Virus record (IMG/VR): IMGVR_UViG_3300038491_000010 | Span: 1 to 33,410 of that record | From: a virus | Length of the DNA: 33,410 nucleotides | Strand: one strand, 5' to 3' | In this document: piece by piece, positions 1 through 33,410 of the stretch | Position numbering within the stretch: the stretch's first letter is position 1 | Layout: every line of letters begins with the position of its first letter | The notes under the pieces: model-generated | The model's database searches: none | The model's input: only the letters and a program-made list of their open reading frames with translations | Told to the model about the DNA's origin: nothing | Made by a program: the position numbers and the translations under genes

Positions 1-181
1 CGTCAATGCTGGCTTGGAACTCACGAGCGCAGAGAGTCTTGATGCCTTGCGTCTGAGCTGCCAGTAGACACAGATCACCCATCGTCATGCTCTTACCTGA
101 GCCTCGCGAACCGATGCAGATCTTGTAGCGTTTAGGCTTCAAGAACGGAAGCATCTTCTTGGGTATCTGCATTTTCGGCAT
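1..181 (-). CDS. terL: Terminase large subunit, N-terminal part (runs off window start)
   Basis: This is the ATPase end of the DNA-packaging motor. Reading leftward from the ATG at 181-179 gives about 60 residues before position 1, beginning [21 protein letters not shown] Walker A motif GSRGSGKS follows, then a CAREFQAS stretch typical of phage terminase ATPases. The start overlaps the TAA of the upstream small gene (TAATG), a coupling used repeatedly in this genome. The reading frame is open at position 1. The C-terminal part of what must be the same gene enters at 33410 on the same strand. The join is not direct: the Walker B region and rest of the ATPase core, about 100-150 residues by family comparison, are absent. 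The call is certain at family level; the missing length is an estimate. Confidence 0.93.
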   Translation of the reverse strand, partial: MPKMQIPKKMLPFLKPKRYKICIGSRGSGKSMTMGDLCLLAAQTQGIKTLCAREFQASID

Positions 182-324
182 TATTCGTACTTCACAGTAT
201 TCTTTTTCTGCTTGGCCTTAGCCATTGCTATGGCGATTGCCTGATTCTGTGGCTTGCCTGCCGCCATCTCTGTCTTGATGTTCTTGGAGACTGTCTTCTT
301 AGACTTGCCTTTTTGTAGTGGCAT
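181..324 (-). CDS. Small Lys-rich phage protein between the terminase subunits (47 aa)
   Basis: A 47-residue basic protein beginning [17 protein letters not shown] and continuing through an Ala-rich helix ([15 protein letters not shown]) to a KYE end. Its ATG (324-322) overlaps the TAA of the small terminase gene and its TAA overlaps the terL ATG, both as TAATG, which strongly supports it as a real translationally coupled gene. Short proteins with the [13 protein letters not shown] signature recur in aquatic podoviruses near head genes, from general knowledge; I know of no proven function. Charge and position between terS and terL suggest a role near DNA or the packaging complex, which is inference only. 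Confidence 0.85.
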
Positions 325-686
325 TATTCCATAACCTCTATTGTCCAGTGAGTATCAACATCCATCTGAATCGGAGCGCCATCAGCGCCTGTATGCTCTG
401 TCCTGCTCTTCTCTGTCCATCCCATACGCTGAGACAGCCATAGCTTCATGCTTGGATGATCGCCTTCCATTGCCTTGTCATAGAGTTTCTCGACCATCAT
501 GATGCCAGCTCTGGTCAAACCTCGGCTGTAGCTGTCAGAAACTCTTGAGTCACGCTGCATGATTTCTTTTAAGGTGTTGATAGATATACAGAAATAATCA
601 GCAAGCTGTTGCTGAGTTAATGACGGTGCGAGTTTCTCTACCATCGCTACCTCTTCGTCTGTAAACACTCGTTCAGGTCTTGCCAT
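324..686 (-). CDS. terS: Terminase small subunit
   Basis: A 120-residue protein encoded immediately before terL, which is the usual position of the DNA-recognition subunit of the packaging motor. Residues about 10-50 form a helix-turn-helix ([20 protein letters not shown], then [16 protein letters not shown]), followed by a segment reading [20 protein letters not shown]. This second motif is common in small terminases and related HTH proteins, where it precedes an oligomerisation or portal-contact tail. The protein probably binds a pac-like site and presents DNA to TerL. The gene overlaps the HNH gene by 14 bp upstream and the 47-residue gene by TAATG downstream. The family call rests on the HTH, length and context; I see no single catalytic residue to confirm it. 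Confidence 0.85.
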
Positions 687-996
687 TTTTCTTCTCTGCT
701 TGGATATCCATCATAATATCTATAGCTCTAGCTAGGAATATACGAGACTCTCTACCTAGATTTGGGAAGTCTTGTATAATCTTTCCTACCCATTCAACGC
801 TCCAATTCTCTACTTTGAATCTGTCTTTCATGTTGTGACACATAACGCAGCTATCTACCATGTCTTTTCCACCCAGCCTTGCGGGAACAGGAAAATGATC
901 TTTTTCTATTGACTGCTTGATATTGCCAGCCTGAAGAGTTGCGTCACAATAAAAACAGGATTTATACACCTGTTCTTTTTCTTTCTTCTTAGCCAT
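673..996 (-). CDS. HNH endonuclease-like protein
   Basis: A 107-residue protein with the layout of a small HNH nuclease. Cys14 and Cys17 (CFYC) and Cys50 and Cys53 (CVMC) form two zinc knuckles. Asp33-His34 (EKDHFPVPARLGG) is the catalytic DH, and His54-Asn55 with Lys57 (CHNMK) is the closing part of the motif. HNH proteins lie beside terminases in many phages, and in HK97-type phages they assist packaging-linked DNA cleavage. The position directly before terS fits that role here. It could instead be a free-standing homing-type nuclease, but the tight 14-bp overlap with terS and operon location argue for a phage function. It begins at the same base where the primase-like gene ends (996). Confidence 0.82.
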   Translation of the reverse strand: MAKKKEKEQVYKSCFYCDATLQAGNIKQSIEKDHFPVPARLGGKDMVDSCVMCHNMKDRFKVENWSVEWVGKIIQDFPNLGRESRIFLARAIDIMMDIQAEKKNGKT

Positions 997-1451
997 CAGA
1001 GAAACTCCTCTGGCTTGCTTACCTCAATGATTGTCTGTGGAATGTCCAGCGCAATCCTCAGCTCTCTTCGAGCCACTGCTGCCACATACTCCTTGTGATC
1101 CTTATACCGGATCTTGCGGCCTTTGGCCTTATCTGTCTCGTAGATCAGAATAGTAAAATCGTCAGCATCTACAGTCTTTTGAAGTAGATAGTGACGATCT
1201 GGAGTAAATTCTTTGCTGCGCTCAAACAGGTCTCCTATTTTGAGTCCTATTGATTCTACCACACTATCACCTTTTGCGTTGCAAGCAAAACAATAGAATA
1301 GGAGCTTCTGGCCTTCAGGCGTGTCCGCTACAGTGACTGACATAGAAGGATTGGAGTCATCATGTACAGGACAGCAGGCAGTCCACTTGTGAGTTCCTAG
1401 CTGTCTCACCTTGTCTAGCCTATCTAATACTGGCTGATACCATTCAATCAT
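996..1451 (-). CDS. Stand-alone primase zinc-finger (CHC2-type) protein
   Basis: A 151-residue protein whose N-terminal half is a DnaG/gp4-type zinc-binding domain. The ligands are Cys27 and His30 (CCPVHDDSNPSMSV) and Cys54 and Cys57 (FYCFACNAKGD). This domain recognises the primer start site in bacterial and T7-type primases. No TOPRIM or archaeo-eukaryotic primase catalytic core follows; residues 90-151 are charged and unassigned. It overlaps the helicase gene by 4 bp (ATGA type), so the two probably form a primosome-like pair, the zinc protein perhaps directing helicase loading or host primase. No DNA polymerase is present, so replication must lean on the host. The domain call is firm; the role is inferred. 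Confidence 0.85.
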   Translation of the reverse strand: MIEWYQPVLDRLDKVRQLGTHKWTACCPVHDDSNPSMSVTVADTPEGQKLLFYCFACNAKGDSVVESIGLKIGDLFERSKEFTPDRHYLLQKTVDADDFTILIYETDKAKGRKIRYKDHKEYVAAVARRELRIALDIPQTIIEVSKPEEFL

Positions 1452-2953
1452 GCTCGCTTACTCCATGCAATCTGACGGCTCTTGATCCAGCTCAGCGCCT
1501 CTGGGATTGGCTGTCGGCCTATCTGCTTGAGGCCGTTAGGAGCGCATGAGAAGCACTCAATGTACTTATGGTACGCCCAGCCTTTCTTGTAGTTGTGCTG
1601 ATAGCCGTAATGCAAGAGAGACGAGTACCACTCCTGCTTCTGCTCCTTGGTCAGCGTCTTGCGCCTTGTCTCAGCAGGCGACAGATTCTCTGCCTTGACG
1701 AGCTGTGTGCCGTCATCCTTGAGCGTTGGAGTGCCTAAAGGAAGCTCCCATCCACACTTACAACGAAGTCCTGTGAACGCACCGCTGCACTGCTTGCAGT
1801 TGTGAAGGATAGGCTCTTTAGGCTCAGTCTTGGTTTGCTTCCGCTCTTGGTAGTTTCTATCACCAGAGTGCAGCTCTGAAGGCACGAAAGACTCTGGATA
1901 AGCGCCGAAGTGAGAGAGATTACCAGCGTGGTCAAGGACTACAGCTCGTTCCTTATCAGGATGGATACGCCATATGCGTCCTATTCTTTGAATCCATGTG
2001 GTCAAACTGCGAGTCCTGAATGTGTCTATCAAAATTTCCACACCGGCATCGTCCCAGCCTGTATTCAGGATGCGGCTGTTGATCATCACCTTGTACACGC
2101 CATCCTCAAAGTCTTGATACTTCAGTTCTCTGGTAGCTTGATCGTCATAACCGTCAATGTGGACAGCTATCTCTTGGCCTAGCGTTTGATTGAATCGCTC
2201 TACGAGACTCTTGCTGTAGGCTATTGATGGCGCAAAGCATACAGCTCGCTTGGTCAGGCCATTGGAGTGCTTGACGTAGTTGTCCACAATATCACCAGCC
2301 AGCGTGTCATCTTCCTGCATACGCTTGCCCAAGTCTTCAGCATCATAATCATGATCGCCTGTGTGTGACTTCTTCAGCTTCAGATCAGAAACATCAACAG
2401 TCCTGCCATGATAATAGTCAGTAGGACAAAGCCAGCCAGCGTCTATTAGATCCTGCGGAGTGGTAGTGACTATCAGGTCTTCCCATAAGCCTTCAGAGGC
2501 CATACCACGGCTATAAGGCGTGGCGGTAAGTCCGATGAAGGTAAGGTTGTTGAATCGCCTCATCTGGTCTAGCAAGCCTTTATACATATTGTGCGCCTCA
2601 TCTATGATTGCTATGTCATAGGTGAAGTGGTTGCGCCTGACGGCTGTGGCTGTGCTGACGATCTGAATGTTTTCATTGGGATCGTACTTAGGACTGTCGC
2701 CTTGAAGCACTGAGTAGCTTGCGCCAAGGCTCTTGAAGGTCTCTTCAGTCTGAGTCAAGAGCTTCAGCCTATCGCAAAAGAACGCCACTCTGACTTTTGG
2801 GTTCTTTTTTACGGCCTGCATGGCTATGTAACAGGCGATGATCGTCTTGCCCATGCTACAAGGCGCACTGAGAATTACTCGCTTGTTACCAGCTCTGAGA
2901 CTGTCTCGCAGCGCGTCAATAGCTACTATCTGGTGAGGTCTAAGCTGAATCAT
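1448..2953 (-). CDS. Superfamily 2 DEAH-box helicase with C-terminal zinc ribbon
   Basis: A 501-residue SF2 helicase that would unwind DNA using ATP, probably in replication or recombination. Visible motifs in order are: a Q-like LRPHQ near residue 5, Walker A SAPCSMGKT (29-37), DEAH (118-121), motif III TATP (143-146), ILNTGWDD around 295-302 and motif VI QRIGRIWR (322-329). After the RecA-like pair comes a zinc-ribbon with Cys386, Cys389, Cys398 and Cys400. Some phages without a DnaB-type helicase carry such a protein next to a primase zinc finger, as here. The start overlaps the end of the sigma-like gene by 4 bp. The substrate, branched DNA or a replication fork, cannot be read from the sequence. 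Confidence 0.93.
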   Translation of the reverse strand: MIQLRPHQIVAIDALRDSLRAGNKRVILSAPCSMGKTIIACYIAMQAVKKNPKVRVAFFCDRLKLLTQTEETFKSLGASYSVLQGDSPKYDPNENIQIVSTATAVRRNHFTYDIAIIDEAHNMYKGLLDQMRRFNNLTFIGLTATPYSRGMASEGLWEDLIVTTTPQDLIDAGWLCPTDYYHGRTVDVSDLKLKKSHTGDHDYDAEDLGKRMQEDDTLAGDIVDNYVKHSNGLTKRAVCFAPSIAYSKSLVERFNQTLGQEIAVHIDGYDDQATRELKYQDFEDGVYKVMINSRILNTGWDDAGVEILIDTFRTRSLTTWIQRIGRIWRIHPDKERAVVLDHAGNLSHFGAYPESFVPSELHSGDRNYQERKQTKTEPKEPILHNCKQCSGAFTGLRCKCGWELPLGTPTLKDDGTQLVKAENLSPAETRRKTLTKEQKQEWYSSLLHYGYQHNYKKGWAYHKYIECFSCAPNGLKQIGRQPIPEALSWIKSRQIAWSKRA

Positions 2954-3540
2954 TCCACAAGGTCTCCTGTGTAATAATCCAAACCTGCGTACTCAAGCGT
3001 TTCAGGTTTTCTCATTTTGCGTAGCGCTCTTGCGTGTATTTGACGCACTCTTTCTTTGCTTCTGCCTATTACAGCGCCTATCTCATCAAGAGTATGAGCA
3101 TCACCATCTATTCCAGCTCTAAGTTTAACCACCAAAGCCTCTCGTGAAGTTAAGCCTTCTATAACTTTGTGAACAGCCTCTGCTCGTTGCTCTAATCTAA
3201 TCACTTCCGTAGGATCAACTTCTGTATGTCCGAGATACTGCAATTGCTTAGAATCTGCCTCAATTACTCGCTGGTTATTCAAAATTGGATCATTCATCTG
3301 CTCTTCTGGATACAATTCTGTTGGCATGAGGTTAAAAAAATTACATAGCATTTGAAACTTTAGACTATAATTACCATCTTTACCGAATACACCAACTTTT
3401 AAATTTAAGTATCTGCCAATATCCACTTGCGGTATATCTGACAGCCTAGATAATTCTGCTGCCGATTTAATACCTTTAGACTGCATCGCTTGCCAGAGCA
3501 GGTTGTTTTTTATTTTTATTTCTATTCGATAATCTTTCAT
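2950..3540 (-). CDS. XRE-type HTH fused to sigma-70 region 4: putative transcription regulator
   Basis: A 196-residue two-domain protein. Residues about 12-75 look like a Cro/CI-family helix-turn-helix (KSAAELSRLSDIPQVDIGRY and a following LKFQMLCNFFNL helix). Residues about 129-178 are a clear sigma region 4: LTSREALVVKLRAG, then HTLDEIGAVIGRSKERVRQI with HARALRKMRKP after it, the recognition-helix pattern of primary sigma factors. Regions 1.2, 2 and 3 are absent, so it cannot melt a promoter alone. Region 4 binds the RNA polymerase beta flap, so the protein may tether host polymerase to phage promoters through its XRE domain, or appropriate it as an anti-sigma would. It is early in the leftward unit, a sensible place for a late-gene switch. 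Domains are clear; mechanism is inferred. Confidence 0.88.
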   Translation of the reverse strand: MKDYRIEIKIKNNLLWQAMQSKGIKSAAELSRLSDIPQVDIGRYLNLKVGVFGKDGNYSLKFQMLCNFFNLMPTELYPEEQMNDPILNNQRVIEADSKQLQYLGHTEVDPTEVIRLEQRAEAVHKVIEGLTSREALVVKLRAGIDGDAHTLDEIGAVIGRSKERVRQIHARALRKMRKPETLEYAGLDYYTGDLVE

Positions 3541-3782
3541 AAGTTAGCCACTCCCTGCTGATCATGAGGCTCTAGCTCCTTGCAAACATCATCATAGATG
3601 CCTTTGTAATCAGGATGACCGTAGCGACTAGAGCCGTCAGCCATTTGATAATTACGCCAGAGCGCAACGTCAGAGCAGTAGCGAAACTCAGCAGCCTTGG
3701 CCTCCTCAAAGTCTGAGCCTCCAGCCATAAGAAATCCTACGATAACAAGCAGTCCAGCACCTATACTAATTAGATTCCGCAT
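3537..3782 (-). CDS. Small membrane-anchored or secreted protein of unknown function (81 aa)
   Basis: An 81-residue protein whose first 21 residues (MRNLISIGAGLLVIVGFLMA) form one hydrophobic helix after a single Arg, a signal anchor or signal peptide; an AKAAEF stretch at about residues 28-33 could be a signal peptidase I site. The remainder is soluble with two cysteines (RYCSDVALW and DDVCKEL) that could pair outside the cytoplasm. It overlaps the sigma-like gene by 4 bp (ATGA) and the preceding gene by 13 bp. An early small membrane protein may alter the host envelope or exclude other phages, but nothing in the sequence proves this. Confidence 0.72.
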   Translation of the reverse strand: MRNLISIGAGLLVIVGFLMAGGSDFEEAKAAEFRYCSDVALWRNYQMADGSSRYGHPDYKGIYDDVCKELEPHDQQGVANL

Positions 3783-4015
3783 CGTGCGTCCTCCTGTTCA
3801 GCCAGAGCATACATCTTGGCGCGATACGCAGGATAAGTTGCCTGCCAGACCTCTTCTTTGAGGCGATCCCAATCACGGCTAAACATACGCCCTAACTTCT
3901 GGTCAGCGACTTCATGACCATAAGACTCAACGAACTCAGGATAATTAGCTACCATGCTGCCCATGACCAGTGCGTCTAGCAGCTCGTTTGTTTGATCTAA
4001 AGTAAATTCCATCAT
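3770..4015 (-). CDS. Unrecognised small protein (81 aa)
   Basis: An 81-residue predicted helical protein starting MMEFTLDQTNELLDALVMGS with aromatic-rich helices later (RDWDRLKEEVWQATYPAYRAKMYALAEQE). I do not recognise a family. It sits one base after the preceding gene's stop and overlaps the next gene by 13 bp, so it is part of the leftward early operon. Two adjacent Met codons start it; the first (4015) is taken. The position close to the divergent promoter suggests early expression, possibly against host functions, which is inference. Confidence 0.7.
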   Translation of the reverse strand: MMEFTLDQTNELLDALVMGSMVANYPEFVESYGHEVADQKLGRMFSRDWDRLKEEVWQATYPAYRAKMYALAEQEDARCGI

Positions 4016-4016
4016 G

Positions 4017-4340
4017 TTACTTCTCCAACTGATAATGTTTGCGAACGGCTGTTCTTAGGTAAGCTGCGGCTGTGTCCATCAAGGTTTTCTGCAAGACTTT
4101 CTGCGCCTTGCCTACTTCTTCGAGGTTGCCATAGGCAAGAGAGACAATCATGCGAGCAGCGTCAGAGCCGTCCATGAACGTGAAAAGCGCAGCATCGAGG
4201 TTGTCAGCAGCGTCACAGGCTAGGAAAAGATGATCAAGGATGTCATCACGGTCGGATTCAGGCAAAGAGTCCATATCGTAGTAAGGATCTAGGCCAAGCT
4301 CTTCTACTTTATCAACGATCTGGTTGTAGCTAAAAGACAT
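4017..4340 (-). CDS. First gene of the leftward unit, unrecognised acidic protein (107 aa)
   Basis: A 107-residue acidic helical protein (DPYYDMDSLPESDRDDILDH near the start, a basic tail ending RKHYQLEK). I do not recognise a family. The start at 4340 is supported by a good Shine-Dalgarno sequence, GGAG followed by AAAACTT and ATG. A sigma-70-like promoter lies about 50 bp upstream (4388-4415). As the promoter-proximal gene of a unit that, on the circle, contains all late genes, it should be made first after infection. Function unknown. Confidence 0.75.
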   Translation of the reverse strand: MSFSYNQIVDKVEELGLDPYYDMDSLPESDRDDILDHLFLACDAADNLDAALFTFMDGSDAARMIVSLAYGNLEEVGKAQKVLQKTLMDTAAAYLRTAVRKHYQLEK

Positions 4341-4387
4341 AAGTTTTCTCCGTCAGATGAGCAGCGTTGTGCGACTCCATGTAAAGC

Positions 4388-4415
4388 ATTCTACACTAAT
4401 CACACACAGTGTCCA
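4388..4415 (-). promoter_or_regulatory. Leftward sigma-70-like promoter
   Basis: On the minus strand, TGGACA (complement of 4410-4415) is followed after 16 bp by TAGAAT (complement of 4388-4393). Each hexamer matches 5 of 6 consensus bases. Transcription would begin near 4381 and give a short leader to the ATG at 4340. The ACACAGTGT palindrome between the hexamers and the CACTTATTT direct repeat overlapping the -35 look like repressor or activator sites. Found by eye; not measured. Confidence 0.6.
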
Positions 4416-4746
4416 CTTATTTCACACTTATTTGGAGAAAAAAGTCATTTAGATGGTTTGGGACACCCTAGTATCTTACAGGAGCATGATCCACAGGTTT
4501 CTATTGCCAGAACTCTTCATCATCCGTGATTACTGAGTCAAGTCACCATCGTGTCCGCTAAACTGGTTTGTCGCCATCACTCTGCTGCTCAGGCGCGATC
4601 CCATCAATCTCGGAAACCTTGTGCTATCTGGGTGTTTCAGGCTACCCATAGGCCATATCGCTGAGTTACGGTCAGGATTTATCACACCGGATTGCCAGTG
4701 TACTCCACTTTGCTAGTGAGATACAATACCTATATGTGCAGGCAGT

Positions 4747-4767
4747 ATGTAGTGAATGCCACTACAT
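4747..4767. repeat. Perfect inverted repeat, 8-bp arms with 5-base spacer
   Basis: ATGTAGTG, spacer AATGC, then CACTACAT: a perfect palindrome. It lies 55 bp upstream of the -35 of the rightward promoter and has no T-run on either side, so a protein operator or activator site is likelier than a terminator. Both XRE-type regulators and small dimeric repressors bind sites of this shape; the XRE-sigma4 protein is a candidate partner by inference. Confidence 0.65.
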
Positions 4768-4822
4768 CTTGTCCTCCGTCAGCAAGCCGTTTCTCCTTGG
4801 GGCTGTCTGCACACCTACTTTG

Positions 4823-4851
4823 TTGACACCTGCAAATAACCTCTGTACACT
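4823..4851 (+). promoter_or_regulatory. Rightward sigma-70-like promoter for the recombination operon
   Basis: A perfect -35 TTGACA at 4823-4828, a 17-bp spacer and a -10 TACACT at 4846-4851 (4 of 6 matches). Transcription would start near 4858, about 27 bp before the ERF start codon at 4885. The leader contains TTGACGGA just before the gene, which doubles as a weak ribosome binding sequence. It appears to drive 4885-8262 as one operon. Confidence 0.68.
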
Positions 4852-4884
4852 TCTAGTCTCATTCATTCTTGACGGAATCTTAAA

Positions 4885-5454
4885 ATGGACAAGCAGCAAT
4901 TCTGGACGGCTTTTTTTGCCGCACAATCAAACTTCACTTCTCCCAAGAAATCAGGCATTAACGGCTTTGCTAATGGTCACAAGTACCACAAGCTAGAAGA
5001 CCTATTGCCTGCTGTACACAGCGTCTTATCTGAGCAAGATATATTCTTTCACTTTGAAGACATTAACTGTGATGAGACCGCTGGAACTCGAATATGGATG
5101 CACCATATGCCTAGCGGTCAGCAGTTCACTCAGGACTGCGTGGTAGATAAGAAGGCGCGTGACGCTCAATCCTGTGGCGGCTGTTATACCTACGCTAAGC
5201 GCTACCTTCTCGCAAGCCTGTTTCTAGTATCAGATCCTAAGCTAGATGATGACGCTGACCGCGCCACTAACGGTGACCGCAAGCAAAAGCCAAAGATCGC
5301 TTCTGACTCTCGTATAGCAAAGATCAAGAAAGACCTCGCAGAAATTAAGATCACTGAAGAGCGAGCGTTAAAACTTGTAGGAGCTGAGACTTGGATACTG
5401 AGTCTTGATCAGGCTGACCAGCTTGAGATGGCTATTATCAACAAGAAGGCTTAA
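4885..5454 (+). CDS. erf: ERF-family single-strand annealing protein
   Basis: A 189-residue recombinase of the P22 Erf family, which anneals complementary single strands during recombination-dependent replication and circularisation of the phage genome. Residues 1-50 hold the N-terminal helices (FANGHKYHKLEDLLPAVHSV). The family core lies at about 90-122: ARDAQSCGGCYTYAKRYLLA with LFLVSD after it and an acidic DDDAD, the usual ERF motif ending. A Lys-rich linker and C-terminal helical domain follow (to 189). It is the first gene after the rightward promoter and overlaps the next by TAATG. Partners here are the YqaJ exonuclease and an SSB-like protein, the normal annealing set. The start is preceded by a weak GGA 8 bases upstream. 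Confidence 0.92.
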   Translation: MDKQQFWTAFFAAQSNFTSPKKSGINGFANGHKYHKLEDLLPAVHSVLSEQDIFFHFEDINCDETAGTRIWMHHMPSGQQFTQDCVVDKKARDAQSCGGCYTYAKRYLLASLFLVSDPKLDDDADRATNGDRKQKPKIASDSRIAKIKKDLAEIKITEERALKLVGAETWILSLDQADQLEMAIINKKA

Positions 5455-5729
5455 TGAATAAGACCGAAACAACCTGCGATGTCTGCGCGAAGTCTAAACC
5501 GCGAAGCAATCGCTGGTGCAAAGAGTGTATAGCTTTGCATTGTTTCGCTAATTCTTTATGGAGAGTACGTTATGACCAGAGTGATCTACTGCGAACAAGG
5601 AAGTCCAGAATGGCATCAAGCGCGGTGCGGTATTATCAGCGCCTCAAATATGAAATCTTTGTTTACGAGTCGAGGCGAGAAGACAGCATCGGGCGTGAGA
5701 GAGACCTACCTGAATCAAGTGATAGCTGA
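5454..5729 (+). CDS. Small zinc-ribbon-like protein overlapping the YqaJ gene (91 aa)
   Basis: A 91-residue basic protein with Cys8, Cys11, Cys22 and Cys25 (CDVCAKSKPRSNRWCKEC), a compact four-Cys zinc knuckle. Its ATG overlaps the ERF stop as TAATG, and the first 118 bases are not covered by any other gene, so a gene starting here is likely. The last 158 bases run out of frame inside the YqaJ gene. The C-terminal third (RYYQRLKYEIFVYESRREDS) is coded in that overlap and may be little conserved. Function unknown; a DNA- or protein-binding accessory of recombination is plausible from its place. Confidence 0.62.
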   Translation: MNKTETTCDVCAKSKPRSNRWCKECIALHCFANSLWRVRYDQSDLLRTRKSRMASSAVRYYQRLKYEIFVYESRREDSIGRERDLPESSDS

Positions 5730-6213
5730 GCGCCTTATGCAAAAGCCTATGGATACTTTCCAAAGCTACGATATGGAGCGTGGTACTTTGCTCGAAGCTC
5801 AGGCCAGAGCTAACTTTGAAATGTACTTAGACGTTACCGTTCAAGAAGTTGGTTTCCATACGTTAGATGATCATGACATAGGATGCTCACCTGACGGCTT
5901 GTTTAGTCTTGATGGGAAAATAGAGACCGGAGTTGAAATCAAGTGTCCCAAGGCAAACACTCACGTTAGGTATATGCGCTCTAAAAAGCTGCCTACTGAG
6001 TATATCCAACAGGTTCAAGGCACTATGTATGTGATGAACCTAGATCGGTATTACTTCATGTCTTATCACCCAGACCTGAAGCCCATAATTATTGAAGTCA
6101 AACGCGATAATGAACTGATAGATAAAGCTGCCGATATACTCATAGCAGCAGCCAACATTGTTAAAACTGAAACGGAGAAGTTAAATGAGCAACGCATTCA
6201 CCACACTAACTAG
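5572..6213 (+). CDS. YqaJ-type viral exonuclease
   Basis: A 213-residue nuclease of the YqaJ / lambda-exonuclease superfamily, which resects one strand of double-stranded ends to feed the annealing protein. Motifs: GSPEWHQARCGIISASN (10-26), a conserved acidic helix MERGTLLEAQAR (68-79), SPDGLF with Asp108, and the catalytic VEIKCPK with Glu122 and Lys124, then YIQQVQGTMYV (144-154) with the family's Gln. All PD-(D/E)XK residues appear intact. A GGAG sequence eight bases before ATG 5572 supports this start, despite overlap with the previous gene. It overlaps the SSB-like gene by 29 bp. With ERF upstream it forms a classic two-component recombination system. Confidence 0.93.
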   Translation: MTRVIYCEQGSPEWHQARCGIISASNMKSLFTSRGEKTASGVRETYLNQVIAERLMQKPMDTFQSYDMERGTLLEAQARANFEMYLDVTVQEVGFHTLDDHDIGCSPDGLFSLDGKIETGVEIKCPKANTHVRYMRSKKLPTEYIQQVQGTMYVMNLDRYYFMSYHPDLKPIIIEVKRDNELIDKAADILIAAANIVKTETEKLNEQRIHHTN

Positions 6214-6466
6214 CGTCAATAAGTCTACCTATGATGACGGATACTACGGTCAGATTGACCCAGCCGTCCTACGAGAGCTTTTAACAGCTCTGGACAACGG
6301 TCAGGTGTCACTTAATAAAGGCGGCAAGATAGCCTTGAAAGGTTGGAAGAACACTCCTGAAGGCGGCGGTGAGCCGTACATCTCAATGAAGTGGTCTAAG
6401 CCTATGAGCAGCGCTCCAGCAGCTCCAGCAGCAGCTCCAGCCAGCTTTGAGGACATACCATTCTAA
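6185..6466 (+). CDS. Single-stranded DNA-binding-like protein with SSB acidic tip
   Basis: A 93-residue protein. Residues 1-72 form a small globular part (YGQIDPAVLRELLTALDNG, then NKGGKIALKGWKNT and EPYISMKWSKP). A short Ala-Pro linker (SSAPAAPAAAPAS) leads to the C-terminal sequence FEDIPF, which closely matches the DDDIPF tip of bacterial SSB used to recruit repair proteins. The core is shorter than an ordinary SSB OB fold, so either it is a minimal variant or a protein that only borrows the tip. Position after YqaJ and ERF supports single-strand binding. GGAG eight bases before the ATG supports the start. The tip is seen directly; strand binding is inferred. Confidence 0.72.
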   Translation: MSNAFTTLTSVNKSTYDDGYYGQIDPAVLRELLTALDNGQVSLNKGGKIALKGWKNTPEGGGEPYISMKWSKPMSSAPAAPAAAPASFEDIPF

Positions 6467-6705
6467 TGAAGGTAATCAATCTTAAAGAAGAAGGCATCAA
6501 GAGAGTAGCATCGCGCAGCAAGTATGTTGTGCGATGGCTTGATATGGACGAAACCGAAGCTCTGTCGTTTGATGACTACGATGACATGAGGACTGCTTAT
6601 CATTCCATTAACAGCTTCTTGCGTAAGAATGATGATATGTACAAGGTCAAGCAGTTCTCAGATCAAGCAGCAAGACGCTACTTAGTCTTGAAGGTCAGGG
6701 CATGA
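6466..6705 (+). CDS. Unrecognised small protein of the recombination operon (79 aa)
   Basis: A 79-residue protein that starts inside the SSB-like stop (TAATG) and ends in an ATGA overlap with the next gene. It has predicted beta and helical elements (SKYVVRWLDMDETEALSFDD, FLRKNDDMYKVKQFSDQAAR). I do not recognise a family. Tight coupling on both sides supports expression with SSB-like and NinG-like proteins; no catalytic motif is visible. Confidence 0.68.
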   Translation: MKVINLKEEGIKRVASRSKYVVRWLDMDETEALSFDDYDDMRTAYHSINSFLRKNDDMYKVKQFSDQAARRYLVLKVRA

Positions 6706-7121
6706 AGATAACTGCGGCAGATACTATGTTTAGTAAATGCGTCAGATCCAGAACTAACTGGTGCTGCGAAGCCTGCGGCACACAGTATGAGGAAGGATCG
6801 CAAGGACTCCATTGTAGCCACTACTTTGGGCGCAGAGCCTACGCTGTACGCTTTGATCCTATGAATGCTTTTGCCCATTGCTTTGGCTGTCACCAGAAGC
6901 TAGGTAGCAATCCTGATGACTTCCAACGATGGGCAGAGGCGCATCTTGGCGAGCAGGCCATTGGCATATTGCGTGAGAAGCGCGAAAACATTGGACTAGC
7001 TAAAGACTATAAGAAGAACCTTAAAGACGTTGCTAAGCACTACCGTGAGCAATTTGCGCTCATACAAGCAGCGCGAGCAGAAGGTAATGACGGAAGAATC
7101 GAATTCATTGGGTATATTTGA
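6702..7121 (+). CDS. NinG/Rap-like recombination nuclease
   Basis: A 139-residue protein resembling lambda NinG (Rap), a structure-specific nuclease that cuts branched recombination intermediates. Cys22 and Cys25 (CCEACGTQY) form the first knuckle. LHCSHYFGRR, then VRFDPMNAFAHCFGCHQKLG give the HNH-like core with the His of CSHYF, the RFDPMN signature shared with NinG, and a second Cys pair (CFGC). A basic helical tail follows. The usual NinG N-terminal helical extension is shorter here. Neighbours NinB-like and PD-(D/E)XK support a recombination-intermediate processing module. Start ATG overlaps the preceding TGA by ATGA. Confidence 0.83.
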   Translation: MKITAADTMFSKCVRSRTNWCCEACGTQYEEGSQGLHCSHYFGRRAYAVRFDPMNAFAHCFGCHQKLGSNPDDFQRWAEAHLGEQAIGILREKRENIGLAKDYKKNLKDVAKHYREQFALIQAARAEGNDGRIEFIGYI

Positions 7122-7122
7122 T

Positions 7123-7551
7123 ATGAGTATAAACGAAGGCCAGCACTGGATAGTTAATTCAGACCACGCAATGAAGATGTTCAAAGAGCATATGGACGAG
7201 CTGTATGCCAAGGACAAGTACCTAGTAATCAAATGGGCCACTGGCAAGCAACGCTCACTCAAGCAGAACTCCGCGCTCCACGTTTGGTGTCAGTTAATGG
7301 CTGACGAGCTGAACTCTGCTGGCTTAGGAATGGAGAAGGTTTTAGAACATAAAGCATCCATTGATTGGACTATGGCAGGCGTTAAAGAACACTTGTGGAA
7401 GCCAGTTCAGGAAGCTATGACAGGCAAAGACTCTACAACCGAGGTTGAGAAAGTGGACTACGTTAAAGTCTATGAGACCTTAAACCGTCACTTTGGTGAC
7501 AAGATGGGCATTCATGTGCCTTGGCCTGTGAATGAAAAAAGCAATCCTTGA
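7123..7551 (+). CDS. NinB/Orf-like recombination mediator
   Basis: A protein of about 143 residues from the start at 7123, just after the previous TGA (7119-7121). In-frame ATGs at 7087 and 7030 would add 12 and 31 residues but overlap the NinG-like gene and lack a well-spaced ribosome site. The key segment is YLVIKWATGKQRSLKQNSAL, matching the RSLxQN signature of lambda NinB (Orf), which loads annealing protein onto SSB-coated strands. A later conserved stretch (KEHLWKPVQEAMTG, YETLNRHFGDKMGIHVPWP) is common in phage homologues. It lies beside NinG as in lambda's nin region. Family assignment is likely rather than certain because the rest diverges. Confidence 0.75.
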   Translation: MSINEGQHWIVNSDHAMKMFKEHMDELYAKDKYLVIKWATGKQRSLKQNSALHVWCQLMADELNSAGLGMEKVLEHKASIDWTMAGVKEHLWKPVQEAMTGKDSTTEVEKVDYVKVYETLNRHFGDKMGIHVPWPVNEKSNP

Positions 7552-8050
7552 GATAGATCCTCTCTGGCAAGAGATTGCCGATAACAGTCCTGAATCGCTT
7601 AATGGACGGTCTGTTAATAAGAACTCCTATGCTACTGGAGTTATAGGCGAATTGGCTGTATCTCAGGCATTAGCAAGCCTTGGGATAGCTCACAGCCATG
7701 ATGACACCTATGACTACGACTTCCTTGCTGAAGGTATACGAATAGACGTTAAAACAACTAACTTTATTTTTGGCAACATTAGAGAAGATCACCATGTAAT
7801 GCTGACCGACTATTTAAAGAATCAACAGTGTGATGCTTACATTTTTGCTGCTATAAATTATCCAGAAAATGCTGTGCATATTATGGGCTGTTGCGCTAAG
7901 TTTTGGTTCTGGCAAACAGATGCTGCAAAAGACTACAAGAAAGGCGAGGCCGTATTCAGGAAAGGAATAAAAGAAGATGCTAGAGTTATGAAATTTAAGC
8001 ACCTGACCAGCATTTACGAGCTGCCATTACTGTTGGAGGCGTTGAAATGA
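7532..8050 (+). CDS. PD-(D/E)XK nuclease-like protein
   Basis: A 172-residue protein with a restriction-endonuclease-like core: Glu40 in GVIGELAVSQAL, a DYDF segment around 61-64, and Asp72-Val-Lys74 in GIRIDVKTT, which fits the D-x-K half of the catalytic motif. Phage proteins of this shape act as Holliday junction or single-strand nucleases. A variable C-terminal part contains HIMGCC and FWFWQTDAAK. It overlaps the NinB-like gene by 20 bp and the next by ATGA. The fold assignment is from motifs only; the substrate is unknown, though the operon points to recombination intermediates. Confidence 0.72.
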   Translation: MKKAILEIDPLWQEIADNSPESLNGRSVNKNSYATGVIGELAVSQALASLGIAHSHDDTYDYDFLAEGIRIDVKTTNFIFGNIREDHHVMLTDYLKNQQCDAYIFAAINYPENAVHIMGCCAKFWFWQTDAAKDYKKGEAVFRKGIKEDARVMKFKHLTSIYELPLLLEALK

Positions 8051-8262
8051 AAAGAATAGAATTTGATATAAAGAGCCAAGAACAAATAGAAGAATGGCTT
8101 GAAGAAGTAGAAAGCAGAATGTCTGAGAATGATCTGAACTATATAGCTACCATTGCCTTTAACTTAGCTAATATGGATGAATTCATATTCAGTAACGATG
8201 ATGTCTGTGACAAGTTTCTAAAATATCAAACAACGCATTACTATGGAGGCGCTTTGCACTAA
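8047..8262 (+). CDS. Last gene of the rightward operon, acidic unrecognised protein (71 aa)
   Basis: A 71-residue acidic helical protein (SQEQIEEWLEEVESRMSEND near the start). No family recognised. It overlaps the PD-(D/E)XK gene by ATGA and stops 3 bp before the stop of the converging lysozyme gene, closing the rightward unit. It might be an inhibitor or adaptor; nothing visible decides. Confidence 0.65.
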   Translation: MKRIEFDIKSQEQIEEWLEEVESRMSENDLNYIATIAFNLANMDEFIFSNDDVCDKFLKYQTTHYYGGALH

Positions 8263-8277
8263 GTATTATACATACTT
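8261..8277. terminator. Small AT-rich inverted repeat at the convergent junction
   Basis: AAGTAT, TATAC, ATACTT: a perfect 6-bp-arm inverted repeat covering the stop codons of both converging genes. The stem is AT-rich and a T-run follows only weakly (ACTTT), so any termination would be modest. It is offered because the two genome-long units meet here with just 3 bp between stop codons. Confidence 0.3.
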
Positions 8278-8688
8278 TCCGGTCTCTATCATCTGAGCCA
8301 GTTCCGTAGCTCGGTTTCCTGTTTGCTCTGCAAAGCGACTATCTAAAATCTGAGTCGCAGCCTCCTTATAATCAGCTCTTTCAAACGCCCCTATCATTTT
8401 ATGGAAACCACGAAACCTTGTAGCGCCTAGACAGAAGAATGCATTTATGACTGCCTCAGTTCTAACCTCATCTAAATCGCCAAACCATAAATATTCTTTG
8501 TTTATCTCTTTGATACACCTAACAATATCATTAGATAGTAGGTAGTCGATCTCATCTTCAGACAAGCCAAGACCGCCACGGCTGTCCACGTTGCGACCTA
8601 CACCTATTGTGTACCTGTTCTCAGTACAAAGATAAACAAAACTCTCTGCGCCTTCATGACGCTTGAGCATCTTGATTAAGTTCTGCAT
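8266..8688 (-). CDS. T4-type lysozyme endolysin (GH24) with E-C-T catalytic triad
   Basis: A 140-residue endolysin that cleaves peptidoglycan glycan strands at the end of infection. The N-terminal catalytic block has Glu12 (KRHEG), Cys21 and Thr27 (RYTIGVGRN). Spacing Glu-8-Cys-5-Thr matches the T4 lysozyme Glu11-Asp20-Thr26 triad, with Cys in place of Asp, a known natural variant. The helical C-terminal lobe includes EVRTEAVINAFFCLGATRFRG and ends TELAQMIETGKYV. No N-terminal signal is present, so export depends on the adjacent holin. It is the last gene of the leftward unit and follows the holin gene directly. Confidence 0.93.
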   Translation of the reverse strand: MQNLIKMLKRHEGAESFVYLCTENRYTIGVGRNVDSRGGLGLSEDEIDYLLSNDIVRCIKEINKEYLWFGDLDEVRTEAVINAFFCLGATRFRGFHKMIGAFERADYKEAATQILDSRFAEQTGNRATELAQMIETGKYV

Positions 8689-9063
8689 TTACTTTTCTCT
8701 GCTGACTTTTTGTATTTTTTCTACCGTCCTGAGCGTTCCCAAGCCCAGCATCCCCATTAGCACTGTAGTCAAAAGCGATGTATCTACGGCAGGGACTGTA
8801 AACCAGATTCCTAAGATTGGAGACACTATGGTGGAGTACAGTAAGGCTAATCCGCATATCCAACCAATTGCTGGCCTCCAGCCTGCTACAAACAGGCTCT
8901 TATGGGAGGCTTCTACCTTGTTGACCTCAATCTGAGCTGACATCTGCTTATCGGCCATAGTCGCAATTTCGTGCGACAGCTTCTCACGCAGGTCTTTATC
9001 TGGGATTACCTTATCCAGAATAGCCGAGACAGGCCCAACCAAGGCCGTAAGCGAAGACAGCAT
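8689..9063 (-). CDS. Holin, three-transmembrane gene-transfer-release type
   Basis: A 124-residue membrane protein matching the 3TM holin family. An amphipathic N-terminal part (SSLTALVGPVSAILDKVIPD) precedes a charged helix (LREKLSHEIATMADKQMSAQ). Then comes the diagnostic FVAGWRPAIGWICGLALLYS, with two more hydrophobic stretches (TIVSPILGIWFTVP and SLLTTVLMGMLGLGTL) and a basic tail (VEKIQKVSREK). It makes the membrane lesion that releases the lysozyme. The ATG immediately follows the TAA of the 40-residue gene and its stop abuts the lysozyme start, so the cassette is fully coupled. Confidence 0.9.
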   Translation of the reverse strand: MLSSLTALVGPVSAILDKVIPDKDLREKLSHEIATMADKQMSAQIEVNKVEASHKSLFVAGWRPAIGWICGLALLYSTIVSPILGIWFTVPAVDTSLLTTVLMGMLGLGTLRTVEKIQKVSREK

Positions 9064-9186
9064 TTAATTAACCGCTAAAGCAATAAACACAATAAAAGCC
9101 ATAATTACTACCACAGTAGCTTGCTCGTCAGTCGCACCCATAAATTTAGCTTTGGCAAACTTGCCGATTACTTTAACGTATTTCAT
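9064..9186 (-). CDS. Tiny single-pass membrane protein of the lysis cassette (40 aa)
   Basis: A 40-residue protein: a basic N-terminus (MKYVKVIGKFAKAKFMG), then a hydrophobic helix from about residue 24 to the end (TVVVIMAFIVFIALAVN). Its TAA (9064-9066) is followed directly by the holin ATG. The N-in basic end and one helix suggest a holin modulator, antiholin or pinholin-like partner, but sequence alone does not decide. Supported by gene spacing, the hydrophobic pattern and strand. Confidence 0.7.
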   Translation of the reverse strand: MKYVKVIGKFAKAKFMGATDEQATVVVIMAFIVFIALAVN

Positions 9187-9195
9187 AGTTAATCC

Positions 9196-9417
9196 TTATT
9201 TGTCAGCCTTGGCATCAAGTCGTTTAAAGATAGCACCAAGCATCTCTTTGATTTCTCGTATGTCATCGCGGTAATCTTCTTTAGATACATACATAAGCGG
9301 TATGGCTTTCATGTCAGCATCAATCCTATCCAATAATGCAAAGACTCGATTAACCAACCATCCAACAACGAATCCTGCGACTGCTATTGTGACGTTAAAC
9401 ATGACTTGATAATCCAT
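9196..9417 (-). CDS. Membrane-anchored coiled-coil protein of the lysis cassette (73 aa)
   Basis: A 73-residue protein with one N-terminal membrane helix (VMFNVTIAVAGFVVGWLVNR) and a charged helical remainder likely to form a coiled coil (KEDYRDDIREIKEMLGAIFK). This N-anchor plus periplasmic helix shape is that of an inner-membrane spanin or a holin-associated protein. No outer-membrane lipoprotein partner with a lipobox is evident beside or inside it. It lies just ahead of the 40-residue protein and holin. Similar short proteins occur in lysis regions of many aquatic phages. Confidence 0.68.
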   Translation of the reverse strand: MDYQVMFNVTIAVAGFVVGWLVNRVFALLDRIDADMKAIPLMYVSKEDYRDDIREIKEMLGAIFKRLDAKADK

Positions 9418-9424
9418 ACTACAC

Positions 9425-10612
9425 CTATAATGTTAGATCAGGGACTTTGCGAGAAGTCCTGATTTTGTAAACGTGACGGAGCGCCTCTCCTCCGTCACGA
9501 TGAAAAGTAATCTGCGTCATTACGCTAGATGCTGAGTAGCCATGACTTGCGTGGTAAGAGTCTGGAAAAGCCAAGGTTCCGAAGCTTTCCACATACACTC
9601 CGTTGTCCGTCTCTATCGCGTTCTGATGATGAATATGACCGACCAACCACTTTCGATAGTTAGTAGACGACCATTGCTCAGGTAACATCCTTGGCAGAAT
9701 AGCTGCCAGTTTAGGCGCTTTAATTTTATCGCCGTGGTGTACCGCAATCAGAGTCTCTCCAAATTGGAGTGTGTGAAAGAATCCGTGAGGATCTAATATG
9801 TTGACTCTTTTCTCTTTCTGGTAATAAAACTTTAGTATTAAGGCTAAAGCAATAGCCGTGTCCGAGTCGTGGTTACCACGAGCAATAATCACGCTGACGT
9901 TTTTATGCTTAGCAAGCATTTTATCTATCGCAAATATAAACGTCTGAGCCGCAGTCTCTAGCACAACCTCAATTCGAGTATCTACGTCTAACCGAGTTCC
10001 ACCAAAGGTAGTGCCTGCCGAGCCGTTAGCGTGTATAAAATCGCCTACGTTTACTAACAAGGAATTATCAGAAGCTTGAGATACACTTGTCAAATAGTCT
10101 ATAGCCTCAAGATGAGACTTAGCTGCTATCTTAGTGTCGTAGTCCTGCTCCTTAGTTTCTCTTGCGTCAGCTCTCATGCCAAAATGTGCATCGCCTATAA
10201 CTATTGTAGGCAATAGGTCAGCAACAAACTTCTTAGTCTTTGGCTTGGCTTTAGGCTTGTACGGTTTAAGACCTTTAACCAGACCGTCAACAAAACCTTG
10301 CAGAGCCTTGTCTCGCGCTGCCTCGGTCATTGTCCTTTTAGTCTTTAGCCAAGCCTTGTTACCTTCATCATCAGAGGTATAGATAGACCGACCTATTACA
10401 AACTCACCTTCGGGAACATGACGACTAGCATCCCAGTTTTCTGAGTACCCCGCAGCAGCCGCAGTGTTCTTAGTGATAGACACATAGTCACGCATGGTAG
10501 ACTGCGAGATACCGAGTATCCCCGCAGCCCTTGCACTATTGCGACCGCAGTCCTCCCATACTTGCATTGCTTCACGATGACGATCTGTTTTGGCGTAATC
10601 AATAAGGCTCAT
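9425..10612 (-). CDS. HTH domain fused to a calcineurin-like metallophosphoesterase
   Basis: A 395-residue fusion. Residues about 10-50 are a helix-turn-helix (NSARAAGILGISQSTMRDYV) like those of transposases and small terminases. The C-terminal 270 residues are a complete metallophosphoesterase: GDAHFG with Asp141 and His143, GDF with Asp191, GNHD 246-249, HHGD 292-295 and GHIHH 325-329, all metal ligands present. Such enzymes cut phosphodiesters in DNA or small nucleotides; an SbcD/Mre11-like nuclease is possible, though no Rad50-like ATPase is in the window. It is unusual that it lies in the late region between tail fibre and lysis genes, not with the recombination genes. Some marine podoviruses carry similar fusions. 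Confidence 0.88.
   Translation of the reverse strand: MSLIDYAKTDRHREAMQVWEDCGRNSARAAGILGISQSTMRDYVSITKNTAAAAGYSENWDASRHVPEGEFVIGRSIYTSDDEGNKAWLKTKRTMTEAARDKALQGFVDGLVKGLKPYKPKAKPKTKKFVADLLPTIVIGDAHFGMRADARETKEQDYDTKIAAKSHLEAIDYLTSVSQASDNSLLVNVGDFIHANGSAGTTFGGTRLDVDTRIEVVLETAAQTFIFAIDKMLAKHKNVSVIIARGNHDSDTAIALALILKFYYQKEKRVNILDPHGFFHTLQFGETLIAVHHGDKIKAPKLAAILPRMLPEQWSSTNYRKWLVGHIHHQNAIETDNGVYVESFGTLAFPDSYHASHGYSASSVMTQITFHRDGGEALRHVYKIRTSRKVPDLTL
9472..9499 (-). terminator. Strong hairpin inside the 3' end of the phosphoesterase gene
   Basis: CGTGACGGAG and CTCCGTCACG form a perfect 10-bp GC-rich inverted repeat (9472-9481 with 9490-9499) around an 8-base loop. On the minus strand the stem is followed by TTTACAAAATC, a short U-run, so it could attenuate transcription into the lysis cassette. 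It is inside the coding sequence, about 50 bp before the stop, so a translational or RNA-stability role is also possible. Confidence 0.45.
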
Positions 10613-10617
10613 TAATA

Positions 10618-10884
10618 CTACTCTGGCGCAACTTCCAAACGTGGATCAACCCAACCTTCTATTGCTACCCATTCACCGCCAACGTGGTTGTACTTGCAGC
10701 CGTACCAATCGTCTGGCTCAGTTACGCCTTCGATTAGTGTAGAGTTGCCAGAGTTCAGGTCGCCAATGATAAAGTCCAAGTTAGCAGGGTCGCCTACTTC
10801 AATGCAGTCGTCTTTTACATTGACTTGCTTGTCGTCAGCAAACAGATATTTAGAGCAATTCATGTCACAAACTATAGTTTTCAT
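10618..10884 (-). CDS. Tail-fibre-associated small protein (88 aa)
   Basis: An 88-residue acidic protein translated right after the tail fibre (4-bp overlap). It has a KTIVCDMNCSKYLF start, a GDLNSGNSTLIEGVTEPDDW middle and a GCKYNHVGGEWVAIEGW end. This pattern (NSGNSTLIEGVT, DDWYGCKY) is widespread in aquatic phages directly next to receptor-binding proteins, so it may be a fibre chaperone or a small virion protein. No experimental role is known to me. Confidence 0.72.
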   Translation of the reverse strand: MKTIVCDMNCSKYLFADDKQVNVKDDCIEVGDPANLDFIIGDLNSGNSTLIEGVTEPDDWYGCKYNHVGGEWVAIEGWVDPRLEVAPE

Positions 10885-13800
10885 GAGAGTCCTTCTAATA
10901 GCATTGATGTTGTTGATAGCGCTCGTCCCGCTGGCACTGTCGATACTGTAGTTGCAAGTGTGCCGTTTGCTTGCACGTAGTAGTCTGAGCCTATTGTTAG
11001 GCTAGAAACACTGGTAGATACACCGCCTTTAACTGTCACCGAGCCAGTTGCAGTATCCGAGATGGCAGCGTCTGTTATGCCTATGAAGTCGGCTGAGTTT
11101 GATAATGCGCCTCCTACATAACCCATAGTTGCATAGCCCGCAGTAGTGCTGCTTGGTCTATAAACCGTCATGTAGTGACCTAGTGAATCGTTTTGTTGCG
11201 ACACTTCTAAGTAGAAGCGAGCATCGTATGTAGAATCAATTGCTATTGCGGTACTGAATGTTATGCTCGTTCCGCTTATTGTGCCTATTGTGGAGTAGCC
11301 GTCAAACGAGCTGCTATCTGAATAAGCAACTACAAAGTTATCAGATTCGTTTAAGTTGTTAGAAATTGAACAACTATTCAAAGTTCCAACAAAAAAAGCT
11401 ACTCTTGTTCCTGAACTATAAGAGCCTCCGCTATCTGTTACTACAAATGCGTACCCATCATTATTAGTACGGTCTTTACCTGCTACAACATATTTCCCTG
11501 TTGAGTCTGCAAAAGTAGCTGCTAATCCTACATCAGTTTTATAGCGAGTAGTCCCTGAAATACTAGACACACCCGCTACGCTTATGGATGTGCCTGAAAT
11601 AGTTAAAGAAGCCGCATAAATATAATCGTTAGCCGCCAAATCTATCCAAACCGCTAGTGCTTTTGAACTATCTGTAATATCAACAGCGTGTGAAGTTAAG
11701 CCTAGACCTGCCATTCCTCTGGAAGCTATTACGGTTTCAGTTCCGTTGGTAACTGCTGTACCAGATACGGACAAAACTACTCCATACATATAGTTAGGCG
11801 ATGCTTTATCGTAGGTTAATAAATAATTTCCTGTAGTGCCTAAATAGCTAAGTTTTGGACTATACAATAGGCCAGAGCCGATATTTAGCTCTGAGCCGTA
11901 GGTGAAAGTTTCACTTCCTGCACTGCCAGATACTGTGCAAGCTCTAGCTTTCCTACTACTTTGATTATAACAAACAAGCAATGTTCCTGAAGTGCTTTTA
12001 TCCCAAGATACAACAGGCAGAGAAGCATTACCGTTTGTGTTTACATTACTAATAGAACTCATTGTTAATGTAGTGCCTGAGCGGGTAATAATTCTAATTT
12101 GAACGTATTTGTTTCCTATATCATCCGTCCAGACGACAGCCCATCTATTTGTATTATTAGGGTCGGCAGCAATATCATAGTATTGCGAAGCAACTGTAAC
12201 AAAATTCTGTGTACTGCCTACTGGAACTGTTGGATTTAGTGTAGTTTCAGTAATAGCCTCAACCGTCCCATCAGTTTTCAACGCAACAGTAACTCCGTTT
12301 CCTATAGCCCCAGACGCAACAAAGTCTACACTAAGGCCACCACCCGCAGGAGCTGTTGACTGCCACGTTGATCCGTTAGAAGTTAATACGTTTCCTGCGG
12401 TGCTTGGCGCAACAGCTTGTGGAGCAGAAGTACCGTTTCCTAACAACACATTATTGGCAGTAAGAGTGGTTGCCCCAGTGCCGCCGTTAGCTACAGGCAG
12501 TGTTCCAGTAACCTGAGATGTTAAATTTACTCCTGTCAAAGCACCGCCAAGAGTAAGGTTTCCAGAGCTAGTAACCGTACCTGAAAGACTGATGCCGTTA
12601 ACTGTACCTGTGCCGCCTACGCTAGTAACAGAACCGCCTGAATCGCTTGTATATTCTAAAGCATTACCAGCCGAATTAACGGTTAAAACCTGACCCGCAG
12701 AGCCTAACGCGCTTAAATTAGTGCCACCATTCGCTATTGGAAGAACGCCTGTAACTTGAGATGCTAAGTCTATAGATGTCGCTGTAGGAGCTACGTTGGC
12801 CCATGCAGATCCAGTGTAGACTCTCATCAAGTCCGTTGTGGTGTTAAAGTAGATGGCTCCTTCTTGCAGAGCAGAGCCTTGATTATCAACAGTAGGATCA
12901 CTGCTTTTCTCTCCAAGATAAATAGCATCAAATTCTAAAAATTTATTATTGGCTGATGTTGCTGATCCCGCCGCCGCTGTTGCAGAACTTGCTGATGCAG
13001 TAGCAGAGGTTGCCGCCGCTGTCGCTGACGTTGCTGCCTCTCCAGCCTTGGTTGTTGCAGTTGATGCGCTAGCCGCTGCTGCTGTAGCACTTGATGCAGA
13101 TGCCGTTGCGCTATTCGCAGAAGCAGTAGCAGAGGTTGCCGCAGCCGTTGCGGAAGTTGCCGCTGCTGTTGCTGATGTTGCCGCTGCCGTGGCACTAGCA
13201 GCCGCTGCTGCACTTGTGCCAACCCAGAAAGACGCATTTGAAGCTGGAACTTTATTCAAGTTTGAATTTTGTAATGACGTATAAAGAATGCCATCTGTGC
13301 CAACTACGTTTTCGTGAATGGCGTAAGTTCTTGTTGCTAGCCACGCAAATGCTAAAGATACCCAGTATGAAGTAACTGTTGACGGATTTTGATTGAGATT
13401 TGAGTCCTGTAAAGACTGATATTGCGTAGAACCGTAAGTAACAACATCACCTGCACTGTAAGTTATGCCTGCATTCCACTCGACTGAGTACAGTAGCGTC
13501 CAGAATCCTGACGTAGTGGTAGGATTATTGTTTTGATTTCCATTAGCTAAAGACCTGTAATAAACACCATCACTACCAATTACCACTGCGTTTGAAGAAT
13601 ATATCTTAGTAGCTACCCAAGCGTCACCGAAGTTAGTGCCTGTCTCACCGACAGGATCTCTGACTAGGATCTGTACATCATTCTTGTCAGTAAGAATGCC
13701 TTTGGCGTTGCCGTTAAAGAATATGTTTGGCTGACGGCCTGCCGCAGTAAGAATAACTGGATTCGTGTTAGGAATCGTTAAGTTAATATCAGCATAGGTA

Positions 13801-13907
13801 ATCTTAGCCGTAGTTGTGCCAGACTCGTAAAAGTACAGCTTGCCACCACCTAATGGATCGCCAGCATCGTCAAAGTATTGTGCGTTAATTTCACCGAATC
13901 TAGCCAT
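10881..13907 (-). CDS. Tail fibre / receptor-binding protein with P22-tailspike-like head-binding N-terminus
   Basis: A 1008-residue adhesin. Residues 1-95 resemble the P22 tailspike virion-binding domain in layout (GGGKLYFYESGTTTAKITYA, then NPVILTAAGRQPNIFFNGNA). Residues 95-231 hold three carbohydrate-binding-like repeats of about 45 residues, each with a W..Y..GDVV..Y.SL..N.NP..S..W pattern. Residues 232-321 are Ala/Ser/Thr heptads forming a trimeric stalk. Residues 322-525 carry two copies of the IANGGT/VANGGT type motif common in phage fibres. Residues about 560-935 look like repeated beta-strands of a beta-propeller (AVVWTDD, LVCYNQ, LLTYDK, LAVWID, VVAYSD motifs), and 936-1008 form a C-terminal cap. 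It should anchor to the tail hub and bind surface sugars. Host specificity lies in the C-terminal half. Confidence 0.88.
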   Translation of the reverse strand: MARFGEINAQYFDDAGDPLGGGKLYFYESGTTTAKITYADINLTIPNTNPVILTAAGRQPNIFFNGNAKGILTDKNDVQILVRDPVGETGTNFGDAWVATKIYSSNAVVIGSDGVYYRSLANGNQNNNPTTTSGFWTLLYSVEWNAGITYSAGDVVTYGSTQYQSLQDSNLNQNPSTVTSYWVSLAFAWLATRTYAIHENVVGTDGILYTSLQNSNLNKVPASNASFWVGTSAAAAASATAAATSATAAATSATAAATSATASANSATASASSATAAAASASTATTKAGEAATSATAAATSATASASSATAAAGSATSANNKFLEFDAIYLGEKSSDPTVDNQGSALQEGAIYFNTTTDLMRVYTGSAWANVAPTATSIDLASQVTGVLPIANGGTNLSALGSAGQVLTVNSAGNALEYTSDSGGSVTSVGGTGTVNGISLSGTVTSSGNLTLGGALTGVNLTSQVTGTLPVANGGTGATTLTANNVLLGNGTSAPQAVAPSTAGNVLTSNGSTWQSTAPAGGGLSVDFVASGAIGNGVTVALKTDGTVEAITETTLNPTVPVGSTQNFVTVASQYYDIAADPNNTNRWAVVWTDDIGNKYVQIRIITRSGTTLTMSSISNVNTNGNASLPVVSWDKSTSGTLLVCYNQSSRKARACTVSGSAGSETFTYGSELNIGSGLLYSPKLSYLGTTGNYLLTYDKASPNYMYGVVLSVSGTAVTNGTETVIASRGMAGLGLTSHAVDITDSSKALAVWIDLAANDYIYAASLTISGTSISVAGVSSISGTTRYKTDVGLAATFADSTGKYVVAGKDRTNNDGYAFVVTDSGGSYSSGTRVAFFVGTLNSCSISNNLNESDNFVVAYSDSSSFDGYSTIGTISGTSITFSTAIAIDSTYDARFYLEVSQQNDSLGHYMTVYRPSSTTAGYATMGYVGGALSNSADFIGITDAAISDTATGSVTVKGGVSTSVSSLTIGSDYYVQANGTLATTVSTVPAGRALSTTSMLLEGLS
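12945..13214 (-). repeat. Seven-residue (21-bp) repeat array coding the fibre stalk
   Basis: About twelve 7-residue units of the type SATAAAT, SATASAN and SATASAS are encoded in tandem, interrupted once by STATTKAGEAAT. Heptad spacing with Ala at core positions predicts a slim trimeric coiled coil. The DNA is a GC-rich run of near-identical GCN, ACN and AGC codons, prone to length change by slippage or recombination. Confidence 0.75.
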
Positions 13908-16156
13908 TATCTCATTTCCTCAGTAATCGCTGCTGCTGTTCCTGCGCCGAGTGCGCCGCCAGTAGATGGTATTTCTGGTCTTAATACTGCTGCTCTTTCT
14001 ACAACGTCACCCATGATAGGAGCTGCGCCAGATATAGCCATTCTTTCTTGGCCTGCTTGTTTTGTGCTTTTAATAACAGAACCTGCAAAATCAACTAGAC
14101 CTTGAGAAAGCCTTCCTCCCAATCCTTTAACAGTGTTTTCAAGCTGTCTAATAGCTTGCGCACTAGGCCCAGATCCAATTCCTCTACCTCTAACCGGCTC
14201 TATAATTCTTGATAGGCTCAGAACATCTTTAATAAAAGAAAGTTCTTCTTTGTTAAAAATTACCTTTAACTTGTCCATTCCTATTCTTTTCAATACAGGC
14301 TCTAGTCCTGCGCGAGCCATTGCTTGGCTTCCTTGCTCTCCTAATGGGCCTTTAAATATTTCATTTTTGATATAGTTTATTGTTTCTGCTCTCAGGTCTG
14401 CCCATGCTTGTGCGCCTTGAGGACTTATAAACTTATCTCTTCCTACAATGTAATTCTTTAAGGCGCGAAGATCAGATGCTGTATATCCTTTAGAGGCAAC
14501 AACTCTGTTAAATACATTTTCAGGAGCTATCTTTTGTTCAAGCAAATCTCTTATTAGACTTTTCTCATTCTTAGAAAACTTGCTTAATTGATCCGGTTCT
14601 AAATTACGCCTAAATTCTTTGTAAGCGTCACGGCCTCGCTTATAGGCATCTCTTCCCAAAGCTCTTGTAACATCATCATCAAGAGCTTCTTTAACATCTC
14701 TTATTATAACGCGAGCAGTGCTGTTCGCTCCGTCAAACAACTGGTTAGCATATTGCCTTACTATTTCTGCTTGCTGAGGCGTAACCATAACAGGCCCATC
14801 AGGAGCAGCTTTACCTTTAGGTATATCAATTCCTAAATCTTGTTTTACTTGTCCTCTAAGAGCTTCGTATGTACCAACAGACCTTCTATTTAATGGCTTG
14901 AATGTATGCAGCTTTTCTAAAAAGCCACTAATATCAACGCCAGCAGAACCTTCTAAAACCTCGTCTGCTTCTCTGTAGAGTCTGCCTATCTCATTATCTA
15001 ACTTAGTCGCTTTTGCTATAACAGCACTTTGAATAGGCGCAAGCTCAGAACTAACAGTTCCTCCTGTCTTTGCCTCTACAGTTTCAAATGCTTTTCCTAA
15101 TTGAATTTGTTGTTGCTCTAAAGCTGATGTTACCGCACCTGTTTCCGTAGCCAAATCTTGCTGAAGAGTGAAGTCATCAGAAGTACGAGTAATTTGAGCG
15201 CGTGTAGGTTCTATACCCATGCGCTTAAATAAGTTATATCTTTCAGCCATTGCAGCAGTTGCTTTGCCAGATGTTAGGAAGTCATCCATCATCCTGCTAA
15301 AAGCATCCATCTGCTCTTGACTTGCAGAAACACCTAATGATCCAGACTCAGCCATATCCATAAGCTCATTAAACGCAGCAGCATCTATATCGGCGCTACT
15401 TGCATTCTGTCGCATTTCTCTAATAGCTTCTGGCTTTATTGTTCCAGTGGTCTCGTCTACTGCATTTGCTACAGCTTCCTTTCCTGTAAACCTAGAGTAA
15501 ATTTTTCCGATAGTGCTAAAAAGTCCTCGACCAAATACATCACCAGCCATAGCGATCAATGGAGTTGTAGCAAGCCTAGAGGCTTGTAAATCTTCTCCAC
15601 CTATAGCTCTTTCTGCTACCTTTTCTGCTTCAGAAAGAAGACCTATACCTCCTTGCTGCAACGCTCCTCTGATATAAGTAGGAGCATTTCCTGCAAGGTA
15701 CGGCACAGCCTCTTCAACAAATTCCATTGCGCCTCTGCCAGCACGACCTATATCGCCAGCACTTAAACCACCACGGTTAAGGTAACGCTGCTCACCAGTG
15801 CGAGTCTGAACTATTGGCCTTCCATATCGGTCTTCAGATACCTGAGCGCCAACGTACTTACCAAACATTCCTTCGCCTGAGCTTGCTAAAGGATCAGAGG
15901 CCAATTGATCAATGTAGGCTTGAGCCTGCGCAGGATCTGTAGGCATTCTCAAATTTGGCTCTACCTCTGGGAAGTCCTCTTGGAAGCGTGGAGAAATAGC
16001 CTCTTGTACAGCGCCCATCATACCTTGGCGCGGCCTAATCAAACCGTCTTTGATAGCAGCATCAAGAAGAACTTTGGCCTCTCCAGTAAGTTCTTGATCT
16101 CTGCCTGCGTCTACTATTTTCTGCAAATCAGAAACAATTTCATTTTTAGTTGCCAT
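13907..16156 (-). CDS. Large internal virion / DNA ejection protein, P22 gp16-like position
   Basis: A 749-residue mainly helical protein, third in a row of three large genes between gp14-like and the tail fibre, which is where P22 keeps ejection proteins 7, 20 and 16. Residues 130-230 contain weakly hydrophobic helices (EEAVPYLAGNAPTYIRGALQ, ATTPLIAMAGDVFGRGLFST) that could enter membrane. A motif MGIEPTRAQITRTSDDFTLQ near 310 is of a type seen in phage internal proteins. The C-terminus is Gly/Ala-rich (GGALGAGTAAAITEEMR). Likely ejected with DNA to form part of the trans-envelope channel. No lytic or protease motif is visible. The role rests on gene order and composition. Confidence 0.68.
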   Translation of the reverse strand: MATKNEIVSDLQKIVDAGRDQELTGEAKVLLDAAIKDGLIRPRQGMMGAVQEAISPRFQEDFPEVEPNLRMPTDPAQAQAYIDQLASDPLASSGEGMFGKYVGAQVSEDRYGRPIVQTRTGEQRYLNRGGLSAGDIGRAGRGAMEFVEEAVPYLAGNAPTYIRGALQQGGIGLLSEAEKVAERAIGGEDLQASRLATTPLIAMAGDVFGRGLFSTIGKIYSRFTGKEAVANAVDETTGTIKPEAIREMRQNASSADIDAAAFNELMDMAESGSLGVSASQEQMDAFSRMMDDFLTSGKATAAMAERYNLFKRMGIEPTRAQITRTSDDFTLQQDLATETGAVTSALEQQQIQLGKAFETVEAKTGGTVSSELAPIQSAVIAKATKLDNEIGRLYREADEVLEGSAGVDISGFLEKLHTFKPLNRRSVGTYEALRGQVKQDLGIDIPKGKAAPDGPVMVTPQQAEIVRQYANQLFDGANSTARVIIRDVKEALDDDVTRALGRDAYKRGRDAYKEFRRNLEPDQLSKFSKNEKSLIRDLLEQKIAPENVFNRVVASKGYTASDLRALKNYIVGRDKFISPQGAQAWADLRAETINYIKNEIFKGPLGEQGSQAMARAGLEPVLKRIGMDKLKVIFNKEELSFIKDVLSLSRIIEPVRGRGIGSGPSAQAIRQLENTVKGLGGRLSQGLVDFAGSVIKSTKQAGQERMAISGAAPIMGDVVERAAVLRPEIPSTGGALGAGTAAAITEEMR

Positions 16157-17544
16157 TAACCGGTAACTCCTAACGCATTGAGTCTATTAATTGCTTTATC
16201 TAATTCTCCTTCAGACTGCATAAACGAAGGAACTCCTCCGGTTGGTATATCTATGCTAGGAATATAATCTTGCAAAGTTCCTTTTGTTCTTGCATCTATT
16301 AAATTTGAATATTCATTTTCAGCGGCTTGTTGTTGTCTAATAAAGGTTTCAAGAAGATTTATATTTACTGATTCATCTCTTCCTATCCCGAATAAAGCCT
16401 GCTTTGCTCCTTTAACATCCGCATCTGTTGGCCTAATTTCTCCACTAGCTTTAAGTTTTTCTCTAGCTGCAAATTCTGCAAAAGAATCAAGAGCCTCATC
16501 AAATTGACCTTGCTCCGTATAAGTTCCAATAGGTAAAAAACTAAGTGCTTTTCTTCCTGCTCCAGAACTTTTTTCACCAGACCTGAATGCGTCAAGAAAT
16601 TGTTGTGCAGTTTCCATTCCTGTAATGCGATTAGCTCTTAATTCAGCTAACTCATTTAACCTTTTCAAATTTGCTTTTTGTGCTTCAGTTTGCACCGGAG
16701 AAAGTCTTTCTTCTTCTGCCGCTATTTTTCTTTCTTCTTCTGCCGCATCTCGCTCGCGTTCTAATCTCAAGTCATTTTGCTCAGTTCGTACGATCGCAGC
16801 TTCTTGAGTGCTTAGACCAGCATATAGGTCAGGAGCGCCAGCCGCAGGAGGAGTAGTCATAAGCATTGGAGGCCGAACTTCTGGAGCAGCAGCTCTAGGA
16901 GTCATGCTTGGCATCACATCGCCAAACTTCCCAAGCTGCCCTGTTCTTTGCATCTCAGCAACTTTCCCAAGACTGTAGCCAGCATATGGGCCATCTGAGT
17001 AGCGCTCTATTCCATCGCTAGTGTAAGTGCCATATTCAGTAGGCGCTACAGGCTTGGCAGTAGCGCCAGTGGAAGGCTCAAACCTAGTGCCTCCTCCAGC
17101 AACAGGCACTACAGTACCCAAGCGGCCCTGTGCATCTGTGGCGACATACTTACTTTCAATGGGAGAAGGAGCTTGTATAAGTCCTCTGCGAGTAGCTGCA
17201 TTTATAAAAGTATCTATTTCTCCAAGAGCGTTTTTCGCGTTTCCACTAACAATCATATCTCTTAGAGCATAAGTATCTTCGGCACTCTCACCCATGCCTT
17301 CAAGTAGATTAGCTCTATCTACTAAAATATCAGTAGCTTTACGCATATCATTAGAGTTCAGCGCTCTTTTAATCTCCTCAGCGTCTTGCAAAGTCGCTTG
17401 AGTTAGCTTTTCCTGCCTTTGCTCTCTGCTGAAGCGAGGATCTCTATTGAGTAGACCAGATCGAAATCCTTCGCCTATATCTCCAATTACTTCTTTCCCA
17501 GTTCTGCGTCTAGCAGTTGGAATTCCATATAGATTTTCAGCCAT
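16156..17544 (-). CDS. Internal virion / DNA ejection protein, P22 gp20-like position (462 aa)
   Basis: A 462-residue helical protein starting MAENLYGIPTARRRTGKEVI. Its centre is a Pro/Gly/Thr-rich linker (about 150-240) followed by a charged coiled-coil segment (about 250-310; IVRTEQNDLRLERERDAAEE and EAQKANLKRLNELAELRANR). The C-terminal part reads SEGELDKAINRLNALGV, a stretch often seen at the end of phage virion proteins. It overlaps the 749-residue gene by one base and lies 3 bp after the 1255-residue gene. Context makes it the second ejection protein. Family identity is by position, not by residues. Confidence 0.65.
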   Translation of the reverse strand: MAENLYGIPTARRRTGKEVIGDIGEGFRSGLLNRDPRFSREQRQEKLTQATLQDAEEIKRALNSNDMRKATDILVDRANLLEGMGESAEDTYALRDMIVSGNAKNALGEIDTFINAATRRGLIQAPSPIESKYVATDAQGRLGTVVPVAGGGTRFEPSTGATAKPVAPTEYGTYTSDGIERYSDGPYAGYSLGKVAEMQRTGQLGKFGDVMPSMTPRAAAPEVRPPMLMTTPPAAGAPDLYAGLSTQEAAIVRTEQNDLRLERERDAAEEERKIAAEEERLSPVQTEAQKANLKRLNELAELRANRITGMETAQQFLDAFRSGEKSSGAGRKALSFLPIGTYTEQGQFDEALDSFAEFAAREKLKASGEIRPTDADVKGAKQALFGIGRDESVNINLLETFIRQQQAAENEYSNLIDARTKGTLQDYIPSIDIPTGGVPSFMQSEGELDKAINRLNALGVTG

Positions 17545-17547
17545 GTT

Positions 17548-20500
17548 TTATACCTTTGAATAATCTACTCGGAGATAACCATCATCACCAATAATTACAG
17601 CGGAAGGATCTATCTGTTCTACTTCTTGAGCCAAAACTCCATAAGAAGGTTGGCCTTTAGCAATAGATCGACCTTTTTTGTTCCAATCCCAATTATACCA
17701 ACCATGACCGCTTGGAGTTGTGCCTACACGTTTAATGTTTTCTTTTAATCTAACGTCTGAAGCTAAGGCCGCTAAACTTGCCGCTCCTTGAGCAGCAGTT
17801 CCTGCACCGCCGGGAATTGCGCCAGCGATTGCTCCTGATAAGCCTGCGCTGCCAGATTGCCCAAGAATCCCGCTAACCTGCGTGGTCTGGCCTGTGCCTT
17901 GTGGCGTGTAATTGTTGCCTGTGGCTATTCCTGCTAGTTGCCCAGCCGTATTGCCGACCAAGTTACCCATGTTAGCACCAGCGCCTATTTGCTGACCTGC
18001 AAGTATTCCAGCTTGCTGACCATACATATCAGACATTCCAGCACCTTGCTGATTAGCAAGATTTGAAAGAGCAGTCATTTGAGCTTGTATGTTGTTAGCA
18101 ATATTGTTGCCAGCCTGCATTCGGTTCTGAGCTAAGTTCTGACCAGTTCCGTACATCATGCTTGCAATGTTGCCAGCGCCGCCTTGGCTTATAGCGCCAA
18201 GCTCACTTCCAGCGCGAGATGCAAGATTAGCCTGAGCAGCAGACCTACCGCTAAGTATATCAGCAACATTTGTACCTGCACCCAACATTGCGTTAAGACC
18301 TTGACTTCCAGCTCCATAAGCCATCTGGCCCATCTCGCTGCCCATGCCTTGTAGAGCCTGAAGTCCCTGACCGCCAGCGCCATAAGCCATCTGGCCCATT
18401 TCACTACCAGCGCCCATGAGAGCCTGAAGTCCTTGCTGGCCTGCTGTCATTCCCATCTGCCCAGAGGTTAAACCAGCTTGCTGGAGAGCTTGCAGTCCCT
18501 GACCACCAGCGCCATAGGCCATCTGTCCAGAAGCCATCGCAGCGTCTTGGAGAGCTTGTTGAGACTGTCCACCAGCGTTAAAGGCAAACTGGGCTGCTTG
18601 TTGAGCTGCCGCCTGCTGCGCCGCTGCCTGTTGAGCTGCTGCCTGAGAGGCTAATTGAGCAGATTGCTCGCCAGCTCTTTGCTGAGCTTGTAACTCTTGA
18701 CCAGCACCGCCATAAGCAAACTGAGCCGCTTGTTCTGCCGCTCGTTGCTGAGCTTGCAAAGCCTGAGTAGCCTCAGTTGTGCCTATTTGACCAAGCTGTT
18801 GGCCTTCAGATAGCATTGCTTGAAGACCTTGCTGACCCGCCATTGATGCTAACTCAGCCTGCTGCTGCGCTCTCTGAGTTTGCGTTTGAAGACCAGCTTG
18901 GCCCTGTGTTACACCTAGCCCAGCAAGTTGCTGACCGATATCTGTAGATATGCCAGCCATCTGACCACGCTGAGCAGCAACCTGTTGAGCAGCTTGTTGT
19001 TGGATGTCTGCTTGACTTGTGCCAGCCTGAGCAGCTAATTGAGCAGCGCTGCCAGAAGCACCTAAGCCTTGAGATCCTAATTGCTGCAAGTTGCCTATTT
19101 GGTTCTGTAAATCTTGAGCAGCAAGTCCTGTATTGAACCTAGACAGCTCCTTCATTACATTTCCACCGCCTAAGCCACCTCTTGCTGCCGCTGTTCTTAA
19201 TGCAGCTCGCTCACCTTCCTCGCGCAGAAATTGTTGCGCTGGACTCGCTTGAAATGCTTGGTTAAATGCGTCTTGGCCCAAAGCGCCAGATAAGGCAGCT
19301 TGCTGTTGTAGAGCCTGACCTCCAACTTGACGGTAAGGATTAAACATTTGACCAGCCTGACCAAATCCTTGAGAAACTTGCTGAGCCGCTAAGTTGCGAG
19401 CCTGCTGAGTATCTCCAATACCTGATTGAAGCTGACCCATCGCAGCGGCTTGAGCTGACGTAAGGTCTCCTCTAGCCGCTCCAAGCCCTGCTGTTAAATC
19501 TCTCATCCCAAGCTGAGCGCCAGAGGCTAAATCTTCTCTAGCGCCAGCCACTCCTCCAGCAAGAGCCTGTAAGCCTTGCTGAGTGCCGCTCCTTATATCT
19601 CCTCTTGCTGTGCTTAAACCTTGCCTTAAATCTGCAAGACCAGCTTGTGTGCCTTGAGCGACATCACCTCTAGCCGTATTTATTCCACGGGATAAAGCGT
19701 CAAGTCCTGATTGAGTTCCAGATTCAATATCGCCTCTGCCAGCGGCTAAGCCTTCCGCTAATGACGCAAGGCCAGCTTGAGCGCCAGAAGCGATGTCACC
19801 ACGAGCCGTGCCAAGACCTTGGCCTAGAGCTTCTAAGCCTGCCTGAGTGCCAGTGGCTATGTCTCCTCGGCCTACACCCAGTGCTTGCCCTAAAGCAGCT
19901 AATCCTGCTTGTGTTCCAGAAGCCACATCTTGACGGCCTGAAGTTAATCCTTGACTTAACGCCTGTAAGCCTTGCTGAGCGCCTTGTGATATATCTTTCC
20001 GCCCAGCTCCTAACGCTTGGCCTAAAGCGTTCAAGCCTTGCTGAGTGCCTTGCTGTACGTTTTGCTGGCCGCCTAATAGGCCAGCGGTCAAAGCATTTAA
20101 GCCTTGATCAACGCTTCCACCTATTGCTCCAGCAGCTTGCTCAGCGCCAGAGGCCAAGTCTTGTCTAGCTAAGTCAGTGCCGCCTATTACATCTTGGCGA
20201 GCCTGTTGAGCGCCAGCTTCAACAGTTCCAGCCGCTGCTGTAAGACCGCCTCCTAGCGCTCTTTCAGCGCCAGACAAGCCAATACCACCTGAGCCAGCTC
20301 TACCTGCCGCTGCTGTAGTTGAAGCTACTTCGTTAGTGTTTGCTCCTGCGTCTCCAGCTCCTGTACCTGTCGCTGTAGTTCCACCACCTTTAGCCGCAGT
20401 GTATGCGCTTTGAACTTCAGATAAAGGAATACCAGTGGCGCGAGACATATCGTCAGCGGATACGCCAAAGTTATCCATGTTAGTCGCTATTTGCTCTAGC

Positions 20501-21315
20501 GATTGTCCTGACTCTGTGGCGTAGCGCCTTAAAAGATTGTCAGGAATTCCATTTGGGAAATCTTTTTTAGATTGCTCTATGCCACCAGATACAATGTCTT
20601 CTATCTGGGTCAGTTCTTGAGCGCGTGTGTAGCGAGAAGTAGCCTGATCAACAGGAACTCCAAGCTCACCAGCCATAGCTTCTACAGAGACATCATTCTT
20701 AACCATCTCTCGGTAAATATCTTGGTCAGATTTATTGCCTTGAGAAATAAAATCAGCAACTTTCTGAAGACCTGTTTGCTGTGGAAATCCTCCTGATCTT
20801 TGTTGCGGTGCTTGTTCTCCTACTGAACCTACTGCGCCGAAATTACCTGCGCCTACTTGTCCTGCGTTTTGCTGCAAAGTCTGCTGTTGTACGGCTTGCG
20901 CTCTCTGGTTTATACCGTTTCCAATAGACTCGTATTGCTGCATCAAAGCAGCTCTCTGAGGATCGTTAGGAGCAAGAGATTGTATTTGCTGTCCTAAAGC
21001 CTGAATTTGAGCCATAGCTGGATCGTTTTGCTGAGCTGCAAAAGCTGCTTGACCTGCTTGCTCACCGGAACCAGTGCCTCCTAAAGAAGAAGGCAACTGA
21101 TCTTGAATACCAAGACCTTGAGCGGCTTGAGATATATCACTAGCAGAGACTCCAAGTCTTTTTGCTAACTGATTAGTATCCAAATTATTAGCAGCAGCAA
21201 ACTGAAAAGCCTGCTTTTGCAGAGGCTCAGGAATAGGCTGGTTAGCTTGTATTAGGCGATTGATCTGGCTTATGGGATCTTGACCAGTGCCACGATCTTG
21301 CATATTTCTAATCAT
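17548..21315 (-). CDS. Giant repeat-rich DNA ejection protein with C-terminal peptidase S74-like domain
   Basis: A 1255-residue Gln/Ala/Gly-rich protein. Near residues 40-70, 205-235 and 265-305 are three helix-turn-helix-like units (LAKRLGVSASDISQA, MAGELGVPVDQATSRY, ATGIPLSEVQSAY). Residues 400-619 are ten 22-residue repeats. Residues about 655-760 resemble the core of phage DNA-transfer proteins in the P22 gp7 class (SPAQQFLREEGERAALRTAA, GGLGGGNVMKELSRF). More 22-residue repeats lie near 915-1023. The last 70 residues (SDVRLKENIK, GVLAQEVEQIDPSAV, DGYLRVDYSKV) are an S74-type intramolecular chaperone with Ser1186 and Lys1191 as the likely self-cleavage dyad. It is the gp7-position member of the ejection block. 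The S74 part is short, so cleavage is uncertain. Confidence 0.8.
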   Translation of the reverse strand: MIRNMQDRGTGQDPISQINRLIQANQPIPEPLQKQAFQFAAANNLDTNQLAKRLGVSASDISQAAQGLGIQDQLPSSLGGTGSGEQAGQAAFAAQQNDPAMAQIQALGQQIQSLAPNDPQRAALMQQYESIGNGINQRAQAVQQQTLQQNAGQVGAGNFGAVGSVGEQAPQQRSGGFPQQTGLQKVADFISQGNKSDQDIYREMVKNDVSVEAMAGELGVPVDQATSRYTRAQELTQIEDIVSGGIEQSKKDFPNGIPDNLLRRYATESGQSLEQIATNMDNFGVSADDMSRATGIPLSEVQSAYTAAKGGGTTATGTGAGDAGANTNEVASTTAAAGRAGSGGIGLSGAERALGGGLTAAAGTVEAGAQQARQDVIGGTDLARQDLASGAEQAAGAIGGSVDQGLNALTAGLLGGQQNVQQGTQQGLNALGQALGAGRKDISQGAQQGLQALSQGLTSGRQDVASGTQAGLAALGQALGVGRGDIATGTQAGLEALGQGLGTARGDIASGAQAGLASLAEGLAAGRGDIESGTQSGLDALSRGINTARGDVAQGTQAGLADLRQGLSTARGDIRSGTQQGLQALAGGVAGAREDLASGAQLGMRDLTAGLGAARGDLTSAQAAAMGQLQSGIGDTQQARNLAAQQVSQGFGQAGQMFNPYRQVGGQALQQQAALSGALGQDAFNQAFQASPAQQFLREEGERAALRTAAARGGLGGGNVMKELSRFNTGLAAQDLQNQIGNLQQLGSQGLGASGSAAQLAAQAGTSQADIQQQAAQQVAAQRGQMAGISTDIGQQLAGLGVTQGQAGLQTQTQRAQQQAELASMAGQQGLQAMLSEGQQLGQIGTTEATQALQAQQRAAEQAAQFAYGGAGQELQAQQRAGEQSAQLASQAAAQQAAAQQAAAQQAAQFAFNAGGQSQQALQDAAMASGQMAYGAGGQGLQALQQAGLTSGQMGMTAGQQGLQALMGAGSEMGQMAYGAGGQGLQALQGMGSEMGQMAYGAGSQGLNAMLGAGTNVADILSGRSAAQANLASRAGSELGAISQGGAGNIASMMYGTGQNLAQNRMQAGNNIANNIQAQMTALSNLANQQGAGMSDMYGQQAGILAGQQIGAGANMGNLVGNTAGQLAGIATGNNYTPQGTGQTTQVSGILGQSGSAGLSGAIAGAIPGGAGTAAQGAASLAALASDVRLKENIKRVGTTPSGHGWYNWDWNKKGRSIAKGQPSYGVLAQEVEQIDPSAVIIGDDGYLRVDYSKV
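18247..18573 (-). repeat. Second block of 66-bp coding repeats
   Basis: Four and a bit units of 22 residues (for example GGQGLQALQQAGLTSGQMGM plus TA, and GQQGLQALMGAGSEMGQMAY plus GA), keyed on QGLQALxxAG and SGQMAYGA. Less regular copies extend toward 18830. The period equals that of the first block, so both probably expanded from one amphipathic-helix unit. Confidence 0.72.
19459..20118 (-). repeat. Ten tandem 66-bp coding repeats (22-residue units)
   Basis: Ten units with consensus SGTQAGLxALGQGLGxARGD plus IA, all 22 residues and without insertions. The repeat has hydrophobic Leu at three fixed positions and one Arg-Gly-Asp-like turn, giving one amphipathic helix per unit, similar in period to apolipoprotein 22-mers. 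DNA copies differ at many third positions, so the array is old but keeps its register. Confidence 0.85.
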
Positions 21316-21890
21316 TAGTATCGCCCCATTTCCATAAACTCAGCTAAGGCTGCTTCATCAATGCCCATGCCGCCAAGTGCGTTTGCTGTTTGATTTTGAG
21401 GCTGACCGCCCATTTGCATCATTTGCTGTTGCTGATTGCGATACTCAGGAGTTAAGTGCTGCATGACAGGATCTAGCGTTGTTGCTTCAGCTAAATAAGC
21501 AGGATTTGCTACCGCATCAGGTAGTTGCTGTTGAGTAAAAGACATATCGTAAGAGCCTTGGTACGGCTGCATTGCGGAGTAATCTATGTTTCCACCACGA
21601 ATAGCCTGCTCAAACATTGGCATACCAGATAGAAGCGCTTGCTGAGCGGCTACGTTACCACCGACAAAAGCCTCTGCCTGTTGCGGCATGGCTTGACCGT
21701 AAATATCTAATCCAGCCTGCTGACCAGCGGTTACAGCTCCATACTGGCTTGGCATGGACTTTCTAATATCAGCGCGGCCCATAGCCTCTTGGCGAGCAAG
21801 AAAGTCTCTAAGAAGCTGGTTAGATTTCTCCTGACGCTCGATGCCTTCATCAGACTCGCCGCCGAATAGTGATTTTACTAACTTACTCAT
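21315..21890 (-). CDS. Gln/Met-rich virion-associated protein (191 aa), family not recognised
   Basis: A 191-residue protein with a charged start (MSKLVKSLFGGESDEGIERQ), a Gln/Ala-rich middle and a QQQQMMQMGGQPQNQ tract. It shares its last base region with the 1255-residue gene (TAATG-type junction at 21315) and overlaps the gp14-like gene by 8 bp. Composition resembles its large neighbour, so it is probably a minor internal head protein or a chaperone of the ejection set. No motif supports a specific role. Confidence 0.62.
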   Translation of the reverse strand: MSKLVKSLFGGESDEGIERQEKSNQLLRDFLARQEAMGRADIRKSMPSQYGAVTAGQQAGLDIYGQAMPQQAEAFVGGNVAAQQALLSGMPMFEQAIRGGNIDYSAMQPYQGSYDMSFTQQQLPDAVANPAYLAEATTLDPVMQHLTPEYRNQQQQMMQMGGQPQNQTANALGGMGIDEAALAEFMEMGRY

Positions 21891-22359
21891 ATCTCGCCTC
21901 TAGTTCTTCTCTAGTGATGCCTAGTAACCATTGGTCATGTATTTTGCCGTTCTTCTTAAAAGACTGCCTTATAGTTCCTTCTAGCCTCATGCCGCACTGT
22001 ACCGCAAACATCTTAGCATTAGGAAAACAGGTAGCGATCTCTGCGTTTACCTTCTCATACTTGGTATTCTTTGTTATCCAAGTAAAAAACTCTTTAGCGC
22101 CTTTGTACGCTTTCTTTCCTCTAAACTCTTTCAAGATCATTGGATGGATCTCTATAGTAATGCCGTTTCGCATCTCAGCCATCCAGAGTCCGCAAATCTC
22201 ATCATCTTCTGTATGAAGAAACCAGCCACTGTGCATATCTGGATACCACTCATCTCGTGAGAAGTTATCCTCGCTGATCTCATCAAATACATCAGATCCG
22301 GTAACAAATGTCCTTATGAAGTCAGCGTCTACAGTTCTGGTTATCACACAAGAATCCAA
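21883..22359 (-). CDS. GNAT-like protein at P22 gp14 position (DNA ejection assembly)
   Basis: A 158-residue protein with an acetyltransferase-like layout: HSGWFLHTEDDEICGLWMAE forms the central strands, ITIEIHPMILKEFRGKKAYK matches the beta4 to cofactor-binding loop (R-G-K-K in place of the usual Q/RxxGxG/A), and FPNAKMFAVQCGMRLEGTIR is the late strand-helix. P22 gp14 and related phage head proteins fall in an acetyltransferase-like family, as I recall (DUF2824). It lies just before the gp7/20/16-like genes as in P22. It may assist loading of ejection proteins. Whether it binds acetyl-CoA is doubtful from the imperfect cofactor loop. Confidence 0.72.
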   Translation of the reverse strand: MDSCVITRTVDADFIRTFVTGSDVFDEISEDNFSRDEWYPDMHSGWFLHTEDDEICGLWMAEMRNGITIEIHPMILKEFRGKKAYKGAKEFFTWITKNTKYEKVNAEIATCFPNAKMFAVQCGMRLEGTIRQSFKKNGKIHDQWLLGITREELEARYE

Positions 22360-22595
22360 CCTTTTTTTCTATCGCCTCCAATACTAGGCAGCATTTTTCT
22401 GTATTGTATTGCTCCAGCAGAGCCTGAACCGTCTAAATAAAGACTGTACTGCACTGCCTCAATGACTCCTTCTGGACTTCCTGTCCCAACTATTGGAACG
22501 CTTAAAGAAGCCTCTTGAGTAAACTGTCTAAACGCTTGGCTCATAGTCCCATCAATTTCTATTATGGGCTGACCAACATTTAACTTATAACTCAT
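22344..22595 (-). CDS. Small virion-region protein (83 aa) at the position of P22 tail needle
   Basis: An 83-residue protein (MSYKLNVGQPIIEIDGTMSQ, then IQYRKMLPSIGGDRKKGWIL). It sits after gp10, where P22 codes the gp26 needle, but is far too short and lacks heptad coiled coil, so it is not a needle. It resembles short beta-rich proteins seen between hub and ejection genes in other phages. It overlaps both neighbours (4 and 16 bp). Role unknown; a hub plug or connector component is possible. Confidence 0.62.
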   Translation of the reverse strand: MSYKLNVGQPIIEIDGTMSQAFRQFTQEASLSVPIVGTGSPEGVIEAVQYSLYLDGSGSAGAIQYRKMLPSIGGDRKKGWILV

Positions 22596-24013
22596 TGAAT
22601 GCCTTCTATATCTGCGGTCATCTGTATAATAACAGGTTTAACTGCATCGCTCATTGTAAACCTAAACAGCTCAAATCTAGCCGCTCTGCCGTTTCTTCGC
22701 CAGATAGCTCTATGATTATACTCGCCAACTTTACCTATGCTTCGGAATCTAGTGTCGCTCCAAGTTTTAGCGTTACGACTGCGAGCCATGCCAATTTGAG
22801 GATTAGGGACATCGGCATTGCCAACGCCACTTTCGACAGTCAATTCTATTTCTGGAATTACAAAAGATTCCATATTGTTCTGGAAAGGCTGAGTCACAAT
22901 AGATCGTCTAATCTCTGTGCCGTATTCCGTATAAATTTCAGGATCTAAGTTTCCTATCCTTCCGTCTACTAAATCACCCGCCCATATTTTGTTGTATGCT
23001 TTTACTAAAGAGGCAACACGGTAAGCGCCAAGAGTATTGTCAACAACAGACCTTCGCTCATGCCATCTCTTGCTAATTATGTCATAGACAAATGTAGCGC
23101 TGGGTAAAGTAAAACCGACAAAGTAAGCACCTTTTTCCGAGTATCCCCATGAATAGATAGACGCTATTTGAGAACTTGTTAATGCGCTTAGCTCTTTATC
23201 TATAGCAGTGGTAGAGATTTTTGCTACATCGTTTCCTTGTAGAGTCCATATTGCTGGAGATTCATTCTGCCCAGCACCAATAAATACAAACGTATCTTGC
23301 AAAGTTTGAATACTAAAAGGACTAACAATTCCTTTTTGAAGAAACAATCCAGTTCTTTGAAAAGGAAAATCAGCGCCGCCAATGTTTTGAAATGCTTCTA
23401 TTGTCTGCGAACCTCCTATAAATAGCTGATTCTTAAACACTACAGGAGCAACAATCTCATCTGGATCTGATTCAGCAGTACCAAAATCTAAAGCGTTATA
23501 GCTCAACCCATTATTTAGATTGCTTACAATGAATTTTTTGCTATCAGTTGTCAGGCAAAAATACCCATCAATATAAACAACAAGTTGCGGATTGCCGTTA
23601 GCGGTAAAGTCTGAATCTGTTATCTGAGAAAAGGTATCCGTAACGTGGTTGTAAATATAACCATTGCCGCTAGGCACTAAAATCAACATCTGTGTGCCGT
23701 TGTCAGCCATTGAGACTCTTGATGCCCCAGCTATATTGCCAATAAACGTAAGAGTGTAGTCAGCAGCCATGCTGTACAGCTTTTCGTCTACAACAAAGTA
23801 AGGCACACCATTCATCTCGTGTGCGCCCCTGTTGCCAGTTAAGCTGTTGGCGTTTGCGACCTCTTCGAGTCCAGCAGTGCCGTACAGAGTCTCCTGATTG
23901 AGCGCAGGAGCTTGAGCTATATTTGGGTAGAAGTTAACGCATTCTTGCGCCGAGATAGGCAAGCTATCGCTTTCATAGAACCCATTAGCTATAGGCAGGA
24001 CAACTTTTGGCAT
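22592..24013 (-). CDS. P22 gp10-like tail hub (packaged DNA stabilisation protein)
   Basis: A 473-residue protein of the P22 gp10 family, which closes the portal after packaging and forms the tail hub. The N-terminus MPKVVLPIANGFYESDSLPI with AQECVNFYPN following is the family signature. Repeated beta-propeller-like blocks follow (GVPYFVVDEKLY, QLVVYIDGYF, QLFIGGSQTIEAF, FVFIGAGQNESPAIW). The late region (NPQIGMARSRNAKTWSDTRF, KVGEYNHRAIWRRNGRAARF) also matches this family. I chose ATG 24013 because it overlaps the previous TAA (TAATG) and starts with the family's usual MPKV; an ATG 7 codons upstream is possible but would lie inside the neighbour. Confidence 0.92.
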   Translation of the reverse strand: MPKVVLPIANGFYESDSLPISAQECVNFYPNIAQAPALNQETLYGTAGLEEVANANSLTGNRGAHEMNGVPYFVVDEKLYSMAADYTLTFIGNIAGASRVSMADNGTQMLILVPSGNGYIYNHVTDTFSQITDSDFTANGNPQLVVYIDGYFCLTTDSKKFIVSNLNNGLSYNALDFGTAESDPDEIVAPVVFKNQLFIGGSQTIEAFQNIGGADFPFQRTGLFLQKGIVSPFSIQTLQDTFVFIGAGQNESPAIWTLQGNDVAKISTTAIDKELSALTSSQIASIYSWGYSEKGAYFVGFTLPSATFVYDIISKRWHERRSVVDNTLGAYRVASLVKAYNKIWAGDLVDGRIGNLDPEIYTEYGTEIRRSIVTQPFQNNMESFVIPEIELTVESGVGNADVPNPQIGMARSRNAKTWSDTRFRSIGKVGEYNHRAIWRRNGRAARFELFRFTMSDAVKPVIIQMTADIEGIQ

Positions 24014-24858
24014 TAAGCAACTCCAAACAAGCAATCCGTCACTGTTATGTTGTTGGTTCCACTGCCGTTGGCAACAAATAGTTCAAGATAATCAGATCCA
24101 GTAACAGGCACGTTAAAGAACAAGCCAACATTGCCAGCAGATCCAGAAGTTACTGTTCGGCTGATTTTTGCATTTGTTATCAGGCTTCCATTCTTAGCAA
24201 GAAAAACGGTTAAGTCTTGATTTGTTCCTACGACATCCAGCGTGACAGAAGCAATCACTTGAACCGTAGCCGCAGTGCCGCTGGTGTAAGTTAGCTTGCC
24301 TGTAGTATCTGCTGTAAAATTGGACACAGTTCCTACAACAAATGTTCCTGCAACTTTAACCGCAACATTTTGCGTGGCGATAACAGTGGCAGTTGAATTG
24401 CCATGCATACTAAGTTGAGCGTTTGTCTCATCAGCTATTGATGTTATCTCAATGCCTGAGCTGTTTACTGCTGCAACGCTAATTCCGTTTCCAGCCACTA
24501 TGCTGGCTATCGTAGGTGAATCTGCGGTAGTGTTTAAGAGGACAGGCAGTCCTTCAGCGCTGGCTGTAAAGTTATGGCTTATCTCTGCGCCTCCACTTGA
24601 AGAAACAGCAGTTATGATTCCAGAACCGTTTTCTAGGTTTCTAATCTTATTAACTGTTCCATCAATTTCAAGTACAGGAGTTCCTGTGCCAGCGCCAGTG
24701 GTGACTATGCTTCCAGTTACACCAAGACCAGCTACTAAATTTGTATAAGATATTCTGTAGTTCGTGTTATTTACAAAGTAATCCATCGAAGACCCTGCAA
24801 GCACTGTATCCTGTGCTACAAAGTCCGACTTCTTGCGACCATCTGCTCTTTTAACCAT
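24013..24858 (-). CDS. Beta-rich virion protein, candidate capsid decoration or tail accessory protein (281 aa)
   Basis: A 281-residue Ser/Thr/Gly/Val-rich protein with no long helices. The middle has tail-fibre-like strands (GTPVLEIDGTVNKIRNLENG, IVAGNGISVAAVNSSGIEIT). The last about 100 residues form a jelly-roll-like domain (VQVIASVTLDVVGTNQDLTV, FLAKNGSLITNAKISRTVTS, YLELFVANGSGTNNITV), a pattern found in surface head proteins and fibre tips. It lies between gp4-like and gp10-like genes, where P22 has no counterpart. It may sit on the head surface or at the neck. Function is inferred from composition and place. Confidence 0.68.
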   Translation of the reverse strand: MVKRADGRKKSDFVAQDTVLAGSSMDYFVNNTNYRISYTNLVAGLGVTGSIVTTGAGTGTPVLEIDGTVNKIRNLENGSGIITAVSSSGGAEISHNFTASAEGLPVLLNTTADSPTIASIVAGNGISVAAVNSSGIEITSIADETNAQLSMHGNSTATVIATQNVAVKVAGTFVVGTVSNFTADTTGKLTYTSGTAATVQVIASVTLDVVGTNQDLTVFLAKNGSLITNAKISRTVTSGSAGNVGLFFNVPVTGSDYLELFVANGSGTNNITVTDCLFGVA

Positions 24859-25333
24859 TAGTGTTTACCTCTAAGGCTATAGCGCCAGTGGTCTCTGCAA
24901 GGATTGACGATTCTTGATCTGGATAAAAATTACTACTAATGCCGAAGTTATTATCTTCATTGCCAGAGCCAATAGGCAGTGTGCAAGGAAATCTAGTCTT
25001 ACCCATGCTTTGGCCGACCAGCCGCATAGTGTTAAAACCATCACGAGCGGCCTTTGCTAAGCCTGCCGAAACGATTCCGTTGTAATCTGGTGCGACCTCA
25101 ACAGCCATGTTAGCTATCAAGCCTCGCAGTGCGCCTGTAGGGATGGTTACGTCATCACCTAGATCAGACACAACTGTATAGCCTAGCTGAATACCTGAAG
25201 CATCAAGCTCTGCCATGTAGTTATTCATGGAGAATATAAAGTCTTGGTACTCGTCAGGCTCTAATGGTGCTTCACTAGCCTGTACCAATATCCTCTGAAG
25301 TGAGGACTTTGCGACCTGCGCTACAGTAGCCAT
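24851..25333 (-). CDS. P22 gp4-like tail accessory factor (head-completion adaptor)
   Basis: A 160-residue adaptor that binds below the portal ring and joins it to gp10. The residues match the P22 tail accessory factor family: LVQASEAPLEPDEYQDFIFS at 17-36 with MNNYMAELDASGIQLGYTVV after it, TIPTGALRGLIANMAVEVAP at 63-82, and a helical C-terminal half. P22 gp4 is also reported to have peptidoglycan-cleaving activity; I cannot see that here. The start ATG overlaps the previous TAA (TAATG) and the end overlaps the 281-residue gene by 8 bp. Confidence 0.93.
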   Translation of the reverse strand: MATVAQVAKSSLQRILVQASEAPLEPDEYQDFIFSMNNYMAELDASGIQLGYTVVSDLGDDVTIPTGALRGLIANMAVEVAPDYNGIVSAGLAKAARDGFNTMRLVGQSMGKTRFPCTLPIGSGNEDNNFGISSNFYPDQESSILAETTGAIALEVNTNG

Positions 25334-25458
25334 TATTCGTATGTAGCTCCGCTTTTAACCATTTTGGCAGGTTTCTTTTTAGTTTTCTTCTTTGCCTTAT
25401 TTGCAGCCATCATGCCTGCTTTGGTATATGGGAACTTTTGACCGTTTACGTTTGGCAT
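25333..25458 (-). CDS. Tiny Lys-rich protein before gp4 (41 aa)
   Basis: A 41-residue protein (MPNVNGQKFPYTKAGMMAAN, then KAKKKTKKKPAKMVKSGATY and E). Eleven lysines give it a strong positive charge. Its TAA (25335-25333) overlaps the gp4 ATG as TAATG, which supports translation. Proteins starting MPNVNGKKFPYT are frequent next to head genes in aquatic phages. It may condense DNA or bind capsid interior; unproven. Confidence 0.8.
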   Translation of the reverse strand: MPNVNGQKFPYTKAGMMAANKAKKKTKKKPAKMVKSGATYE

Positions 25459-25466
25459 AAATTACC

Positions 25467-25637
25467 TCACTCAAATGTGGCTTTGTTTGCTGTTTTTGCT
25501 GAGTTCCTAAAGGCTTTTGCTGTTGGAGCGCCTTTAGATCCTACCTTACGCATTCGCTCAGGAGTTCTGCCAGCAGCCTTCTGAGACTTGATTCGCTTGC
25601 GTTTCTTGTGGATGTTAGCGTATAGACCGTCACTCAT
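25467..25637 (-). CDS. Small Lys/Arg-rich protein (56 aa)
   Basis: A 56-residue protein (MSDGLYANIHKKRKRIKSQK, then AAGRTPERMRKVGSKGAPTA and a KAFRNSAKTANKATFE end). Its start at 25637 overlaps the end of the 88-residue gene by 8 bp; the next gene begins 8 bp after its TGA. The MSDGLYANIHKKRKRIK start is a recurrent phage signature near coat genes. Highly basic, so a nucleic-acid or head-interior role is plausible. Confidence 0.8.
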   Translation of the reverse strand: MSDGLYANIHKKRKRIKSQKAAGRTPERMRKVGSKGAPTAKAFRNSAKTANKATFE

Positions 25638-25896
25638 AAGTAGCCTTCATAGACTTTGCGCCTTTACACTTCCAGCGCTTACGACTTAGATTATTAGGCG
25701 TGTTTGGATCGTTTTGTTGTCTCTTAGATAACTGCTTCTTAATACCTAAAGACCTCGCGCAATACGCATCACCTTTGCTAGTGCCTGCTCGTACACGAGA
25801 ACCACCGTCACTGGCCTTTCCAGCCTGCCCATAGGAGACCTTCTTGCCAGTGGCAGTGACCTTTACTTTCGCTTTACCTTTGCTTGGAGTAGCCAT
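25630..25896 (-). CDS. Basic protein downstream of the coat gene (88 aa)
   Basis: An 88-residue basic protein: MATPSKGKAKVKVTATGKKV at the start, GDAYCARSLGIKKQLSKRQQ in the middle, then PNNLSRKRWKCKGAKSMKAT. Two cysteines (Cys46 and Cys77). The first gene after the coat-gene terminator, its ATG lies right at the U-run. Close relatives occur downstream of coat genes in many aquatic podoviruses, from general knowledge. Function unknown; could be a head cement or DNA-binding virion protein. Confidence 0.8.
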   Translation of the reverse strand: MATPSKGKAKVKVTATGKKVSYGQAGKASDGGSRVRAGTSKGDAYCARSLGIKKQLSKRQQNDPNTPNNLSRKRWKCKGAKSMKATYE

Positions 25897-25925
25897 AATA
25901 AAAAGCTGGGAGCCGAAGCTCCCAG
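25897..25925 (-). terminator. Intrinsic terminator after the major coat gene
   Basis: On the minus strand CTGGGAGC, loop TTCG, GCTCCCAG form a perfect 8-bp stem with a UUCG tetraloop (25906-25925), followed by CTTTTTATT. It lies 12 bp after the coat stop codon and just before the next ATG. Probably partial: it would raise coat and scaffold transcripts over downstream tail genes. Confidence 0.9.
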
Positions 25926-25937
25926 AATCCTACAAGG

Positions 25938-27200
25938 TTACTTTCCAAATCCGCTTCCGGCAAACAGAGGATTGAAGCAGGCGTACGCAGGAAGCAAATC
26001 GAAACGAATCTTCTGCGTGTTAGCGTCACCGTCTGCGTACTTAGATACTCGGATAGACATACCATCGCTAGTAGTAGCAATAGTGTCAGTAGAGTAGAGC
26101 TTAGGCAGCTTCACAGTTCCAAGACCAAACGCTTGTTTGGTGAAGAACATATTAGGCTGGTAGACAGTAGATGCTGCACCAAGGATAGTGACAACAGCGC
26201 CAGAAGCAGGAGCTGCGTCTACATTGTTGTACTGACCGTTAGCCTCAAAGATAGCAGCACCTGAGACAACGATAGTTGCAGCGTTGCCAGAGATAGTGAC
26301 ATCCTCTAGCACAGTGCCTGTCCACGGAACAGCAGCGCCTGCCGCATCAAGGATAATCTCACGAGTAGCTACGTTGAGACGATTAACGCCTGCAATAGTT
26401 ACCTGATCGCCAGCCTTGATAGTACCAGTTCCCAGACCAGCCAGAACAAGAGTCTGCTGCATAGTGTCCTTAGCTGCGAGGTAAGTCGCATTAGGAGCGC
26501 CATTCAGAGTACCTGCACGGTCAGTAGTAGTGCCTGAAGTGTAGCTGCTTAGAGCGTTAGAAGTCAGAGCCATCATGCCACCAAAGTTCTGGCTTATTTG
26601 CGCTTTTTCCCATGCTGTACGGACAAGGCCGTCAGACGCATTCAAGCCGTTCTGAGCCGAAGACAACGCAGTAGTGGTGAATGGGTTCATGAGGTAATAC
26701 TTCTCATCTGCCATTGGGACACCAACAGAGTCCATCATAGCACCAGCACCAGCTACGTCTGACCAAGCATCAACAACAGTTCCACGATCACCATAAGTCA
26801 ACGCTGCGTTCTTACGCATGAATGCGCCAAGGTCTAACTCAAGGTCAGTTACGATGCGGCGAGCCATAGGCTCAAGGATTTGATCAAGTTGGTCTAGCTC
26901 AAGAGCCTCTTCCACGTTGCCCCATTCTGTAGCGGCTGTGAAGTAGTTTTGAACTGTACCAGTTGCTTTACCAGCAATGATGTCTGACTTGTCAGAACCG
27001 CTGATATCACCGCCAGAAGTGCGGATTGTGTTGTAGTCATGCGGACGCTTAAAATCGACATTAGAGCCGCTTGAAGGATTGAACTTACCTGACAACAACT
27101 GAGTGTTGACAGTCTTTGTTACTACACGAGAAGCCTCAAAGGCATCTAGGAATACACGAGCGACTTTTCGTGTGACGTTACTATTGAGATTATTAGCCAT
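25938..27200 (-). CDS. Major capsid protein, P22 coat (gp5)-like
   Basis: A 420-residue coat protein of the P22 gp5 family, an HK97 fold with an inserted I-domain; P22 coat is 430 residues. The N-terminal arm and E-loop region (SGSNVDFKRPHDYNTIRTSG), spine helix (VEEALELDQLDQILEPMARR) and LNAPNATYL linker lead to the insertion at about 250-340 (KAGDQVTIAGVNRLNVATRE, then TGTVLEDVTISGNAATIVVS). The C-terminal strand follows (MSIRVSKYADGDANTQKIRF). Strong Shine-Dalgarno AAGGTG before the ATG. A terminator follows the gene. Scaffold is immediately upstream, as in P22. Confidence 0.93.
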   Translation of the reverse strand: MANNLNSNVTRKVARVFLDAFEASRVVTKTVNTQLLSGKFNPSSGSNVDFKRPHDYNTIRTSGGDISGSDKSDIIAGKATGTVQNYFTAATEWGNVEEALELDQLDQILEPMARRIVTDLELDLGAFMRKNAALTYGDRGTVVDAWSDVAGAGAMMDSVGVPMADEKYYLMNPFTTTALSSAQNGLNASDGLVRTAWEKAQISQNFGGMMALTSNALSSYTSGTTTDRAGTLNGAPNATYLAAKDTMQQTLVLAGLGTGTIKAGDQVTIAGVNRLNVATREIILDAAGAAVPWTGTVLEDVTISGNAATIVVSGAAIFEANGQYNNVDAAPASGAVVTILGAASTVYQPNMFFTKQAFGLGTVKLPKLYSTDTIATTSDGMSIRVSKYADGDANTQKIRFDLLPAYACFNPLFAGSGFGK

Positions 27201-27216
27201 GATTGGATCACCTTAT

Positions 27217-28020
27217 TCATTCAAAAGTTGCTCCTTTAGGGCCACCAGCCTTGGGACTTACCCCAGCGCCTCTTGGCGTGTCTAGTGGATCAGGAGCGGC
27301 ATTAACATTAGGTTTAAGTTTTCTAGCCTTTGGCATAATGGTCTGATCCAAATACAGCAACGCCTGATTAGCAGGCATATTCGCCAGCTTATCTAACTCT
27401 AAGAGATTCTGACCTAAGTACAGAGTTCCAAGACTTCCATCATCTAAATCAATCAAATGACTAGACAGCATTGGGTTTATCCCAAACTGGCCGATCTTGT
27501 TGGCTGCGCTTTGCAGATCCTCAGTCTTTACACCGAGTTTCTTAGAGCGTTCTGCGTAGGTTGCGATCTTCGCATTCTGCTCACTAACTGCCGCTGCTTG
27601 CTGTTGACGCTGTAACTCTAGCTGCTGGCCTTGCATGGCCTGCTGCCTAGCCTCAAACTCTGCTCGCTTGGCAATCGCCTGATCGCGCTGTCGGAGCTGC
27701 TCCTGTATCTCTCTATCCGAGAGACTATAGAAGTCAGGCACGTTCGGCACTTCTGGCGGCTGTTCTTTCGGAAGCCTAGCTTCAAGATCTGCAAGACGCT
27801 TGCGATAGTCCTCGGCCTGACGCTCTGCTTCTCGCGCCTTCCAAGTCTTCTCGCTTATAGCCTTATCAAAGACCTTCTGCTGTTCTTCGTTAAAAACAGG
27901 TCTAGTGGATTGTTCTTGGTCTTCACCAGTATCCGTTGATGAGTCGGAATCAGTTTCCTGATCTACAGTTTCTACGTCTTCAAGCTCATAAGCCTCATCG
28001 ACCATATCTTCTGGTTGCAT
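27217..28020 (-). CDS. Scaffolding protein
   Basis: A 267-residue internal assembly scaffold, the usual gene before coat. The N-terminus is very acidic (MQPEDMVDEAYELEDVETVD, more Asp/Glu to about 45). Residues 55-170 are charged helices likely to form coiled coil (QQKVFDKAISEKTWKAREAE, RDQAIAKRAEFEARQQAMQG). A basic C-terminal region (KARKLKPNVNAAPDPLDTPR to KGATFE) is the kind that contacts coat protein in P22. Length is a little below the P22 scaffold (about 300). No protease motif is evident. A 203-bp regulatory gap precedes it. Confidence 0.87.
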   Translation of the reverse strand: MQPEDMVDEAYELEDVETVDQETDSDSSTDTGEDQEQSTRPVFNEEQQKVFDKAISEKTWKAREAERQAEDYRKRLADLEARLPKEQPPEVPNVPDFYSLSDREIQEQLRQRDQAIAKRAEFEARQQAMQGQQLELQRQQQAAAVSEQNAKIATYAERSKKLGVKTEDLQSAANKIGQFGINPMLSSHLIDLDDGSLGTLYLGQNLLELDKLANMPANQALLYLDQTIMPKARKLKPNVNAAPDPLDTPRGAGVSPKAGGPKGATFE

Positions 28021-28036
28021 CTTATACCTACTGTAA

Positions 28037-28087
28037 TGCCGTCAAATAAACGGTGACGTTCCGTGCCGTCAAGAAAGTGTGACGTTC
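28037..28087 (-). repeat. Two tandem operator-like repeats in the scaffold leader
   Basis: Two copies of TGCCGTCAA, 7-8 variable bases, TGACGTTC (28037-28061 and 28064-28087; plus-strand reading) in direct order with a 27-bp period. Within each copy CGTCA and TGACG are an inverted repeat with a short loop. They lie between a putative promoter and the scaffold start. They may be protein-binding sites or small leader hairpins. Confidence 0.6.
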
Positions 28088-28091
28088 ACTA

Positions 28092-28127
28092 GTGGTCAAA
28101 TATACCACAATTTGGTTAAAAGCAATA
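28092..28127 (-). promoter_or_regulatory. Putative extended -10 promoter and overlapping palindrome before scaffold
   Basis: On the minus strand an extended -10, TGGTATATT (hexamer TATATT at the complement of 28099-28104), lies 17 bp after TATTGC (28122-28127), a poor -35. The palindrome GTGGT/ACCAC with a 7-base middle (28092-28108) covers the -10, as an operator would. It could drive an extra scaffold and coat transcript. The -35 is weak, so it might need an activator such as the XRE-sigma4 protein. Confidence 0.38.
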
Positions 28128-28141
28128 CTTTTCTTAAAATA

Positions 28142-28212
28142 TGGCGGAAGCGGCTACCTAGCAAGGCTCCGATAGATTATCGCCTGTGGAATTGAACCAC
28201 TATTACGCTTCC
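28142..28212 (-). other. tRNA-sized structured element closed by a 7-bp stem, ending GCCA
   Basis: Reading the minus strand from 28212, GGAAGCG pairs perfectly with CGCTTCC (28152-28146), followed by G and CCA (to 28142), 71 bases in all. Within it are a hairpin GTGG, loop TTCAATT, CCAC (28200-28186) and a hairpin CGATA, ATC, TATCG (28182-28170) enclosed by GGC/GCC. The termini look like a tRNA-Ser acceptor. Internal arms do not fit a standard cloverleaf in order, so it is called a structured element, not a tRNA. It sits just after the stop of the 680-residue gene. Confidence 0.5.
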
Positions 28213-28223
28213 ATAAACTTTTG

Positions 28224-30266
28224 TTAAATGTCTTCTTCTCGTAGCGCCGAAACCGCTCCAACCGCTCCAGCGCCAGTCGCTAATGGAACAATGTAAGACT
28301 TGCTTACATCATAAGGATCAAATATTGAAGCGACCTTGCCAAGTTTGGGATGGTCAACAAAATAGCCAGTGTAATTACTATCTGCTATGCGCTTCTCGGA
28401 GCCAGTTGGATCGTTTGGAACCCATAATTTATCAGGGTCTTTCCTAGCGTCATAAAGCAATTCAGGCTCAATTAGAACCTCATTTTGAATGCTGCCTATT
28501 CCGACCTCTCGTCTATACGGATTCTCCGATGCAGGGATACCATAATACGACCTTTTGACGAAATCTGGGCTTCCCGCTCTATTGCGCTCTGCGCTTCTTC
28601 TGGACAATCCTCCTCCATACATTTCTGGATCGACTCGCTCAATGGGTCGGTTGGAACGGTGGATGATTCTGAGTTTTCCATCATCCGTGACTGCTCCTTC
28701 AAGTCCTGTCTCACCACGGCGCAAAGCATCAAAAAATCTTTCTCGCTTATCGTCATTGATTATTAAGCCTGATTCAGATGCGTATCTTGGCATTAAGCCT
28801 GTTTTCTGATCTGCGAATATGGTGTCTTCAACACTAGCGGTGCGGTTTGCTTCAGCATTAGGCCCATAGTTTAAAAAAGAATTTTGTCCTCTGGTCTCTG
28901 ATGCTAATGCTCGCCTTGCTAATGGAGAATACATTCCAGCATGAGATTGGTAGGCGTTTTCTTCGCCCATTGCCCTGAATCCTACACCACCTCTACCATG
29001 TCCCATTGCGTCATGAACAAATCTAAAAATGTCATTATTTAGAGCAGGTTGACCGCCTATATTATAACCTGACTCACCCAATAAAGGATTGTCTTTAGGA
29101 TCAAAATTAACATCGCTTCCAAACCCAGAGCGAGTAGGAAATATTCCTAAGCGTCTATTTTGCTCAAGATCAATCAACGCTTCGTATGGGCTATTTTTAT
29201 AAGGATCAACATCATTGATAAAATAAGGCTCAATTCCTCTATTAATTAAAGACTCATATTGTCCTAAAGTTTCTTCGATCATTGCATCATAAGAGCGTCT
29301 CACTTCAGGGTTTTGAGGATCATGCCTCATCAAGTCATATTCTCTCGCTATCTGTGTAGCTCTTGGCTCATCCACAGAGGCATAACGAACAATTGGCTGA
29401 GAAGGAATGCCAGAGCGTTGCGAATAGTCTTGAGCGGCAGCAGCTACTTCAGGGTTAGGCCCAACACGAACAGGGCCGCGCTCTGGGATTCTAGGTAGAG
29501 ATGGCGCACCTGCTAATGGAGTATCTCCGATAGTTAATGTTGGTAGCTCGTTAAGTTTATCTTGATTCCATATTTCATAATGGGTAGCACCATCTTGATC
29601 TGGGTAATATGCGCCGTCATAACCCATATCTATAAGCTGATCTTTAAGATATTTATCAGTCTCGTCATAACTAGCTAGTTTTAGATTAGACTCATCTAGC
29701 TGACGCTGAATCACACCACCCTTCCCTGCTGCGGCGACTTCTCCTATATCTGGATTTGTGGTAAACCAAGTTGATCCATCTGCTGACTTATCCAAATCAA
29801 AACCGAATTGATCTATTGCTTTTGCCGAATCAGAACTTGTTCCGTGGTATATGTTACGCAAATTACTTCTGGCTTTTTTTGCAATTTTAGAGCTTACATC
29901 GCCAACAACAGGAACAACGCTCATCAAATTGATACCAGTGCCTACCATATCGCCTTGGTTATAAGACCTTGCAGCGTCCTCTAAACCTAATGCGTCTCCA
30001 ACTATAGGAGCAAAATCTATAGCAGAATCAACACCAGAAGCAGCGTTGAGAAGTCCTCGGCGATAACCGCCTTCAATTCCTGTAGCGTCTATTGCGTCAC
30101 GCATAATGTTAGATAAGGCTGAACGGAAAGAAGGTCGCGCAGTCTCCATTGTTTGCACTCTAGGCGCAACTTGCGTTCTGCCCTGTAATGAGTACCTATT
30201 AGACGCAAACTCTTTTACTGCTTCATTAAGAGCCGATGATCCTGCGCTTGGTCTGCGTTCAGCCAT
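28224..30266 (-). CDS. Multidomain toxin-like protein with ADP-ribosyltransferase-like domain, between portal and scaffold
   Basis: A 680-residue protein with no P22 counterpart. Residues 75-133 (DFAPIVGDALGLEDAARSYN to LMSVVPVVGDVSSKIAKKAR) resemble the hydrophobic pretoxin segment of polymorphic toxins. Residues 139-240 fit an ADP-ribosyltransferase-like fold: His141 in IYHGTSSD, aromatic Trp167-Phe168 and Glu231 in HYEIWN. Residues about 290-495 are a second conserved module with His418, His423 (FVHDAMGH), Glu435-Glu436, His442 and RGQNSFLNYG (459-468), seen in phage polyvalent proteins. Residues 531-655 (IIHRSNRPIERVDPEMYGGG, YTGYFVDHPKLGKVASIF) form a third module. A hydrophobic C-terminal helix ends it. 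Overlaps the portal gene by 8 bp. Likely packaged and ejected as effector; domains inferred by eye. Confidence 0.72.
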   Translation of the reverse strand: MAERRPSAGSSALNEAVKEFASNRYSLQGRTQVAPRVQTMETARPSFRSALSNIMRDAIDATGIEGGYRRGLLNAASGVDSAIDFAPIVGDALGLEDAARSYNQGDMVGTGINLMSVVPVVGDVSSKIAKKARSNLRNIYHGTSSDSAKAIDQFGFDLDKSADGSTWFTTNPDIGEVAAAGKGGVIQRQLDESNLKLASYDETDKYLKDQLIDMGYDGAYYPDQDGATHYEIWNQDKLNELPTLTIGDTPLAGAPSLPRIPERGPVRVGPNPEVAAAAQDYSQRSGIPSQPIVRYASVDEPRATQIAREYDLMRHDPQNPEVRRSYDAMIEETLGQYESLINRGIEPYFINDVDPYKNSPYEALIDLEQNRRLGIFPTRSGFGSDVNFDPKDNPLLGESGYNIGGQPALNNDIFRFVHDAMGHGRGGVGFRAMGEENAYQSHAGMYSPLARRALASETRGQNSFLNYGPNAEANRTASVEDTIFADQKTGLMPRYASESGLIINDDKRERFFDALRRGETGLEGAVTDDGKLRIIHRSNRPIERVDPEMYGGGLSRRSAERNRAGSPDFVKRSYYGIPASENPYRREVGIGSIQNEVLIEPELLYDARKDPDKLWVPNDPTGSEKRIADSNYTGYFVDHPKLGKVASIFDPYDVSKSYIVPLATGAGAVGAVSALREEDI

Positions 30267-32505
30267 TCTGCATTCTCGCTATCTCAGAGTCAGACATAAA
30301 CCTCATGGCTCGGCGTTGAGCTTCGGCTCGCATACGCTCAGACTCTGCTCGCTGCCTGTCGCTGATGTCAGCCATCTTCTCTTGGTTGTTAAGCTGCTCG
30401 CCTACTGCCTGTGCGCTTGTCCTGTCAATCGTAGCACCTGCCTGCTGAGCCTTGATTTGCGTGTCCATGCGCTTAGTCTCGGCATTAAAGAAGTCTATCT
30501 GGTTGTCAGCCTGATCGCCTTGCATCTGCGTTTGGAGCTTCTGCGCTTCCAGTTGCAGCTTCATCTGCTCGTTCTGGAGCTTGGCCTGCTCTATCTGCGC
30601 TCGCATCATCTCAGCTTGCGCTTTGACCTGCTCGGCCTGTGCCAGAACCATGTTCGGATCTTGCTGTGGCTCGGCTTGCTGCTGCTGCGCTGCCGCCAGT
30701 TCTTCTTGAGTCATCTGCTCTTGCGGTATCAAGCCAGCGGCTATCATCTGTGCGCGCTTGCGGTCAGAGATTTGCTGAGCCGAGGCCGTAGCCACGTTAT
30801 CTAGCAGCACATCACCAGCGATCTGTAGGATGCTTGGATCAACCTTGGCAATCTCAATGATTGTCTCAATGGTCTCCTGCTGACGATTCTTAAAGCTCGC
30901 ACCAGCCTTGACCTGAACATCGTAGTTGCCGACTGACAAGTCATTCACAGTCACCACATCGCCTGTTTGTTGGTCAATCACCTTCTGGTTGATGTCTGCA
31001 ACGTCATAAGTATTGTCTTCCTTCAGAAGCCTTACAGTACGCGCTGAGTCATATATCTCAGGGATAGCAGAAACTAAAACACGACCAGTGGCACGGATGC
31101 CGAACTCCAAGGCTTTGAAGTATTTAATCGTGGAGTTGTCGCCTTTGTTCTGTAAAGCATTGATAGCAACGCCAGACTGATTCTGTGGATTGTCGCCCAT
31201 GTTGCTGGAGAACATCCCAGAAGCGTAAGTGATCATGCCGCGCATAGACTCAGACATTGTGCGTAGGGCTGGGTTAATCTGTGCGCCACCTTGCTGCTGA
31301 GGTACTTGCGGGAACTCTGGGTCTACGTTAAAGAACTGCACTGGATCGTGGTTAGTGTTCAGCGTCTGCAATGAATCCTCATGACCTGCCGCCTGCCCCA
31401 TTGTCATCCAATACTTAGATCGTGGCGCAAGGCTGGTCTCTGCAACCTCACGGCTGACTGAGTAGTTCAGCACTCGCTGCGAGTCCATGAGCTTCTCTAC
31501 GAGTCCCCAGAAGATCGTCTTGTTCTCAAATATCTTGTAGTTGGCAAATATAGGTATCACCGGAATCATATTAAAGACTGTCTCTTTCTTCTCTTCAAGC
31601 CAATCACTAGCGTCAAATAACCGTGAGCAGACTTCTTTCTTAACACGTTTGCGCCTACGGACTTCTGTCACTCCGATAGACTTTAGCTCATCGGCTATCT
31701 TCTTGAAGTCATCATTGAACTCATGAACCTGCCCATTGGACATCATCACCAGCTCGCGCTCTTCCTCTTCGCAGTACAGCAGCTCACCAATCACCACGAC
31801 CTCAGCCTTATCGTAGTAAGCCTCGCCATCACGGCCTTCGTCTACTGACTCACCAGAGCCTTCAGGGAATCGCCTGTCATACTCCTGCTTGCCAACGGCG
31901 TGAAGGACAAAGCAGTAACGGCTGTCTGACTTGTCTTGCTTCTCTGCCGCAGGATCGAACCATACTCGGTCAAGCGCATTGCCAATAGGCTCAATGAATA
32001 AGTCTTGGTCAAAGCTATCCTGACTGACATACTTATGCACAACGCGCCAAGCGCCGAAGCCAGTTGTAACCATAGTGCGAGCTGCGTGGTTGTAGACCTC
32101 ACTAGCGTCAGACATAGACTCAATGTTACGGACGATGCCTGAGTAGGTGTTGGCTATATCCTTGGTGCTGTTGCCGCCAGCAGGAGAAACAGAGACATCA
32201 AATGAGGCTTGGTCAATCTCTGAGCAAACCTGATCAATGATCGGATTAACCATGTCAAAGCTATAGCGCGGAGACTTAGCCTCTTTCGCATTGTTGTACC
32301 AATAAGGCTCCCATTGACCATCACGCTTATCCACGAACAGCGCAGCCTCGCGCCCATTGTCGCGCAGGTCTTGGTCAGCCTCCTGAGAAGCAGACAGAAG
32401 GTTAGCCACATACTCGTGATCTTCGTAGCTAGACGAGTCATAGGTGTCCTCACCGTATTCTTTCTTGGAGTCTTTCTCGTATTCGTAATCGTCTTTTTTA
32501 GCCAT
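30259..32505 (-). CDS. Portal protein, P22 gp1-like
   Basis: A 748-residue portal of the P22 type (P22 gp1 is 725), the dodecameric ring through which DNA is pumped and ejected. N-terminal region: ADQDLRDNGREAALFVDKRD, GQWEPYWYN, YSFDMVNPIIDQVCSEIDQA. Middle: SVSPAGGNSTKDIANTYSGI, RTMVTTGFGAWRVVHKYVSQ and GNALDRVWFDPAAEKQDKSD, all family-like. About residues 600-748 are a Gln/Met/Ala-rich helical barrel (EQVKAQAEMMRAQIEQAKLQ), the long C-terminal barrel typical of P22-like portals. Overlaps terL by 8 bp and the toxin-like gene by 8 bp. Confidence 0.94.
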   Translation of the reverse strand: MAKKDDYEYEKDSKKEYGEDTYDSSSYEDHEYVANLLSASQEADQDLRDNGREAALFVDKRDGQWEPYWYNNAKEAKSPRYSFDMVNPIIDQVCSEIDQASFDVSVSPAGGNSTKDIANTYSGIVRNIESMSDASEVYNHAARTMVTTGFGAWRVVHKYVSQDSFDQDLFIEPIGNALDRVWFDPAAEKQDKSDSRYCFVLHAVGKQEYDRRFPEGSGESVDEGRDGEAYYDKAEVVVIGELLYCEEEERELVMMSNGQVHEFNDDFKKIADELKSIGVTEVRRRKRVKKEVCSRLFDASDWLEEKKETVFNMIPVIPIFANYKIFENKTIFWGLVEKLMDSQRVLNYSVSREVAETSLAPRSKYWMTMGQAAGHEDSLQTLNTNHDPVQFFNVDPEFPQVPQQQGGAQINPALRTMSESMRGMITYASGMFSSNMGDNPQNQSGVAINALQNKGDNSTIKYFKALEFGIRATGRVLVSAIPEIYDSARTVRLLKEDNTYDVADINQKVIDQQTGDVVTVNDLSVGNYDVQVKAGASFKNRQQETIETIIEIAKVDPSILQIAGDVLLDNVATASAQQISDRKRAQMIAAGLIPQEQMTQEELAAAQQQQAEPQQDPNMVLAQAEQVKAQAEMMRAQIEQAKLQNEQMKLQLEAQKLQTQMQGDQADNQIDFFNAETKRMDTQIKAQQAGATIDRTSAQAVGEQLNNQEKMADISDRQRAESERMRAEAQRRAMRFMSDSEIARMQNG

Positions 32506-33410
32506 GCTTCCATCCTGAGAAGTTCAAAACAACCTTCTGTTGGTTTATTACCTTGGGCGAATGCAGCGACATCATCAGCGCATCACCCATGTTGGGACTC
32601 GGTAACCGATACGGAGGCTTAGCCATCTCCGCTTTGCTTAGTATCTGTATCTTACCAGCATTGTTGCGTTTCAGTGGTATGCGGCAGACCTCAGCTCTGA
32701 GCTGATCCAGTACCGCTATCTCAGAGGACAGACTGATCATCTCCTCTGGATTGACATACTCGCCTTTCTCAACTGCACGGTAAGTGGCCTCGAACCTATC
32801 TCTTAGCCGCCACCAGAACTGCGCTCGCTTGTTTCTAAAGGTCTCACGGTTAGTCTTGTTCCGCTCAGTGCCGCCGCTGGTGTACGGCATCTCTGGGTCT
32901 TCTGCTGCCTCTGAGCCTTTGAACATTGAGTAAGTGATACCGTTCTTGCCAGCCAGCGCCTGATCTACCTGACGCTTGAGAGAGACACCTAAGCCGTCCG
33001 CATCCCAGAGGAAGTGGTCAGCGTTAGCTTTCAACGCCTTGTCCAGCGCCCAATCCATGCCTTCGCCAGCGTCACCTGTTACCATTTCACACACATCTAA
33101 GATCACGTTTCCATGCCTAAGCACAAAGCCTTTGCTGTCACCGCCTTCATCCGATGGATCGTGAGACGCAATGATTGAGCCTTCAGCCTTCCAGCCGAGC
33201 TTTATGTGTGCATCTACTGCCGATAAGAACCACTCCACTGGAATGATTGAGTCTTCGTTCTCATCATACGTCTCGCCTTCCCAAACGTGAGAGTACAGAG
33301 CAGGAGACATATGCGCTTGGTCATAGGCTCGCTCTTGCTCCAAGACTTCTGGGAAAGCAGGATTGTCATAGTAGTTCATCCAAACAATCGTATGATGCTC
33401 ATCCTCGTAC
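32498..33410 (-). CDS. terL: Terminase large subunit, C-terminal part (enters from window end)
   Basis: The frame is open from 33410, reading YEDEHHTIVWMNYYDNPAFP and then EVLEQERAYD, the family stretch after the ATPase core. About 300 residues remain. The nuclease domain has Asp in SIIASHDPSDEGGDSKG, Asp in HFLWDADGLGVSLKRQVD, and the Asp of PSPNMGDALMMSLHSP, the acidic RNase H-like set that cuts the concatemer. An ATG at 33379 begins an internal in-frame stretch, but the upstream YEDEHH segment is clearly part of the same protein, so it is not a true start. The N-terminal part is at 1-181. Confidence 0.94.
   Translation of the reverse strand, partial: YEDEHHTIVWMNYYDNPAFPEVLEQERAYDQAHMSPALYSHVWEGETYDENEDSIIPVEWFLSAVDAHIKLGWKAEGSIIASHDPSDEGGDSKGFVLRHGNVILDVCEMVTGDAGEGMDWALDKALKANADHFLWDADGLGVSLKRQVDQALAGKNGITYSMFKGSEAAEDPEMPYTSGGTERNKTNRETFRNKRAQFWWRLRDRFEATYRAVEKGEYVNPEEMISLSSEIAVLDQLRAEVCRIPLKRNNAGKIQILSKAEMAKPPYRLPSPNMGDALMMSLHSPKVINQQKVVLNFSGWKHG

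Follow-up and report, generated by a model that had tools for sequence, protein, structure and literature searches.

A putative structured RNA leader with tandem hairpins upstream of the scaffold and coat genes in marine P22-like phages

The window, i.e., the whole 33,410-base stretch of IMG/VR viral DNA that was analysed, carries head genes of the P22/Sf6 type: coat, scaffold and portal (phrog_156). Scaffold and coat look like a transcription unit of their own, since an intrinsic terminator comes after the coat gene (Table 1). Sf6 likewise has an annotated coat terminator, but in the marine phages the terminator closes a unit with its own promoter. The slot between portal and scaffold is variable, and other genes occupy it in other marine phages. 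With a variable gene between portal and scaffold, a separate scaffold promoter would make sense. In the window the slot holds a gene for a 680-aa protein (28224-30266, minus strand; phrog_3170, function unknown), which has no match in Pfam, PADLOC or PDB.

The original prediction placed a control point dedicated to scaffold and coat expression immediately before the scaffold gene, and its sequence features are present. The extended -10, TGGTATATT, is found on the minus strand at 28107-28099, overlapped by a palindrome, GTGGT-N7-ACCAC (plus strand, 28092-28108). Downstream of these are two direct copies of TGCCGTCAA-N8/7-TGACGTTC, each an inverted repeat, at 28037-28061 and 28064-28087. The dedicated control point agrees with the terminator after coat and with a TG preceding the -10 hexamer in 57/58 leaders from this window and its relatives in which the promoter could be scored (58 of 59 distinct leaders were located, L135 being missed). 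The -35 position reads TTGCTT in 27 of the 58 and TTGATT in 16, and type-C leaders (see below) have no good -35 there. The distance from the -10 to the first stem base is 12-14 nt in all 58. TG is absent before the -10 of Pseudoalteromonas phage H6/1, which has TTGACT-N17-TATCAT instead. It should be noted that a generic promoter scan of the window did not include the scaffold promoter, with its 15-nt spacer, among its predictions. As a conserved site, the -10 palindrome was rejected, being retained in 16/59 leaders.

The twin repeats consist of two copies of a unit of about 27 nt, and TTGAC recurs over the -10 palindrome as well. Read as scaffold mRNA, i.e., on the minus strand, they correspond to two 5-bp hairpins, H1 and H2, both 5′ of the scaffold start codon. 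The order on the minus strand is TTGCTT, the -10, 14 nt, H1, H2, GGCAUUAC, a hairpin at the Shine-Dalgarno sequence (P2) and the ATG. The window has a single instance of twin hairpins defined by identical 5-nt arms, loops of 7-9 nt and a distance of 15-40 nt, and 1/60 dinucleotide-preserving shuffles contains such a pair. Folding energies are ordinary (z-scores of -1.06 to +1.31 in 8 leaders). The minimum-energy fold of the window leader is a nested alternative and not H1 plus H2, which is possible because the arms of the two hairpins are identical in the window.

Table 1. Features of the scaffold-coat region and of the proposed regulator in the window
Feature	Position	Strand	Remarks
-35-like hexamer	28120..28125	minus	TTGCTT; 15-nt spacer to -10
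Extended -10	28099..28107	minus	TGG-TATATT
Inferred transcription start	28091..28093	minus	about 7 nt past -10, from general promoter geometry
Hairpin H1	28067..28084	minus	CGUCA / 8-nt loop / UGACG
Hairpin H2	28040..28058	minus	CGUCA / 9-nt loop / UGACG, then GGCAUUAC
P2, weak 3-bp hairpin around Shine-Dalgarno	28025..28035	minus	UAC-AGUAG-GUA; modest excess over shuffles
Scaffold gene	27217..28020	minus	267 aa; ATG at 28020; phrog_8865, E 1e-19
Coat gene	25938..27200	minus	420 aa; phrog_283, E 1.3e-79; PF11651 P22_CoatProtein
Intrinsic terminator 3′ of coat	25906..25925	minus	8-bp stem, T run
Protein with sigma-70 region 4 domain (PF04545)	2950-3540	minus	in 2/18 records, the window's own included

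Relatives were collected from viral contigs by scans with the coat protein (80 kept, the best of 443) and with scaffold proteins. The resulting 189 loci, in which several contigs are represented more than once, reduce to 59 distinct leaders of 115 nt, which fall into three viral types (A, B and C) plus phage H6/1. Type-A leaders, which accompany window-type and L022-type scaffolds, have two hairpins. Type B has a single hairpin, and type C has two modules, each made of a hairpin with a second, small one after it. Records of Vibrio phage 234P9 (coat identity 39%) and Thalassomonas phage BA3 (29%) were added; contigs resembling BA3 share the layout and, together with BA3, are referred to as type D. 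The scaffolds of L236 and L221, used as queries, found no viral relatives. A type-A leader is also present in one metagenome-assembled gammaproteobacterial contig; a second genome match, labelled Colwellia, ends before the scaffold leader. The layout is retained in the IMG/VR relatives and in three cultured marine phages while the letters of the stems change in matched pairs. The conservation of the repeats in relatives, whose absence the original prediction had named beforehand as part of the grounds for abandoning it, is thus observed for the element as a whole. Conservation is often higher in the leader than in the scaffold gene: in L021 the 64-nt leader is 82% alike and the scaffold DNA 65%. 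The opposite is seen in L089 (leader 75%, scaffold DNA 92%) and, by a small margin, in L081 and L088. In L251 (Vibrio phage 1.211.A, 2645-2700) the scaffold start as annotated falls within the leader, immediately 5′ of the hairpin, and the true scaffold ATG is likely to be at 2699, 54 nt downstream.

In type A the H1 stem is CGUCA/UGACG, CUCCA/UGGAG or CGUCG/CGACG. All five H1 pairs are kept in 17/17 distinct leaders, and three of these pairs have double changes. The H2 stem is constantly CGUCA/UGACG, with the exception of CCUUA/UAAGG in L089. Stem cells are paired in 99.4% of 168 cases in alignment A1 (type A) and in 99.0% of 102 in alignment A2 (types B and C). These counts, like those of A4 and of the scan below, come from related sequences and do not represent independent events. 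Alignment A4, of 21 hand-picked hairpins, has 105/105 stem cells paired and double changes in 4/5 pairs, and its covariation score is 0.819 (shuffles 0.170; no slid register above 0.084); three of the original 24 hairpins (L089 H1, L089 H2 and L187) were omitted on account of their MAFFT register, and all three pair by eye. As the A4 hairpins were picked by eye, an unselected scan is the fairer test. In 46/49 distinct leaders a Watson-Crick stem of 5 bp or more begins 10-16 nt past the -10, whereas 200 mononucleotide shuffles averaged 1.9 such leaders and never exceeded 7. The three missed (L113, L239 and L245) have a misplaced -10 or a G-U pair, as judged by eye. Base pairs of the leader are thus conserved by compensating changes, as expected of a cis-regulatory structured RNA, and conservation extends beyond pairing to the loop and the 3′ flank (GGC, AUUUAC).

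The same comparison bears on the proposal that the repeats are DNA-binding sites, an operator bound by a phage regulator such as the XRE-sigma4 protein. The inverted and direct repeats do adjoin the -10. Operator arms should be alike between sites in one genome, and the regulator should be present where the sites are. The arms of H1 and H2, the same in the window, are unlike each other within most type-A phages, which argues against a shared DNA operator, and the stems change in compensating pairs. The XRE-sigma4 protein is absent from 16/18 records that carry the element. An operator is consequently considered extremely improbable, and the repeats appear to read better as RNA than as operator sites. 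Thus a feature that resembles an operator can prove to be an RNA hairpin upon comparing relatives. A string given as a related site, TTCTTGACGG, is indeed present at 4866 before the ERF gene; however the window has 10 occurrences of its 7-nt core, TTGACGG, so that the link may be due to chance. As a related site it was rejected, other sequence being found before ERF in 4/4 of the closest relatives examined. A different possible hairpin, approximately AUCUCC...GAUGGGAG, was noted by eye in L223-L226, with an early promoter-like site on its upstream side and the start of the ERF gene downstream of it; it is lacking in the window.

The Shine-Dalgarno sequence lies in or beside P2, which is stronger in relatives than in the window, with 5 bp in L089, L112 and L113 and 6 bp in L237. 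Its forms include CCU(U)..(A)AGG in types B and C, UUAC..GUAA in some type A, CGUC-UAGGA-GACG in 234P9 and CGUAUA-GGACUA-UAUACG in BA3. Among 10 sequences from type D, 234P9 and H6/1, double changes are found in 4/6 pairs and 80% of cells are paired. A P2 of at least 3 bp can be drawn in 35/35 distinct tails (mononucleotide-shuffle mean 27.8), and one of at least 4 bp in 22 of 35 (mean 11.2, maximum 21), a modest excess. From these sequences P2 is likely to form in type D and possibly does so in the window. Two other candidates at this site were rejected by eye: a CsrA-like GGA linker is missing from types B and C, and the complementarity for a pseudoknot between loop and Shine-Dalgarno is lost within type A.

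Model R1, whose best match within the window is H2, matches 18/18 records chosen from the loci for length. These positives are expected, because leaders of these types supplied the sequences from which R1 was built. The news of the scan is that other sites are lacking in the 18 records: matches with E <0.02 are in the scaffold leader, as placed by coordinate comparison, and seven weaker matches (E 0.1-1.7) are elsewhere or within the leader. R1 also matches the leader of Vibrio phage 234P9, and that of H6/1, which is itself among its input sequences. Most type-D leaders are missed, so that their shared layout is not taken as common descent. R1 finds nothing in P22, Sf6, APSE-1 or Shewanella ZP9, in the first three of which the gap between portal and scaffold is 13, 13 and 50 nt. 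Rfam 15 gave no covariance-model match for the leader at the gathering threshold, nor any with E up to 10 on 27000-28400, and a report of such a leader was not found among the titles and abstracts listed from open-licence PubMed Central papers.

The interpretation favoured, with reasonable confidence, is that these sequences are a promoter and a structured 5′ leader of the scaffold-coat unit, which would act after transcription on its expression. Action at the RNA level is suggested because the arrangement, in which a promoter is followed by a short run, a hairpin and the ribosome site, is conserved while the letters of the stems change freely. The leader would start from a promoter of the sigma-70 type, with its extended -10, and the first hairpin would form some 5-7 nt downstream of the predicted 5′ end. 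A tandem pair of 5-bp hairpins, in place of which relatives have one or two, would precede a Shine-Dalgarno sequence held in or beside a weak hairpin, and the leader would set the lifetime of the scaffold-coat mRNA and/or ribosome entry. The hairpins would probably tune the amount of capsid protein made. In the preferred detail, the 5′ hairpin would shield the message end from decay, and the conserved loop and flank would be read by a bound factor, perhaps the scaffold protein. Tailed phages need the right ratio of scaffold to coat and the right amount, and an RNA element that is conserved and restricted to the leader of scaffold would offer a short, concrete target for how these are set.

Protection of the message may be the whole function. 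A pure 5′-end stabiliser of the ompA type, in which the hairpin slows RppH and RNase E and has no specific partner, is possible if doubtful. According to a review (PMC3997798), 5′ secondary structure stabilises mRNA because RppH and RNase E require single-stranded 5′ ends. Such a role is consistent with the place of the hairpin, which in all scored leaders lies about 5-7 nt past the inferred start, and with the free variation of the stem letters. The ompA and papA mRNAs of E. coli also have a stem loop close to the 5′ end of the message for an abundant structural protein. However the stems here are of 5-6 bp, in one or two copies, with a conserved loop and flank, and precede a phage gene, and stabilisation is putative. 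A stabiliser would leave the loop, the GGCAUUUAC flank and the tandem copies unexplained, and the short stems are of unremarkable stability.

The conservation of the GGCAUUUAC flank, the loop and the presence of tandem copies point to recognition by a factor, as in the favoured interpretation. The scaffold protein is the natural candidate, since the element stays with scaffold and since the gene 8 scaffold of P22 limits its own synthesis, by control after transcription. The gene is the same as in P22, a member of a related phage family, and how the P22 scaffold limits its own synthesis is an old question on which a scaffold-leader RNA element would also bear. No paper on the P22 autoregulation was found among the open-licence literature searched. 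Autoregulation here, whereby scaffold (or coat) protein would bind the hairpins and repress its own translation, so that scaffold supply is matched to assembly, is rather unlikely. In agreement with it, the element is found only before scaffold in the 18 records, the loop and 3′ flank are conserved beyond pairing, and one to two tandem copies fit an oligomer. Leader type also follows scaffold type: coats 94-95% identical to that of the window come with type-B leaders when the scaffold is of type B (L023, L024, L026, L046). Linkage, however, suffices for this association, type-A leaders are also found before scaffolds 49% identical to the window's, and P22 itself, with only 13 nt between portal and scaffold as in Sf6, is without such a leader. 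An extension of autoregulation, unlikely as judged from the sequences, is that free scaffold, i.e., outside procapsids, binds the tandem hairpins and via P2 shuts off synthesis of both scaffold and coat. The leaders would then be a new RNA leader family and an assembly sensor, kept in marine P22-like phages (Pseudoalteromonas, Vibrio and allied hosts) and lacking in P22 and Sf6.

Two further RNA-level roles should be considered. The nut and put RNAs are the comparison for antitermination, by which the hairpins would carry RNA polymerase past the coat terminator. The position of the hairpins, early in a transcript with a terminator ahead of it beyond coat, would suit this role, but a boxA-like string was not seen by eye and P2, being at the ribosome site, suggests an effect on translation; antitermination is very unlikely. 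Tandem small hairpins with conserved loops upstream of a Shine-Dalgarno hairpin also recall mini-ykkC, which later became guanidine-II and has tandem small hairpins upstream of a gene. A passage in PMC2864571 describes mini-ykkC as having a "small and repetitive hairpin architecture". The loops of the phage leader are different, Rfam is without a match, type B has a single hairpin and the element is tied to one structural gene only; a small-molecule riboswitch of this style is accordingly held to be still more improbable than antitermination.

A cloverleaf-like element of 70 nt (28142-28212, minus strand) lies immediately upstream of the scaffold promoter. It has a 7-bp closing stem, a GUGG-UUCAAUU-CCAC arm and a GCCA end, and was neither recognised as a tRNA by ARAGORN nor matched in Rfam; the window is devoid of tRNA genes. 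The element is found in 27 viral contigs, in each of which the promoter and hairpin are downstream, and in its versions (6 sequences) two base pairs have changes on both sides. By eye, it is present in one and absent in the other of two close relatives, L004 and L258, at one site upstream of scaffold, bordered by similar A-rich strings as if gained or lost whole.

Follow-up and report, generated by a model that had tools for sequence, protein, structure and literature searches.

What occupies the gap between an accessory gene and the head scaffolding gene of a marine P22-like phage, where a 7-bp stem followed by G and an encoded CCA closes 71 nt much as an acceptor stem would close a tRNA? The DNA analysed here (the window) is a virus contig of 33,410 bases that codes for a P22-like portal, a head scaffolding protein and a P22 coat protein (PHROGs, Pfam), and the element falls, in agreement with the original prediction, in intergenic DNA between the stop of a 680-aa ORF (28224-30266, minus) and the scaffold gene (27217-28020, minus). 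The stem, its coordinates, the G and the CCA are all present as originally described; that description stated no strand and holds on the minus strand only, where the element reads 5'-3' GGAAGCG-TAATA-GTGG-TTCAATT-CCAC-AGGC-GATAATCTATCGGA-GCCT-T-GCT-AGGT-AGC-CGCTTCC-GCCA (Table 1). A plus-strand reading was rejected because the T-loop and the CCA are then lost, and the minus strand fits both the T-loop and the direction of the late genes around the element (portal, accessory, scaffold and coat), which are on that strand too. Both strands fold about equally well, and evidence for strand from the paired positions is weak (4 G-U against 3 A-C).

Fold and covariation

Relatives were gathered by searches with the capsid protein and with the upstream 680-aa protein, and IMG/VR was scanned with IUPAC patterns of falling stringency. 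The copies fall into three types: A (the window and most others), B (L022/L172, L029/L030/L033/L034 and their copies) and C (L085/L176). Types A and B differ at 26% of folded-core positions, and all three types share one common fold: the closing stem P1, a T-loop hairpin (P2), a hairpin with a loop of 14-15 nt (P3) and a short fourth hairpin (P4).

Table 1. Parts of the element and of its immediate flanks, in window coordinates
Feature	Position	Strand	Remarks
Whole element, P1 to CCA	28142..28212	minus	71 nt; sequence read directly
Folded core	28146-28212	minus	67 nt
P1 5' strand GGAAGCG	28206..28212	minus	double-sided changes in 3/7 pairs across types
P1 3' strand CGCTTCC	28146..28152	minus	pairs with GGAAGCG
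Joining segment TAATA, between P1 and P2	28201..28205	minus	invariant in types A, B and C
P2 hairpin GTGG-TTCAATT-CCAC, 7-nt T-loop-like loop	28186..28200	minus	
P3 hairpin AGGC-(14 nt)-GCCT	28164..28185	minus	double-sided changes in 2/4 pairs; also predicted by RNAalifold from the same alignment
P4 short hairpin GCT-AGGT-AGC	28153..28162	minus	U-A to A-U in type C; 2 bp in type B
GCCA right behind P1	28142..28145	minus	TCCA in some type A, GCCA in B, ACCT in C
12-nt direct repeat, copy 1, promoter side of element	28127..28138		
12-nt direct repeat, copy 2 (11/12)	28217..28228		overlaps stop codon of upstream gene
Extended -10 promoter-like TTGCTT-N15-TATATT, TGG before it, ahead of scaffold gene	28099..28125	minus	by eye

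There is little doubt that 28212-28146 (minus) is a real structured element with these four helices. When 20 copies (12 of them distinct in sequence) were aligned with a covariance model, the tested structure (P1 of 7 bp, P2 and P3 of 4 bp each, P4 of 2-3 bp) is paired in 98.6% of cells across the distinct sequences, and 7/18 pairs show double-sided changes, against a shuffled mean of 2.0 and with 0/500 shuffles reaching 7, although the independent events behind this covariation are few, in essence three types. When the 3' partner was slid, pairing dropped to 41-52% and only 0-1 pairs were doubly changed. The model alignment was itself fitted to the structure; a plain MAFFT alignment gives 92.4% pairing and 6 double-changed pairs, and RNAalifold, run on the model alignment, returns the same helices; it predicts 17 of the 18 pairs, and 6 of these are doubly changed. 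The compensating changes looked for in the 7-bp stem are thus present among relatives, and the notion that a tRNA-like stem closes a non-standard interior has been borne out, with covariation behind it. P2 contributes a compensatory U-A to A-U change in type B, and polymorphisms within type A either preserve pairing or are unpaired (an A to G in P3 that yields G-U, a single base in a loop and the base just ahead of CCA). The P2 loop is UUCAANU in types A and C and UGCAANU in type B. The P3 loop contains a near-invariant AATCTATC, most of whose bases are invariant across types.

The stability of the single sequence relative to shuffles is mild (RNA z -1.9; as single-stranded DNA, z -2.4 and -2.5 on the two strands), and it is because relatives keep the stems through compensatory changes that the element is nevertheless beyond chance. 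An inner CGATA/TATCG hairpin in the single-sequence fold was rejected, as a C-to-A change breaks it in several type A members and it is absent in type B; AGGC/GCCT replaces it because this pairing covaries. A 4-bp loop-loop contact between AUCU in the P3 loop (28174-28177) and AGGU/AGAU/GGAU in the P4 region is feasible in all types, yet this contact is put forward tentatively, as a proposal only, since the changes are on one side.

Distribution and neighbourhood

Beyond the window, the element was found on 23 further IMG/VR contigs, the same small set at every pattern stringency; one of the scans gave 24 hit stretches, some of which are the same contig under another locus id. A covariance model (R1) matches the window at 28134-28223 (minus) with 113.8 bits. 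Looser patterns added two chance matches only (L183 and L184), within unrelated sequence, and all the other matches lie at the portal-scaffold gap of P22-like marine phages wherever the contigs reach far enough. Outside this set, types A and B were not found in about 50,700 annotated phage records (type C at chance level only), a pattern scan of species-genome contigs did not find the element, nor was it found in plasmids, and a model search of 390 bacterial genomes, from the order of a MAG with a related capsid gene, gave no match, an empty answer that is weak evidence. No description of the element was found in the literature on phage structured RNAs and P22-like morons. This is an RNA family without an Rfam match, so far confined to one group of marine P22-like phages, and its interest lies in being a small structured family that is backed by compensatory changes and has no credible match among those phage records.

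Within the group the element comes and goes. It is present in 14/35 close relatives, i.e. absent from more than half, and its state switches 8 times on a tree of 35 coat (capsid) genes. L043 and L044 have identical coat genes, with the element in L044 only; such polymorphism between otherwise near-identical phages amounts to a natural experiment. Type A copies are 97-100% identical, whereas the scaffold genes of the same pairs share 61-96% and the coat genes 85-94%, which suggests either strong constraint or recent spread by exchange. Nor is the element tied to scaffold type (e.g. L026). It is an optional module at the portal-scaffold gene-swap site of P22-like marine phages.

The gene upstream is itself variable: its product, about 429-707 aa long, is a mosaic with domains exchanged between phages. 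The copies at this hotspot (window 28224-30266 minus; L003, L008, L010, L018, L034 and L175) share N-terminal modules (MAERRPSAGSSALN...) and have swapped C-terminal domains; some carry YHGTSSD and GVYVTP motifs that are, by eye, reminiscent of ADP-ribosyltransferases, and phrog_3170 is the sole match of the window copy. An RNA partner of the upstream protein, one of the roles originally proposed, was rejected, since upstream proteins that are unrelated precede one and the same element, and near-identical ones occur with and without it (L028/L037 versus L043/L002). A type III toxin-antitoxin RNA was likewise rejected because the RNA is not linked to one protein family.

In most carriers the element begins a few bases past the upstream stop codon, whatever the gene. 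It is not always directly at the 3' end of that gene, since in L022 and L175 a small reverse ORF intervenes. This ORF of 60-62 aa (...DWYEA..S.WQNF...; L022 2222-2410, minus; L175 1505-1687, plus) lies behind related upstream genes in otherwise different phages, and its predicted product could be an immunity or antitoxin partner. In type C, an extra stretch separates the element of L085 from the scaffold gene, and a perfect, parS-like palindrome, TGTTCCACATGGAACA, lies directly before it (L085 2380-2410). Another palindrome, CTATATCAAAATATTTTGATATAG, is found past the stop codon of the accessory gene in L083 (about 4420-4450), with the folded element after it, and in L090 (about 4095-4125), with none and with one base near its end changed.

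Two further loci touch on the hotspot itself. In L185 (Pseudoalteromonas phage H6/1, an isolated phage) this portal-scaffold gap is occupied by four small genes in reverse orientation (3323-4012), and because the gap is also filled there the hotspot is wider than the present phage group. In L163 (6614-8660), accessory and head genes are split into several frames, which may reflect sequencing error or decay.

Possible roles at the portal-scaffold boundary

From the lack of an evident promoter of its own and from its start a few bases past a stop codon in most carriers, we infer that the element works as RNA, as part of a late transcript over the portal and the swappable gene. The one promoter match (28227-28199) is weak and at chance level for the region, and none was convincing; no convincing terminator was found either. 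An intrinsic terminator, i.e. a G+C-rich hairpin with a U run, was rejected: a terminator scan does not list the element, and its tail is GCCAUAUUUUAAG in type A and GCCAAAAAUUGC in type B. Directly behind the element in types A and B lies an extended -10 promoter-like sequence (TGGTATATT; TGCTATAAT in relatives), which is kept in element-free relatives too and which a consensus promoter scan omits because it demands a spacing of 16-18.

Our first choice, held tentatively and at somewhat less than even chances, is that the element acts in cis as an mRNA-boundary or processing element. Read-through of the portal-accessory transcript would make the element, which would end that message; its compact fold with the 7-bp acceptor-like stem would be the 3' terminus of the message of the accessory gene and would shield that message or direct its cleavage, and the scaffold-coat message would begin anew at the promoter-like sequence directly downstream. 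The argument for such a role is precisely that the element would end one message with a promoter-like sequence right after it. The constant site, the proximity to the stop codon and the following promoter-like sequence (types A and B) count for this reading; type C, without CCA, counts against it, and the function could not be essential, since more than half of the close relatives do without the element. In types A and B, the CCA behind an acceptor-like stem may point to RNase P-type or 3'-end processing, and the processing signal for RNase P or Z that was originally suggested is still a candidate. If it acts in cis, the element would mark in a new way where an accessory gene ends and the head operon begins.

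A close second, possible but by no means probable, is an RNA moron: an accessory small RNA that would be released from the late transcript by processing and would work in trans on targets in the host or the phage. It might, for instance, be a decoy for a defence protein of the host that binds or cuts RNA. This reading is nearly as likely as the cis role because the element is optional and portable, and its sequence is better conserved than those around it: it is patchy and often gained or lost, type A is almost unchanged while scaffold genes differ by up to 39%, and it is independent of upstream gene and scaffold type, behaving in all this like the accessory genes of the same hotspot. Against it, there is no convincing promoter or terminator dedicated to the element, it has no known product and it is seen at one site only. 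A bolder form, which we consider improbable, would make it a new class of accessory phage RNA gene, tRNA-sized and T-loop-bearing, swapped like a moron in a P22-like late operon and acting in trans, e.g. as a decoy for a host enzyme of tRNA handling or a tRNA-cutting defence enzyme. If the element does act in trans, phage gene-swap sites would carry RNA cargo besides protein cargo.

It is unlikely that the nascent RNA alters RNA polymerase, either as an antiterminator similar to HK022 put or as an attenuator between accessory and head genes. Within the late operon the element does precede the head genes, with a terminator-like hairpin downstream in the scaffold leader (28071-28054), and there is a precedent in HK022 putRNA, a phage cis RNA that acts on polymerase (PMC9378689). 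However, the scaffold gene has a promoter-like sequence of its own after the element, and element-free relatives retain the same leader. Put RNA is likewise a short cis RNA fold in a phage transcript; the element differs in its four helices and lack of an Rfam match. The scaffold leader (window 28021-28104 minus, and relatives) also contains repeated short inverted repeats (CGTCA...TGACG; relatives have CTCCA...TGGAG), as well as GGCATTTACC or a near variant; it could be an autoregulation site of the scaffold protein.

We are equally doubtful of a role at the DNA level, in which the element would be a small insertion or recombination module with its inverted repeats as DNA hairpins. An imperfect 12-nt direct repeat flanks type A copies, the single-stranded DNA fold is more stable than shuffles, and in empty alleles the promoter-like sequence follows the stop codon without a break (empty L010 GCATAAAAG/TATTGC versus L004 GCATAAAAG-element-AAAAG-TATTGC). 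Yet no search revealed another site, types B and C have no such repeat by eye, its two ends do not form inverted repeats, there is no linked recombinase and a DNA hairpin would not need invariant loops. An attC-like recombination site was rejected by eye on the misfit of its consensus ends.

Likeness to tRNAs and other structured RNAs

The resemblance to tRNA (RF00005) and to viral tRNA-like structures is one of outline: about 70 nt, four helices, one T-loop-like 7-nt arm and an acceptor-type end of 7 bp + N + CCA in types A and B. The end of type C has 6 bp and ACCT, without the seventh pair and the CCA, which argues against tRNA mimicry as the conserved property. In contrast to tRNA, the supported layout does not have D, anticodon and T arms in order but P1, a T-loop hairpin, a wide-loop hairpin and a short hairpin; the T-loop is in the first arm, a 14-15-nt loop in the second, the third arm is very short and there is no anticodon. 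No T-loop of the form UUCRANU is found in the 3' arm, and in type B the first-arm loop has G at the U55 position, which, together with the placement of the loop, is evidence against close mimicry. A tRNA mimic would therefore be meant in a loose sense only, that of a cloverleaf-like four-helix outline with a T-loop.

The checks with ARAGORN and Rfam recognise neither a tRNA nor any other family: ARAGORN found no tRNA in the window, Rfam found nothing in the window (a permissive scan of the small region gave one chance-level match outside the element) and Rfam 15 gave no family match above chance for types A, B or C. When the tRNA model and the cobalamin riboswitch model (RF00174) were each searched directly, four records gave no match, and both models ring in control genomes. 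A decayed or cryptic tRNA gene is very improbable despite the 7-bp closing stem, the encoded CCA of types A and B and, in types A and C, a UUCAANU T-loop with a closing G-C pair, given the lack of any ARAGORN or tRNA-model match, a T-loop in the wrong arm and no anticodon arm, and three diverged types that keep the same non-tRNA interior; compensatory selection on the stems and near-identical loops speak against the decay that had been suggested.

By eye only, the element resembles the core of the cobalamin riboswitch in having a junction that includes a T-loop arm and perhaps a contact between loops, and type B shares GGUGCAAAUCC (the T-loop hairpin) and GAGCCAGAGA with the RF00174 consensus. 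Unlike that riboswitch, the element precedes a promoter-like sequence and is not in the 5' UTR of a metabolic gene, and it was rejected as one because RF00174 matched 0/4 records at E up to 10. The element belongs with structured phage RNAs, a known kind, and its function is a predicted one. The manA and wcaG motifs (PMC2864571) are comparable in being structured RNAs from marine metagenomes and phages; they differ from this element, which has no Rfam match, in occurring in cyanophages near metabolic genes.
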